Positions 1-64,000 of a DNA stretch of 64,000 bases are shown one piece after another (within the stretch, counting starts at the first letter, position 1; the number at the start of each line of letters is the position of its first letter). Source of the stretch: Opitutaceae bacterium EW11 (GTDB lineage Bacteria > Verrucomicrobiota > Verrucomicrobiia > Opitutales > Opitutaceae); NCBI GenBank assembly GCA_003054665.1, contig QAYY01000002.1, forward strand, positions 248,001 to 312,000. The letters run 5' to 3'. Position numbers and translations under genes: made by a program. Under the pieces are notes generated by a model. That model was not told where the DNA came from and ran no database searches. It saw only the letters and a list, made by a program, of their open reading frames with translations.

Positions 1-2618
1 TGCCGCGTCGCCTCGCCTGGATTGCCCTCGTCGCAGCTTTCGCCTGCAGCCTTGCTCTTGGCCGGGAGCCGCTTTCGTCCCCGGCACCGCTGTTGAATGC
101 GCCGAACAACGGAGCGGCCGACTCGTTGCTGACGCATGAGGCGGCCCGGCGTGCGCTCGAACTCGGCTTCCCGACGCTTGCAGCCGAGCTCTACCAACAA
201 CTCCTGGCAAAGGCCGGGCTGACGGAGAGCGAACACAATCTGCTCGTGACGGAGCTCGCGACCGCCTACCTGAACGACAATCGCGTCGCGGAAGCGCAGC
301 AGGTGCTTCAACAGGTGATCGGACCGCCGGAGCCTGCGACGCGGCTGCGCCTCGCCATGGTCGAGGCTCGGCAGAAGCGTTTTGACGCGGCGCGCGGCGA
401 GATCGGCACGATTCGCGTCAACGATCTGCCTGAAAGGGACCGGGGGTGGTACTTCTTCGTTCAGGGACTGCTCGCGGAGGCCGCCAACGATTTCAACCGC
501 TCGGGGAGCCTCTACGAGCAGGCTGTCGAGAGCGCGAACTCGGTCGTTGAACGCGCACGGTTCATCCTCGCTCGGGAACAGGCGAAACTCTTCTTGGGCG
601 GAGCCAGCGATGCCCAGGTGGCCACGTTTCGCCAAAACATGGAGCGGTATGCCGGAAAATCGCTCGGCTTTCGCGGTGCAAGCGACCTCGCTGTCGCGCT
701 CTACACCCGGGGGGACCGCAGCGGTGCGATCAACATTCTCCAGAGTCAGCTCCAGAATCTTCCCCGCGAGCAGCGCGCGGTCGCCGACGAGTGGTCTCTC
801 TTGCTCGGCTTGATCGCGGGGCCGACCGAAGGCGCCGGCCGGAACGCGTTGCGGAATCTCCTTACGAGCGGCGTCGATCGCGACAAACAACGCGTGGCGC
901 TCCAGCTCCTTGCCCGCGCATCCGGCGACCAGACACGGCGAGACGAGTTCAAGAGCAAGCTGGACGAGCTTATCCAGGCGCCGAAGCCGCACGCGTTGCT
1001 CGAGGAGCTTCTGCTGTTTCGCGCCGAACTCGCGCTGGCCGATCGCAAGGAAGGTCAGGCGAATCTCACCCGGGCGGAAGAAGACGCGAATCAGCTCCTC
1101 GAACGGTTTCCAGGTTCGCAGCTCAAAGGACTCGCGTATGGCGTATTGACCAACGCCGCGTGGGAGCGCGGTCAGTACCGCAATGCGGCCAACCTGGCTT
1201 CGAGAGCGCGCGACGAATGGCCTCGCGGCGAGATGCGCTCGGAATTCAGCGTGCTTGTCGCCGAGGCGTATTTCCGCGGCAACGACTACGTCAGTGCGGC
1301 CGACGCCTACGGGGCTGCCCTGAACGAGCCGCCGTCCGGCGTGCCCTCCGGCAACCTGATGTTTCAGGAGATCCTGTCCGACATTCACGCCGAGCGCCTC
1401 GATGTCGCCGCAAAACTGCTCGACGATCGGAACAAGGATCCTCGTTTCGACGCTCGCAATCGCTGGCAGGCGGAATGGAACCTCACTCGTGCGCTTCAGG
1501 CGCACGGCAAGATCAACATCGCCTACGACCGCCTCAACCGGCTGCTGTCCGAATCGGGATCGGCAAACACCATCCCGCCGGAGCTCTTGGCTCGCATGCG
1601 TTGGCTCCAGGCGCGCCTGTCGTTCGATTTGGGAGAAACCCAGCGGACGCTGACGTTGACCGATACGCTGCTTGCGAGCGTGGAGGGGCTGGAGCCGACC
1701 CTACGTGCCGACATCGTCAGCACCACCTTGCTGCTGCAGGCCCAGGCCGCGTTTGCCTTGAACGACGACGCTTCTTCGGTACGTGCGACGAACCTGCTGA
1801 AGCGCCTGCGCGACGAGTATCCCACCACGGACGCGGCGGCCTATTCCTACATCGTCGAGGCGGACGCGGCGGCTCGAAAAGGGAACCTGGTCTTCGCGCA
1901 GTCCCAGCTCAACAATCTGCAGCGCACGTTCCCCAGGAGCCCCTACGCGCCCTATGCATTGTATCAGGCGGCAGGGTACGCGGAGCAGCGCGGCCAGTCG
2001 GCGAACTATCGCGAGGCTAACGAACTGATCGAGCTGCTGGTGAAATCCTATCCGGAGTCGGATCTCGTTTTCTACGCCCGGCTCGAGCAGGGACACCTTC
2101 TCCGGAAGCTGCAGGAGTTTGGCTTGGCCCAGCAGGTGTATGCCGAGTTGGACAACAACCCCCGTTTCGCTCAGCACCCGGGGCGGGCCGCGGCTCAGCT
2201 TGCGCTGGCCGACACCCACGCCGCCCAAGCGGCGAACGATCCATCCCATCTCGAGGCGGCGCAGCGAATCTACGAACGACTGCTCGACTTGTCTGACGCG
2301 CAGCCGGATTTGCGCGTCGAGGCCGGCTACAAATACGGATTCAGCCTCTCCCGCCATGACAAGCCCGACGCCGCCATCCGCGTTTGGGGTCTCGTGATCA
2401 GCCTCTACACTCAGTCTGACCGAAAGCCGCTGTTGTTCGGTCCGCAGGGGCGGTATTGGCTTTCGCGCACGCTCCTCGGGTTTGGCGACTTGCTGAGAGG
2501 GCAGGGGAAATCCGATCAGGCGAGAGAGGCTTATGAAACCGTTGTCCGCAGCGGCCTGCCAGGGGGAGACATCGCTCGAGACGCGATCTCCCGGCTGCAA
2601 GGTGCGGGCTCTCGTTGA
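1..2618 (+). CDS. Secreted tetratricopeptide-repeat protein (5' end cut by window)
   Basis: The frame is open from base 3 to the stop at 2616-2618, about 872 residues. A TTG at 93 could serve as a start, but the codons before it read as a signal peptide: basic Pro-Arg-Arg, a hydrophobic stretch (LAWIALVAAFACSLALG), then a polar region. Bases 1-2 are TG in this frame, so the true start codon is probably one base outside the window. The mature part is almost wholly helical, with repeated Ala/Leu/Tyr patterns typical of TPR units (for example around 600-720 and 760-830). The protein is probably periplasmic or outer-membrane associated. It lies 57 bases before an ExbB/ExbD pair, so a structural or adaptor role in that energised envelope complex is inferred. 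The exact partner is unknown. Confidence 0.8.
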   Translation, partial: PRRLAWIALVAAFACSLALGREPLSSPAPLLNAPNNGAADSLLTHEAARRALELGFPTLAAELYQQLLAKAGLTESEHNLLVTELATAYLNDNRVAEAQQVLQQVIGPPEPATRLRLAMVEARQKRFDAARGEIGTIRVNDLPERDRGWYFFVQGLLAEAANDFNRSGSLYEQAVESANSVVERARFILAREQAKLFLGGASDAQVATFRQNMERYAGKSLGFRGASDLAVALYTRGDRSGAINILQSQLQNLPREQRAVADEWSLLLGLIAGPTEGAGRNALRNLLTSGVDRDKQRVALQLLARASGDQTRRDEFKSKLDELIQAPKPHALLEELLLFRAELALADRKEGQANLTRAEEDANQLLERFPGSQLKGLAYGVLTNAAWERGQYRNAANLASRARDEWPRGEMRSEFSVLVAEAYFRGNDYVSAADAYGAALNEPPSGVPSGNLMFQEILSDIHAERLDVAAKLLDDRNKDPRFDARNRWQAEWNLTRALQAHGKINIAYDRLNRLLSESGSANTIPPELLARMRWLQARLSFDLGETQRTLTLTDTLLASVEGLEPTLRADIVSTTLLLQAQAAFALNDDASSVRATNLLKRLRDEYPTTDAAAYSYIVEADAAARKGNLVFAQSQLNNLQRTFPRSPYAPYALYQAAGYAEQRGQSANYREANELIELLVKSYPESDLVFYARLEQGHLLRKLQEFGLAQQVYAELDNNPRFAQHPGRAAAQLALADTHAAQAANDPSHLEAAQRIYERLLDLSDAQPDLRVEAGYKYGFSLSRHDKPDAAIRVWGLVISLYTQSDRKPLLFGPQGRYWLSRTLLGFGDLLRGQGKSDQAREAYETVVRSGLPGGDIARDAISRLQGAGSR

Positions 2619-2675
2619 GAGAGTCGGACTTCTGGATTTACCTCCCATCCCGAAAGAAGTCTAACGGAGCTGCAC

Positions 2676-3383
2676 ATGTCCGCATTCGATTTCAGTCTGC
2701 TCGCCAAAGGCGGCCCAATGATGCTCGTGGTCATTGTCATGGCCCTGGTGTCGCTCGTGCTGTGCATTGAGCGAACGCTCTTCCTCCATCGCGGGCAGAT
2801 TCGCTCAAAGCCGTTCTTGGACGGAATCAAAAACACGCTGGAGAAACGCCGCATCGTCGAGGCGTTGACGCTCTGCGAAGAGACACCGGGGCCCGTCGCG
2901 GCCGTGGTGAAGGCGGCGTTGTTGCACGCCAACGAAGACGGAGAACGGCTTCGTTTTGCCGTGCAGGAAGCCGCCGTGGTGGAGGTGCCGGCGCTCGAGC
3001 GCCGCCTTGCCGCCATCGCGGCCGTGGCCCAGATCGCCCCGATGGTGGGTCTGCTGGGGACCTTGCTCGGGCTGATCACGACATTTCACGCCTTCATGCA
3101 AGGCGGCCAGTATGCGACCGCCAGCGCGCTCGCCGGCGGGCTCTGGCAGGCGCTGCTGGCTACGGCGGGCAGCTTGCTCGTGGCGATCCCGACCCACATT
3201 GCGTACCATTTCCTCAGCGGCCGCGTGCGTTCCATCGTTCGCGACGTGGAATGGGCCGGGAACGAAATCATGCGGTATTTGCTTTCCGACTACCGCCATT
3301 CCGCTGCGACCTCGATTTCGGCGAGCGCGGCTGCCCCGGCGTCCGTCCCTGTTCCGGCGACTGCCCGTACATCGGTACAATGA
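2676..3383 (+). CDS. exbB: MotA/TolQ/ExbB family proton-channel protein
   Basis: 235 residues with three membrane segments (about 13-33, 108-132 and 153-178). The second segment carries the family pattern APMVGLLGTLLGLITTF. ExbB/TolQ proteins form the pentameric inner-membrane channel that works with ExbD/TolR to pass proton-motive energy to periplasmic partners. The C-terminal tail after about residue 210 is Ala/Ser/Pro-rich and looks disordered. The stop overlaps the next start (ATGA at 3380-3383), so the two genes are translationally coupled. No clear Shine-Dalgarno is seen, only GGAG about 10 bases upstream of the ATG. It could be a TolQ rather than an ExbB; no tolB or pal is in view. Confidence 0.88.
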   Translation: MSAFDFSLLAKGGPMMLVVIVMALVSLVLCIERTLFLHRGQIRSKPFLDGIKNTLEKRRIVEALTLCEETPGPVAAVVKAALLHANEDGERLRFAVQEAAVVEVPALERRLAAIAAVAQIAPMVGLLGTLLGLITTFHAFMQGGQYATASALAGGLWQALLATAGSLLVAIPTHIAYHFLSGRVRSIVRDVEWAGNEIMRYLLSDYRHSAATSISASAAAPASVPVPATARTSVQ

Positions 3384-3832
3384 TCACGCGCCCGCTCGAC
3401 CTCTCCACCCGGCTCCGCCCGCCTCCTCGGAGCTATGACTACCTTTTCTGGGTGAACGGCGTGCTGATCGTACTGTTTTTCCTCTTTTTCGGCTCCCGGT
3501 TCGTTCTCTCTCCTGGGATGGGAGTTGCGCGGAGCGACGACATGCTCCCGATCGTCACGCATGCGGTGGCCGGCGCCGTGCCCACGCAGTTGCGCGTGGA
3601 AGTAGCCGAGGGCGGCAAGCTGTGCATCGACACTGGATTTGTCTCGAAGGACAAATTCCGTGAATGGCTGGCCGCTCAGGCCAAACGTCATCCGGGCGCT
3701 GTATTGCTCGTTCAATACAACAAGAAGAACGACAACGACCTGATGACGGAGATCACCAATGCGGCCAACGAAGTCGGTCTCCGTGTCCAGCAGGCCGCGC
3801 TCGACCGGGGCTCGCGTGCCGACACTCCCTGA
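3380..3832 (+). CDS. ExbD/TolR-like biopolymer transport protein lacking the usual membrane Asp
   Basis: 150 residues from the ATG at 3380, which overlaps the exbB stop by four bases; an upstream in-frame GTG at 3251 would run deep into exbB and is not preferred. The topology is that of ExbD/TolR: a short cytoplasmic N-terminus, one membrane segment (about 22-44) and a periplasmic domain of about 100 residues. In ExbD and TolR an Asp near the start of the helix is essential for proton flow. Here the matching place reads WVNGVLIVLFF, with Asn26. The periplasmic part (about 60-140) has the alternating strand/helix pattern of the family. The stop overlaps the next ATG by one base. Confidence 0.75.
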   Translation: MITRPLDLSTRLRPPPRSYDYLFWVNGVLIVLFFLFFGSRFVLSPGMGVARSDDMLPIVTHAVAGAVPTQLRVEVAEGGKLCIDTGFVSKDKFREWLAAQAKRHPGAVLLVQYNKKNDNDLMTEITNAANEVGLRVQQAALDRGSRADTP

Positions 3833-4545
3833 TGCCGACGATTGCCAGACGCTGGATGCTGCCGGGCCTGCTCGGGATCGCCATCGTGGGCGTATGCATC
3901 TGGCTGCTGGTGTCGTTCGTGCGTGTTGCTCCCGAAGGCTCGTCGAAACGGCCGACTGTGCTCGCGCCAGCCGTGACGCTCGCCCCGGACGCACAGAACG
4001 ACGATCTCCTGAAGATCGAGCCCTTGTTTCTTCCGACGCGCTTCAATGCCAGCGTGCTGAAGCTTCCGCCACAGGCCCGCCGTGAGCCGGGGTCGATGTC
4101 GTTCAGCTTTCCCCCCTATTTTGCGATTTCCGAATCTGCGGGCGGTCTGCCCCTCCCTGAGCCAATTGCGGTTCCGGAGCGTCCCGTCGACGCCCTTTCC
4201 GTCGGCGAGCCGCCGAATCCGTGGCCGGAGGTGAGGCGGCTGGACATCGACCTGCCGCCCTTCGCGCCGCGTGGTGCGTTTGTAGAGGTGAGACGAGCCG
4301 AAACAGGAGCGCTCGAGCTGGCAGTGCCCGTTGCCGTTCAGGATCTTGCAGGAGCCCCGACGGATTGGGCCCCGTTGGAATTCCTTGTGGCGGTGGACTC
4401 TGCAGGACTGGTGGGCGCCCCGGTGGCGACTCGTGCAACGGTGGCGGACGATGTGCAGACCTACTTCCGCGTGTTTCTCGCCAAGCAGTTTCATCTCGGC
4501 GCGCGGTTAACTCCAGGTTTCTACGCAGTTACAGTTGGACCGTAG
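3832..4545 (+). CDS. Membrane-anchored TonB-position protein, function unknown
   Basis: 237 residues starting at the ATG that shares base 3832 with the upstream stop (TGATG). It has a basic N-terminus and one membrane helix (about 9-29), then a long Pro-rich periplasmic part (about 30-150) and a more compact C-terminal region ending FHLGARLTPGFYAVTVGP. Position and architecture match a TonB/TolA energy transducer behind exbB-exbD, but no clear TonB C-terminal signature is recognised. The four-gene set TPR protein, ExbB, ExbD, anchored Pro-rich protein looks like one operon. A role coupling the inner-membrane motor to the outer membrane is inferred only. Confidence 0.6.
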   Translation: MPTIARRWMLPGLLGIAIVGVCIWLLVSFVRVAPEGSSKRPTVLAPAVTLAPDAQNDDLLKIEPLFLPTRFNASVLKLPPQARREPGSMSFSFPPYFAISESAGGLPLPEPIAVPERPVDALSVGEPPNPWPEVRRLDIDLPPFAPRGAFVEVRRAETGALELAVPVAVQDLAGAPTDWAPLEFLVAVDSAGLVGAPVATRATVADDVQTYFRVFLAKQFHLGARLTPGFYAVTVGP

Positions 4546-4577
4546 GATTTCAGAAGAATCGAGAAGTTTGCAGTTGA

Positions 4578-4625
4578 CGGAGAAAATTGGGGCGCTCACG
4601 TTCTCCGCTCTTTTTCTCGTTTTTT
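4578..4625 (+). terminator. Weak rho-independent terminator after the exb operon
   Basis: A 7-bp stem (4578-4584 with 4601-4607) with a 16-base loop is followed by a T-rich stretch broken by a few C residues. It lies between the TonB-like gene and tRNA-Thr. The large loop makes it only moderately convincing. Confidence 0.4.
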
Positions 4626-4643
4626 GACCCATCAGCTTGGTCT

Positions 4644-4719
4644 GCCCAGATAGCTCAGTTGGCAGAGCACGTCCTTGGTAAGGACGAGGTCGCCGGTTCA
4701 AATCCGGTTCTGGGCTCCA
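4644..4719 (+). tRNA. tRNA-Thr (anticodon GGT)
   Basis: A full cloverleaf folds by eye. The 7-bp acceptor pairs 4644-4650 with 4709-4715, the D stem pairs 4653-4656 with 4665-4668, the anticodon stem pairs 4670-4674 with 4682-4686, and the T stem pairs 4692-4696 with 4704-4708 around TTCAAAT. The anticodon at 4677-4679 is GGT. CCA is encoded at 4717-4719. It sits 72 bases before tuf, a common tRNA-tuf arrangement, so the two are probably co-transcribed. Confidence 0.95.
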
Positions 4720-4791
4720 GGTCACCGTCGCACGACTTCTGCGACGTAAAAATAGAGGTCAAAACATCTCAATCCCAACGTCTACAACTCC

Positions 4792-5982
4792 ATGGCTAAA
4801 GGCACATTCGAACGCAAGAAACCGCACGTGAACGTCGGCACCATCGGCCACGTTGACCACGGTAAAACCACGCTCACGACCGCGATCCTCGCGTGTCAGG
4901 CCCGCAAAGGTCTCGCTGAGGTGAAGACCTATGCAGACATCGCCAAAGGTGGCACCGTTCGCGACGCTTCCAAGATCGTGACCATCTCGGTCGCCCACGT
5001 GGAGTATGAGACGGAAAACCGTCACTACGCGCACGTCGACTGCCCGGGACACGCCGACTTCGTCAAGAACATGATCACGGGCGCCGCTCAGATGGACGGC
5101 GCGATCCTCGTTGTCTCTGCCGCTGACGGACCGATGCCGCAGACCCGCGAGCACATCCTTCTGGCCCGCCAGGTCGGCGTGCCGAAGATCGTGGTGTTCC
5201 TCAACAAGGTCGACCTGATCGACGACAAAGAGCTCCTCGACCTCGTCGAGATGGAAATCCGCGAGCTCCTGAACAAGTATCAGTTCCCCGGCGACACGAC
5301 CACGATCATCCGTGGTTCCGCCACCGCCGCGCTCGAGGGCAAGCCCGAGGGTGAGAAGGCGATCGCCGAGCTCATGGCCGCCATCGACGCGGATATCCCG
5401 ACGCCGGCCCGCGAGATGGACAAGCCCTTCCTGATGTCCGTCGAAGACGTCTTCTCGATCACCGGCCGCGGCACCGTCGCGACCGGTCGTATCGAGCGTG
5501 GCGTCGTCAAGGTGAATGACACCGTCGAGATCGTCGGCTTGAAGGACACCACCACGACTGTCGTGACCGGCATCGAGATGTTCCGCAAGCTGCTGGATAG
5601 CGGCCAAGCTGGCGACAACGTCGGCGTGCTCCTCCGCGGTATTGAAAAGGACGGCATCGAGCGCGGTCAGGTGCTCGCAGCGCCGAAGTCGATCACCCCG
5701 CACAAGAAGGCCAAGGCCGAGATTTACGTCCTCACGAAGGAAGAGGGCGGCCGCCACACGCCGTTCTTCAACGGGTACCGCCCGCAGTTCTACTTCCGCA
5801 CGACCGACGTGACCGGTATCATCACGCTGCCGAAGGGCGTCGAGATGATCATGCCTGGCGACAACGTGAACGTCGAAGTCGACCTGATCTCGCCGATCGC
5901 CATGGAGAAGACCCAGCGCTTCGCCATTCGCGAAGGCGGCCGCACCATCGGTGCCGGTCGTATCACGGAGATCCTCGAGTAA
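4792..5982 (+). CDS. tuf: Elongation factor Tu
   Basis: 396 residues, the usual EF-Tu length. It carries the G1 loop GHVDHGKTT (19-27), G3 DCPGHADF (about 81-88) and G4 NKVD (about 136-139), followed by the two beta-barrel domains. EF-Tu with GTP delivers aminoacyl-tRNA to the ribosomal A site. The gene lies between two tRNA genes and next to secE, not behind fusA. No Shine-Dalgarno is seen: the bases before the ATG read CAACTCC. Confidence 0.99.
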
Positions 5983-6009
5983 GGTCGTTTGTTTCTTTTA
6001 GCCACGACC

Positions 6010-6037
6010 GCCGAGGCCTCCATTTTGGGGCCTCGGC
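6010..6037 (+). other. Intercistronic hairpin between tuf and tRNA-Trp
   Basis: A perfect 9-bp GC-rich stem (6010-6018 with 6029-6037) with a 10-base loop. There is no T-tract behind it, so it is more likely a processing or stability hairpin than a true terminator. Confidence 0.5.
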
Positions 6038-6062
6038 TGCGTCGTCTAAATGCCATAACCAC

Positions 6063-6138
6063 AGGCGTGTAGCTCAATTGGTAGAGTAGCGGTCTCCAAA
6101 ACCGTCGGTTGGGGGTTCGAGTCCCTCCGCGCCTGCCA
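6063..6138 (+). tRNA. tRNA-Trp (anticodon CCA)
   Basis: A complete cloverleaf: acceptor 6063-6069 with 6128-6134 (one G-T pair), D stem 6072-6075 with 6084-6087, anticodon stem 6089-6093 with 6101-6105, T stem 6111-6115 with 6123-6127. The anticodon at 6096-6098 is CCA, and the CCA end is encoded at 6136-6138. The tRNA-Trp, secE, nusG order is common in bacteria. Only 10 bases separate it from secE, so RNase processing must release it from a shared transcript. Confidence 0.95.
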
Positions 6139-6148
6139 AATTTCCCAA

Positions 6149-6352
6149 ATGAAAAATCCGTTCCGCAGTACCCGTATCTTCGTTGGCGAGATGGTCGACG
6201 AGCTCAAGAAGGCCACTTGGCCGACTCGTGCGGAGCTGCGCGACTCCACGATCGTCGTGATCGTGGCTGCTTTGATCCTCGGACTTTTCACGTCCATTAG
6301 CGACTTCGCCCTGTACCAGGTCGTTGATCTGTTCACTTCCCTGGTCAGCTAA
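6149..6352 (+). CDS. secE: Preprotein translocase subunit SecE
   Basis: 67 residues, the short single-helix form of SecE. An amphipathic N-terminal helix carries the signature VDELKKATWPTRAEL (about 16-30), followed by one membrane segment (about 37-58). It clamps SecY in the translocon; its partners secY (31075) and secA (60341) are also in this window. The start has no Shine-Dalgarno and follows the tRNA by 10 bases. Confidence 0.95.
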   Translation: MKNPFRSTRIFVGEMVDELKKATWPTRAELRDSTIVVIVAALILGLFTSISDFALYQVVDLFTSLVS

Positions 6353-6358
6353 GCAACA

Positions 6359-6937
6359 ATGTCCGCCCAAGTTTCCACCCCTCCCGGCGCGCAGTGGTTC
6401 GCGCTTCACACGCTCTCCGGCCAGGAGAACAAGGTGAAGACGTACATCGAGAAATTCAAGAAAGCTGAAGAACTCGATGACTACATCTTCGAAGTCCTCC
6501 TGCCGACCGAGGTCGTCTCGGAGGTAAAGGGCGGCAAAAAGACCACCAAGACCCGCAAACTGTATCCCGGGTACGTCTTCATTCACATGAAGCTGTACGG
6601 GGAAGACGGGAAGGTGATCAACAAGCCGTGGTACTTCGTGAAAGAAGTCGCCGGTGTGATTGGCTTCGTTGGCGGCGACAGCCCGGCCGCTCTTCGCCAG
6701 TCGGAGATCGACGAAATCCGCTCGCGCATCGAAGCCGCCAGCGGCAAGGAAGTGCCAAAGGTTTCCTACGAGGTGGGCGAAGAGGTTAAAATCACCGATG
6801 GAGCGTTTGCCAACCTGACGGGCCGGATCGACGAGATCGACCCCACCCGCGGCAAGCTCAAGATTTCCGTTTCCATTTTCGGCCGTTTTACGCCGGTCGA
6901 GCTCGAATACTGGCAGGTGCAACGCCTCACCGATTGA
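6359..6937 (+). CDS. nusG: Transcription termination/antitermination factor NusG
   Basis: 192 residues. The N-terminal NGN domain (about 10-120) includes WFALHTLSGQENKVKTYIE and LYPGYVFIHM. The C-terminal KOW domain (about 138-190) includes VKITDGAFANLTGRIDEID. NusG binds the RNA polymerase clamp and links transcription to Rho or to the ribosome. It starts 6 bases after secE with no Shine-Dalgarno, which suggests coupling. Confidence 0.97.
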   Translation: MSAQVSTPPGAQWFALHTLSGQENKVKTYIEKFKKAEELDDYIFEVLLPTEVVSEVKGGKKTTKTRKLYPGYVFIHMKLYGEDGKVINKPWYFVKEVAGVIGFVGGDSPAALRQSEIDEIRSRIEAASGKEVPKVSYEVGEEVKITDGAFANLTGRIDEIDPTRGKLKISVSIFGRFTPVELEYWQVQRLTD

Positions 6938-7000
6938 CGCGACGCCTCTTTGCAACCGCCGCCGTTCACACGTCCGCATCCTCACTAGACACCCGCCACC

Positions 7001-7426
7001 ATGGCTAAGAAGATTCAAGGTTACATTCGCCTCCAGCTCCCCGCTGGCGCCGCCAATCCGGCTCCTCCGGTAGGCCCCGCGCTCGGTGCCCAAGGCGTCA
7101 ACATCATGGCGTTTTGTAAGGAGTTTAACGCCCGTACGAAGGATCAGGCCGGCATGATCTTGCCGGTGGTCATCACGGTTTACTCCGACAAGAGCTTCAC
7201 TTTCATCCTCAAATCGCCCCCGGCGTCGGTCCTTCTGAAGAAGGCCGCCAACATCGCCTCCGGTTCGGCCAAGCCGAATCAGGACAAGGTGGGCAAGGTC
7301 ACGAAGAAGCAGCTGGCGGAGATCTACAAGATCAAGGCCAAGGACCTCAATGCCAAGGACGAGGCTGCCGGCATCAAGATCATCGCCGGCACGGCCCGCA
7401 ACATGGGCATTGACGTCATCGACTGA
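7001..7426 (+). CDS. rplK: Ribosomal protein L11 (uL11)
   Basis: 141 residues, the standard length, with the N-terminal pattern [30 protein letters not shown]11 forms the GTPase-associated centre with 23S rRNA and the L10/L12 stalk. It is first of the L11-L1-L10-L12 group. The bases before the start read CGCCACC with no Shine-Dalgarno. Confidence 0.98.
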
Positions 7427-7497
7427 GTTTTCCCTCAACCCAGAACTCGTAACGCGGGAGTCCCGCCAGGGACGCTCGAACCGCTAGGAGTCGCTAC

Positions 7498-8190
7498 ATG
7501 GAAAAGAAAAGCAAACGTTACCGCAGCGCCGTCCAGGTCGCTGATCTCACGAAGGATTATCCGCTGAAAGACGCGGTTGAAATCCTCGCCAAGTTCCCGA
7601 AGACGAAGTTCGACGAGACGGTCGAACTCTCGATCCGCCTCGGCGTGGATCCCGCTCAGGGCGACCAGATGGTGCGCGGCACCACTCCGCTCCCGAACGG
7701 TTCGGGCAAGAAGGTCCGCGTCCTCGTCTTCACCGACAATCCGCAGGCGGCTATCGCTGCAGGCGCGGACCATGCCGGTCTGCAGGACATGATGCAGAAG
7801 ATCAACGAGGGCTGGCTCGACTTCGACGTCGCGATCGCGACGACCGAGGCCATGAAGACGGTCCGCACGATCGCTCGTGTTCTCGGTCCCAAGGGACTGA
7901 TGCCGAATCCCAAGTCGGGCACCGTCACGGACGACATCCCAGCAGGCATCAAGGCCGTCAAGGCCGGCCGCGTGGAGTTCAAGATGGACAAAGCGTGCAA
8001 CATCGGAGTCGGCATCGGCAAGCGTTCGTTCACGCCTGCTCAGATCGTCGAGAACGCCGCTGCCGTCATCGAAGCGGTGGGCCGCGCCAAGCCCGCGTCG
8101 TTCAAGGGCCACTACATCAAGACTGTCGCGATCTCCTCGAGCATGAGCCCGGGCGTTCGTCTGGCCGCGACTGAATACAACAAGTACTAA
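7498..8190 (+). CDS. rplA: Ribosomal protein L1 (uL1)
   Basis: 230 residues with the L1 signature around GPKGLMPNPKSGTV and a C-terminal KGHYIKTVAISSSMSPGV. L1 forms the mobile stalk at the E site and in many bacteria also represses its own operon. A good Shine-Dalgarno, AGGAG at 7486-7490, decides the start. The gap before it holds two short alternative hairpins (GCGGG/CCCGC and GTCCC/GGGAC around 7454-7473). Confidence 0.98.
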   Translation: MEKKSKRYRSAVQVADLTKDYPLKDAVEILAKFPKTKFDETVELSIRLGVDPAQGDQMVRGTTPLPNGSGKKVRVLVFTDNPQAAIAAGADHAGLQDMMQKINEGWLDFDVAIATTEAMKTVRTIARVLGPKGLMPNPKSGTVTDDIPAGIKAVKAGRVEFKMDKACNIGVGIGKRSFTPAQIVENAAAVIEAVGRAKPASFKGHYIKTVAISSSMSPGVRLAATEYNKY

Positions 8191-8204
8191 GCCGGAGCCC
8201 GACC

Positions 8205-8696
8205 ATGAGAGCCGAAAAACAATATCTGATCGCCGAGGTCGAGACTCACCTCAAGAAGTCCGACTACGTCATTCTGGCGAACTACAACAAGATCACGGTT
8301 GAAGACGTCGCCGAACTCCGCGCCCGCTTGGCGGCGGAGAAGGCTGAATTCCACGTGGTCAAGAATAGCTCCCTGCGCGTCGCTGCGAAGGCTCTCGGCC
8401 TTCCCGAAGTCGAGAGCTCGCTGTCTGGCCCGACTGCCGTCGTCGTCGGCGGCAAGAATCCCGCTGGCGTCGCAAAGATCCTGAAGAAATTCTTCGAGGA
8501 TAAGCAGAAGCTGGAGATCAAGGTGGGCGTGTTGGACAAGAAAGTCATCAGCGCCGACGACCTGAAGAAGATCGCCGACCTGCCGTCCTTCGAAGCCCTC
8601 CGCTCCCAGCTGCTCGGTCTGTTCATGCAGAACGCCGCCGCTTTCGTTCGCGTCCTCGACGCCAAGGTCAAGAAAGAGGAAAAACCCGCCGCCTAA
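8205..8696 (+). CDS. rplJ: Ribosomal protein L10 (uL10)
   Basis: 163 residues, slightly shorter than the usual 165-175. The N-terminal rRNA-binding domain contains KSDYVILANYNKITVEDVAELR and a C-terminal helix anchors L12 dimers. It follows rplA by 14 bases. L10 builds the base of the L12 stalk. Confidence 0.97.
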   Translation: MRAEKQYLIAEVETHLKKSDYVILANYNKITVEDVAELRARLAAEKAEFHVVKNSSLRVAAKALGLPEVESSLSGPTAVVVGGKNPAGVAKILKKFFEDKQKLEIKVGVLDKKVISADDLKKIADLPSFEALRSQLLGLFMQNAAAFVRVLDAKVKKEEKPAA

Positions 8697-8705
8697 CCTT
8701 TTCGC

Positions 8706-8735
8706 CTGGCGCGTCGTTCCTCTTCGTTGCGCCGG
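8706..8735 (+). other. Intercistronic hairpin between rplJ and rplL
   Basis: A 7-bp stem (8706-8712 with 8729-8735, one G-T pair) in the 129-base rplJ-rplL gap. No T-tract follows. The gap is longer than its neighbours and could help set the higher L12 output. Confidence 0.4.
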
Positions 8736-8825
8736 CGGAACCCACATCAATCGAGGCAGGCTAGGGGATACGTCCCTTAAACGCGCTTCACCTCCCGAAG
8801 CCGCTAGTTCCCTCAGGAGATTATC

Positions 8826-9212
<387 letters not shown>

Positions 9213-9253
9213 GGCACTTGGCGATTTTCGTCGCACAACGTTCCAATTCTTCG

Positions 9254-9300
9254 GGACAGGCCGTGCCTCTGCGCGGCCTGTCCTTTGCCTTTTTTCTTTT
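9254..9300 (+). terminator. Terminator/attenuator between rplL and rpoB
   Basis: A perfect 10-bp stem (9254-9263 with 9274-9283) with a 10-base loop is followed by a long T-rich run interrupted by C residues. rpoB starts about 115 bases later with no obvious new promoter. It therefore probably acts as a partial terminator that lowers rpoBC output relative to ribosomal protein genes, as known in E. coli. Confidence 0.7.
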
Positions 9301-9415
9301 TTGTTCTTTGTTTGTTTCTCCAGCCAGCGCCGCCGGCTTCGGCCGGGCTCGTCTGAGCTGATCCCTAGCGCTCCCGCCCGCGCTATCTTGCCATTTCATT
9401 CAACCGGGAAAACTC

Positions 9416-13192
<3,777 letters not shown>

Positions 13193-13237
13193 AACCGGGG
13201 CTCCTTCCGCCTTTAACAAAAAACTGGGACATCCCTA

Positions 13238-16200
13238 ATGAGTATCCAACCCGCAGAAACTGCCGCGTCCTCTGCACGTGAAGAAGCCCGTTCGGCCCTC
13301 GGTCTTGACGAGAATCCGTTCGACTGTGTTTCGATCACGGTCGCGTCGCCCGAGACGATCCGCAACTGGTCCAAGGGCGAGGTCAAGAACCCTGAGACGA
13401 TCAACTACCGTACGTTCAAGCCCGAGCCGGGTGGTCTCTTCTGCCAGAAGATCTTCGGACCGGTGCGCGATTACGAGTGCGCGTGCGGAAAGTACAAGCG
13501 CATCAAATACAAGGACGTCGTCTGCGATCGCTGCGGCGTCGAAGTGACGATTGCCCGCGTCCGGCGCGAGCGCATGGGCCACATCGAGCTGGCGGTTCCC
13601 GTCGCCCACATCTGGTTCCTCAAGAGCATGCCGAGCCGTCTCGGCCTCCTGCTCGACATGACCGCTCGTTCGCTCGAGCGCGTCATCTACTACGAGAACT
13701 ACATGGTCGTCGATCCGGGCAAGACGCCGCTCGAGCCGCGTCAGCTCCTCACCGACGTCGAGTACCGCCAGGCTCTCGACGAATACGGTGACGACTCTTT
13801 CGTCGCAAAGATGGGCGCCGAGGCCGTCCGCGACGCGCTGACCAAGATGGACATGGAAGCGACCGTGGCCGAGCTGCAGGAACAGATGCGCGCCACCCGC
13901 TCGAAGCAGATCAAGAAGAAGCTCTCCAAGCGCCTGAAGGTCATCCAGGGTTTCATCCACTCGAAGTCCCGTCCGGAATGGATGGTGCTCGAAGTGCTGC
14001 CGGTCATCCCGCCGGACCTGCGCCCGCTAGTACCGCTCGAAGGCGGCCGCTTCGCGACTTCCGACCTGAACGATCTCTACCGCCGTGTCATCAACCGCAA
14101 TAACCGGTTGAAGAACCTGATGCAGCTGAAGACGCCCGATGTGATCATTCACAACGAAAAGCGCATGCTGCAGGAGGCGGTTGACGCCTTGTTCGACAAC
14201 GGTCGTCACGGTCGCCCCGTCACGGGCGCCGGCAATCGTCCCTTGAAGTCCCTGTCGGACATGCTCAAGGGCAAGCAGGGCCGTTTCCGCCAGAACCTTC
14301 TCGGCAAACGCGTCGACTACTCCGGCCGTTCCGTGATCGTCATCGGCCCCGAGCTCAAGCTCAGCCAGTGCGGTCTGCCGAAGAAGATGGCGCTCGTCCT
14401 CTTCGAGCCGTTCATCATCCGCCGCCTCAAGGAACTCGGCTTCGTGCACACCGTCCGCGGTGCTCGCAAGATGATCGAGAAGAAGTCCCCCGAAGTGTGG
14501 GACATCCTTGAAGAGGTGACCAAGGGCCATCCGGTGCTGCTCAACCGCGCACCGACGCTCCACCGCCTGTCCATTCAGGCGTTCGAGCCCGTCTTGATTG
14601 AAGGCGAAGCCATTCGCGTGCACCCGCTCGTCTGCACGGCGTACAACGCCGACTTCGACGGTGACCAGATGGCTGTCCACGTCCCGCTCTCCCTCGAGGC
14701 GATCATGGAGTGCAAGCTCCTCATGATGGCGACGTCGAACATCTTCTCGCCGTCTTCCGGCAAACCGATTCTGACGCCGTCACAGGACATTGTTCTCGGC
14801 GCCTATTACCTGACAATCGAGCCGCGCAAGAAGCCGGCCGCCGGCGAGCGGGTGCCGCTCCTCAGCGGACTTCAGGAAGTGCTGTTCGCCAAGGCGGACG
14901 GAGCTCTCAAGGTGCACGACTGGGTCGAAGTTCCGAATCCCGACTTTGGTCGCGAGACGGTCTTCGGCAACAAGGAGCGCCGCGTGCTCCGTACCACCGT
15001 TGGCCGTGTGATCTTTAACCAGATCTGGCCGGCTCCTCTGGGCTTCATCAACTTCGCCGTGCCAAAGGGCAAACTCGGCGACCTGATTCTCAACACTTAC
15101 AAGGTGACGGGCAATCAGATCACCGTTGAGACGCTCGACAAGCTGAAGGAACTGGGCTTCCAGACCGCCTTCCAGGCCGGCATTTCGATCGGTATCGACG
15201 ACATGATCATCCCGGAGGCGAAGAAGGATATCGTCTCCGACACCCGGAAGAAGATCGCCGACGTCGAAAGCCAGTTCAACAAGGGCATCATCACCGAGGG
15301 CGAGCGGAAGAACAAGGTCATCGACCTTTGGACCAGCGCCACCGACAAGATCGCCAAAGAGGTGTTTGCGAAGCTCGAGGGCAACGATGGTCGCCCCGAG
15401 GTCAATCCCGTGTACATCATGATGGACTCGGGCGCTCGCGGCAACAAACAGCAGGTTCGCCAGCTGTGCGGCACCCGCGGCCTGATGGCAAAGCCGTCCG
15501 GTGAAATCATTGAGCGTCCGATTCTGTCGTCTTTTCGCGAGGGCCTGACCGTTCTCGAATACTTCATCTCCACCCACGGTGCTCGTAAGGGTCTCGCGGA
15601 TACGGCGCTGAAGACCGCTGACGCCGGCTACCTGACGCGCAAGCTCTGCGACGTGGCCATGGATGTGGTCATCGCCGAGGATGATTGCGGCACCCGCGAC
15701 GGCGTGTGGAAGCGCGCGATCTTCGAAGGTGACGACGAGATCGTCGGCCTCCGCGAGCGCATTATCGGCCGCTGTTCCAGCGACGATGTCTACAATCCGC
15801 TGAACCCCGACGAACTCCTGATCGGCTCCGGCGAACTCATCACCGAGGAAATTGCCAGCAAGATCGACGAGGCGGGCATCGAGCGTGTGAAGGTCATGTC
15901 GCCGCTCACGTCCACGAGCAAATACGGCATCGACGCGAAGTCCTACGGCATCAATCCCGCGACGAACCGGGTGGCCAAGATCGGCGACTCGGTCGGCATC
16001 ATTGCCGCACAGTCGATCGGCGAGCCCGGAACCCAGCTGACGATGCGTACCTTCCACATCGGTGGTGTCGCGTCCGGCGGGTTCAAGACTCCCGAAATCC
16101 GTGTCCGCTCTGCCGGTACGGTGAAGTACCGTGGCTTGCGCCTGGTACCCACGGCTGATGGCGCCAGCATCGTCCTGAACAAGACCGGTACGATCGCGCT

Positions 16201-17380
16201 GATCGACGCCGAGGAGCACGAGATCGAATCCTACAACATTGTGGTCGGCTCCTATCTGCCGGTGGCGGATGGCGAGAAGATCGAGAAGGGCCAGGTCCTG
16301 GCCCAGTGGGATCCGTACAACGTGCCGGTTCTGTCCGAGAAGGGTGGCTCCCTTGTATTCAAGGACATGATACCTGGCGTCACCGTGAAGCGCGAGCTCG
16401 ACGAGAGCTCCGGTCGCATCGCCACGGTCGTCATCGAGCACAAGGAGGACCTCAACCCGCAGATCGAGGTGCGCGACGAGAAAAACAAGCCGCTCGCGGC
16501 TTATTCCATCCCCGTCGGCGCGCAGATCGCGGTCAATGAAGGCGACATCATTGCCCCTGGTGCCCTGCTCGCCAAAACGCCGCGCCAGGCATCCAAGACA
16601 AAGGACATCACCGGTGGTCTTCCTCGCGTTGCCGAGCTCTTTGAAGCTCGCCGCCCGAAGGAAGCAGCCGAGATGGCCCGAATCGATGGCGTGGTTTCGT
16701 TCGAAGGTTCCATCCGCGGCAAGCGCAAGCTCGTCGTCAAGAACGAGGAGACCAGCCAGGAAGAGGAGCACCTCATTCCGACCGGCAAACACATCATCGT
16801 CCAACCGGGCGATGTCGTGCACAAGGGCCAGCACCTGACTGAAGGCGCCGCCGATCCGCACGAAATCCTCGAGATCCTCGGACCTTCCGCGCTCTACGAC
16901 TTCCTCATCTCTCAGGTGCAGGAGGTGTACCGTCTGCAGGGTGTGACGATTAACGACAAGCACATCGAGATCATCATCCGCCAGATGCTCCGTAAGGTTC
17001 GGATCACCGATCCGGGCGACAGCGAGTATTTCTGGGGTGAGCAGGTTGATCGCACCGCCTTCCTCGCTGACAACAAGCGCATCGAAGAAGCGGGTGGTAA
17101 GCCAGCCGAAGCGGAACCGATTCTCTTGGGCATCACCAAGGCCTCCTTGGAGACCGAAAGCTTCATTTCTGCGGCTTCCTTCCAGGAGACCACCCGCGTC
17201 CTCACGGACGCTGCAACCCTCGGCAAGGTGGACCTGCTCAAGGGCTTCAAAGAGAACGTCATTATGGGACACCTCATCCCGGCTGGTACGGGCTTGCCCA
17301 GCTACAAGAAGCTCAAGATTGCCTTGCCGTTTGGGGCAGAGCTTCCCCCGATCGAGGAAGTAAAGACGGAAGCGAGCTAA
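13238..17380 (+). CDS. rpoC: DNA-directed RNA polymerase subunit beta'
   Basis: 1380 residues. The N-terminal zinc finger has the cysteine pairs CACG and CDRCG (about residues 79-97). The catalytic motif NADFDGDQM, whose Asp residues hold the active-site magnesium, is at about residue 470. The trigger-loop region contains [16 protein letters not shown]. The second zinc site cysteines are visible near DDCGTRDG and GRCSS. A strong terminator lies directly behind the gene. Confidence 0.99.
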
Positions 17381-17401
17381 TCGCTGCCTAAGGTAGCTTC
17401 A

Positions 17402-17435
17402 AAGCCGCGCCCAAACAGAGGGCGCGGCTTTTTTA
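17402..17435 (+). terminator. Rho-independent terminator of rpoBC
   Basis: A perfect 11-bp stem (17402-17412 with 17420-17430), a 7-base loop and a run of T residues. It starts 22 bases after the rpoC stop. Confidence 0.93.
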
Positions 17436-17601
17436 TTCCCTTGCATCTCTGTACCCTGCGTCGGCTGCAAAAAAATGGTAATCTTTCGACTTGATTCCCA
17501 GGGGTTGTGTGCGACTGTGGTGTTCCCTCCCGCCAAAAACTGTACGTAGAGCTTAGCTCCGTATGGTTTAACGCCCGGCTTCATCGCCGGGCGTTTTTTT
17601 T
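17436..17601 (+). ncRNA. Candidate orphan small RNA ending in its own terminator
   Basis: Between the rpoC terminator and a second strong terminator (stem 17570-17579 with 17586-17595, then eight T residues) lie about 130 bases with no plausible protein. A terminator needs a transcript; as rpoBC transcription should stop at 17435, a short separate RNA is inferred. I do not recognise a known family and see no good promoter. It might also be a back-up rpoC terminator. Confidence 0.35.
17570..17601 (+). terminator. Second rho-independent terminator behind rpoC
   Basis: A perfect 10-bp stem (17570-17579 with 17586-17595), a 6-base loop and eight T residues (17594-17601). Confidence 0.92.
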
Positions 17602-18175
17602 GCCCTCACAACTATTCAAAGGCGGGAGGGAGGGGATAATGGGATAGTCTGCCCGTGTGGGATTCGTCCTAAGCATCAGAAGGGCTTCAGCGGATCATTG
17701 GACGTCGTTATGAACGTTGTTCGTGCTGCCGTAGTGCTCTGCTCGATACGCTCAGCTCCGGAATGCTCCACTCTGCATTCCTCCTGGTCCCACAACGACG
17801 TTCGGTCCCTGTGGATTCCGGGCCTACAACACCGAGCGCAGACGGCAGGATAGACCGTCCCAAGCGTGCATCTGTGGCACGCGTTTCCCGTCGCTGTTCG
17901 TGACGCTGCAGTGCAATGCAGTCGGCTACTCCCAAGCGGAAAGATCAAATTCGCGCTTGCAGTCCATTCCCGCGGTGTGGTGCATTATCCGTTCCATTGT
18001 TCCGCCCAGTCCTCGCGCGTTGCTGACGAGAGTCAGTGGACGCTTTTCTTGGAGAAACAAGCGCGACTGCGCTCGGATTTCTTCACTCAGCTTTTTTTCG
18101 CGAGAAATTTCTTGCCGCGCTTTTGCTCGGTGGTAGTTTTCGCGCCTTTTCCTCATTTTCAGACCTTTTCTTCGT
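17602..18175. other. 574-base non-coding gap before rpsL, hairpin-rich
   Basis: No convincing gene on either strand. Several short hairpins are visible: 17712-17725 with 17791-17803, enclosing GGAATGC 17760-17766 with GCATTCC 17775-17781; a 6-bp GCGTGC/GCACGC stem near 17863; and CTGCA/TGCAG near 17910. GATAAT at 17635-17640 resembles a -10 box but has no -35 partner. The stretch must hold the str-operon promoter and leader; the last 120 bases before rpsL are rich in pyrimidines. Confidence 0.6.
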
Positions 18176-18556
18176 ATGCCGACCATCAATCAACTCGTGC
18201 GCAAAGGACGTCGCAAGGTGCGCGCCAAGTCCAAGTCTCCGGCTTTGGCGGGTAATCCCTTCCGACGCGGCGTGTGTGTGCAGGTCATGACCCGCACTCC
18301 CAAGAAGCCGAACTCCGCTATCCGCAAGGTCGCGAAGGTCCGTCTCACGAACGGCAACGAAGTCATCTCTTACATTCCCGACGAAGGCCATAACCTTCAG
18401 GAACACTCCATCGTCCTCGTTCGCGGTGGCCGTGTGAAGGACCTTCCTGGCGTCCGTTACCACATTGTTCGTGGCACGCTCGACGCGACGGGAGTGGAAA
18501 AACGCCGTCGTAGCCGTTCCAAGTACGGCGTCAAACGTCCTAAGGCCGCCAAGTAA
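18176..18556 (+). CDS. rpsL: Ribosomal protein S12 (uS12)
   Basis: 126 residues. The conserved [11 protein letters not shown] start, [18 protein letters not shown] (about 42-58) and the GVKRPK tail are present. S12 sits in the decoding centre. It is the first gene of the str cluster after a long gap. No Shine-Dalgarno: the ATG is preceded by TTTTCTTCGT. Confidence 0.99.
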
Positions 18557-18583
18557 ACCCCGTTCTTTTTCCTCCTATTTGTC

Positions 18584-19057
18584 ATGTCACGCCGTCACAG
18601 AGCCGAAAAACGTCACGTCGAGCCGGACATCCGCTACAACAGCCCGCTCGTAGCGCACCTCGTCAATGTCATCATGAAGAGCGGCAAGAAGAACCTTGCC
18701 GAGCGCATTGTGTACGGCGCTTTCGAGAAGGTCTCTGAGAAACTCGAGAAGGGGGATCCGGTTGACCTCCTTATCGGTGCGTTGGAAAACGCCCGCCCCC
18801 GCCTGGAAGTGAAGAGTCGCCGCGTCGGTGGCGCCACCTACCAGGTGCCGGTCGAGATTTCGTACGAACGCCAGGAGAGCCTCGCTCTCCGCTGGATCGT
18901 GGACGCGGCTGGCTCGCGCAAGGGAGTTCCGATGAAGGATGCCCTCGCTGCCGAGATCGTCGATGCTTACAACAACACGGGCACCGTCGTTAAAAAGAAG
19001 GAAGACACCCACAAGATGGCTCAGGCGAACCGCGCCTTTGCCCACCTGCGCTGGTAA
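18584..19057 (+). CDS. rpsG: Ribosomal protein S7 (uS7)
   Basis: 157 residues, standard length, with [11 protein letters not shown] and [14 protein letters not shown]7 nucleates assembly of the 30S head and contacts E-site tRNA. It lies 27 bases after rpsL, again with a pyrimidine-rich leader and no Shine-Dalgarno. Confidence 0.99.
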
Positions 19058-19072
19058 TCCCAGCCTGTTATC

Positions 19073-21265
19073 ATGTCCAACGTCGCCGCACCTTCCATTA
19101 CTGTCGTCACCGACAAGGCCAAGATTTCTCCGGTCAACGCCAAGGAGCGTCCGTTCCCTCTGGAATGGACTCGGAACATTGGCATCGCCGCGCATATTGA
19201 CGCGGGCAAGACCACCACGACCGAACGTATTCTCTTCTACTCCGGCGCCGTCCACAAGATGGGCGAGGTGCACGAAGGCACCACGGTGACCGACTGGATG
19301 GAGCAGGAGCGTGAGCGTGGCATCACGATCACCGCCGCCGCCATTTCCTGCGCCTGGAACGCCTCATGCGGTCCGTGGAAGGGTATCAAGCAGCGTATCA
19401 ATATCATCGATACCCCGGGACACGTGGACTTCACCGCCGAGGTGGAGCGTTCCCTGCGCGTTCTCGACGGCGCGGTCGCTGTGTTCTGCGCAGTTGCCGG
19501 CGTGCAACCCCAATCCGAGACGGTCTGGCGCCAAGCCAACAAGTATCGCGTTCCCCGCATCGCGTTCATCAACAAGATGGATCGCACCGGAGCTGACTTT
19601 TTCCGCGCCGTGAAGGAAATGCGCGAGAAGCTCAAGGCTAACGCGCATCCGCTCTTCATCCCCATCGGCAAGGAAGAGAATTTCAGCGGCGTCATCGATC
19701 TGGTCCAGAATGTGGCCTATATCTTCGACGAGACGAAGGATCCGCTCGGCATGAATCCGATCACCTCGGAAATCCCAGCCGAGCTGAAGGATCAGGCCAA
19801 GGAGTACCGCGACAAGCTGATCGAAGCGGTTTCGGATTTCGACGACGTCATCGCGGAGAAGTACCTCGGTGGCGAGGAGATCTCCGTCAACGAGCTGATG
19901 CTTGGCGTTCGCAAAGCGACCATTTCCCTTCAGTTCACCGGCGTGGTGCCTGGCTCAGCCTTCAAGAAGAAGGGTATCCAGCGCCTGCTCGATTGCGTGG
20001 TCAACTACCTGCCGAGCCCGATCGACGTTCCGCCGATGCAGGGCCAGAACAGCGATGGAAAGCCCGTCGAGGCTGTCGTGGACGACAAAGCCAAGATGTG
20101 CGGTCTGGCATTCAAGCTCTGGACCGACCCGTTCGTTGGCAAAATCGTCTTCTTCCGGGTTTATACCGGCAAGCTCCCCAAGGGCATGTCGCTCTACAAT
20201 CCCCGCACCCGCCGGTCCGAGCGCGTTTCTCGCCTCGTGTTGATGCGCGCGATGGATCGCGAAGAAATCGATCTGGCCTATTCGGGCGACATCTGCGCGC
20301 TCGTCGGTATCAAGGATGTAATCACGGGCGACACGCTCTGTGACGAGGACCTCGACATCCGGCTCGAGCCGCCGTCCTTCCCCGAGCCCGTCATCTCAAT
20401 GTCGATTGAGCCGAACTCGAAGGCGGACCAGGAAAAAATGGGCACCGCCCTCCAGCGCCTCGTCGCCGAGGATCCGACTCTTCGCGTCAAGACGGATCCG
20501 GACACGGGACAGACGATTCTCGCCGGCATGGGCGAGCTTCACCTGGACATCATTCGCGATCGCATGAAGCGCGAGTTCAAGGTCGAGGCGACCGCCGGCA
20601 AGCCCCAGATCGCTTACCGCGAAACCATCTCCAAGGCCGCTGACGGCGAAGGCAAATTCATCCGCCAGTCCGGTGGCAAAGGCCAATACGGCCACGTCAT
20701 CGTCAAGATCGAGCCGAACGAGAAGGGCAAGGGCGTCGAGGTTCTCAACGAGATCGTCGGCGGCGTCATCCCGAAGGAATTCATCAAGCCTGCGACGGAC
20801 GGCATCCTCGAAGGTGCCAACAACGGCACGGTGGCCGGTTACCCGGTGGTCGATGTGAAGGTTCACATCGTCGACGGATCCTTCCACGAAGTCGACTCTT
20901 CGGAACTCGCGTTCAAGATGGCCGGCATCTTCGCCTTCAAGGAGGCGATGAAGAAGGCCAACCCGATCCTGCTCGAGCCGATCATGGCCGTCGAGGTCAC
21001 GACTCCGGAGGAGTACCAGGGTGACCTGATGGGCGATATCAATCGTCGTCGTGGTCAGATCCAGGGCATGGAAAACAAGGCTGGCGCGTGCATCATCACC
21101 GCTTCGGTCCCGCTCGAAATGCTCTTCGGCTACGTCACGGACATCCGCTCGCTGTCGAAGGGCCGCGCGAGCGCCGGCATCACGCCGTCGCACTTCGAGC
21201 AGGTCCCGAATTCCCTCCTCGCGAAGATCGTTGAGACTTCGTCCAAGGCCCCCGCCCGCAGCTAA
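19073..21265 (+). CDS. fusA: Elongation factor G
   Basis: 730 residues, a little longer than E. coli EF-G (704), mainly because of about 25 extra N-terminal residues before [22 protein letters not shown]3 is DTPGHVDF and G4 is NKMD. The C-terminal domains include GGKGQYGHV and [16 protein letters not shown]-type sequence. It drives translocation with GTP. The start is 15 bases after rpsG. An inner start after the extra residues is possible, but no other ATG fits the first G box. Confidence 0.98.
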
Positions 21266-21283
21266 ACTCGTTCTTTTTCCGCC

Positions 21284-21592
21284 ATGAAAGGCCAACGTAT
21301 TCGCATCAAACTCCAGGGCTTCGATTACCGTGTGATCGACCAGTCCGCTCTGGAAATCGTCGAGACCGCGAAGCGCTCCGGCGCCCGTGTGTCCGGCCCG
21401 ATCCCGCTGCCGACGCGCATCGAGAAGCTGTCCGTGAATCGCTCGCCGCACGTCGACAAGAAGTCGATGGAGCAGTTCGAGACCCGCACGCACAAGCGCC
21501 TCATCGACATCATTGAGCCGACCGCTCAAACGGTCGACGAGCTGAAGAAGCTGAACCTCCCGTCCGGCGTCGACATCACCATCAACGTCTGA
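21284..21592 (+). CDS. rpsJ: Ribosomal protein S10 (uS10)
   Basis: 102 residues with [19 protein letters not shown] and [24 protein letters not shown]. It is a 30S head protein that also serves as NusE in antitermination. It follows fusA by only 18 bases, so str and S10 clusters are joined here, and it is then separated by 129 bases from rplC. Confidence 0.99.
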
Positions 21593-21721
21593 TTTCGCAC
21601 TCCTTTTAGTCGTATCCTAACAGTCCATACATAGCAGTTGTCCGTGTGCGCATCGTCGCACCGCCGGACCCCTCGCTAATGTAGGTTCTAAACGGAAACC
21701 TTTCCACCTACCGCTTAGCCC
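21593..21721 (+). promoter_or_regulatory. Structured leader between rpsJ and rplC
   Basis: The gap can form a bipartite hairpin (GTCCG 21640-21644 with CGGAC 21665-21669, enclosing GTGCG/CGCAC) and a second weak stem (GTAGG/CCTAC) just before rplC. It is not similar to the E. coli S10 leader as far as I can tell. A regulatory role is inferred from position only. Confidence 0.35.
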
Positions 21722-22369
21722 ATGATCTCTACTCTCGTAGGCAAAAAAATCGGCATGACGCAGGTCTACGACGCTCAAAACGTCCTAGTCCCCGTCACCG
21801 TGGTTGAGGCCGGCCCCTGTCCGGTCGTCCAAGTGAAGACGACCGAAACCGACGGCTACAACGCCGTCCAGCTCGGCTTTTCCCAGAAGAAAGCGAAGAA
21901 TTCTCCCAAGGCCGAACAGGCTCACGCGAAGAAGGCCGGTCTCGAGCAGACCCCCCGCGTGTTGAGCGAAGTCCGCACTGAAGGCGCGCCCGATCTCAAG
22001 GTGGGCGACGTTGTCACGGTGGCCGCCTTTACCGAAGGCCAGATGGTCGACGTGATTGGCATCACCAAGGGCAAGGGCTTCCAGGGTGTTGTGAAGCGCT
22101 TCCGGGTTGCCGGCGGCCCCGCCGCCCACGGCTCGATGTTCCACCGCCGCATCGGTTCGATCGGCATGCGCCAGACTCCTGGCCGCTCGTGGAAAAACCA
22201 GGCGATGCCCGGACACATGGGCAGCGAGCGCCGCACGGTGCAGAACCTCCGCATCGTCAAAGTCGTTCCGGAGAAGAACCTTCTCCTCGTCAAGGGAGCG
22301 ATCCCCGGCGCCAACGGCGACGACGTGATCGTCCGCACTGCCATCAAGGGCCAGCCCAAGAAAGCCTAA
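21722..22369 (+). CDS. rplC: Ribosomal protein L3 (uL3)
   Basis: 215 residues. The start STLVGKKIGMTQVY and the L3 signature GKGFQGVVKRFRVAGGPAAHG are present; the latter contains the loop reaching toward the peptidyl transferase centre. It is one of the first proteins in 50S assembly. No Shine-Dalgarno. Confidence 0.98.
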   Translation: MISTLVGKKIGMTQVYDAQNVLVPVTVVEAGPCPVVQVKTTETDGYNAVQLGFSQKKAKNSPKAEQAHAKKAGLEQTPRVLSEVRTEGAPDLKVGDVVTVAAFTEGQMVDVIGITKGKGFQGVVKRFRVAGGPAAHGSMFHRRIGSIGMRQTPGRSWKNQAMPGHMGSERRTVQNLRIVKVVPEKNLLLVKGAIPGANGDDVIVRTAIKGQPKKA

Positions 22370-22388
22370 CCGGAGGACCTGATTAGCC

Positions 22389-23024
22389 ATGAAGCTCAAA
22401 GTTTTTTCCCCTGACGGCACGTCCTCGCGCGAAGAAGAGTTCGCCGGCCTGCCGACGTTCGAAGGTGACAAAGGCCTCCAGGCCGTAAAGGAAGTCATCG
22501 TCGCTATCGAAGCCAACGCCCGCCTGGGCACGCACTCCACCAAGACCCGCGGCGAAGTCCGCGGCGGTGGCAAGAAGCCCTGGCGCCAAAAGGGTACCGG
22601 CCGCGCCCGAGCCGGGTCCATCCGCTCGCCTCTGTGGTCTGGCGGCGGTGTTGTCTTCGGCCCGAAGCCCCGCGACTACTCGAAGAAGATCAATTCCAAG
22701 GTGAAGGCCCTGGCGTTTAGCCGTGCGCTCTTTGATCGCGCCAGCGCCGGGGAGATCGACGTCATCGAACGCTTCGAGATCCCGGCTGCGAAGACCAAGG
22801 CGATCAACACCGTGATCGGTCGTATCTCCCCCGAGGGCAAAGTCCTCGTCGTGGACGAGACATTCACCCCCGAAGTGAGCCGTGCCACGCGCAACCTCGA
22901 GCGCGTCAGCATGCAGGAAGCCGCCAAGCTCAACGCCCTCGATCTCGCGAAATACCGCAAGATCATCGTTTCGAGCAAGGCCCTCGAGAAGATCATTGCC
23001 CGCGTCAACGGAGCCAACTCATGA
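22389..23024 (+). CDS. rplD: Ribosomal protein L4 (uL4)
   Basis: 211 residues. The RNA-binding loop GEVRGGGKKPWRQKGTGRARAGS reaches into the exit tunnel in known structures. GGAGG at about 14 bases before the ATG is a distant Shine-Dalgarno. The last codons overlap the rplW start by four bases (ATGA). Confidence 0.98.
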   Translation: MKLKVFSPDGTSSREEEFAGLPTFEGDKGLQAVKEVIVAIEANARLGTHSTKTRGEVRGGGKKPWRQKGTGRARAGSIRSPLWSGGGVVFGPKPRDYSKKINSKVKALAFSRALFDRASAGEIDVIERFEIPAAKTKAINTVIGRISPEGKVLVVDETFTPEVSRATRNLERVSMQEAAKLNALDLAKYRKIIVSSKALEKIIARVNGANS

Positions 23025-23302
23025 ACGCCGATAAAGTCCTCAAGCTCGTCCGCCTGACGGAAAAATCGAACAAGCTCTCGTCCGAGCTCGGCCAATACAC
23101 GTTCGAGGTCAGCTCTGACGCTACCAAGCACACGATCGCCGACGCAGTCGAGAGTACCTTCAAGGTCACGGTGACGCGCGTGAACGTCCAAAATTACCGC
23201 GGCAAAAACAAGCGTAGCCGCCAGGGCCGCCCGAGCACGACGTCCGACTACAAGAAGGCGATCGTGACGCTCAAAGCCGGCGACAAGATCGAGCTCGTCT
23301 AA
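23021..23302 (+). CDS. rplW: Ribosomal protein L23 (uL23)
   Basis: 93 residues with VRLTEKSNKLSSELGQYTFEV and the KKRSRQGRPSTTSDYKKAIVTL-type C-terminus. L23 lies at the tunnel exit and docks trigger factor and SRP. The start overlaps the rplD stop (ATGA), pointing to translational coupling. Confidence 0.97.
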   Translation: MNADKVLKLVRLTEKSNKLSSELGQYTFEVSSDATKHTIADAVESTFKVTVTRVNVQNYRGKNKRSRQGRPSTTSDYKKAIVTLKAGDKIELV

Positions 23303-23319
23303 TCCGGAGAACACCATCC

Positions 23320-24186
23320 ATGGCTCTCAAACAGTTTCGTCCCCTCACGCCTTCCCAGCGGTTCACCAACCTGAACCGTCCGGAGGGTCTCGCCAAAAAA
23401 CGTCCTGAACGCGGCCTGACCCAGGCGAAAAACAAGACCGGCGGTCGCAACTGCTATGGCCGCCTCACGTCGCGTCATCGCGGCGGCGGCCACAAGCAGC
23501 TGTACCGCATCATCGATTTCCGCCGCGACATCCTCGATGTGCCGGCCAAGGTGCAGGCGATCGAGTACGATCCCAACCGCACCGCCCATATTGCCCTACT
23601 GGCGTACGCCAACGGCGAGAAGCGCTACATCCTCGCTCCGAACGGCCTCAAGGTAGGCGACAGCATCGTCACCTCCAACAAGGCGACGACGAATGATTAC
23701 CTGACGGGTAACAACTTCCCGCTGGAGATTATTCCTCCGGCCACGAAGCTCCACGCGGTCGAGCTCCTTCCCGGACGCGGCGCCCAGATGGGCCGCACCG
23801 CCGGTACCTCCGTCGAGCTGGTCGCGATCGAGAACGGCCAGGCTCAGCTGAAGATGCCCTCGGGCGAAATCCGCCTCGTGAATGCCAAGTGCCGTGCGAC
23901 CATCGGCGAAGTTGGCAACGGGGATCATAACAATCAGTCCCTCGGTAAGGCCGGTCGCAGCCGCTGGCTGGGCAAGCGCCCGCACGTTCGCGGTATGGCG
24001 ATGAACCCGGTCGATCACCCCAACGGTGGTGGCCAGGGCAAGTCCAAGGGTGGTGGCGGTCGCCAGCAACTCGTCTCGCCGTGGGGTCAGCTCGCCAAGG
24101 GCTTCCCGACCCGCCGTCGGTCGAAGGTGTCCAGCAGCCTCATCCTCACCCGCCACAACGGTCGTCCGCCGCGCGGCAAGAAATAA
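23320..24186 (+). CDS. rplB: Ribosomal protein L2 (uL2)
   Basis: 288 residues, slightly longer than usual (about 275). The C-terminal signature RGMAMNPVDHPNGGGQGKSKGG contains the conserved His needed near the peptidyl transferase centre. GGAGA lies upstream of the ATG. Confidence 0.98.
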   Translation: MALKQFRPLTPSQRFTNLNRPEGLAKKRPERGLTQAKNKTGGRNCYGRLTSRHRGGGHKQLYRIIDFRRDILDVPAKVQAIEYDPNRTAHIALLAYANGEKRYILAPNGLKVGDSIVTSNKATTNDYLTGNNFPLEIIPPATKLHAVELLPGRGAQMGRTAGTSVELVAIENGQAQLKMPSGEIRLVNAKCRATIGEVGNGDHNNQSLGKAGRSRWLGKRPHVRGMAMNPVDHPNGGGQGKSKGGGGRQQLVSPWGQLAKGFPTRRRSKVSSSLILTRHNGRPPRGKK

Positions 24187-24206
24187 CCCTCTAAGGATCC
24201 CGCAAC

Positions 24207-24482
24207 ATGGCACGTTCGATCAAAAAAGGTTTCTTCGTCGACTACCACCTGCTCGAGAAGATCGAGAAGGCGAGCAAGGGCGGAGCCCGCAAACCCATTC
24301 AGACGTGGTCGCGCCGCTCGACCATCACGCCCGACTTCGTCGGTCACACCTTCAATGTTCACAACGGCAAGGCGTTCGTCGCCGTGTACGTGACGGAGAA
24401 CATGGTCGGTCACAAACTCGGGGAGTTCGCCCCGACGCGCATCTTCAAGGCGCACGGCTCGCATACCGCGAAGGTCGTCTAA
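24207..24482 (+). CDS. rpsS: Ribosomal protein S19 (uS19)
   Basis: 91 residues with [19 protein letters not shown] and [32 protein letters not shown]19 is a 30S head protein working with S13 at the subunit interface. AAGGA lies upstream of the start. Confidence 0.98.
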
Positions 24483-24501
24483 GCGTAATTATCTAAACAC
24501 T

Positions 24502-24541
24502 ACAGCAAAAGGGCAGGGCCCCGCATCCGCGGGGCTGCTGT
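24502..24541 (+). other. Two-part hairpin between rpsS and rplV
   Basis: The outer stem pairs 24502-24506 with 24537-24541 (ACAGC/GCTGT). The inner stem pairs 24517-24524 with 24529-24536 (8 bp, one G-T) around a 4-base loop, with a one-sided purine bulge between them. No T-tract follows. Confidence 0.55.
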
Positions 24542-24563
24542 CGCCGAAATCGGAATCAACTCC

Positions 24564-24908
24564 ATGGAAGTTCAAGCTCTCACCCGCTACGCGCGCATGT
24601 CGCCGAAGAAAATGCGCGAAGTCGCCCGCACCATTCAGGGTCGCAAGGCCCCCGAGGCGGTCGATCTTCTCAACATCATCCCGCGCAAATCGGCTCGCCT
24701 GATTGCGAAGACGCTGAAGTCGGCCATCGCGAACGCGGAAAACAACAACAACCTCTCCGCCGACGCGCTCGTCGTGAAGACTGCCGTCATCGAAAACGGT
24801 CCCGTCTTGAAACGCTTCAAGGCTGGAGCTCGTGGTTCGGCCATGCCGCGCCGCAAGAAGATGTCCCACATCCGCATCGTCCTGAGCGACGGAACCACCA
24901 ACTCGTAA
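24564..24908 (+). CDS. rplV: Ribosomal protein L22 (uL22)
   Basis: 114 residues with ARYARMSPKKMREVARTIQG-like start and PRRKKMSHIRIVLSDG near the end. The extended hairpin of L22 lines the exit tunnel. It follows a structured 81-base gap; no Shine-Dalgarno. Confidence 0.97.
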   Translation: MEVQALTRYARMSPKKMREVARTIQGRKAPEAVDLLNIIPRKSARLIAKTLKSAIANAENNNNLSADALVVKTAVIENGPVLKRFKAGARGSAMPRRKKMSHIRIVLSDGTTNS

Positions 24909-24917
24909 TTTACTTCC

Positions 24918-25550
24918 ATGGGCCAAAAGACCAATCCGATCGGTTTCCGTCTCGCCGTCCGCCGCAACTGGCAGTCCCGCTGGTACGCGAACAAGAAAGA
25001 TTTCGGCAAACTCCTCGCTGAAGACCAGGTGATCCGTGAGAAACTCATGGAGAAGCTGAAGCAAGCCTCAGTGCCGCGGATCTTCATCGAACGCGCGTCC
25101 AATCGCGTTCGCGTCAAGATCTACACCGCCCGCCCGGGCATCGTCATCGGCCGCAAAGGGCAGGAGATTGAGAAGATCAAGGACGAGCTGGCGAAGCTCA
25201 CCGGCAAAGAAATCCTCCTCGACATCCAGGAGGTGAAGAAGCCGGAGATCGAAGCCCAGCTCGTCGCGGAGAACGTCGCTCTCCAGCTCGAGCGCCGGAT
25301 TGCTTTCCGCCGCGCGATGAAGAAGGCCGTAGAAATGGCCATGACGCTCGGTGCCGAAGGTATCCGTATCCAGTGCTCCGGTCGTCTCGGCGGCGCCGAC
25401 ATCGCACGCCGCGAGTGGCAGCGCAAGGGCCGCGTCCCGCTGCATACGCTTCGCGAGAACATTGACTACGGTTTCTCCGAAGCTCGCACCGTGTATGGCA
25501 AGATCGGCGTCAAGTGCTGGATCTGCAAAAAGGAAGCGGACAACAACTGA
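24918..25550 (+). CDS. rpsC: Ribosomal protein S3 (uS3)
   Basis: 210 residues with [13 protein letters not shown] at the start, a KH domain with [17 protein letters not shown] (about 74-90) and [13 protein letters not shown] in the C-terminal domain. S3 forms part of the mRNA entry channel. It lies 9 bases after rplV. Confidence 0.98.
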
Positions 25551-25588
25551 GCCCGCTCTCGTTAACCTGATTCATAGGAGATTCCTCC

Positions 25589-26011
25589 ATGGCCCTCTCT
25601 CCCGCACGCACCAAATTCCGCAAGACGCAGAAAGGCTCGCTCGCCGGCAACGCGAAACGTGGAAACACGCTCGCTTTCGGCGACTTCGGCCTCCAGTCGC
25701 TCACCCGCGGCCCCATGACGGGCCAGCAGATCGAAGCGGCCCGCGTCACCATCTCGCGCCACCTGAAGCGCAAGGGCAAACTCTGGATCCGCGTGTTCCC
25801 GCACAAGCCGGTCACGAAGAAGCCCGCCGAAACCCGCATGGGTCACGGTAAAGGCCCCGTCGAGTATTACGTTGCCCAGATCAAGCCGGGCGCGGTGCTC
25901 TTCGAACTCGCCGGCGTTCCCGCCACCATCGCCAAGGAAGCGTTCCGCCTGGCTGACGCCAAGCTGCCCTTCCACTGCCGCTTCATCGTCCGTGAGGGCG
26001 CGGCGTCCTAA
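25589..26011 (+). CDS. rplP: Ribosomal protein L16 (uL16)
   Basis: 140 residues with [42 protein letters not shown]-type sequence and [20 protein letters not shown]16 organises the A-site region of 23S rRNA. ATAGGAG gives a good ribosome binding site. Confidence 0.97.
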
Positions 26012-26037
26012 CTCGTAACCGCTATTCGGATACGCCC

Positions 26038-26235
26038 ATGACTTCAAAAGAAATCCGCGACCTCGCTCCCGCCGAAGTGGACACCCGCCTCCGCGAAGCG
26101 CGCGAAAAGCTCCTTCAGCTGCGCCTGCGCAAGCAGACCGGCCAGATCGAAAAGACTCACGAACTGCGTGTGATCCGCAAGGACATCGCGCGCCTCCAAA
26201 CCGCCAAGAACGCGAAGAAGACCCAGGCTGCCTGA
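26038..26235 (+). CDS. rpmC: Ribosomal protein L29 (uL29)
   Basis: 65 residues, two long helices with the family motif [21 protein letters not shown]. It lies near the tunnel exit beside L23. No Shine-Dalgarno. Confidence 0.95.
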
Positions 26236-26271
26236 GCCGGGTGCGCGCAAGCGATCAACTGATTTAAGACC

Positions 26272-26619
26272 ATGTCCTCCCCGACACGTAACAAACGCAA
26301 AGACTTCATCGGCTTTGTCACCAGCCGTTCCGGCGACAAGTCGATCAAGGTGACGGTGCCGTTCAAGACACCGCATCCGCGTTATCAGAAAGTCATCAAC
26401 CGCAAGACTGTCGTGCACGTGCACGATGAGAAGAACGAGGCCAATGTCGGCGACAAGGTCGAGATCATGGAGACCCGCCCGATCAGCCGGCTGAAGCGTT
26501 GGCGCGTTATTCGCGTGCTCGAGCGCGCAGTCGTCGCCGGTGCCGCAGTGACGGAAGCCGACGTTGCGGAGAAGGTCCCGACCAAGACCGTCCAGTCGAC
26601 CGAGACCCCCTCGGCCTAA
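26272..26619 (+). CDS. rpsQ: Ribosomal protein S17 (uS17) with long C-terminal tail
   Basis: 115 residues. The S17 core (about 10-80) contains FIGFVTSRSGDKSIKVTV and GDKVEIMETRPISRLKRWRV. The usual length is about 85; here about 30 extra residues rich in Ala, Val, Thr and Glu follow. The core binds 16S rRNA helices of the 30S body. Confidence 0.96.
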   Translation: MSSPTRNKRKDFIGFVTSRSGDKSIKVTVPFKTPHPRYQKVINRKTVVHVHDEKNEANVGDKVEIMETRPISRLKRWRVIRVLERAVVAGAAVTEADVAEKVPTKTVQSTETPSA

Positions 26620-26643
26620 CCCACCCACCAGGAGGATCGCGTC

Positions 26644-27009
26644 ATGATTCAACTCCGTTCCATTCTCGAAATCGCCGACAACACGGGCGCCCGCAGGGCG
26701 GCCTTCATCAGCCGCAAGGGCCAGAACACGGACACCGCGGGCGTTGGCGACATCATCACTGTCCACATTAAGGAAAGCAGCACGGACGCTTCGGTGAAAA
26801 AGGGCGAGGTCGCCAAGGCCGTCGTCGTTCGCACCAAGGCCCCGGTCCGCCGCGCGGACGGCAGCTACCTGCGTTTTGACAGCAACGCCATCGTGATCAT
26901 CGGGCCCGATGGCAATCCGAAGGGCACCCGCATCTTCGGTCCGGTCGCCCGCGAACTGCGCGCGAAGAACTTCATGAAGATCATTTCGCTCGCGCCGGAG
27001 GTCCTCTAA
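26644..27009 (+). CDS. rplN: Ribosomal protein L14 (uL14)
   Basis: 121 residues with [18 protein letters not shown] and [13 protein letters not shown]. It sits at the subunit interface. A strong Shine-Dalgarno (CAGGAGG) precedes it. Confidence 0.97.
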
Positions 27010-27011
27010 CC

Positions 27012-27275
27012 ATGGCTCAGTCTTTTCACATCAAACGCGGCGACCAAGTTGTCGTCATTTCCGGATCCCACAAAGGCAAGTCGGGCAAAGTGCTTGAACT
27101 GCTCCCCAAAAAGCAGCGCGCCATCGTGGAAGGTGTGGGCATGATCAAACGCCACACCAAGAAATCCCAGGAGCATCCCAACGGCGCGATCGTCGAGCGC
27201 GAGGGTTCGATCCACATTTCGAACCTGATGGCTCAGTCGGTTTTTGACGCCTCGAAGCGCAAAAAGAACGCCTGA
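27012..27275 (+). CDS. rplX: Ribosomal protein L24 (uL24)
   Basis: 87 residues, KOW-type, with IKRGDQVVVISGSHKGKSGKVL and HPNGAIVEREGSIHISNL. It is an early assembly protein of the 50S. The start is 2 bases after rplN, and the Shine-Dalgarno GGAGG lies inside the rplN coding end. Confidence 0.97.
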   Translation: MAQSFHIKRGDQVVVISGSHKGKSGKVLELLPKKQRAIVEGVGMIKRHTKKSQEHPNGAIVEREGSIHISNLMAQSVFDASKRKKNA

Positions 27276-27424
27276 GTCGGCGACGAGTAAGGGGGGAAGC
27301 CGTAACGCGACTTCTCTCCAATTGCTCCTTGCCCCTGCGCTCCGGCTCCCGCTAACGTCATCCCTTTTCCCTTTCTCCCTACACACTCTATGCCTCCGGG
27401 TCGGAAATCCGGTGGCCTCGCACC

Positions 27425-28009
27425 ATGAGTCAAACCTACACGCCCGTCCTCAAGAAGCTCTACAACGAGCAGGTCGTCGCTGAGCTCAAGAAGAGCCGCG
27501 GCTACAAAAACCCGCATCAGGTTCCGAAGATCACGAAGATCGTCGTGAACACGGGCATCGACGCGGACGCCGACAAGAATCAGATCGCCGACGCCGCTCG
27601 CGACCTCGGGCTGATCGCCGGTCAGAAGCCGGTCCTCACGAAGGCGAAGAAGGCGATTTCGAATTTCAAACTCCGCCAGGGGCAAGTCGTCGGCGCGTTC
27701 GTGACGCTCCGTGGCGACGCCATGTGGGAGTTTCTCTACCGCCTCCTTGCGGTGGCGCTCCCGACCATCCGCGACTTCCGCGGCGTCTCGCCGAAGCTGG
27801 ACGGTCAGGGCAACTACAACCTGGGCATAACCGACTTCACCATCTTTCCCGAAATCACCGTGGAAAATGTGAAGAAGAGCATGGGCCTCGACATCACGAT
27901 CGTGACGACTGCTGAAACGGACGAAGAAGGGCGCGAGCTCCTGAAGCTCCTCGGAATGCCGTTCCGCCGCACCGAGCCCGCTGCTCCGACCAAGACCCAA
28001 GCCGCGTAA
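27425..28009 (+). CDS. rplE: Ribosomal protein L5 (uL5)
   Basis: 194 residues with [30 protein letters not shown] and [19 protein letters not shown]5 binds 5S rRNA. The C-terminal end has about 12 extra Ala/Pro/Thr residues. A 149-base pyrimidine-rich gap without a recognisable gene precedes it. Confidence 0.97.
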
Positions 28010-28026
28010 TTTAAGAACCTCCTGCC

Positions 28027-28332
28027 ATGCCGAAAACGTCCGCCATCGAACGCAACCTGAAGCGCATCCGCCTGGTTGAAAAACATAAGGCCAAGCGCGC
28101 GGAGCTGAAGGCCACCCTCGCCAATCCGGCGACCAGCGACGAAGAGTTTTTCGCCGCCCAGAAGAAGTTGGCCAAGCTCCCCCGCAATTCTTCGCCCGTT
28201 CGCGTTCGCAACCGCTGCTCCCTGAGCGGCCGTCCGCGTGCCTACAACCGAAAGTTCGGCGTCTCCCGTATCCAGTTCCGCGAGCTCGCGCTTGCTGGCA
28301 AGATCCCGGGCGTCATCAAGAGCTCCTGGTAG
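28027..28332 (+). CDS. rpsN: Ribosomal protein S14 (uS14), zinc-free type
   Basis: 101 residues, the long form without the CxxC pairs of zinc-type S14. The C-terminal signature [21 protein letters not shown] is present. It belongs to the 30S head. Confidence 0.96.
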
Positions 28333-28359
28333 AGCCAAACGCCTCTCGAAACCTTTTTA

Positions 28360-28385
28360 CGCCGGGAGTCGGATATGACCCGGCG
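28360..28385 (+). other. Intercistronic hairpin between rpsN and rpsH
   Basis: A perfect 7-bp stem (28360-28366 with 28379-28385) and a 12-base loop, 24 bases before the S8 start. In E. coli S8 binds mRNA in this part of the spc operon, so an autoregulatory site is possible but not shown. Confidence 0.45.
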
Positions 28386-28408
28386 GCCAGAGAAAACAAA
28401 CATCCACC

Positions 28409-28801
28409 ATGACAGATCCCGTCAGTGACTTCCTGACCCGCCTCCGCAACGCCAGCAAGGCCGGTCTCGCCGAGTGTGTTTCACCGCACTCCAAGCTGAA
28501 GCAGAACATCGCTTCTATCCTCAAGACCGAGGGCTTCATCACCGATTATTCGGACGGCTCCGACAAGGCGGGCCACAAGACCCTGATCGTAAAGCTGAAG
28601 TACATCGATAACGCTCCGGCGCTCTCGAACCTCACGCGCGTTTCGACGCCGGGACGCCGCCTGTACTATCGCTATACCGAAATTCCCCGCGTGCTAAACG
28701 GACTCGGCATCAGCATTCTCTCGACCTCGAAGGGACTGATGAAGGATCAGGATTGCCGCCGCAACAAGCTGGGTGGCGAGCTCATCTGCAACGTCTGGTA
28801 A
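28409..28801 (+). CDS. rpsH: Ribosomal protein S8 (uS8)
   Basis: 130 residues with DPVSDFLTRLRNASKAG and the C-terminal STSKGLMKDQDCRRNKLGGE. S8 binds the centre of 16S rRNA and is a known autoregulator in enterobacteria. No Shine-Dalgarno. Confidence 0.97.
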   Translation: MTDPVSDFLTRLRNASKAGLAECVSPHSKLKQNIASILKTEGFITDYSDGSDKAGHKTLIVKLKYIDNAPALSNLTRVSTPGRRLYYRYTEIPRVLNGLGISILSTSKGLMKDQDCRRNKLGGELICNVW

Positions 28802-28817
28802 CCGGAGACCGAATACC

Positions 28818-29354
28818 ATGTCTCGCATTGGCAAAGTTCCCGTTCGTATTCCCGAGAAGGTCAAAGTCGACATCAAGGACCATACCGTCCATGTCGAAGG
28901 CCCGAAGGGCAAAGTCACCAAGACGTTCGCTCCGGTGGTCGACATCAAGCTCGCCGACAAGAAGGTGACCGTCGCTCCCGTCGAGGAGACCCGTTTTGCT
29001 CGCGCCATGTACGGCACCGCTCGCTCGGTGATCGCCGGCATGGTCAAAGGCGTCACGGAGGGCTACTCGAAAGAGCTCGAAATTCAAGGCGTCGGCTTCA
29101 AGGCGAATTTGAAGGGCAAACAGCTCGATCTCGCGCTGGGCTACTCGCACCCGATTCTCTTCGACATTCCCGAGGGGATCAAAATCACGGTGACGGACCA
29201 GACAAAGCTGAAGATCGAAGGCGCGGACAAGCAGCTCGTGGGAGCCGTCACCGCCAACATCCGCAGCTATTACCCGCCGGAGCCTTACAAGGGCAAGGGT
29301 GTGCGCATCGTCGGCGAACGCGTCCGCCGCAAGGAAGGCAAGACGGTGGCCTAA
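28818..29354 (+). CDS. rplF: Ribosomal protein L6 (uL6)
   Basis: 178 residues from the ATG at 28818 (MSRIGKVPVRIPEKV). The frame is open further upstream, but that would overlap rpsH and add non-family residues. GVGFKANLKGKQLDLALGYSHP and PEPYKGKGVR are family marks. Behind it lies repeat element A rather than the next gene. Confidence 0.97.
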   Translation: MSRIGKVPVRIPEKVKVDIKDHTVHVEGPKGKVTKTFAPVVDIKLADKKVTVAPVEETRFARAMYGTARSVIAGMVKGVTEGYSKELEIQGVGFKANLKGKQLDLALGYSHPILFDIPEGIKITVTDQTKLKIEGADKQLVGAVTANIRSYYPPEPYKGKGVRIVGERVRRKEGKTVA

Positions 29355-29370
29355 CGGTGGCAGCCGCCGC

Positions 29371-29462
29371 TTAATGCTGAATGAAGGATGCAGAACGAAG
29401 TATGATTCGGCCGGCCCGAGCTTCATTCTGTATCCAATTCATCATTCTACATTCATAATTCT
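29371..29462 (+). repeat. Heptamer inverted-repeat element A (rplF-rplR gap)
   Basis: The left arm consists of five 7-base units (29371-29405: TTAATGC, TGAATGA, AGGATGC, AGAACGA, AGTATGA). The right arm holds six units on the opposite strand (29421-29462; reverse complements such as AATGAAG, TGAATTG, AGAATGA, TGAATGT, AGAATTA). A GC-rich centre of about 15 bases lies between. Both arms share the consensus (A/T)GAATGA and together form an imperfect long hairpin. The whole 123-base gap is AT-rich compared with its surroundings. Confidence 0.75.
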
Positions 29463-29477
29463 AAATTTGTCTTTTCA

Positions 29478-29840
29478 ATGAACACTGTCCGCAAAGCCGA
29501 CCTCCTCCAGAAGCGCCGCTGGAGAATCCGCAAGAAGGTCAAAGGCACCGCCGAACGTCCGCGCCTCGCGGTTCGTTTCTCCGGCAAGCACATCTACGCC
29601 CAGGCGATCAACGACGATACCGGCTCGACGCTGGTGTTTCTTTCCAGTCTCGACGCCGAGCTCCGCAAGAAGAAGCTCGGGGCCAATATCGCCGGTGCGA
29701 AAGAGCTCGGCGCGGCGTTTGCCAACAAAGCCAAGGCGGCGGGCGTAAGCGCGGTTGTTTTCGACCGCTCGGGCGCTCCCTACCACGGTAAAGTCAAAGT
29801 TTTCGCCGACGCTGCTCGCGAAGGCGGCCTCGTATTCTAA
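29478..29840 (+). CDS. rplR: Ribosomal protein L18 (uL18)
   Basis: 120 residues with RRWRIRKKVKGTAERPRLAV and HIYAQAINDDTGSTL. It binds 5S rRNA together with L5. The start follows the AT-rich repeat element A and has no Shine-Dalgarno. Confidence 0.97.
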   Translation: MNTVRKADLLQKRRWRIRKKVKGTAERPRLAVRFSGKHIYAQAINDDTGSTLVFLSSLDAELRKKKLGANIAGAKELGAAFANKAKAAGVSAVVFDRSGAPYHGKVKVFADAAREGGLVF

Positions 29841-29843
29841 CCC

Positions 29844-30374
29844 ATGAGCAATTCTTCCCAGAGATTCCCCTCTGCCCCCGGCCGCGGTCAGCAGCAACAA
29901 CAGACTGAGGACGGCGCGCCGCAGATGGTCGAGAAGGTCGTCTTCATCAACCGCTGCGCGAAGGTCGTCAAAGGTGGTCGTCGTTTTAGCTTTTCCGCTC
30001 TCGCCGTCGTCGGCGATCAGAAGGGCAATATCGGCATCGGCTACGGCAAGGCGAACGAAGTCCCGGACGCGATCAAGAAGAGCACGGCCCATGCGCACAA
30101 GCACCTCGTGAACGTGAAGCTGAAAGGCGACACGATCCCTCACGACGTGCTCGGCGAGTACGATGGCGGAAAGGTGCTTCTCAAGCCCGCCTCGCCCGGT
30201 ACCGGCCTGATCGCTGGTGGCGGTGTCCGCGCGGTGCTCGAGGCCGCCGGCGTCAAGAACGTGCTCACGAAGTCGATGGGTTCCAAGAACCACATCGCGG
30301 TCGTGCACGCGACTCTCAACGGGCTGCGCAAGCTCCGTTTGGCCGAGCAGATTGAGGCTGCCCGCAAGGCCTGA
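29844..30374 (+). CDS. rpsE: Ribosomal protein S5 (uS5)
   Basis: 176 residues. About 25 N-terminal residues rich in Gln, Ser and Pro precede the dsRNA-binding core ([30 protein letters not shown]). [27 protein letters not shown] is the C-terminal signature. It starts 3 bases after rplR. S5 guards decoding accuracy with S4. Confidence 0.97.
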
Positions 30375-30397
30375 GCTTCATTCAGGGGCCGATCTGG

Positions 30398-30417
30398 GCG
30401 GGGTGCCATCACCCCGC
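30398..30417 (+). other. Intercistronic hairpin between rpsE and rplO
   Basis: A perfect 8-bp stem (GCGGGGTG 30398-30405 with CACCCCGC 30410-30417) with a 4-base loop. It lies where rpmD (L30) is found in many bacteria; no L30 frame exists in the 148-base gap. Confidence 0.6.
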
Positions 30418-30522
30418 TCTCGTCGTTCCCTCAGGACAACGTTGTTCTGCGAACCAAAACTTTCTCTCAAACAAATCCGAGTCCTGCCTCAAAACGAAGG
30501 GTAGGGCGCCTTTAGGAAACCT

Positions 30523-30972
30523 ATGAAACTCCACGAACTCAAGAACGTCCCTGGTGCTGTCCATCGCAAGAAGCGCGTTGGCTGTGGCGAGGGTGGTGGT
30601 CACGGAAAAACGTCGGGTCGCGGCGGCAAGGGCCAAACGGCCCGCTCCGGCAGCAGCATTCGCCCCGGCTTTGAAGGCGGTCAGATGCCGCTGTACCGCA
30701 AACTCCCGCACCGTGGTTTCAACAACTACAACTTCCGCACCGGCTACGAGACGATCAACGTCGGTGATCTGGCGAAACTCGACGCTTCGGTTACCGAGAT
30801 CAACGCCGAGACTCTCCGCCAGGCTGGCCTGATCCGCTCTACGGACTCAGCGCTGAAGGTACTGGGCGACGGCGAGGTAACCCGCGCTTTCAAGGTCACG
30901 GCAGCGAAGTTCACCGAGTCTGCCAAGGCCAAGATCGAGAAGGCTGGCGGTCAGGCGATTGTCGCTGAATAA
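30523..30972 (+). CDS. rplO: Ribosomal protein L15 (uL15)
   Basis: 149 residues with MKLHELKNVPGAVHRKKRVG and RGGKGQTARSG, the Gly/Arg-rich N-terminal arm, then RPGFEGGQMPLYRKLPHRGF. It is a late 50S assembly protein. TAGGAAA gives a weak ribosome binding site. Confidence 0.97.
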   Translation: MKLHELKNVPGAVHRKKRVGCGEGGGHGKTSGRGGKGQTARSGSSIRPGFEGGQMPLYRKLPHRGFNNYNFRTGYETINVGDLAKLDASVTEINAETLRQAGLIRSTDSALKVLGDGEVTRAFKVTAAKFTESAKAKIEKAGGQAIVAE

Positions 30973-30984
30973 GGTTTCAGACTG

Positions 30985-31012
30985 TGCGGTGGGTGTATTT
31001 TCGCCCGCCGCA
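30985..31012 (+). other. Intercistronic hairpin between rplO and secY
   Basis: An 11-bp stem (30985-30995 with 31002-31012, two G-T pairs) and a 6-base loop. No T-tract follows, so it may be a stability or attenuation hairpin separating ribosomal genes from secY. Confidence 0.5.
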
Positions 31013-31074
31013 TACTCGTTCCTTGCGGTTTCCGCCGCCTCCGGTCAGATCTCACGTTTTTAACCGCCACCCCT

Positions 31075-32577
31075 GTGCTTTCCGCATTCACTAACTCGCT
31101 GAAGATCCCTGAGCTGCGCTCCCGGATTTTCTACACATTGGCGCTGTTGTTCGTCGCGCGCGTCGGCGCCCACATCCCGCTGCCGGGCATCGACCCGAAG
31201 CCGCTTCAGGATTTCTTCGCCGCACAGACTGCGGCGGGAGCTGGCTCGATGGTCGGCTTGTACAACATGTTTACCGGCGGTGCGCTGGTGAAAGGCGCCG
31301 TTTGCGCGCTGGGCATCATGCCGTACATCAGCGCCTCGATTATTTTCCAGCTGATGACCGCGGTAGTTCCGCAGCTCAGCCGGCTCCAGCAAGAGGGTGA
31401 TGTTGGAAGACAGAAACTGACTCAGTACACCCGCTATGCGACGGTGCTGATCTGTTTGGTGCAAGGCACTTTGCTGATTCTTGCATTGGAAAACCCCGGT
31501 CGGTTGTTTCCGGGGTACACCGTAGAGCAATACGGAGCGATCGTGATCGTTTCGAAGACTTACTTCCTCATCACCTCCGTCATCTTCATGACGGCCGGCA
31601 CGCTGCTTTTGATGTGGCTCGGAGAGCAGATCACTCAGCGCGGCATCGGCAACGGTGTGTCGCTCTTGATCACGATCGGCATTTTGCAGGATATCCCCGG
31701 TGCGGCTCAGGCAACCTACAAGCTTTTCTTCGCTCCCGTGGGAGTGGCCAAGCTCGGGCTCCCGCAAGGCATCGTGATGGTTCTCCTGTTCGTGATCGTG
31801 ACCATGGGAATTATCATGGTGGTGCAAGGGCAGCGGAAGATTCCGGTGCAGTACGCGAAGCGCGTGGTCGGCAACAAGGTGATGGGAGGGCAGAGCTCGT
31901 TCCTTCCCCTGAAGGTCAATTACTCCGGCGTCATGCCTGTCATCTTTGCCAGCGCCATTCTGCTCTTCCCGCAGCAGATCTTCTCCCAGCTCGGTGCCGC
32001 GATGAATTGGAAGTGGATGGTTGAGTTTGCGAACAATCTGCTCCGCGGTCACTGGACGTACTACTCGGGCTATACCGTGCTGATTCTGTTCTTCAGCTAC
32101 TTCTGGGTTTCCGTGATGTTTAAGCCCATTCAGATCGCCGACGACCTGAAGAAATACGGCGGCTACATTCCCGGTGTTCGCCCCGGTGAACCCACGGCCA
32201 ACTTCTTGGATTTCATCATGACCCGGATGACTCTGGCTGGCGCGATCTTCCTCACGGTGATCGCGGTGACTCCGGACGTCCTTCTGTTCGAAATCAACGT
32301 TCCGCAGCGTATCGCTGCGTTCTTCGGCGGAACAGGAATGCTGATCACGGTTGGTGTCATTCTGGACACGATGCGCCAGATCGAGACCTTCCTTTTACAG
32401 CGCCACTATGACGGCTTCCTCAAGAAGGGCCGCATCCGGGCGCGCAGCAACGCGGCCATCGGAGCCCTTGGTGAAGCCGCCGATATGAAGACGGTCGGCA
32501 AACTTTGGATTGCGGTCGGCACGCTCTTTGTGATCGGCCTTGCGGCTTGGACGGTCAAATACCTCCAGACGCACTAA
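31075..32577 (+). CDS. secY: Preprotein translocase subunit SecY
   Basis: 500 residues from a GTG start, longer than E. coli SecY (443). Ten membrane segments can be followed, starting with RIFYTLALLFVARVGAHIPLPGID. The cytoplasmic loop DLKKYGGYIPGVRPGEPT is the family signature before helix 9. With SecE (6149) and SecA (60341) it makes the main export channel. Extra length is spread over loops between helices 3-4 and 6-7. Confidence 0.97.
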   Translation: MLSAFTNSLKIPELRSRIFYTLALLFVARVGAHIPLPGIDPKPLQDFFAAQTAAGAGSMVGLYNMFTGGALVKGAVCALGIMPYISASIIFQLMTAVVPQLSRLQQEGDVGRQKLTQYTRYATVLICLVQGTLLILALENPGRLFPGYTVEQYGAIVIVSKTYFLITSVIFMTAGTLLLMWLGEQITQRGIGNGVSLLITIGILQDIPGAAQATYKLFFAPVGVAKLGLPQGIVMVLLFVIVTMGIIMVVQGQRKIPVQYAKRVVGNKVMGGQSSFLPLKVNYSGVMPVIFASAILLFPQQIFSQLGAAMNWKWMVEFANNLLRGHWTYYSGYTVLILFFSYFWVSVMFKPIQIADDLKKYGGYIPGVRPGEPTANFLDFIMTRMTLAGAIFLTVIAVTPDVLLFEINVPQRIAAFFGGTGMLITVGVILDTMRQIETFLLQRHYDGFLKKGRIRARSNAAIGALGEAADMKTVGKLWIAVGTLFVIGLAAWTVKYLQTH

Positions 32578-32590
32578 TTCGTGCTTTACT

Positions 32591-33061
32591 TTGGCCGTAG
32601 CGCCTGTCATTTCCGACCTCTTTTCGCAGTTTGGCCCTGTAGCCAGAGTTAAGCTGCTGATCCTCGGTTCCTCCGGTGTTTCAACCGATTCCCTGATGGG
32701 CCGCCTCCGTTCTTTGAATTTTGAGCACGTCTCTCCCGCCGATCTGCTGTCGCAGGAGATTTCGCGTCGCACCCCGTTGGGCATCAAGGCCGAGCGGGCG
32801 ACCAGGGGCGGTCCTGCCGTCCCTGGCGAAACCATGGTCGCGTTGATGCGGCGCTGGTTTTGGGCGCGCAAACCTGATGCGGGTTTCGCCCTCACGGGCT
32901 TCCCGGCTACGTTGCTCCAAGCCAAGGTTTTTGATGAATGGCTCGACGCCCGCGGCGAAGCGCTCAATGGAGTGCTCGCTACGTACGGCGCGGACAAGTC
33001 CATCGTCTGCCACTATCGCCAGCTCGGGCTGCTCTTGCAGACGAGCGAACTCGCCGCCTGA
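32591..33061 (+). CDS. Adenylate kinase relic without catalytic residues
   Basis: 156 residues from TTG at 32591, 13 bases behind secY; an ATG at 32540 inside secY would add 17 residues. The fold is recognisably adenylate-kinase CORE: VKLLILGSSGVSTDSL, VSPADLLSQEI, GETMVALMRRW, GFALTGFPATLLQAKVFDEW. Yet the P-loop has Thr32 where the Walker lysine belongs, the AMP-site Arg is Ser54, and DGFPRT has become TGFPAT (Asp to Thr102, Arg to Ala106). The frame ends before any LID domain. The place between secY and map is the classic adk position. The frame is intact and overlaps map by one base, so it is probably translated; catalytic activity is very unlikely. A real adk is expected elsewhere. Confidence 0.8.
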   Translation: MAVAPVISDLFSQFGPVARVKLLILGSSGVSTDSLMGRLRSLNFEHVSPADLLSQEISRRTPLGIKAERATRGGPAVPGETMVALMRRWFWARKPDAGFALTGFPATLLQAKVFDEWLDARGEALNGVLATYGADKSIVCHYRQLGLLLQTSELAA

Positions 33062-33843
33062 TGATTCCCATCAAGTCCAAAGAGGGGATTACGCGGATGC
33101 GCGAGTCCTGTGCTATCGCGGCCGCCGTCTTGCAGCGACTCAAAGATCGCGTGCAGCCCGGCATTTCTACCTACGACTTGGATCAAGCTGCCCGCGAAAT
33201 CATCGCGAGCTACGGAGCCCGAAGCGCCTGCTATGGATACCAACTCGGCTCACGCCGGTATCCGGCGTACAGCTGCTTGTCGGTGAACGACGAGGTCGTT
33301 CACGGCATTGGCTCACTGAAGCGTATTCTTCGAGAAGGGGACATCATCTCCCTGGATATCGTAGTCGAGTACAACGGGTATATTGGCGACAACGCCTACA
33401 CCGTCGCGATCGGCCAGATTCCTCCTCGCGTTCAGGAACTCCTCCGCGTCACGCAAGAGGCCCTGGAGATCGGTATCCGTCACGCCGTTGTGGGAAACCG
33501 CATCGGCGACATTTCGGAGTCGGTCCAAAAACACGTCGAGTCGCGCGGCTTTTCCGTCGTTCGCGAGATGGTTGGCCATGGCGTTGGTGTCTCGATGCAC
33601 GAAGAGCCGCAGATCCCAAACTTCCTCGACCGGCCCAAGAAGCGGACTGATCTGATTCGCCCTGGAATGACCCTCGCCATCGAGCCCATGGTCAACATGG
33701 GTGGCGCGCGAACGAAGACGTTGAGTGACGGATGGACGGTGGTGACCTCTGACGGCGCCCCCTCCGCTCACTTCGAACACACAGTGCTCACGTCAGAAAA
33801 AGGCCCGGAAATCCTGACGATTGCCCGGCCAGATCTCCTCTGA
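33061..33843 (+). CDS. map: Methionine aminopeptidase, type I
   Basis: 260 residues from the ATG that shares base 33061 with the upstream stop (TGATG). The metal ligands of the pita-bread fold are visible: Asp in SLDIVVEYNGYIGDNAYTV, His in GHGVGVSMHEEPQIPNF, Glu in LAIEPMVN and the final Glu in FEHTVLT. HGIG provides the substrate His. It removes the initiator Met from new proteins. infA and rpmJ, often placed behind map, are not present. Confidence 0.97.
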   Translation: MIPIKSKEGITRMRESCAIAAAVLQRLKDRVQPGISTYDLDQAAREIIASYGARSACYGYQLGSRRYPAYSCLSVNDEVVHGIGSLKRILREGDIISLDIVVEYNGYIGDNAYTVAIGQIPPRVQELLRVTQEALEIGIRHAVVGNRIGDISESVQKHVESRGFSVVREMVGHGVGVSMHEEPQIPNFLDRPKKRTDLIRPGMTLAIEPMVNMGGARTKTLSDGWTVVTSDGAPSAHFEHTVLTSEKGPEILTIARPDLL

Positions 33844-33919
33844 ATCGGCGCGCCATCTCGGCGCAACCCGATCCAGTCTCTCTTTCCAACTAAAATTTTA
33901 ACCTAGTTCCTATCACCTT

Positions 33920-34297
33920 ATGCCACGTCTCCTCGGTGTCGAAATCCCCGCGAAGAAGAAAGTCGCGTATTCACTCCGCTATATCTACGGCATCGGTCCC
34001 CAGCGGGCCGACCAGGTCGTCAAAGAAGCCGGCCTCGATGCCAACATGCGCGCCTCGGATCTCACCGAAGAGCAGCTGAACAAGATCCTTCAGGTGATCA
34101 CCGAGCACAAATGGGTGGTCGAGGGCGATCTCCGTCGTGAGATTGCTGGCAATCTGAAGCGCCTCCAAGCGATCAACTGCTACCGCGGCATTCGCCACCG
34201 CCGCAGCCTCCCGGTTCGCGGCCAGCGCACCAGCACCAACGCTCGTACCCGCAAGGGCCCGCGCAAGACCGTCGGCGTCGCCAAGAAAGCTGAATAA
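33920..34297 (+). CDS. rpsM: Ribosomal protein S13 (uS13)
   Basis: 125 residues with [25 protein letters not shown] and the C-terminal [25 protein letters not shown]. It contacts tRNA and the 50S. It is the first gene of the alpha cluster. Confidence 0.98.
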
Positions 34298-34305
34298 TTA
34301 CCGTC

Positions 34306-34962
34306 ATGGCTGAAGAAAAGTCCGCTCCCAAGAAGGCTCCGAAGAAGGAGGCCGCTCCGGCCGCCGCTGGCGCCGAAACGAAAGCTCCGGCCGCTGAGAA
34401 GCCTGCCAAGGCCAAGGCTCCCGCGGGCGACAAGCCCGCCAAGAAGGAAGGTTCCGAGGGCGCGGCTCCCGCCGCAGCAGCCGCTCCGGCGAACGCTCCC
34501 GCTGCCGACAAGCCCGTCGAACTCGTCGGTGGTGTCGCGAAGCAGCCGACCGCCGAAGACCTCCTCAAGGAAGAGCTCGGCGCGATCAAGGTCCGCAAGG
34601 CAAAGGGATCGAAGAACGTCACCTCCGGCGTCGCGAACATCCTCGCCTCGTTCAACAACACGATCGTTTCGATCACGGACCAGAAGGGCCAGGTCATCGC
34701 TTGGTCCAGCGCGGGTAAGTGCAATTTCCGCGGCTCCCGCAAGTCCACCGCCTACGCCGCGCAGGTCGTCGCTCAGGACGCCGCTCGCAATGCGATGGCC
34801 CACGGTCTGAAGGACGTCGTCATTCGCGTCAGCGGTCCCGGCCTCGGTCGCGATTCCGCCATCCGCGCGCTCCAGGCTATCGGTCTCGAAATCACCTCGA
34901 TCGTCGACGTGACGCCCATCCCGCACAACGGTTGCCGCCCGCGCAAGCGCCGCCGCGTGTAA
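34306..34962 (+). CDS. rpsK: Ribosomal protein S11 (uS11) with about 90-residue N-terminal extension
   Basis: 218 residues instead of about 129. The S11 core begins near residue 100 ([57 protein letters not shown]). Before it lies a low-complexity stretch of Ala, Pro, Lys and Glu (about 1-75), then a short more regular segment ([22 protein letters not shown]). The ATG at 34306 is 8 bases behind rpsM. No Met occurs in the extension to offer a shorter ATG start. Confidence 0.95.
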
Positions 34963-35004
34963 CCGAGCTTCAACTACAGAGACATCTTTTAACTCCTTTT
35001 AGTC

Positions 35005-35616
35005 ATGGCTCGTTATATTGGACCCACCACCCGCGTCAGCCGGCGCTTTTCGCAGCCGATCTTTGGCGCGACCAAGGCGTTCGAGAAGCGCAACTATCCT
35101 CCGGGCCAGCACGGCCCCAAGCTGCGCCGCAAGCTCTCGGAATACGCCGTCGGTCTGAACGAAAAGCAGAAGCTCCGCTATATCTACGGCCTGCTCGAAC
35201 GCCAGTTCCGCCGCGTCTTCGAAAACGCCAAGCGCGAGCGCGGTGTCACCGGTGAGCGCTTTCTCCAACTCCTCGAAACCCGCCTCGACAGCGTCGTCTA
35301 TTTGCTTGGTTTCGCGAAGTCCCGCGCTTCCGCCCGCCAGTTCGTCAACCACGGTCACGTACGCGTCAACGGGCACAAGGTCGACATCGCCAGCTACAAC
35401 GTGAAGCCCGGCGACGAAATCGAGGTGAAGAACACCCCGTCGTCGCGCCAGTTCGCGACCCGCAATCTCGAAGAAAACCGCAGCCGGAACGTCCCCGGTT
35501 GGCTCACGCTGAACGCCGAGGCTTTCAAGGCCACGGTGAACCGCCTGCCGACGCGTGACGAGATGGAGCAGGGCATCAACGAGCAGCTGATCGTCGAGTT
35601 CTACTCGCGTTTCTAA
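35005..35616 (+). CDS. rpsD: Ribosomal protein S4 (uS4)
   Basis: 203 residues with YIGPTTRVSRRFSQPIF, EKQKLRYIYGLLERQFRRVF and the S4 RNA-binding domain (RLDSVVYLLGFAKSRASARQFVNHGHVRVNG, about 93-123). It nucleates the 30S body. No zinc cysteines. Confidence 0.98.
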   Translation: MARYIGPTTRVSRRFSQPIFGATKAFEKRNYPPGQHGPKLRRKLSEYAVGLNEKQKLRYIYGLLERQFRRVFENAKRERGVTGERFLQLLETRLDSVVYLLGFAKSRASARQFVNHGHVRVNGHKVDIASYNVKPGDEIEVKNTPSSRQFATRNLEENRSRNVPGWLTLNAEAFKATVNRLPTRDEMEQGINEQLIVEFYSRF

Positions 35617-35661
35617 GCTTTCTTGGCGTAATAGCTTAACTTCCACTTAAAGAGTCCCGCC

Positions 35662-36663
35662 ATGCCCAAACGTCTCGGAAAGTTCGAACTCCCCTCCAAG
35701 CTGACCAAGGTTGAAGAAGGCGCTACGCCGACTTACGCCAAGTTCGTCGCCGAGCCTTTCGAAGCCGGTTACGGTCACACGATCGGCAACTCGCTTCGCC
35801 GGGTGCTGCTCAGCTCGATCGAGGGTTCTGCGATCTCTTCGATCAAAATCGAAGGCGTTAACCACGAATTCCAGAGCATCGATGGAGTCGTCGAAGACGT
35901 CACCGACATCGTCCTCAACCTGAAGAAGATTCTGATCGTCTCTCAGAAACGGGAACCGATCACGCTCTCCATCAAGGTCAATCGCGAGGGCCCCGTCACC
36001 GCCGCCGACATCCAGGCCGATCCGAACATTCAGATCGTGAACCCGGAACAGGTGATCTGCACGCTCGACAAGGCTCGTCCTTTCGACGCGGAGATCGAGA
36101 TCAAGACCGGCCGCGGTTATTATCCGGGTGAGCAGAACAAGAAGGAAGACCAGGCGATCGGCGTCATTCCGATCGACTCGCTCTTCAGCCCGGTGCGCCT
36201 CGTCAAGTACGCCGTGGAGAACACGCGCGTCGGCCAGATTACGGATTACGACAAGCTGATCCTCGAAATCTGGACGGATGGACGCATCACCCCGGACGAT
36301 GCCCTCAAGCAGTCCGCTTCGATCCTGAAGCATCACCTCGACGTCTTCGATCGCGTCAGCGATGAGCAGTACGAATTCGAGAGCCAGCAGAGCGAGGTCA
36401 GCGAGGAGCAGAACAAGCTCCGCAAGCTCCTCAACATGTCGGTCAACGAAATCGAACTCTCTGTCCGCGCCGCGAACTGCCTGAACAACGCCAACATCAC
36501 GACCGTCGGCGAGCTGGCGATGAAGACGGAGCAGGAGATGCTCAAGTACCGCAACTTCGGCAAGAAGTCGCTGAATGAAATCAAGGAGAAGCTCGAAGCC
36601 CTCGGCCTTTCCCTTGGCATGAAGTTCGACGAGCGCCTGCTGGACACCAAGAAGGACGTCTAA
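35662..36663 (+). CDS. rpoA: DNA-directed RNA polymerase subunit alpha
   Basis: 333 residues. The N-terminal assembly domain has EAGYGHTIGNSLRRVLLSSIEGSAI (about 32-56). The C-terminal domain (about 255-325) has ELSVRAANCLNNANITTVGELA and RNFGKKSLNEIKEKL, which contacts UP elements and activators. Neighbours rpsD and rplQ are the usual ones. Confidence 0.99.
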   Translation: MPKRLGKFELPSKLTKVEEGATPTYAKFVAEPFEAGYGHTIGNSLRRVLLSSIEGSAISSIKIEGVNHEFQSIDGVVEDVTDIVLNLKKILIVSQKREPITLSIKVNREGPVTAADIQADPNIQIVNPEQVICTLDKARPFDAEIEIKTGRGYYPGEQNKKEDQAIGVIPIDSLFSPVRLVKYAVENTRVGQITDYDKLILEIWTDGRITPDDALKQSASILKHHLDVFDRVSDEQYEFESQQSEVSEEQNKLRKLLNMSVNEIELSVRAANCLNNANITTVGELAMKTEQEMLKYRNFGKKSLNEIKEKLEALGLSLGMKFDERLLDTKKDV

Positions 36664-36743
36664 CCTTTATCGACCCTCGCGCCGTCCGCGCGCCTCACGC
36701 TGCACGCGGGTTGCCGATCGGGGGTCCCTAACAACCAAACCAA

Positions 36744-37253
36744 ATGCGTCACCAAAAACATCACGCGCCCCTCGGCGTCCACCGCGAGCACCGCGAAGCG
36801 ATGCTGTCCAATCTGGCAGCCTCGCTCATCAATCACGGTCGCATCCAGACCACGCTGGCGAAAGCCAAAGCGCTGCGTCCGTTTGTTGAGAAGCTGATCA
36901 CCAAGGCCAAGAAGGCCTCGGCGAAGGCGGACAAGAAGGACGCGCTGCATCTGCGCCGTCTGGCTTCCCGCGACCTCCGCGACGAGGACGCCCTGACGCT
37001 TCTTTTCAACGAGAAGCACAAGGAATTCGCCAATCGCAATGGCGGCTACACCCGCATCTACAAGCTCGGCCAGCAGCGTATCAGCGATGCTGCCGAGATG
37101 GCCCTGATCGAATTCGTGAAGGCCGACGACGTGGGCTACAAAAAGACCCGCCGCAAGGCCGGCAAAAAGGGCAAGAAGGCCGCGGCTCCCGCCGAGGCTG
37201 CTCCTGCTGCCGACACCCCCGCGGCTCCTGCCGAAGGCGAAGCGAAGAGCTGA
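36744..37253 (+). CDS. rplQ: Ribosomal protein L17 (bL17) with C-terminal tail
   Basis: 169 residues. The core (1-130) has MRHQKHHAPLGVHREHREAMLSNL and TLAKAKALRPFVEKLITKAKK. About 35 extra C-terminal residues are Lys-, then Ala/Pro-rich. It closes the alpha cluster and is followed by a terminator. Confidence 0.97.
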   Translation: MRHQKHHAPLGVHREHREAMLSNLAASLINHGRIQTTLAKAKALRPFVEKLITKAKKASAKADKKDALHLRRLASRDLRDEDALTLLFNEKHKEFANRNGGYTRIYKLGQQRISDAAEMALIEFVKADDVGYKKTRRKAGKKGKKAAAPAEAAPAADTPAAPAEGEAKS

Positions 37254-37278
37254 TTCGTTTCGTATTCAGATACTCTCG

Positions 37279-37316
37279 ACGCGCCGGGCGAAAGCTCGGC
37301 GCGTTTTTCTTTTTTG
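37279..37316 (+). terminator. Rho-independent terminator behind rplQ
   Basis: An 11-bp stem (37279-37289 with 37294-37304) closed by a GAAA tetraloop, with T-runs behind it. It ends the 19-kb ribosomal protein region. Confidence 0.93.
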
Positions 37317-37497
37317 GGGAAGGTTTCGAGCGAACGGTGGGTTTCGCGGCATGGCTGAATCCGCCGTACTGCTCGGCATTCCACGCAGCGGGCGGACGGC
37401 GGCGGTCCGGCGATCGACGTCAGCGAATCGAGCACGGGCCAGCCACAGCGACCCACGAAAGTTTTGAACCTCCACTTGGGAGAGCCATCTTGGACGC

Positions 37498-37722
37498 ATG
37501 GACATTGTGACCGCCGCCACCCTTTTCTGCCTGGTTGTGGCCGCGTTGTTTCTCAGCCTCTGGATGTATTACGATCGCCGTGACTATGCTCTATTCGAGC
37601 ACGCGCGGCGAAAATCGACGTTCTGCTGCATACGTTGCCACTTTCTCTATGGCGCTGCGGGTCAGCCCGACGTCTGCAAGTGTCCTCGTTGTGGGCATGA
37701 GAATGCTAGATTGCGATTTTGA
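37498..37722 (+). CDS. Small membrane protein with zinc ribbon, unknown
   Basis: 74 residues. One membrane helix (about 5-24, ATLFCLVVAALFLSLWMYY) is followed by a basic linker and a C-terminal ribbon with two cysteine pairs, CIRC and CPRCG (about 44-66). This would bind one zinc on the cytoplasmic side. GGGAG lies about 18 bases upstream of the ATG. I do not recognise a named family. It stands alone between the rplQ terminator and repeat element B. Confidence 0.7.
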   Translation: MDIVTAATLFCLVVAALFLSLWMYYDRRDYALFEHARRKSTFCCIRCHFLYGAAGQPDVCKCPRCGHENARLRF

Positions 37723-37783
37723 GCCGAATGTCGGCGGACGTCGGTTCAGCAGAAGGCCGAACCGTTCGATTGCAGGGGCAGGG

Positions 37784-37914
37784 TAGTTGGAAGCCAGTGG
37801 TTCGTAGCCAAGTCGATCAGGCGGCGGTTTTCTGGTTTTCCCGACTACTAGCCACCAACTGCCAGCCACGCCGCGACGCGCCCGCGGCGGACCAACTCGC
37901 AGTTTCGAACTTCT
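37784..37914 (+). repeat. Heptamer inverted-repeat element B (upstream of guaA)
   Basis: The left arm units are TAGTTGG, AAGCCAG, TGGTTCG, TAGCCAA (37784-37811). The right arm (37841-37868) reads, on the other strand, TGGCTGG, CAGTTGG, TGGCTAG, TAGTCGG. The loop is about 25 bases. Just behind it (37894-37914) is a single arm of another type, AGAAGTT-CGAAACT-GCGAGTT on the minus strand, almost the same as the right arm of element C. Confidence 0.7.
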
Positions 37915-37996
37915 CCGCGTCCGTCGCGGGCGCGGCCGATAATCCCCTTGCCGCGCTCCTCGGCAGGCATTCTGCTTTCCCTTTCCAAGCTGACAC

Positions 37997-39535
<1,539 letters not shown>

Positions 39536-39558
39536 TCCTGCAACTACCCCAAGTCCGT

Positions 39559-40323
39559 ATGTATCGCCTCCGCTCCGTTTTCGCCCTCTTGGTTCTTTCG
39601 GTGCTTTGTGTGGCGACAGCGAGAGCCAATGCCGACGCGGTGATCGCCAAGGCGCGTGCGTATTTGGGACCGGAAGAGGCGTTGAGTAACCTCACTTCGA
39701 TCCACTTCGTCGGGACGCTAGAATCGATTGAGCCGCGGGAAAACGGTGCGGAGAAACCGGTATCGTTCGGGATCGACATCATATTCCAGAAGCCATTCCA
39801 GCAACGGATCGTCTTGACCGGCCCGAACATCGTCGAGACCACGGCACTCGACGGATACGAGGGATGGCACCGGATTCAGGATTCGAACGATCCGACGCGC
39901 TGGAGGACGACGTTGTATCCCAAAAGCAGGATCAAGCAGCTCCGCGCCTCCTCGTGGGAGAACCTGGCATTTTTCTCCGGCATCGAGAGCGTCGGCGGGA
40001 CTGTCGAAAACCAGGGCATCGTCCAGATCGACGGCAAGAAAGCCGAGAAACTGGCCTTCATTCACGATCCGGGAATCGTCTATCTGCGTTACTTCGATCC
40101 TGAGACCGGGCGCCTGCTGTGCACGGAAACCGACCAAGGCGTGCGGATCCGCGAAGAAGGAGAGATCGTCGCCGGAGGCATCCGATTTCCGAAGCGGATC
40201 GTGAATACGAGCACTCAGCCGGAGAACAAGGAGCGTGTGGTCACGATCAACGTCGAGAAGGTCACGGTGAACGAGAAGTTCGCCGACGATCTGTTTGGCG
40301 TTCCGCTGATTCCTCCCCGGTGA
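39559..40323 (+). CDS. Secreted protein, LolA-like fold possible
   Basis: 254 residues from the ATG at 39559, which gives a clear signal peptide (YRLRSVFALLVLSVLCVATARANA, cut near 24). An upstream GTG at 39526 overlaps guaA and would spoil the signal. The mature part alternates short beta strands (FVGTLES, VSFGIDIIF, QQRIVLTG, KAEKLAFIHD, GRLLCTETD) in the manner of LolA/LolB or outer-membrane lipoprotein-sorting proteins. No catalytic motif is seen. It lies between guaA and hisD, 21 bases before the latter; its job is unknown. Confidence 0.75.
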   Translation: MYRLRSVFALLVLSVLCVATARANADAVIAKARAYLGPEEALSNLTSIHFVGTLESIEPRENGAEKPVSFGIDIIFQKPFQQRIVLTGPNIVETTALDGYEGWHRIQDSNDPTRWRTTLYPKSRIKQLRASSWENLAFFSGIESVGGTVENQGIVQIDGKKAEKLAFIHDPGIVYLRYFDPETGRLLCTETDQGVRIREEGEIVAGGIRFPKRIVNTSTQPENKERVVTINVEKVTVNEKFADDLFGVPLIPPR

Positions 40324-40344
40324 ACCCCTTTCTCCCCCGCCGCC

Positions 40345-41640
40345 GTGCGCATCCTGCGTTCCTCCTCCAAAACCTTCGCGAACGATCTCGCTGAGTTCTG
40401 CCGCGGAGCGATCGTTCCGAAAGAGATTCAAGACAGCGTCGCTGCCATCCTGGCCGACGTTCGCGTGCGCGGCGACGAAGCCGTTGCGTATTACGCGGCG
40501 AAGTTCGACGGGGCGAAACTCAGGGCCCGCGATTTTCGGGTGAAGACCGCGGATCTTCAGGCGGCCTGGGCGAATCTGCCATCTGCCGAGAAGAAAGCGA
40601 TGGAGTCGGCCCACGAGAACGTGGTCGCTTTCAACAAGAAGTCCCTGCCGGCTGACTGGACGGCGAAGAACAAGCACGGCGCCGATGTCGGCGAAATCTT
40701 CCACCCGATACACCGCGTCGGCCTATACGTGCCGGGCGGACAAGTGCCTCTCGTCTCGACCGTGATCATGACGGCCACACTTGCGAAGATCGCAGGATGC
40801 CCGGAAATCGCCGTTTTCACGCCTTCGGATCCTTCCGGTCGGGTTGCGCAGGGGATGCTGGCCGCACTCGCGATGGTGGGAATCGACGAAGTGTATCGTG
40901 TGGGCGGGGTCCAGGCCATTGGCGCCATGGCGTATGGCACCGCGCATATTCCGGCGGTCGACAAGGTGTTTGGTCCAGGCAACGCCTACGTGTGCGAGGC
41001 CAAGAGGCAGGTGTTCGGCACGGTGGGAATCGATTCGCTGCCGGGGCCCAGCGAAGTGATGGTGATTGCGGACGAACTCGCCTTCCCGGATTTCGTGGCG
41101 GCTGATCTGCTTGCCCAGGCGGAGCACGGCTCCGGCCGCGAGAAGATCTATCTGGTGGCCACCTCCGAGCAGATTCTCCAGGAGGTGACGACCGAGCTTC
41201 AGGCCCAACTGAAGTTAATCACTCGTTCGGAAAAGACTCAGAAGGTTCTGAACGACGGTTTGGTCGGCATCCACGTCGATTCGCTGGCGAAAGCGGTGGA
41301 AGTGGCGAATTACGTCGCGCCCGAGCACCTCGAGCTGATGGTGAAGGAAACCTCGGCAAAAAAACTCACCCGAGAAATCACGACTGCCGGGGCGATCATG
41401 ATCGGCAATTATACGCCGACCGCCTTGGGCGACTTCACCGCCGGTCCAAGCCATGTGCTCCCGACAGGGCGCTCAGGGCGTTTCTTCAGCGGTCTTCGCG
41501 TAGCGGATTTCCAACGACGCACGAGCATCATCCACTACGACGAAAAGACCGTGAAGAAGGGCAACGAGGTCGTCGCCGCGTTCGCCGCCATGGAAAAGCT
41601 CGACGCCCACGGTCGATCGGTGGCGATCCGAGCCCGTTGA
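40345..41640 (+). CDS. hisD: Histidinol dehydrogenase
   Basis: 431 residues from GTG, the usual length. Family patterns VGLYVPGGQVPLVSTVIMT, FGPGNAYVCEAKRQVFG and LLAQAEHGSGREKIYL are present, as is the C-terminal AGPSHVLPTGRSGRFFSGL. It oxidises histidinol to histidine in two NAD steps with a zinc ion. It is the first of four his genes here; hisG, hisA, hisF and hisI are not in view. Confidence 0.97.
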   Translation: MRILRSSSKTFANDLAEFCRGAIVPKEIQDSVAAILADVRVRGDEAVAYYAAKFDGAKLRARDFRVKTADLQAAWANLPSAEKKAMESAHENVVAFNKKSLPADWTAKNKHGADVGEIFHPIHRVGLYVPGGQVPLVSTVIMTATLAKIAGCPEIAVFTPSDPSGRVAQGMLAALAMVGIDEVYRVGGVQAIGAMAYGTAHIPAVDKVFGPGNAYVCEAKRQVFGTVGIDSLPGPSEVMVIADELAFPDFVAADLLAQAEHGSGREKIYLVATSEQILQEVTTELQAQLKLITRSEKTQKVLNDGLVGIHVDSLAKAVEVANYVAPEHLELMVKETSAKKLTREITTAGAIMIGNYTPTALGDFTAGPSHVLPTGRSGRFFSGLRVADFQRRTSIIHYDEKTVKKGNEVVAAFAAMEKLDAHGRSVAIRAR

Positions 41641-41671
41641 CGGACGCCGCGCTCGGCGCGGCGGCGACGCT

Positions 41672-41760
41672 GGAAGTTGGAGATTTGAAGTTCGATCGGA
41701 GCAGGCGCGCGCACGTCGCCCGTCCGCGTGCCAGATTCCGCCTTCGCACTTCGAACTTCT
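41672..41760 (+). repeat. Heptamer inverted-repeat element C (hisD-hisC gap)
   Basis: Left units GGAAGTT, GGAGATT, TGAAGTT, CGATCGG (41672-41699); right arm (41740-41760) on the other strand AGAAGTT, CGAAGTG, CGAAGGC. The centre also pairs (about 41704-41731, GC-rich), and outer flanks GCGACGC/GCGTCGC (about 41664-41670 and 41762-41768) extend the stem. Almost the whole 157-base gap can fold into one long imperfect hairpin. Confidence 0.75.
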
Positions 41761-41797
41761 CGCGTCGCAGGCGCGCCGCTAGGGTTGCCGTTCCGCC

Positions 41798-42898
41798 ATG
41801 GCCTCAATCCTCGACCTTGCTCTCCCTCACATCCAGAAGCTCCATGCCTACACTCCCGGCCTTCAGCCGACGGAGCCGGGGTGGGTGAAGCTCAACACGA
41901 ACGAGTGCCCGTATCCGCCAAGTCCTCACGTGGTGGAGGCCATCCGACGCGAATTGGGGGATGCGGGCGCCTCTCTGCGCCTCTACCCGAATCCTACCAG
42001 CCAGCCACTGCGCAGGACGGTTGCGAGGCTCCATGGGATCGACGAAAAGCAGGTCTGCATCGGCAACGGGTCGGACGATATACTGAACCTGCTCGTCCGC
42101 GCGTTTGGTTCCGAACAGGCCCTGACGGGATTCACTTTCCCGAGCTACTCACTGTATCCGGTGCTCGTGGCGATCGAAGATGGGCGGAGCGAGTCCATCC
42201 CATTTGACCGGAGCATGAAGCTTCCGATCGACGCGGTTGCACGCTCGAAGGCACGGATGTTCATTCTGACGTCGCCGAATGCGCCGACGGGCGTCGGGTT
42301 TTCGCGCGCCGAGCTGGAGCAGGTGCTGGAGAATTATCGGGGAGTGTTTGTCGTCGACGAGGCCTATGCGTTGTTCGCCAAGGAAGACGCGGTTCCGCTA
42401 CTTGCGAAGTATCCGAACCTCGTCGTCGTGCGGACACTTTCGAAGGCCTATGCTCTGGCCGGTATCCGCGTGGGATATGCGCTTGGGCACCCTGAAGTGA
42501 TCGACGTTCTCGATCGGGTGCGCGACAGCTACAACGTGAGCCGGTTGTCCCAGGTTGCCGCGATTGCGGCCTTGGAGGATCGGGCGTACTACAGCGCGAT
42601 CATCGATCGTGTGAGAACCACACGGGACGCAGCTGTGAGGGATTGGACGGAGCGGTTGGGGTGGTTCGTCTATCCGTCTCAGACGAATTTCATCTTCGTC
42701 GAACCGAAGAACGCTCGCGGCGAGGCCGGCGCTGCCGTCGCGAAATCGGCCTACGATTTCCTGTGCAGTCGCAAGGTCCTGGTCCGCTACTTTCCGAGCC
42801 ACGCCTTGACCGCATCGTTCCTGCGCATCAGCGTCGGCACCGACGACGAGATGCTCGTGGTCAACAACTCCCTCGAGGCATGGCGCAAGAACGCATAA
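41798..42898 (+). CDS. hisC: Histidinol-phosphate aminotransferase
   Basis: 366 residues, class II PLP-dependent. [13 protein letters not shown], the Asn-Asp region [28 protein letters not shown] and the PLP lysine in [16 protein letters not shown] are present. It transaminates imidazole-acetol phosphate. The end overlaps hisB by 19 bases. Confidence 0.97.
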
Positions 42899-43476
42899 CA
42901 ACGCTCGCGCGGAAAACCGCGGAGACCGACATCACGCTCACCCTTGCCATCGACGGGCAGGGTAAGTCCGAAGTGAATACGGGAGTGCCGTTCTTCGATC
43001 ACATGCTGACGCTTTTCGCGAAGCACGGCTTGTTCGATCTCAAGGTGAAGTGCGTGGGCGACGTCGCTGTCGATTACCACCACACGGTCGAGGATGTCGG
43101 ATTGGTACTCGGCGATGCCTTCAAGAAGGCGCTGGGCGACAAACTCGGGATCCGCCGGTACGGGTTCTTTATTCTCCCCATGGATGAGTCGCTGGCCCGA
43201 GTGGTCGTGGATATCGGGGGGCGCCCGCATCTTGTCTACGAGGCGGAGCCGCCGACGATGTTCGTGCGCGATTTCAATATCATCCTCGTGAAGGAATTCT
43301 GCAGAGCGTTCAGCAATGCCCTCGGGGCCAACCTGCACGTGAAGCTGGAGTACGGCGAGGAGCCCCACCACGTTGCCGAAGCCATCTTCAAGTGCCTCGC
43401 TCGTGCGATGGATGTGGCGACCCAGGTGGACCCGCGTGCGGCTGGTTCACTTCCCTCGACCAAGGGGACGATCTAG
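42880..43476 (+). CDS. hisB: Imidazoleglycerol-phosphate dehydratase
   Basis: 198 residues from the ATG at 42880, which lies inside the hisC end in another frame. Only the dehydratase domain is present; there is no histidinol phosphatase part. Mn-binding patterns [31 protein letters not shown] and [14 protein letters not shown] are intact. The open frame runs further upstream in hisC, but those residues do not fit the family. Confidence 0.96.
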
Positions 43477-43504
43477 TCGCGCCGCGAGCACGCAGCGCGG
43501 AGAA

Positions 43505-43666
43505 GCCCGATAGTAGGTGATCTGGAATCCGGCTGGCTGGGTCCGTCGGGCATTTCCAAGGGATCTGCACGCGGCAGTTCCTTGCACTCGGCGGACCGCT
43601 CCGTAGCTTGGAGCGCCGCGCTGGACCCAACCACCCACCACGAACCACGAACTACACACCTCGGGC
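43505..43666 (+). repeat. Heptamer inverted-repeat element D (hisB-hisH gap)
   Basis: Left arm: GCCCGA then TAGTAGG, TGATCTG, GAATCCG, GCTGGCT, GGGTCC (43505-43544). Right arm (43623-43666) on the other strand: GCCCGAGG, then TAGTTCG, TGGTTCG, TGGTGGG, TGGTTGG, GTCC. The loop of about 78 bases itself holds two hairpins (AAGGGATCTGC with GCAGTTCCTT near 43558-43583, and GCTCC/GGAGC near 43605). GAGCA(A)CGC flanks suggest the pairing continues outward. Confidence 0.75.
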
Positions 43667-43705
43667 CGGCCTCGCGTTGCTCTGAGCCCGTTCTAGGATT
43701 TTCCC

Positions 43706-44347
43706 ATGTCCGCTCCCAAAATCGCCGTCATCGACAATGGCATCTGCAATCTACGCAGCGTGACCAAGGCTCTCGAAGCCGTGGGGTCGACGCCTGTCGT
43801 GGTGCATGAGCCTGGAGAGGTGAAGAACGTCGAGGGGCTGGTGCTTCCTGGTGTAGGGGCGCTGCGGGACTGTGTCGCAGCTCTGCGCAGCACAGGCCTG
43901 GATCGGACCGTTCGTTCGTGGATCGAAGAAGACCGGCCGTTCCTCGCCGTTTGCCTTGGAATGCAGGCGCTCTTTGAAAGTTCGGAAGAAGGAAACATCT
44001 CAGGTCTGGGCGTTTTCAGGGGGAAAGTGATCCGCTTCCGTCGGCCGCCCGAATACAAGATCCCCCACATGGGCTGGAATTCCGTGCGGTTTGTTCAGCC
44101 TGAATCGCCCTTGGCCGCCGGTCTCTCGCGGGAAGGTGAATCGTTCTACTTCGTACACAGCTTCCATTGTGTGCCTGAGGATCCGGGATTGGTTCTTGCC
44201 GAGTGCGACTACGGAGGCGTGTTTACCGCCGCGATCGGCCGAGGGCGCTGTTTTGCGACCCAGTTCCACCCGGAAAAGAGCCAGGCCAAAGGGCTCGCGA
44301 TCTACCGCAATTTCGTGGGTGTGGCAGCGGGCGCGACGGTCCGCTGA
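43706..44347 (+). CDS. hisH: Imidazole glycerol phosphate synthase, glutaminase subunit
   Basis: 213 residues. The class I amidotransferase triad is visible: Cys in AVCLGMQALF (about 83), His and Glu in TQFHPEKSQ (about 191-193). It makes ammonia for HisF, which is not in this window. It is separated from hisB by element D. Confidence 0.95.
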   Translation: MSAPKIAVIDNGICNLRSVTKALEAVGSTPVVVHEPGEVKNVEGLVLPGVGALRDCVAALRSTGLDRTVRSWIEEDRPFLAVCLGMQALFESSEEGNISGLGVFRGKVIRFRRPPEYKIPHMGWNSVRFVQPESPLAAGLSREGESFYFVHSFHCVPEDPGLVLAECDYGGVFTAAIGRGRCFATQFHPEKSQAKGLAIYRNFVGVAAGATVR

Positions 44348-44534
44348 CGGTCAGATACGGGGATTGCTTGCGAGCGCGCAACCGGGGGAGCAGTAAGGGG
44401 TCTGCGCACGTCACTTATGTCGGCCAGCAATTTTCCTTACATAGCCGCGGCATTCTGCCAAAGCCGCTTGCTAGGTGAGAGGTGCTGGCAACTTTCCTTT
44501 GCCTTCAAAACGAAAACTTTGCTCTGTTCGCTTC

Positions 44535-45836
<1,302 letters not shown>

Positions 45837-45880
45837 GCGCTGGTGGCAGGTGGGAGGGCGCCGCAGTGAGCTCCCGGAAG

Positions 45881-45905
45881 CGCCGGCCGATGGCCGGCGT
45901 TCGTC
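45881..45905. terminator. Possible bidirectional terminator between gltA and the minus-strand gene
   Basis: An 8-bp perfect stem (45881-45888 with 45892-45899) with a 3-base loop between converging genes. The T-runs on either side are poor, so this is tentative. Confidence 0.4.
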
Positions 45906-45918
45906 TCTGTGAGCCCTG

Positions 45919-46668
45919 CTAGTTCGGTGAGCCCTGATCGTTTCCTGCCGCCGCCTTTTCCTTCTTGTCGGCGTGGAAGAGGTGGTCGCCGTCGAGTCCC
46001 GTCAACGCTTCGAGTCGTTTGACGACCCACCAGAGAATCGCGGTGAGCGCGATCATGCTCGGCAGTGCGACAATCGGGAGCGCGAGAAGGTGCACGCGGC
46101 CGAGTTCGGCGTTAAACGCCGGAGTGGCCGGATCGCTGCGGAGAATGGCGCGAACGAGGCCGAAGTGGAGGACGGCGACCAGGAGAAACGACGCCGCGAG
46201 GGCGTAGCTGGCGCGGTTGAGGAGGCGGTCGAAATCCGAACGCGTTCCCCGTTCGTCCAGCGCCTGCTCCACCCGCTGAACGTTCACGATCTCGTCGTTG
46301 AGAAGGACGGTTCGGACGAGAGGGCGTTTGCTCTTCGTCGAAAGCAGCACGGACAGGCCGATCACCACGGGGATGGCGGCATCTTTGATGGCGAACCAGA
46401 CGCCTTGCACCTTCAGGACACCGAGTCCGCCGGAGAGAAGGACGCTGAAGAAGCCAATGATCGAAAACAGGTTTGTCTTCCGCCGGCGGGCGAAATCCCA
46501 GATGCCGTAGCACAAGGGGAACGCGAGGGCCACGAGCAGGCCGGGAATCGGCCCCAGCCATTTCTCCGAGCTGAATTTGATCAGGATCAGCGTCGGAACC
46601 GCGATGTTGCAGACCAGATTGAGCAGCAGGTTCTCGCGGGGAGGAGACGAGGGAGTCGTGGGCGACAT
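45919..46668 (-). CDS. Integral membrane protein, VC0807-like, unknown function
   Basis: 249 residues from the ATG at 46668 (reverse); the frame continues upstream, but the extra residues are not protein-like. About six membrane segments: ENLLLNLVCNIAVPTLILIK, IPGLLVALAFPLCYGIWDF, LFSIIGFFSVLLSGGLGVLK, DAAIPVVIGLSVLL, ALAASFLLVAVLHFGLV and LLALPIVALPSMIALTAILW. The pattern resembles the VC0807/septation-protein-like membrane family from memory. No catalytic residues are known. It is transcribed away from pdxJ. Confidence 0.7.
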   Translation of the reverse strand: MSPTTPSSPPRENLLLNLVCNIAVPTLILIKFSSEKWLGPIPGLLVALAFPLCYGIWDFARRRKTNLFSIIGFFSVLLSGGLGVLKVQGVWFAIKDAAIPVVIGLSVLLSTKSKRPLVRTVLLNDEIVNVQRVEQALDERGTRSDFDRLLNRASYALAASFLLVAVLHFGLVRAILRSDPATPAFNAELGRVHLLALPIVALPSMIALTAILWWVVKRLEALTGLDGDHLFHADKKEKAAAGNDQGSPN

Positions 46669-46783
46669 GAGCTGGCTTCGTTGAATAGAGAACTCGGCAC
46701 AGTCGGAAGAAGAATCGGCGGCACAGGGCGAGCCGCCGCTTTTCGGTGTTTCCTGCCCACCCGGATTTTGTCTTGTTGGTCCC

Positions 46784-47527
46784 ATGATACTCCTCGGCGT
46801 GAATATCGATCATTGCGCGACCGTACGTCAGGCGCGCTATCGGCATGAACCGACCACGGTGGGCGGCGCCGTAGAACCCGATCCGGTGTCGCTGGCGGTC
46901 ATCGCCGAACGTGCGGGAGCCGATGGCATCACGGTGCACCTGCGCGAGGATCGCCGGCACATCCAGGAACGCGACGTGGCCCGGCTGCGCGAGTGTATCC
47001 AAACTCGCCTGAACCTGGAGATGGCCTGCACGCCGGGAATGATCGAGTACGCGACGAAATTGAAACCCGATTCCGTCTGTTTGGTGCCCGAGAACCGAAG
47101 CGAAATCACGACGGAGGGCGGGCTCGATGTCGTGGCGCAGAAGGATCGCGTGAAACGGTGTGTCGAGTCGATGACCGCGGCCGGAATCAAAACCAGCCTC
47201 TTCATCGATCCTGACGACGCGCAGATCGAACTCGCGGCCGAGCTCAAGTCCCCCTGGATCGAACTGCACACCGGGGCGTATGCGAACGCGTATTTCACCT
47301 CTCGGCGAGCCGTGGAATTCGAACGCCTGCGGAAAGGGGCAGCTCGGGCGCACGGCCTCGGGCTGACGGTGAACGCCGGGCACGGAATCAACTACGTGAA
47401 CATCGCGGAGATTCGGACCGTTGCGAATCTGCACGAGCTCAACATCGGGCACAGCATCATCAGCCGCGCGCTTTTCACCGGTATCGAAGAAGCGGTGCGG
47501 GAGATGAAGCTGCGGATGAACGCATGA
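46784..47527 (+). CDS. pdxJ: Pyridoxine 5'-phosphate synthase
   Basis: 247 residues, TIM barrel, with LLGVNIDHCATVRQARY, ADGITVHLREDRRHI and NAGHGINYVNI. It joins deoxyxylulose phosphate and aminoacetone phosphate to pyridoxine phosphate. It is first of a compact run; the stop overlaps acpS (ATGA). Confidence 0.97.
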   Translation: MILLGVNIDHCATVRQARYRHEPTTVGGAVEPDPVSLAVIAERAGADGITVHLREDRRHIQERDVARLRECIQTRLNLEMACTPGMIEYATKLKPDSVCLVPENRSEITTEGGLDVVAQKDRVKRCVESMTAAGIKTSLFIDPDDAQIELAAELKSPWIELHTGAYANAYFTSRRAVEFERLRKGAARAHGLGLTVNAGHGINYVNIAEIRTVANLHELNIGHSIISRALFTGIEEAVREMKLRMNA

Positions 47528-47943
47528 GCGAGCTGCCTTCGATTTCACTCCCACCGGGCGGAGTCCTGATCGGGCTCGGGGCGGATCTGGTCGATGTCGC
47601 GCGGATCCAGGGCGTGCTGGAGCGCCAGGGAGAGCGTTTCCTGAACCGGGTTTTCACCGAAGAAGAAAAGGCCTACTGCCTCCAGATGAAGGTGCCGTAT
47701 CCGCACTTGGCGGCTCGATTTGCTGCCAAAGAAGCGGTTTCGAAGGCGTTTACCACCGGGATAGGCGCCGAACTGGGATGGAAATCCGTTTCCGTCTACC
47801 ACGGCGAACGCCGGGAGCCGCTGGTGCGGCTCGACGAAAAAGGCCTTCAGCTGCTGAAAGATGTCGGCGGCTCGCGCGTTTTGCTTACACTGTCCCACAC
47901 TCCAACGGCAGCCATGGCGGTGGCTGCTCTGGTGCGAACTTGA
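47524..47943 (+). CDS. acpS: Holo-[acyl-carrier-protein] synthase
   Basis: 139 residues. The Mg-binding patterns GLGADLVDVARIQ and FAAKEAVSKAF are present, with LTLSHTPTAAMAVAAL at the end. It transfers phosphopantetheine to ACP. pdxJ-acpS is a common pair in bacteria. Confidence 0.96.
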   Translation: MSELPSISLPPGGVLIGLGADLVDVARIQGVLERQGERFLNRVFTEEEKAYCLQMKVPYPHLAARFAAKEAVSKAFTTGIGAELGWKSVSVYHGERREPLVRLDEKGLQLLKDVGGSRVLLTLSHTPTAAMAVAALVRT

Positions 47944-47947
47944 CCCC

Positions 47948-48433
47948 ATGAACGATCCCAAATCCAAGCGTGAGCCGCTCTCAAAAACCCCGTCTTGGAT
48001 CATGCTTGGGATTGTGATTGGCGCGGTGTTGGGAACCGCAGCGCAGACGCAGTGGCAGAAACGCGAACAGGCCCGCGCGGAGGCGGCGCAGAAGGCGGCG
48101 CCCGTCCCGAAGCCCGAGCCACCGCCGGCTCCGAAACCGGAACCGGTGCACCTGCCGCTGACCGAAATGGAGGCGGTGTTCGAAAAGTGGGCGGAGGACG
48201 CGGACTGGGTGCACGACGTCACGCAAGTCGCGTTCTGGAACCCGGTGACGAATCAGTATTCCGAATACGTGGAGGTGCTGCGCAACGGCGAGGACCTCTA
48301 TTTCCGGAGCGTGCCCAAGCTCACGCGCCCGCTGATCGATCAGCCGAAGGATCCCAACGCGCCGATCCGCTTCACGGAAACCGAGGAAGAGCACGCGAAG
48401 AAATCACGCTGGATCTTCGCACCCGCGCCCTGA
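47948..48433 (+). CDS. Membrane-anchored protein of unknown function
   Basis: 161 residues from the ATG at 47948. One N-terminal membrane helix (about 18-34) is followed by a charged helix, a Pro/Lys-Pro linker (about 50-68) and a compact domain (about 70-161) with Trp-rich segments (EKWAEDADWVHDVTQVAFWNP, LYFRSVPKLTRP). The gene lies 4 bases behind acpS and 12 bases before nnrED. I do not recognise a family; the topology suggests a periplasmic domain. Confidence 0.7.
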   Translation: MNDPKSKREPLSKTPSWIMLGIVIGAVLGTAAQTQWQKREQARAEAAQKAAPVPKPEPPPAPKPEPVHLPLTEMEAVFEKWAEDADWVHDVTQVAFWNPVTNQYSEYVEVLRNGEDLYFRSVPKLTRPLIDQPKDPNAPIRFTETEEEHAKKSRWIFAPAP

Positions 48434-48445
48434 GGAGGCGTTCCC

Positions 48446-49957
48446 ATGGATCTCGTCGCCCATCCGGTTCTCACCTCCGACGCCGCCAAAGAGTTCGAGG
48501 CGGGGCGATTCGGCGGAAACCCTGAAGCCGAATGGCGTGCGATGTGGGCCGCGGGCGCCGCAGTGGGTCGTTCCGTCCTCTGGGATTTCTCCGAGATAGG
48601 CCCGTGGCCTTCCGCCGCGCGGGTATTGGTGCTTGTCGGCAAGGGCCACAACGGCGGCGATGCGCTTCTCGCAGCCCAGACCCTTCTCGCCGCGCATGTC
48701 GACGCAGTTGCGGATCTCCTCCTGGTGTTTGGCGAACGGTCCCTGCGTCCCCTGACGCTGCGTGCCTATCAGTCGCTGGTGCACAGCGCTCCGTCTCGCG
48801 TACGGCTGGTCAGAGACCGGGGATCGCTCGCCGGGGGTTACGATGTCGCGATCGACGGCGTATTCGGATTTCAGTTTCGCCCGCCGATCGACCCTGCGGT
48901 ACGGGAGCTTTTTGCGCGCCTGGAGGCCGCGCCCATTCGCTTTCGCGCCGCGGTAGACCTGCCCAGCGGATTGGGAGATGCCGCGGCGTGCCGGGTCGAT
49001 TTCACCTATGCGACCGGAAGCGTGAAAGCACCCACGCTCGATCGCGAGCTGCTGTCCAAGGTGGGTCGCCTGCGCTACCTCGACCTGGGCTTTTTCGATG
49101 AGCCGGAGGCGGAGATCGCGTCGCCCGAACGTGTGCTCTCGCCGAAGATCCTCGCTCCACTCCAGGGCTGGCGTCCGCCGGTCTCCGACAAGCGACACTA
49201 CGGGCATCTCTTCGTGGTCGGCGGATCGCGCAGCTTCCCCGGGGCCGTGATGATGTCGGTTCAAGCCGCCTTGCGCGCGGGTGTCGGATTGCTGACGGCG
49301 TTTGTTCCGGAGTCGCTGGTTCCTGCCTACGCGGCGCAGGTTCCGGAGGCGATGTGGGTCGGGTGTCCCGAGACTCCGGACGGCGGCCTGGCGTTGGAAG
49401 GGCTGCATCTCCTCCGTGAACGAAGCCATCGTGCGACGGCCCTGGCGATCGGTCCCGGGCTGACGCAGGCCCGGGAGCCGCTCACGTTTGCCGCCGAGAT
49501 TGTCAGCCATCTTTCGCTTCCCACGGTGATCGATGCCGACGCGCTCCAGCCGGAGGTGGTGATGGCCTGCGCGAAACCGCGCGTACTCACGCCGCATGCC
49601 GGAGAGTTCAAACGGCTGGCCGGCGAACAGTCGCTGTCGGCGTACGCCGAGGCGGCCGGAGTCGTGACCGTGCTGAAGGGAGTTCCGACGCGAATCAGCA
49701 ATGGCGCTTCCACGTTTGTTTCGCTGGCCGGCGGTCCCGTTCTTTCCCGAGGTGGCAGCGGCGACCTGCTGACGGGGATAGTCGGCGGCTTGTTGGCGCA
49801 GCATCCGTCGGAGCCTGTCTGGGCCGCCTGTGCCGGGGTGCTTTGGCACGGGAAGGCCGCGGACTCGTTGGCGCGGAGCCGGGGGCCGGTGGCGGTCCGT
49901 ACGACGGAACTGCTCGAGCACCTCGGTGCGGTGCTGCGGAAGGAGGAAGAGCCATGA
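48446..49957 (+). CDS. nnrD: Bifunctional NAD(P)H-hydrate epimerase / ADP-dependent dehydratase
   Basis: 503 residues. The N-terminal epimerase domain (about 1-215) has VLVLVGKGHNGGDALLAAQTL, where the usual GxGNNGGDG is changed to HNGGDA, and AVDLPSGL. The C-terminal dehydratase domain (about 235-500) has GGSRSFPGAVMMSVQAALR, AIGPGL, VIDADAL, LTPHAGEFKRL and the catalytic Asp in GGSGDLLTGIVGGLL. It repairs hydrated NAD(P)H. The stop overlaps dprA (ATGA). Confidence 0.95.
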   Translation: MDLVAHPVLTSDAAKEFEAGRFGGNPEAEWRAMWAAGAAVGRSVLWDFSEIGPWPSAARVLVLVGKGHNGGDALLAAQTLLAAHVDAVADLLLVFGERSLRPLTLRAYQSLVHSAPSRVRLVRDRGSLAGGYDVAIDGVFGFQFRPPIDPAVRELFARLEAAPIRFRAAVDLPSGLGDAAACRVDFTYATGSVKAPTLDRELLSKVGRLRYLDLGFFDEPEAEIASPERVLSPKILAPLQGWRPPVSDKRHYGHLFVVGGSRSFPGAVMMSVQAALRAGVGLLTAFVPESLVPAYAAQVPEAMWVGCPETPDGGLALEGLHLLRERSHRATALAIGPGLTQAREPLTFAAEIVSHLSLPTVIDADALQPEVVMACAKPRVLTPHAGEFKRLAGEQSLSAYAEAAGVVTVLKGVPTRISNGASTFVSLAGGPVLSRGGSGDLLTGIVGGLLAQHPSEPVWAACAGVLWHGKAADSLARSRGPVAVRTTELLEHLGAVLRKEEEP

Positions 49958-51084
49958 GCGATTTTGCGGACGAACGCGACGCGCTGCTGGTGCTGAACGC
50001 GCTGCCGAATATCGGACCGATCACGCTGAACCGGCTTCTGGCTGAGTTGGGTGGCGACGCGCGCGAAGTCTTTTCAGCAGGAACGCAGCGCCTGCAGAGC
50101 GTGAAGGGCGTCGGGCCGGCAATCGCGGGGACCATCGCCGCGTGGCGCGAGCACTTCGATCTCGAGCGCGAGCGCCAGAAAATGGCGGCCAGCGGGGCGA
50201 CCTTTCTCGTGCAGGGCGATGACGAATATCCGAAATTGCTGAAGGAGATCCACGATCCCCCGATCGGACTGTATCGGAAAGGCCCGTACGACTTTGCCCA
50301 TCCCTGCATTGCCGTCGTCGGAAGCCGTCGCACGACCCTCTACGGCCAGAGTGTGGCGAAGAAGCTCGGCGAGGACCTGGCCCGGCTGGGGTTTTGCGTG
50401 GTGAGCGGCCTGGCGAGGGGGATCGACACCGCGGCGCACGAGGGCGCGCTTCTCGCCGGAGGGAAAACCGCCGCGGTGGTGGGCTGCGGCATCGATATCG
50501 TATACCCGCCTGAGAACCTCGAGTTGTACCGGCGAATCGAGGAGGCCGGGGCGATTCTTTCCGAGTTCCCCTTCGGCCGCCGTGCCGACCGGCAGAGTTT
50601 CCCGATGCGCAACCGCGTCGTGGCCGGAATCTGCGACGCGACCGTGGTGGTGGAAACGGACGTGAACGGCGGGTCCATGATCACCGCGCGGTTCGCGGGC
50701 GAGCAGGGCCGGCTGGTATTCGCCGTTCCAGGACGCATCGATCAGTCGTCGAGCAAAGGCTGCCATCAGCTTATCCGCGACGGCGCGATTCTCTTCACCA
50801 GCGTGGACGACATCCTGGAGGAACTCAGCTATCTCAACGGCCTGCGTCCCCAGGCGATTCCGGAGAAGCCGCCCTACACGGCGGGGCCGAACATCGGCGA
50901 GCTTACCGACGAGGAAGCGACGATTTTCAACTGTTTCGAGGCGGGGGAGATCGTGGACGTGGATACGCTCGCCCGGCGGACTTCGATGCCTGCCTGCCAG
51001 ATCGCCTCCACTCTCATGATTCTGGAATTGAAACGGCTCGTCGCGAAGCGCGCTGACGGGCGGTTCGAGGCGGTGAGGGCGTGA
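49954..51084 (+). CDS. dprA: DNA-processing protein DprA
   Basis: 376 residues from the ATG at 49954, behind a clear AAGGAGG. An N-terminal helix-hairpin-helix part (NIGPITLNRLLAEL, VKGVGPAIAGTI) is followed by the Rossmann core with VVGSRRTTLYGQ, VSGLARGIDTAAHEGAL and SEFPFG, and by a winged-helix C-terminal domain (about 310-375). DprA loads RecA on incoming single strands during natural transformation. No other competence gene is in view. Confidence 0.95.
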   Translation: MSDFADERDALLVLNALPNIGPITLNRLLAELGGDAREVFSAGTQRLQSVKGVGPAIAGTIAAWREHFDLERERQKMAASGATFLVQGDDEYPKLLKEIHDPPIGLYRKGPYDFAHPCIAVVGSRRTTLYGQSVAKKLGEDLARLGFCVVSGLARGIDTAAHEGALLAGGKTAAVVGCGIDIVYPPENLELYRRIEEAGAILSEFPFGRRADRQSFPMRNRVVAGICDATVVVETDVNGGSMITARFAGEQGRLVFAVPGRIDQSSSKGCHQLIRDGAILFTSVDDILEELSYLNGLRPQAIPEKPPYTAGPNIGELTDEEATIFNCFEAGEIVDVDTLARRTSMPACQIASTLMILELKRLVAKRADGRFEAVRA

Positions 51085-51106
51085 CATCGAACCGCGGCCG
51101 TTTTCC

Positions 51107-51727
51107 ATGCGCATCTCGCTGATTCTTGCCCATCCCCACCGCGGCAGCTTCAACCACGCCATCGCTTCGACGGCCCAAGAAGAACTCGAAAGACTTGGCC
51201 ACGACGTCGTCCTGCACGATCTGTGCGAGGAGGATTTCGACCCTCTCATCACGCCCGAGGAGTTCCAGCGCGATGCGCAGCTTCCGAAGGCCGTCGAGAT
51301 CCATTGCCGTGAAATCGCGGCGGCCGAAGGCATCGTGCTGGTGCATCCGAACTGGTGGGGCCAGCCGCCCGCGATTCTCAAAGGCTGGGTGGACCGCGTG
51401 CTGCGTCCGGGCGTGGCTTACCGCTTCCTCGAAGGCGACTCCGGGGAGGGGGTGCCCGAGGGGCTCCTTGTTGCGCAACGTGCGCTGGTCCTGAACACCG
51501 CGAACACCAAGCCCGAGCGGGAGCGGGCGGTTTTCGGCGATCCGCTGACGGGATTATGGCAGAACTGCGTTCTCGGCTTCTGCGGAGTGCGGGATGTGCG
51601 CCGCGAGGTTTTCACCGTGGTGGTAACGAGCTCGCCGGCCGAGCGGGCCGGCTGGCTCGAGCGCGTCCGGGAGCTGGTTCGGGAAACGTTTCCGTCGAGG
51701 CTTCCCCCACCGGTAGCGGCAAAGTGA
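51107..51727 (+). CDS. Flavodoxin-fold NAD(P)H oxidoreductase (KefF/MdaB-like)
   Basis: 206 residues. RISLILAHPHRGSFNHAI, VLVHPNWWGQPPAILKGWVDRVL and GFCGVRDVRREVF match the Flavodoxin_2 family of FMN/FAD quinone reductases. It probably reduces quinones or electrophiles with NAD(P)H. It follows dprA by 22 bases. The precise substrate cannot be told. Confidence 0.85.
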   Translation: MRISLILAHPHRGSFNHAIASTAQEELERLGHDVVLHDLCEEDFDPLITPEEFQRDAQLPKAVEIHCREIAAAEGIVLVHPNWWGQPPAILKGWVDRVLRPGVAYRFLEGDSGEGVPEGLLVAQRALVLNTANTKPERERAVFGDPLTGLWQNCVLGFCGVRDVRREVFTVVVTSSPAERAGWLERVRELVRETFPSRLPPPVAAK

Positions 51728-51791
51728 TGACGCGCGTGCGCTCCTCACATCGCAGCTGGAACAAGCCCGGAGCATCTGTTTTGCTGGCGCC

Positions 51792-53897
51792 ATGAGATGC
51801 TGGCTCCGCCTCATGCTGACGGCCCTGCTTGCGTCGTCGGCGTTCGCGGCCGCCCCGAAGCGGCCGATCACCCACGAGGACGTGTGGCTCATGCGCCGTC
51901 TCGGAGCGCCGATCGTGAGCCCCGACGGCAAGTGGGCCGTTCTGCCCGTCACCGAGCCTTCGTACGACCCCAGGGCGCAGGTCAGCGACATCTGGCTCGT
52001 CTCGCTTTCGGCAAACCGTCCGCCGCGCAAGATCACCTCAACTGCGGAAGCCGAGTCCGGCGTCGCCTGGAGTGCGGACAGCCGCAAAATCGCTTTTTCC
52101 ACCCGCCGTGCCGGCGATGAGGTTCCGCAGATCTATGCCCTGGATCTTTCCGGCGGCGGTGAAGCGGAACGGTTGACGCAACTTTCCACCGGAGCGCGCC
52201 AGCCGCGGTGGAGCCCGGACGGCAAACGCATCCTGTACGTGAGCGACGTGTATCCGGGATTGGGTGACGAAGCGAACCGTGCGCGATTGCGTTCGCAGAG
52301 GGAACGGAAGTATCACGCGCGGGTTTTCGAGGGTTTTCCGATCCGGCATTGGGACCGCTGGCTCGACGAGCGCCGCCCGCATCTTTTCGTCCAGGAGGCG
52401 AGGGCGGGAGCGCCCGCAAAAGACATCCTGGAGGGCACCGAGCTGGTGAAGCAGCCCGGCTACGGCGGACGCTTGACGCAGTCGGAGGAGGAATTGCCGG
52501 CGGTGTGGACGCCGGACGGCAGCTCCGTCCTGTTTGTGGCGTCGCTGAATCGCAACGGGACCGCCTACTCCGAGCTCTACACGTACCTGTTCCTCGTTTC
52601 GGCCGAGGGCGGAGAACCGAAGCGGCTGACCGAAGGCACCGCCACGTACGGGACGCCTGTATTCGCACCGGACGGACACTCCTTTGTCGTGGCGGTCACC
52701 CCCGCGGCCACCAACTACGTCTACAATCTCGCCCGGCTCACGCGGTTTGTCTGGCCCTTCGATGCCGAGAAAACAGTCGTGTTGACGCTCGATTTCGACC
52801 GCGACCCGGATGTGCCGGTGATCTCGGGGGACAGCACGACAGTGTACTTCACGGCCGAAGAGGCCGGGCTGGAAAAGATCTACAGCGTCTCGATCGACGG
52901 CGGACCGGTGACGACGGAATACAGTCCGCCTGCGGGAGTCGTCACGCGGCTGGCGGGGGGCGGCCTCGGGCAGGCTTTCCAGCTCGTGGCGCTGTGGGAT
53001 TCTTCGACGACGCCCCAGGAACTCTACGCCTTCACCCCGGGCGATCCGAAGCCGCATCCACTGACACGGTTCAACGTCGATCGCGCCGCGGACTTGGACC
53101 TGTTTCCCGCGGAGCACTTCTGGATCCAGACCAACCGTGGCCAGCGCATTCACAGCATGCTGGTTCGACCCGCGGGGTTTGACCCGACGAAGAAGTATCC
53201 CGTCCTCGCCGTGATGCACGGCGGCCCGAACATGATGATCCGCGATAGCTTCGGGGTTCGGTGGAATTACCATCTCCTCGCCGGCAACCGGTATTTGGTT
53301 GTCCTCACGAACTACACCGGCTCGACGGGATTCGGAGAGGCGTTTTCGCAGGCGATCCAGGGCGACCCGCTGCGCGGTCCCGCGGAGGACGTGAACGACG
53401 CGGTCGACGAAGTGGTGCGCCGGTTCGCCTTTGCCGACGGTGAGCACCAGGCGGCGCTCGGGGCGAGTTACGGCGGACATCTGGCAAACTGGCTGGAAGC
53501 AACGACGCGCCGCTATCGCTGCCTCGTCGCTCATGCCGCCCTCGTGAATCTCGAATCGCAGTGGGCCACCAGCGACGAGGTGTACGGCCGGGAAATCGCC
53601 AACGGCGGACCGATCTGGCAGCAAGGTGCGCCGTGGCGGGAACAGAATCCGGTGCGCCTGGTTGGGAACCAAGCGGCAGGAACCGGTTGGCTGACGCCGA
53701 TGCTCGTCACCGCCGGAGAAAACGATTTTCGCGTCCCGCTGAACAACGCGCTCGAGACGTGGACGTATCTCCAGCGTCTGCAGGTTCCGAGCCGGCTGGT
53801 CCTGTTTCCGGATGAGAACCACTGGATCAGCAAAGGCGAAGACAGCCGCTACTGGTACGGAGAACTGCAGGATTGGCTCACGCGCTGGATGAAGTAG
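51792..53897 (+). CDS. Secreted S9 family (prolyl oligopeptidase) peptidase
   Basis: 701 residues. A signal peptide (RCWLRLMLTALLASSAFAA) is followed by a WD40-like beta-propeller (about 30-390, repeated SPDGK/WSPDGK/TPDGS turns) and a C-terminal alpha/beta hydrolase. The triad is visible: Ser in LGASYGGHL (near 558), Asp in GENDFRVPL (near 643) and His in DENHW (near 676). It should cleave peptides in the periplasm, likely dipeptidyl or acylaminoacyl type. Confidence 0.93.
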   Translation: MRCWLRLMLTALLASSAFAAAPKRPITHEDVWLMRRLGAPIVSPDGKWAVLPVTEPSYDPRAQVSDIWLVSLSANRPPRKITSTAEAESGVAWSADSRKIAFSTRRAGDEVPQIYALDLSGGGEAERLTQLSTGARQPRWSPDGKRILYVSDVYPGLGDEANRARLRSQRERKYHARVFEGFPIRHWDRWLDERRPHLFVQEARAGAPAKDILEGTELVKQPGYGGRLTQSEEELPAVWTPDGSSVLFVASLNRNGTAYSELYTYLFLVSAEGGEPKRLTEGTATYGTPVFAPDGHSFVVAVTPAATNYVYNLARLTRFVWPFDAEKTVVLTLDFDRDPDVPVISGDSTTVYFTAEEAGLEKIYSVSIDGGPVTTEYSPPAGVVTRLAGGGLGQAFQLVALWDSSTTPQELYAFTPGDPKPHPLTRFNVDRAADLDLFPAEHFWIQTNRGQRIHSMLVRPAGFDPTKKYPVLAVMHGGPNMMIRDSFGVRWNYHLLAGNRYLVVLTNYTGSTGFGEAFSQAIQGDPLRGPAEDVNDAVDEVVRRFAFADGEHQAALGASYGGHLANWLEATTRRYRCLVAHAALVNLESQWATSDEVYGREIANGGPIWQQGAPWREQNPVRLVGNQAAGTGWLTPMLVTAGENDFRVPLNNALETWTYLQRLQVPSRLVLFPDENHWISKGEDSRYWYGELQDWLTRWMK

Positions 53898-53969
53898 CTG
53901 CGCCGCTTCGGGCTGGCGTCGGTTTCCGCGGTTGCGCCGCGCTTATTCGCCTGTTCACTCGCGGACGTT

Positions 53970-55271
53970 TTGCCGCCCCAAGCCCCGAGTCCCGACGCGC
54001 CTTTGCCCACGAAAGCACGGCGCGAGCAGATCACGGCCCATCAATGGAAATCCGGCCTGGCCGCCTGGCTTGGCTGGACCTTCGACGGGCTCGACATGCA
54101 CCTCTACACGCTGGTCGCGGCGCCGTTCGTGGCGGAGTTGATCCGCTCTTCGAGCACGACCGATCCCATGGTCGGGCGGTACGGATCGATCATCCAGGGC
54201 GCGTTCCTTCTTGGCTGGGCGTTGGGTGGCGGTTTTTTCGGACGGCTGGGAGACACGCTCGGGCGGTCGAGAGCGCTCAGTCTGACGGTGCTGACGTATG
54301 CGCTTTTCACCGGGCTGTCCTTTTTCGCCCAACGATGGGAGCACCTGATGGTTTTCCGTTTCTTGTCCGCCCTCGGCATCGGCGGCGAATGGGCGGTCGG
54401 CGCTTCGCTGTTGGCCGAGACCTGGCCGGTGCGCTGGCGGCCCTGGATCGCCGCCGTGCTTCAGACGGGCGTCAACGTCGGCATTCTCCTGGCGTGCCTG
54501 GCGAATCTTCTGCTGGCCGACTCTCCGCCGCGCTGGATCTTTCTCGTCGGGGTCCTGCCGGCCGTATTGGTTTTCTGGATCCGCCGTGCCGTCCCGGAGA
54601 CGGAAACGTGGAAGGCCGCGAAAGCGGCGAGCGCGCAGCACGATCCCGGGGTGAGGGAGCTTTTCCGAGGCGAGGCGCGCCGGATCACGTGGGCCGTGCT
54701 GGCTGTTTGCGCGGTTTCGCTCACCGCACACTGGGCCTTCATGTTCTGGCATCAGCAGCAGCTCCGGAATCTCCCGGAGGTGCTCGGTTGGTCGGCCCAG
54801 GCGAAGAACCGCCTCGCAAGCCAGGCGATGTACCTCGTGATTCTCTCCTCCATCGTCGGCAATTTCGCTGCCGCGGCGTTTTCGAGGGTTTGGGGTTATC
54901 GGCGCACAATTGCGGTGATGAGCCTAGGCTATTTGGCGGCGGTCACCTGTGCTTACGGTGTGCCGCGAGATTACGCGGTGCTTCTGGTCTGGCTCCCGAT
55001 CATCGGCTTTTTCCAGGGTCTTTTTGCGCTCTACACGATGTACCTGCCGCCGCTCTTTCCCGTCCTGCTGCGGACGACAGGCGCCGGCTTTTGCTACAAC
55101 ATCGGTCGGATATTCGCCGCAGTCGGCACGGTCTTTTTTGGCCTCTTCTCCAAGGTGGGAGACTATCGCACCGCGCTTTTGTACGCGGGCCTGCTCTTTC
55201 TGCCCGCGGCGGGGTTGGCGCTGTTGTTGCCCGACATAGCGCGCGACCAAGGCCGGTCGAGCGCGGCGTAA
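53970..55271 (+). CDS. MFS transporter (metabolite:H+ symporter type)
   Basis: 433 residues from a TTG at 53970. The frame is open back to the peptidase stop at 53897 with no ATG or GTG, so the start is not certain. Twelve helices can be traced. GWTFDGLDMHLY in helix 1, GRLGDTLGRSRAL in loop 2-3 and FLSALGIGGEWAVGASLLAE in helix 4-5 are MFS signatures, closest to the sialate/aromatic-acid/metabolite symporters. A substrate cannot be named. It is close to and same-strand with the peptidase, so a peptide-derived substrate is possible. Confidence 0.88.
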   Translation: MPPQAPSPDAPLPTKARREQITAHQWKSGLAAWLGWTFDGLDMHLYTLVAAPFVAELIRSSSTTDPMVGRYGSIIQGAFLLGWALGGGFFGRLGDTLGRSRALSLTVLTYALFTGLSFFAQRWEHLMVFRFLSALGIGGEWAVGASLLAETWPVRWRPWIAAVLQTGVNVGILLACLANLLLADSPPRWIFLVGVLPAVLVFWIRRAVPETETWKAAKAASAQHDPGVRELFRGEARRITWAVLAVCAVSLTAHWAFMFWHQQQLRNLPEVLGWSAQAKNRLASQAMYLVILSSIVGNFAAAAFSRVWGYRRTIAVMSLGYLAAVTCAYGVPRDYAVLLVWLPIIGFFQGLFALYTMYLPPLFPVLLRTTGAGFCYNIGRIFAAVGTVFFGLFSKVGDYRTALLYAGLLFLPAAGLALLLPDIARDQGRSSAA

Positions 55272-55382
55272 GCGCGCAGTCTGACTGGCTCCATCAGGGA
55301 CGTAGTCGGTGGTGCCGGCCCGCCGCTGTTGCCCTTGCGATAGGCGCGTTTCGAACTCCTGTCGGAGATCGCTGCAGATATC

Positions 55383-55724
55383 TCAGCCCGGGGGCCAGGA
55401 CATCTGGCGCTTGGCCAGCATGTGCACGTGAAGGTGCGGGACAGACTCCGACGCGTCGGGACCGTGATTGATCACCAGACGGAAACCGCGCTCGAGATTG
55501 AGTTTCTTCGCGATTGCACCAGCCGTGACGAGCAGGTGGCCGAGGATCGGTTCGTCGGCCGCAGAGGCGTCGCCGATGCGTGCGATCACCTTTTTGGGCA
55601 CGATCAACAGGTGCACGGGAGCTTGTGGCTCAATGTCGTGAATCACGATGCAGCGGTCGTCCTCGTATTCGATCTTCGAGGGGATCTCCCGGTCGATGAT
55701 CTTCTGAAATATCGTTTTCGCCAT
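55383..55724 (-). CDS. HIT-family nucleotide-binding hydrolase
   Basis: 113 residues with TIFQKIIDREIPSKIEYEDD, HDIEPQAPVHLLIVPKK and the histidine triad VPHLHVHMLAKRQMSWPPG. It is of the HINT/PKCI group, purine nucleoside phosphoramidases. It converges on the MFS gene. Confidence 0.96.
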   Translation of the reverse strand: MAKTIFQKIIDREIPSKIEYEDDRCIVIHDIEPQAPVHLLIVPKKVIARIGDASAADEPILGHLLVTAGAIAKKLNLERGFRLVINHGPDASESVPHLHVHMLAKRQMSWPPG

Positions 55725-55813
55725 GGGAAGAATGCCAGTGGACCTAGATCGTCTCTAGCGAGTCGCCGGAACGGATCGGCGCAAGCGCAGAGTTCGCCCC
55801 GCACGGCGGCGCT

Positions 55814-56317
55814 CTAGACAAAGATCAGCTGCAGCTCGGCGCTCGCGGAGGTGCGGGAGGCGGCGAGATCACGGATGAAGGCGAGCGTGTCCTCGTATTC
55901 GCGCTGACGCCGCTCGGTCTTCCGCTTCTCCGGAGGGAGCAGGGCGGGGCGGAGGTTCGTCACGAGCAAGGTGGACGAGCGAAACCGCGCGAGCGACTTG
56001 AGCCCGATCATCAATTCGGTGCGGGCAAAGAGCGGGGTGGCGGATTCAAGCGTTCGCGCCGCGTCCCAGTGAAAGAAGCCGTGGTCCGGTTTTTGGTGAA
56101 ACAGCTTTTCGAGGAGGCGGGCCGCCGCGTTGGCAAAAGCGGCGTCGTACTTGGTCGCGAGTTCCGGATGCGCGGTGGTTTGCTGCTCGAGTTCCGAAAG
56201 GCTGAACGCGATCGCCTCCTTGATCTGGTTAGCCAAGTACAGATCGCTGCCAGTCACCTGGGCGAACAACGAGTTGACGAAGTGCAGCCGTGCCAGGTCT
56301 TCGGGATCTCGAACCAT
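55814..56317 (-). CDS. Conserved-looking alpha-helical protein, unknown
   Basis: 167 residues, mostly helical, charged, no signal peptide or membrane segment. Segments such as LYLANQIKEAIAFSLSELEQQ and EKRKTERRQREYEDTLAFIRDLAAS suggest a coiled or bundle form. The frame is intact and lies in a gap between HIT and pabA-like genes on the same strand. I do not recognise a family. Confidence 0.6.
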   Translation of the reverse strand: MVRDPEDLARLHFVNSLFAQVTGSDLYLANQIKEAIAFSLSELEQQTTAHPELATKYDAAFANAAARLLEKLFHQKPDHGFFHWDAARTLESATPLFARTELMIGLKSLARFRSSTLLVTNLRPALLPPEKRKTERRQREYEDTLAFIRDLAASRTSASAELQLIFV

Positions 56318-56408
56318 TGGATACCGCTAATGACCCCGAATGTTCTCCGGTCCAAGCAGAAGCTTTGCCGCAGCGCGCGACAGACTCGGCTGCCTTGAAG
56401 CGCGGAGC

Positions 56409-56975
56409 TCAGTTGAGCTCGAGGAAGTTTTTCAGGATGCGCATCCCATCCTGGGTCGCGATGCTCTCCGGGTGGAACTGGACGCCCCAGATCGGAAGGG
56501 TCTTGTGGCGAAGCCCCATGATCTCGCCCTCGGCCGTCTCGGCGGTGATCTCCAGGCAGTCGGGCAACGTCTTTCGCTCGACCAAGAGCGAGTGGTAACG
56601 CGTTGCGGCGAAGCCCTGGGGCATGCCGTGAAAAACGTCCGTGTCCTTGTGCAGAATCGGCGACGTCTTTCCATGCATCAGCCGGTCGGCCCGAATCACG
56701 TGTCCGCCGAAGTAGTGGCCGATCGACTGGTGGCCGAGGCATACGCCGAAAATGGGCTTCTTGCCTTTGAACGCCTCGATGATGTCGAGGGTGACGCCGG
56801 CTTCGCGCGGCGAGCACGGGCCCGGCGACAGGAGAACGCGGTCCGGATTCAGCGCCACGGCTTCGGCCGGCGTGATCTCGTTGTTGCGGTAGATGCGCTG
56901 CTCCACGCCCAACTGGCCGAAATATTGGACGAGGTTGTAGGTGAAAGAATCGTAGTTATCGATGACGAGCAGCAC
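56409..56975 (-). CDS. pabA: Glutamine amidotransferase component of anthranilate/aminodeoxychorismate synthase
   Basis: 188 residues, class I amidotransferase: [33 protein letters not shown], the nucleophile in [16 protein letters not shown] (near 80) and [13 protein letters not shown]. Such proteins supply ammonia to TrpE or PabB. Which one cannot be told, since neither partner is near; trpG is equally fitting. Confidence 0.9.
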
Positions 56976-57051
56976 GGGCGGATTAACCGTCGGATTGACA
57001 GAACGGTCAAGCGCGGCGCCCTAGTGAGGCGCACACAGCCCGATTCGCGCC

Positions 57052-58185
57052 ATGCCCGCACACTTCCAGCTGCTCAAGACCGATACCGCCACGGCCGCCC
57101 GCCGAGGTCGGCTGCGGACGCGCCACGGCGTCATCGAGACGCCGATCTTCATGCCCGTGGGCACGCAGGGCACCGTCAAAGCCGTTACGCCCGCGCATCT
57201 GAAGGAGATCGGCGCCCAAATCATCCTCGGCAACACGTACCACCTGAATCTGCGGCCCGGGAGCGATCTGATCCGCGAGCTGGGCGGACTGCACGGCTTC
57301 ATGGGCTGGAACGGCCCGATCCTGACCGACAGCGGCGGTTTTCAGGTATTCAGCCTGGCGAAGCTGCGCGACATACGGGATGACGGTGTGGCGTTTCAGT
57401 CGCACATCGACGGAGCGAGCCTGTTCCTCGGACCGCGCGAGGTGATGAAGATCCAGGAAAACCTCGGAAGCGACATCGCGATGGTGCTGGACGAGTGTCC
57501 GCCCTGGCCGTGCGAGCGTGCAGCCTGTGTCGAAGCCGTGGCGAGGAGCTACCGCTGGGCGCAGCAGTGCAAGCGGATCGCCGAGGACTCCGGATTTCTC
57601 GGTTCGGGGCATCACGTGTTTGCGATCGTGCAAGGGTCGACATTCGACGATCTGCGGCGGGAGGCGGCGGAGTCGCTCGCGGCTCTGGATTTCCCCGGTT
57701 ACGCCGTCGGCGGCGTGAGCGTCGGCGAACCCGAGCCGGAAATGCTGAAACAGGTGGGCGCGACCACGCCGTTCATGCCGGCGGACAAGCCGCGCTACAC
57801 GATGGGCCTGGGCACTCCGCCGCAGCTTCTGAAGATGATCGCGCTCGGCGTGGACATGTTCGATTGCGTCCTGCCGACGCGCGTGGCGCGCAACGGCCTG
57901 GTCTTCACGCCGGACGGGCCGATCAATCTCCGCAACGAGCGTTTCCGGACCGATCCGAAGCCGATCGCAGAGAGTATCCAGAACTATACGACGAACTTTT
58001 CACGCGCTTATCTCCGGCACCTGACGCTCGCGAACGAGATGCTGAGCGGAACCCTGCTCACCATCCACAACCTGCACTTTTTCCTCGATCTCATGGCGCA
58101 GGCGCGGGCCCACATCGAAGCGGGCGATTACGGCCCCTGGCATCGCGCCTGGATCGAGCGTTACGAGGCGGATCAGGAAGGCTGA
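57052..58185 (+). CDS. tgt: Queuine tRNA-ribosyltransferase lacking zinc cysteines
   Basis: 377 residues, TIM barrel. Catalytic features are kept: DSGGFQVFSLAKL (general Asp near 93), DECPPWPC, and the nucleophile Asp in GVDMFDCVLPTRVARNG (near 270). It exchanges guanine-34 of GUN-anticodon tRNAs for preQ1. In known bacterial Tgt a CxCxxC motif precedes the (Y/F)SRAYLxHL segment and binds zinc with a later His. Here that place reads SIQNYTTNFSRAYLRHL: the three Cys positions are Ser308, Gln310 and Thr313. The later HNLHFF is kept. Confidence 0.93.
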   Translation: MPAHFQLLKTDTATAARRGRLRTRHGVIETPIFMPVGTQGTVKAVTPAHLKEIGAQIILGNTYHLNLRPGSDLIRELGGLHGFMGWNGPILTDSGGFQVFSLAKLRDIRDDGVAFQSHIDGASLFLGPREVMKIQENLGSDIAMVLDECPPWPCERAACVEAVARSYRWAQQCKRIAEDSGFLGSGHHVFAIVQGSTFDDLRREAAESLAALDFPGYAVGGVSVGEPEPEMLKQVGATTPFMPADKPRYTMGLGTPPQLLKMIALGVDMFDCVLPTRVARNGLVFTPDGPINLRNERFRTDPKPIAESIQNYTTNFSRAYLRHLTLANEMLSGTLLTIHNLHFFLDLMAQARAHIEAGDYGPWHRAWIERYEADQEG

Positions 58186-58302
58186 CCGGGCGAGGAGGCG
58201 GCCAGGCTCGTCCTTGGCCGTCGCGAGCCTACGGCCGCTCCCGGTGCCGCTGGTCCCGTTCGCGCCGGCCGACAGGCCTTTGGTGTCAAAATCCTGGATA
58301 CG

Positions 58303-58331
58303 AAAAAGCCCGCGAGCCGAAGCTCGCGGGC
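58303..58331 (-). terminator. Rho-independent terminator of the minus-strand outer-membrane protein gene
   Basis: A perfect 10-bp stem (58308-58317 with 58322-58331) closed by a UUCG tetraloop on the minus strand, followed by five T residues on that strand. On the + strand it could also help end tgt. Confidence 0.9.
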
Positions 58332-58362
58332 CGAGAGTCCAACGTTCTAGGTCGAGTTCCGC

Positions 58363-58977
58363 TTAGAACTTGTAGGTCACGCCGCCGGCGAGGCCGCGGT
58401 CGCCGCCCTCAAAGAGGGAAGCGCTGAGGAAGGCGCCGATCTGACGGGTGAAGAAATAACGGCCCGTCACGGTGCCATCCCAGTAGTCGGCGTCGTTGCC
58501 GCGCTTGAAGTCGGAGTTGTAGCCGACGCTGCCCGACACAGAGAGAGCGGTCGTCACCTGATACTCGAGGCCCGCGAACGTGGCCCAGGTGTAGCGCGCG
58601 TCATGCGGAGCCCAGTAGCGTCCCACCGTCACGCCGCCGAAGGGCTTCAGCCCCTTTCCGGCGTCGAGATAATAGATGCCGGACACGTCCAGCGTATTCG
58701 AATGGGCAGCACCGTGCCCCTTGATCCAGTTGTAGCTGTAATCGAGGGCGACATCGATGTTGGCGACCACTGGCAGGTTCACGGTCAGACCCGTGGCTTC
58801 CTGGTCGTGGCTCGTGCCGCGGATGTCGACGAGACCGAAGCCGGCTTCGACGTAGCGATAGCCGAGCACGCCCGACGATCCTTCAGACGCCGGATTCTCC
58901 GGAGCGGTCTGAGCGAAGACACTGGAAGCCGCGACGGCAGCCGCGAGCACGCCAACGATTTTCGTAATCGTATTCAT
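58363..58977 (-). CDS. Outer-membrane beta-barrel protein
   Basis: 204 residues from the ATG at 58977. The signal peptide NTITKIVGVLAAAVAASSVFAQ is clear. The mature part alternates short amphipathic strands (GYRYVEAGFGLVDI, VNLPVVANIDVALDYSYNW, LSVSGSVGYNSDF, TVTGRYFFTRQIGAFLSASL) and ends in GGVTYKF, a C-terminal Phe typical for BAM-recognised barrels. It is probably an 8-10-stranded OmpA/OmpW-like barrel. It has its own terminator. Confidence 0.85.
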   Translation of the reverse strand: MNTITKIVGVLAAAVAASSVFAQTAPENPASEGSSGVLGYRYVEAGFGLVDIRGTSHDQEATGLTVNLPVVANIDVALDYSYNWIKGHGAAHSNTLDVSGIYYLDAGKGLKPFGGVTVGRYWAPHDARYTWATFAGLEYQVTTALSVSGSVGYNSDFKRGNDADYWDGTVTGRYFFTRQIGAFLSASLFEGGDRGLAGGVTYKF

Positions 58978-59191
58978 TTTTTGTATTCTGTAGTTCTGTA
59001 GTTCCCCCGTGGATATCCCGCGGGGATGGACGAAGACATGCGGCGCGCCGCGGCGTTCAATAAAAATAGTTTTACACGCCGACGGAACAAATCCGGGGGG
59101 GCGGGGTAGGGCGCGCCCCGACATTCGGCCCCGGTGCGGTCACCGCGGTTTTGCTGGCCAAGCGGCCGGGTTTTTGCACGGTGGCCGGCAT

Positions 59192-60118
59192 ATGCGCATC
59201 CTCGTAACTGGTGGCGCGGGCTTCCTTGGCTCGCATCTGTGCGAACGGCTGATCGAACAGGGCAACGAGGTGATCTGCCTCGACAACTTCTTTACGGGCC
59301 GGAAAGAGAACATCACCCACCTCCTCCCTAATCCTCGTTTCGAGCTGGTGCGGCACGACGTGATCGACCCGTTCAAGTTCGAGGTCGACCAGATCTACAA
59401 CCTAGCTTGTCCGGCCTCGCCGCCGCACTACCAGTACAACCCGATCAAGACGACGAAGACGTCCGTCATGGGAGCGATCAATTGCCTCGGGTTGGCGAAA
59501 CGGGTGAAAGCCCGGGTGTTCCAGGCCAGCACGTCCGAAGTCTACGGCGATCCCCAGGTTCACCCGCAAACGGAGGACTACTGGGGCCACGTCAATCCTA
59601 TCGGGCGCCGTTCCTGCTACGACGAGGGCAAGCGCTGCGCGGAAACGCTCTTCTTCGACTACCACCGCGAGAACAAGGTCGATATCCGGGTTATCCGCAT
59701 TTTCAATACCTACGGACCGCGCATGCTGGCGAACGACGGGCGCGTCGTATCGAATTTCATCGTACAGGCGTTGAAGGGCGAGGATCTCACGGTGTACGGC
59801 GACGGCTCGCAGACGCGGTCGTTCTGTTTCGTCGACGACCTGGTCGAAGGTTTCATCCGGTTCATGAACCAGACGGAAACGGTCGGGCCGATGAACCTGG
59901 GCAACCCGGGCGAGTTCACGATGCTCGAACTGGCCGAACTCGTGCTGAAGACGGTGGGTGGGAAAGCGAAGATCACGCACAAGCCCCTCCCGGCCGACGA
60001 CCCGAAGCAGCGCCGCCCCGACATTTCTCTGGCCCGCCGGGTCCTGAAGTGGGAGCCCAAGATTCCCCTGGAAGACGGCCTGAAGCGTACGGTCGCCTAC
60101 TTCAAGACGCAGGTTTAG
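59192..60118 (+). CDS. UDP-glucuronate decarboxylase (UDP-xylose synthase)
   Basis: 308 residues from the ATG at 59192. Extended SDR: the NAD loop [24 protein letters not shown], the STSEVYGDP Ser/Glu, and the catalytic Tyr-Lys in [11 protein letters not shown]. These match UXS proteins, which convert UDP-glucuronate to UDP-xylose for surface sugars. An open frame upstream has no plausible protein. Confidence 0.93.
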
Positions 60119-60129
60119 GAAGCCAAAGA

Positions 60130-60185
60130 GCTGAATGTCTGAAGGACCGAAAGGCTGAGGCAATCAGCCTTTGGGCCGTTGGTCG
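60130..60185 (+). repeat. Octamer inverted-repeat element E (downstream of UDP-xylose synthase)
   Basis: Left arm of 8-base units CTGAATGT, CTGAAGGA, CCGAAAGG, CTGAGGCA (60130-60161). The right arm on the other strand reads CCGACCAA, CGGCCCAA, AGGCTGAT. The inner part is a perfect 8-bp hairpin (AAGGCTGA/TCAGCCTT). The design is the same as elements A-D but with an 8-base period. Confidence 0.6.
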
Positions 60186-60340
60186 GCGCTCCCGGCACCT
60201 CGCCGAGGTCGGTGGCCGGCGGCCGCTGTGCCTTTTTGGGGGATGATGCCCCGGACAGACCCGTGGCCGGCTTGTCCCCCGCTCTGGCCGATTTGTCGTT
60301 TGCCATGCCGCGGACCCCGGCTACACGTTAGAACCCTTTC

Positions 60341-63355
<3,015 letters not shown>

Positions 63356-63381
63356 GTCCGCCCGAGAGAGGGAACCTTTCG

Positions 63382-63409
63382 AAGGCGCGCCGTCCGGCGC
63401 GCCTTTTTT
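63382..63409 (+). terminator. Rho-independent terminator of secA
   Basis: An 8-bp perfect stem (63384-63391 with 63396-63403), extended by two A-T pairs, a 4-base loop and six T residues. Confidence 0.93.
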
Positions 63410-63508
63410 GCGAGCGGTTCGGGAGGATGGAGAACCCTCGAGCCGTCAGGCGGTGCGGGCCACATCCGGCTTGAGGAAGGCGGTGGCTTGGCCGAGGCTG
63501 CGAGCTTC

Positions 63509-64000
63509 ATGGCCACCGCCGCGCCCGTTCCAGATTATGATCCCTATGCCGAGAAGCCGTCGTTTTGGAAAACGAACGCGGACTCGGTCTGGTGCGTTTC
63601 CGTCTTCGTCCTCACCGTCCTGTTGACGGTCCTGTCGTTTCCGCCGTACGCGATGCCGGAGTTCGGGTACGCGTTTGCGGTGCCGGCGATTTTCTGGGCT
63701 TACCTGCGGCCGCCGTTCAAACGCTACGCCTGGACGCTCCTCACTGCGCAGGCGATGGCGTGGACTCTCATGCTGGGTTGGCTTCACCACGTGACCTGGG
63801 TCGGCCTCTTCCTGCTCGGACCGTTCATCGGCGTGTGGGTGGGACTCTGGTACCTGGCGGTTTGGTGGACCGTTCCGCGGATGCTCGGCCGGCAGACGGG
63901 CCTGCGGATCATGGCGATGTTCGGGCTCGCGGGAGCCTGGGTCTTGCTCGAGTGGACCCGGATGTGGTTCCTCACCGGCTTTCCGTGGCTGCCGCTCGCG
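63509..64000 (+). CDS. lnt: Apolipoprotein N-acyltransferase, N-terminal part (3' end beyond window)
   Basis: The frame from ATG 63509 is open to the last base: 164 residues. Several hydrophobic segments (VWCVSVFVLTVLLTVLSFPPY, TWVGLFLLGPFIGVWVGLWY, MAMFGLAGAWVLLEWTR) and the conserved LLEWTRMWFLTGFPWLPLA identify the membrane part of Lnt. The nitrilase catalytic domain would lie outside. Lnt adds the third acyl chain to lipoproteins at the inner membrane. The start could be slightly different; no Shine-Dalgarno is evident. Confidence 0.85.
   Translation, partial: MATAAPVPDYDPYAEKPSFWKTNADSVWCVSVFVLTVLLTVLSFPPYAMPEFGYAFAVPAIFWAYLRPPFKRYAWTLLTAQAMAWTLMLGWLHHVTWVGLFLLGPFIGVWVGLWYLAVWWTVPRMLGRQTGLRIMAMFGLAGAWVLLEWTRMWFLTGFPWLPLA

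Follow-up and report, generated by a model that had tools for sequence, protein, structure and literature searches.

Why should Opitutaceae bacterium EW11 carry between secY and map a gene that is recognizably derived from adenylate kinase, yet has lost the residues of catalysis? An earlier note on this DNA proposed a pseudoenzyme retained for a non-catalytic role such as nucleotide sensing, protein binding or translational coupling to map. The window analysed here, a stretch of 64,000 nt, contains the last part of the spc operon together with the beginning of the alpha operon, placing the reading frame inside a ribosomal-protein operon. Its relevant features are as follows, with the names of secY, map, rpsM, rpsK, rpsD and rpoA taken from their translations.

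31075–32577, forward strand: secY, the upstream neighbour of the ORF, adjoining it in 110 of 110 loci
32584–32589, forward strand: CTTTAC motif just 3' of the secY stop, present too in basal family members without the ORF
32591–33061, forward strand: P0001, a pseudo-adenylate-kinase ORF of 156 aa, a remnant of the Adk CORE without the P-loop lysine and the LID
33061–33843, forward strand: map (methionine aminopeptidase), followed by rpsM, rpsK, rpsD and rpoA

The 156-aa frame is intact, as the earlier note described; it starts with TTG, and its TGA stop (33059–33061) shares one base with the ATG of map (33061). In 102 of 109 main loci and in 12 of 12 basal loci CTTTAC lies no more than 45 nt from the stop of secY, compared with 19 of 2200 control windows. 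At 32584–32625 it is followed by a pyrimidine stretch, CTCTTTT, which is also found in family members lacking the ORF, and we note the spacing between the two elements.

A pseudo-adenylate kinase at the secY–map locus

P0001 shares common descent and the CORE fold with adenylate kinase. It scores 46 bits against Pfam ADK (PF00406; cut-off 26.8) and 54.2 bits against the best NCBIfam adk model (cut-off 187), and a profile search of PDB sequences returns human AK2 as the best match (E 4.9e-13), with the C-terminal part past the LID as a second, weak stretch. The structure prediction called for in the earlier note gives an Adk fold (AlphaFold mean pLDDT 80.1, pTM 0.72) whose best structural match is 1dvr_A (Foldseek E 1.6e-8). 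Alignment with E. coli Adk places Thr32 at Lys13, Ser54 at Arg36, Thr102 at Asp84 and Ala106 at Arg88; the P-loop site reads GSSGVSTDS, which departs from GxxGxGK and varies across the family, TGFPAT stands in place of DGFPRT, and the LID with its catalytic arginines is absent from P0001. The retained CORE pattern and the changes at Thr32, Ser54, TGFPAT and the LID that had been reported are thus all seen again in this alignment. At the Arg88 position 110 relatives have Ala in 105 cases and Arg in four. With catalytic residues lost and the protein under purifying selection (see below), P0001 is by its sequence a pseudoenzyme from which catalysis is not expected, and it is probably a binding protein.

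Matches to P0001 are present in 124 of 150 family genomes, some of them being other Adk-like proteins. In all 110 family loci fetched first (L012–L121, 40 genera by count, out of the 124 matching genomes) the order is secY, open frame, map, with no stops, identities to P0001 of 38–66% among the matches listed, and a frame end that lies between -9 and +16 nt relative to map; the ORF and map abut or overlap across the loci read. As to the other 14 matching genomes, G013 and G061 were read through map and G109, G126 and G143 through secY, six (G027, G029, G035, G041, G066 and G069) were read later, neither map nor secY gave a match in G132, and the loci read do not include those of G014 and G113. 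Among the 26 genomes without a P0001 match, G011, G086, G091, G101, G102, G136 and G137 were left out, and nine family genomes without a map match at E 1e-20 are left out of all statements about the locus. A second set of genome contigs (the best 80 of 170 stretches encoding a relative, 46 of them with a protein identical to one among the 110) has the three-gene order in 79 of 80 loci, the 80th being cut by a contig end. Named records with the locus include Ereboglobus sp. PH5-10, MAGs labelled Lacunisphaera and Opitutus, and IMCC26134. Two records labelled as Akkermansia muciniphila MAGs (loci L173 and L199) have the Opitutaceae type of secY–ORF–map, and are probably mislabelled; and one assembly (G142) carries the locus twice, on separate contigs (L095 and L331), perhaps from two mixed strains.

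The dN/dS comparison proposed in the earlier note indicates selection. By NG86 over 56 independent pairs, omega is 0.44 overall and 0.17 for residues 83–126. A separate calculation by segment gives 0.59 for residues 1–36, and 0.121 (residues 83–91), 0.178 (112–126) and 0.286 (139–149) for segments that lie beside the RNA blocks described below, such that purifying selection on the protein holds outside the RNA as well. Trp89, Trp117, Arg87 and Arg121 are invariant in 143 of 143 sequences. We consider it very likely that the protein is under selection. Neither lack of a second adk nor homologues with stops and a dN/dS near one, the findings that the earlier note held to count against its reading, was encountered, two decayed copies excepted.

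The second adk is, however, not a canonical one: no Adk above the TIGR01351 cut-off is present in the EW11 genome (99.99% complete by estimate), and the sole full candidate found is an Adk-like protein with a P-loop and DGFPRT.

L002 1297–2550 (G000:C11): P0002, a long-type adenylate kinase of 417 aa with extensions at both ends

P0002 contains GAPGAGKGT, DGFPRT and a LID-like Arg-x-x-Asp..Arg segment; the Arg36 position is not Arg in alignment with E. coli Adk, and the C-terminal extension has no Pfam match above cut-off. Judged by these motifs, it is likely to be the replacement, working adenylate kinase. Matches of the P0002 type occur in 11 of 11 genomes tested from other Opitutales families (that in G269 covers residues 37–283 only and has two internal TGA codons), and are clear in 9 of 13 family genomes, several of which were picked for having no or a weak match in the family-wide Adk search, with fragments in G076 and G083 and none in G010 and G104. 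Among 23 further genomes of the class, one (G159) has the type at full length and G238 has a short stretch only. In 11 sister-family genomes map directly follows secY, with a spacer of 4–107 nt and no adk between, and the outgroup genome G154 has the classical secY–adk–map order with an adk that has a P-loop, DGFPRT and a cysteine LID. From this distribution, the canonical adk was probably displaced at an early point in the history of the order by the long type, which is now widespread there; the order appears to run largely on this unusual long adenylate kinase.

Several related observations concern Adk genes at large. An Adk above cut-off, single or tandem, is present in 48 of 150 family genomes, and some family genomes encode proteins of ~480 aa with two tandem Adk domains (L122–L133, e.g. 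G113:C26 and G021:C68). The P0002-type gene of G159 (L292, G159:C103; 70% identity) lies outside the order and reflects contamination or transfer. Conserved genes of two family f3 genomes, map in L266 (G225) and the long Adk at G269:C5:72963-73655, contain in-frame TGA codons, from frameshift, error or another genetic code.

Frozen codons and a predicted structured RNA within the frame

In the dN/dS run, third positions of residues 39–60 were seen to vary hardly more than first positions, and this conservation at the nucleotide level is new relative to the reading in the earlier note. Across 143 sequences single codons are used for Arg40 (CGT, 126/126), Ser41 (TCT, 142/142), Ala97 (GCG, 138/138) and Ala106 (GCT, 138/138). 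The frozen blocks comprise residues 40–42 and 45–48 (CGT TCT TTG .. GAG CAC GTC TCT), residues 56–58 (GAG ATT TCG), residues 94–97 (AAA 139/140, GAT 136/138 and GCG, with Pro95 free as CCT or CCC) and residues 104–109 (CCG 140/143, GCT, ACG 138/139 and CTC 138/140, with Leu108 free). Nearby conserved residues have free codons, six for Arg121, five for Arg87 and four each for Gly98 and Gly146, and third-position differences per codon are 0.029 in the blocks against 0.18–0.25 in neighbouring protein-conserved stretches. Codon homozygosity exceeds 0.9 in 17 of 51 testable columns of the ORF, 4 of 318 of secY and none of 145 of map at the same loci, whereas that expected from codon usage (0.25–0.68) is below the frozen columns; comparison of the ORF with secY plus map (4/463) gives a Fisher p of 2.6e-15, which serves as a yardstick, common descent making the P0001 columns non-independent. 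An overlapping or antisense gene was considered and rejected, since no alternative frame is open in all of the RNA cores (the ORF frame is open in 106 of 107 and the best others in 73 of 107).

The frozen blocks coincide with segments that are predicted to pair as RNA.

32705–32921, forward strand: conserved structured RNA core, with helix P1 enclosing three hairpins in a four-way junction
32723–32730, forward strand: P1 5' strand, GAGCACGU
32732–32759, forward strand: P2 hairpin UCUC..GAGA, the upper stem variable and compensating
32760–32768, forward strand: P3 5' strand, UUUCGCGUC
32863–32872, forward strand: P3 3' strand, GGCGCGCAAA, containing a single bulged C
32879–32907, forward strand: P4 hairpin GCGGG..CCCGGC
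32909–32917, forward strand: P1 3' strand, ACGUUGCUC, with one bulge

In the consensus fold, derived from the aligned DNA of 35 diverse sequences, P1 GAGCACGU pairs with ACGYUGCUC and P3 UUUCGCG with CGCG-C-AAA. The RNA is ~170–220 nt long, with length variation mostly in the apical part of P3 (34–97 nt), and has many invariant unpaired letters. Alignment A3 (35 of 107 sequences, thinned to <80% core identity and including the two decayed copies L243 and L244) has 92.8% of 1188 cells paired and 11 pairs changed on both sides, in 38 cells as opposed to 12.5 in shuffles; alignment A4 (89 matches from 99 sources, including the motif-less L109 and L117), which is fitted to the model and leans towards structure, has 16 such pairs and 82 cells against 30.5. 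None of 500 shuffles reaches any of five measures of covariation. Relatedness by itself can lift sequences above their shuffles in the absence of any structure, and a control with slid partners guards against this in part: in A3, sliding by 1–3 columns lowers pairing to 30–53%, and over both alignments the slid control gives 30–58%. Shuffling the synonymous codons within each gene gave a core less stable than the native one in 33 of 33 cases (mean z of the native core -2.3), and 46 G-U cells against 23 A-C cells favour the sense strand, other mismatches accounting for 62 cells. P1 and P4 are nearly invariant, and the case for them comes from this invariance and from folding sequences singly; the covariation therefore comes from P2, two outer pairs of P3 and the inner pairs of P4; some outer P3 and P4 pairs fail in up to 39 of 89 sequences. 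The covariance model R1 scores 190.3 bits at 32705–32921, a value that is high by construction as this sequence is in the model. We hold with great confidence that the conserved RNA, as a predicted fold, is real, and it would explain together the frozen codons, the compensatory pairs and the survival of letters in decayed copies.

The RNA does not correspond to any described class in our searches. At gathering scores Rfam yields only two tRNAs in the whole window, both elsewhere; a permissive search of the stretch (E up to 10) returns only P37 (E 3.4, 17.4 of 50 bits), that of six related loci gives three sub-threshold matches, all outside the core, and ARAGORN finds no tRNA or tmRNA at the RNA stretch. 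With no Rfam match, it would be an unclassified new structured RNA in the spc–alpha operon of a family that is large and environmental. A resemblance to the TPP riboswitch and the hammerhead core, limited to a few letters, was dropped, as no such model matched and the pairing differs. As regards 16S mimicry, which we keep as a lead, one block matches E. coli 16S positions 378–392 in 14 of 15 letters (0/200 shuffles), the three other blocks and the whole core are at chance against E. coli 16S, and there is no such match in the 16S of the organism's own genome or of four relatives.

Two decayed copies, each from a single metagenome-like assembly, show that conservation of the letters is independent of the protein, with the frame broken in one of them only. 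L243 (G061, genus g19) has a frameshift, so that the reading frame of the first blocks differs from that of the last, and all three frames contain stops. L244 (G075, genus g45) has one uninterrupted frame that begins at the stop of secY and ends on the start of map, and translation of this copy may continue; by reading, its shortened protein is devoid of Trp and of the RRWFW, DEW and C-terminal signatures. L243 keeps 71 and L244 68 of the 80 conserved letters of the RNA core, as against 14 and 7 of the 27 conserved letters 3' of the core that are protein-only, and two intact sisters of each have 78–80 of 80 and 26–27 of 27. The P2 hairpin of L243 is nearly perfect with letters of its own, and R1 scores L243 at 121.0 bits and L244 at 91.8 bits, both being in the training set of the model. 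The two decays look independent because the nearest relatives in the secY trees keep intact ORFs. RNA letters thus outlast the conserved residues of the protein in two genera.

Distribution of the protein and the RNA

The protein is also found without the RNA. Among 113 spacer sequences 107 have seven or all of the eight motifs, with no more than one mismatch apiece, and six lack them (L109, L112, L115, L117, L120 and L251); in seven further loci the motifs are absent from L325–L328 and present in L329 and L331, and the contig of L330 ends after the first four. Ten loci in all keep the pseudoenzyme without RNA motifs. Two of the loci, L326 and L327, have a LID-like segment with cysteine pairs and no P-loop lysine, the only such loci read, and because they keep the LID without this lysine they suggest that the P-loop was lost before the LID. 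Four further genera (12 genomes) have rpsM after secY, with neither ORF nor map there. In four family genera (L245–L264 in part and L273–L284) map is gone from the ribosomal operon, and at most of those loci the best map lies beside an RmuC-like gene (named from its translation).

The RNA-bearing tips form one clade in both secY trees, although the node is weakly supported, at 0.377 in tree 1 (130 tips, midpoint rooting without an outgroup) and 0.434 in tree 2 (139 tips, one partial outgroup), and the two trees disagree at their deepest branches, which are unreliable. A single gain of the RNA is for this reason the simplest reading, not a proven one. R1 matches one place per matching genome, and wherever it scores strongly the position is between secY and map. 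In a class sample of 384 genomes, scanned with strict filters through which weak matches are lost, it matches 31 of 38 family members (E 2.4e-27 or better), and outside the family there are two marginal matches among 346 genomes (E 1e-3 and 8e-3 per genome), about chance level. A 55-genome search gave one marginal match (E 0.026) across 11 sister-family genomes, and protein-bearing, motif-less family genomes score 16.9–46.9 bits, as shared coding ancestry would give, with no match in G041. The sister families do without the RNA, and so do those members of the family that fall outside its clade.

A probable gene for both a protein and an RNA, and alternative explanations

We favour, as the likely account, that the locus is a dual-purpose gene derived from a displaced adk and specifies both a pseudoenzyme and a structured RNA, the role of the protein fading in places. 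The canonical adk would have been displaced by a second kinase, and the copy between secY and map would have lost its P-loop and then its LID. A structured RNA would then have arisen within the message of the pseudoenzyme ORF in one clade of the family, and the protein may have been shed through a frameshift in one genus and, in another, stripped of its conserved features within an open frame, the RNA persisting in both. The RNA would be part of the ribosomal-protein operon mRNA, acting in cis. As the ORF runs through the fold, a translating ribosome would open it, and folding would be restricted to RNA in front of the ribosomes or in the gaps separating them, or to RNA already processed; while ribosomes are not melting it, the RNA could bind a ribosomal protein or other ligand and thereby control how strongly the ORF is expressed, along with map, through translational coupling, and the alpha-operon genes that follow. 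The distance from the end of P1 to map is a median of 146 nt (105 loci), and a cis-element sensing translation or a ribosomal protein would fit the place and the conservation. We are evenly divided as to whether the RNA does act in cis on the downstream genes, and incline slightly to the broader reading that this is a bacterial transition from protein gene to RNA gene with its steps still alive, the RNA being a new regulator of the operon for ribosomal proteins and RNA polymerase alpha.

The non-catalytic role proposed in the earlier note stands in so far as a pseudoenzyme persists under selection and abuts map, but sensing, binding or coupling fall short as a full account because they leave the frozen codons, the compensatory pairs and the survival of letters in decayed copies unexplained. 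For the same reasons it is very improbable that the protein alone is selected, for ligand sensing or protein binding, and that codon freezing is an effect of translation. The low omega of residues 83–91, 112–126 and 139–149, the four invariant Trp and Arg residues and the ten loci with protein and no RNA motifs would all suit such an explanation, but the freezing exceeds what codon usage predicts, is located in base-paired blocks with compensatory changes, and outlives the protein in L243 and L244, both of which largely contradict it. An ordinary decaying pseudogene could be seen in these two copies and in the omega of 0.59 for residues 1–36; for intact copies it is refuted, and we give it practically no weight, given the 110 loci without a stop, the 38–66% identity among the matches listed, and the omega of 0.17 in residues 83–126.

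Two further explanations accept that the letters themselves are conserved. A DNA element, either a protein-binding site or a recombination signal, would account for conservation of letters and not residues, but is highly unlikely in view of the long-range pairing, the one-sided G-U excess on the sense strand and the concentration of length variation in the apical part of P3. More serious, and still unlikely, is that the operon transcript is processed to release a small RNA acting in trans, or a portion of some larger RNA, whose place before map would be historical. Persistence of the letters where the protein has decayed, the single R1 match per genome, the many invariant unpaired letters and the want of an evident expression platform before map speak for it; against it, strong R1 matches always lie between secY and map, and nothing points to a separate transcript, with no promoter-like site found (in a scan for the sigma-70 consensus only). 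Terminator-like sites are at chance level (2 found, 1.3 expected). The dual-purpose gene remains the account that we prefer. Changes from protein gene to RNA gene are mostly inferred from their end states, chiefly in vertebrates, whereas here several stages are found side by side within a single bacterial family, always at the same position of a strongly conserved operon, and the functions of protein and RNA at the secY–map locus can be separated by comparison. The locus also carries a warning that conservation of residues in a pseudoenzyme can be disguised conservation of an RNA.

Known ribosomal-protein leaders act in the spc and alpha operons, and in E. coli the autoregulatory ones include that for S4 on the alpha operon and that for S8 inside the spc operon. 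The secY–map RNA resembles these as a structured RNA within the spc–alpha ribosomal-protein operon, and differs in that it runs through a translated ORF and has no Rfam match. Candidate ribosomal-protein leaders have been described (PMC7247131), and in the main text of that paper Verrucomicrobia, Opitutus and secY are not mentioned. Among the matches listed in a literature search whose scope excluded most subscription journals, no title concerns the locus, the RNA or the pseudo-Adk. Relative to adenylate kinase (PF00406), P0001 has the same CORE, locus and fold, and has lost the P-loop lysine, the AMP-site arginines, DGFPRT and the LID. SgrS and VcdRP (PMC4021124, PMC8672173) likewise combine a protein and an RNA role in one transcript, but the secY–map RNA lies inside an operon gene of ~140–170 codons with enzymatic descent and is not a small stand-alone RNA. 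Xist and other lncRNA fossils of protein genes (PMC2430539, PMC5577775) offer a parallel in direction, the coding role fading and the RNA role staying as it does here; unlike them, the secY–map RNA is bacterial, compact and structured, and the dual-function intermediate is its common state.
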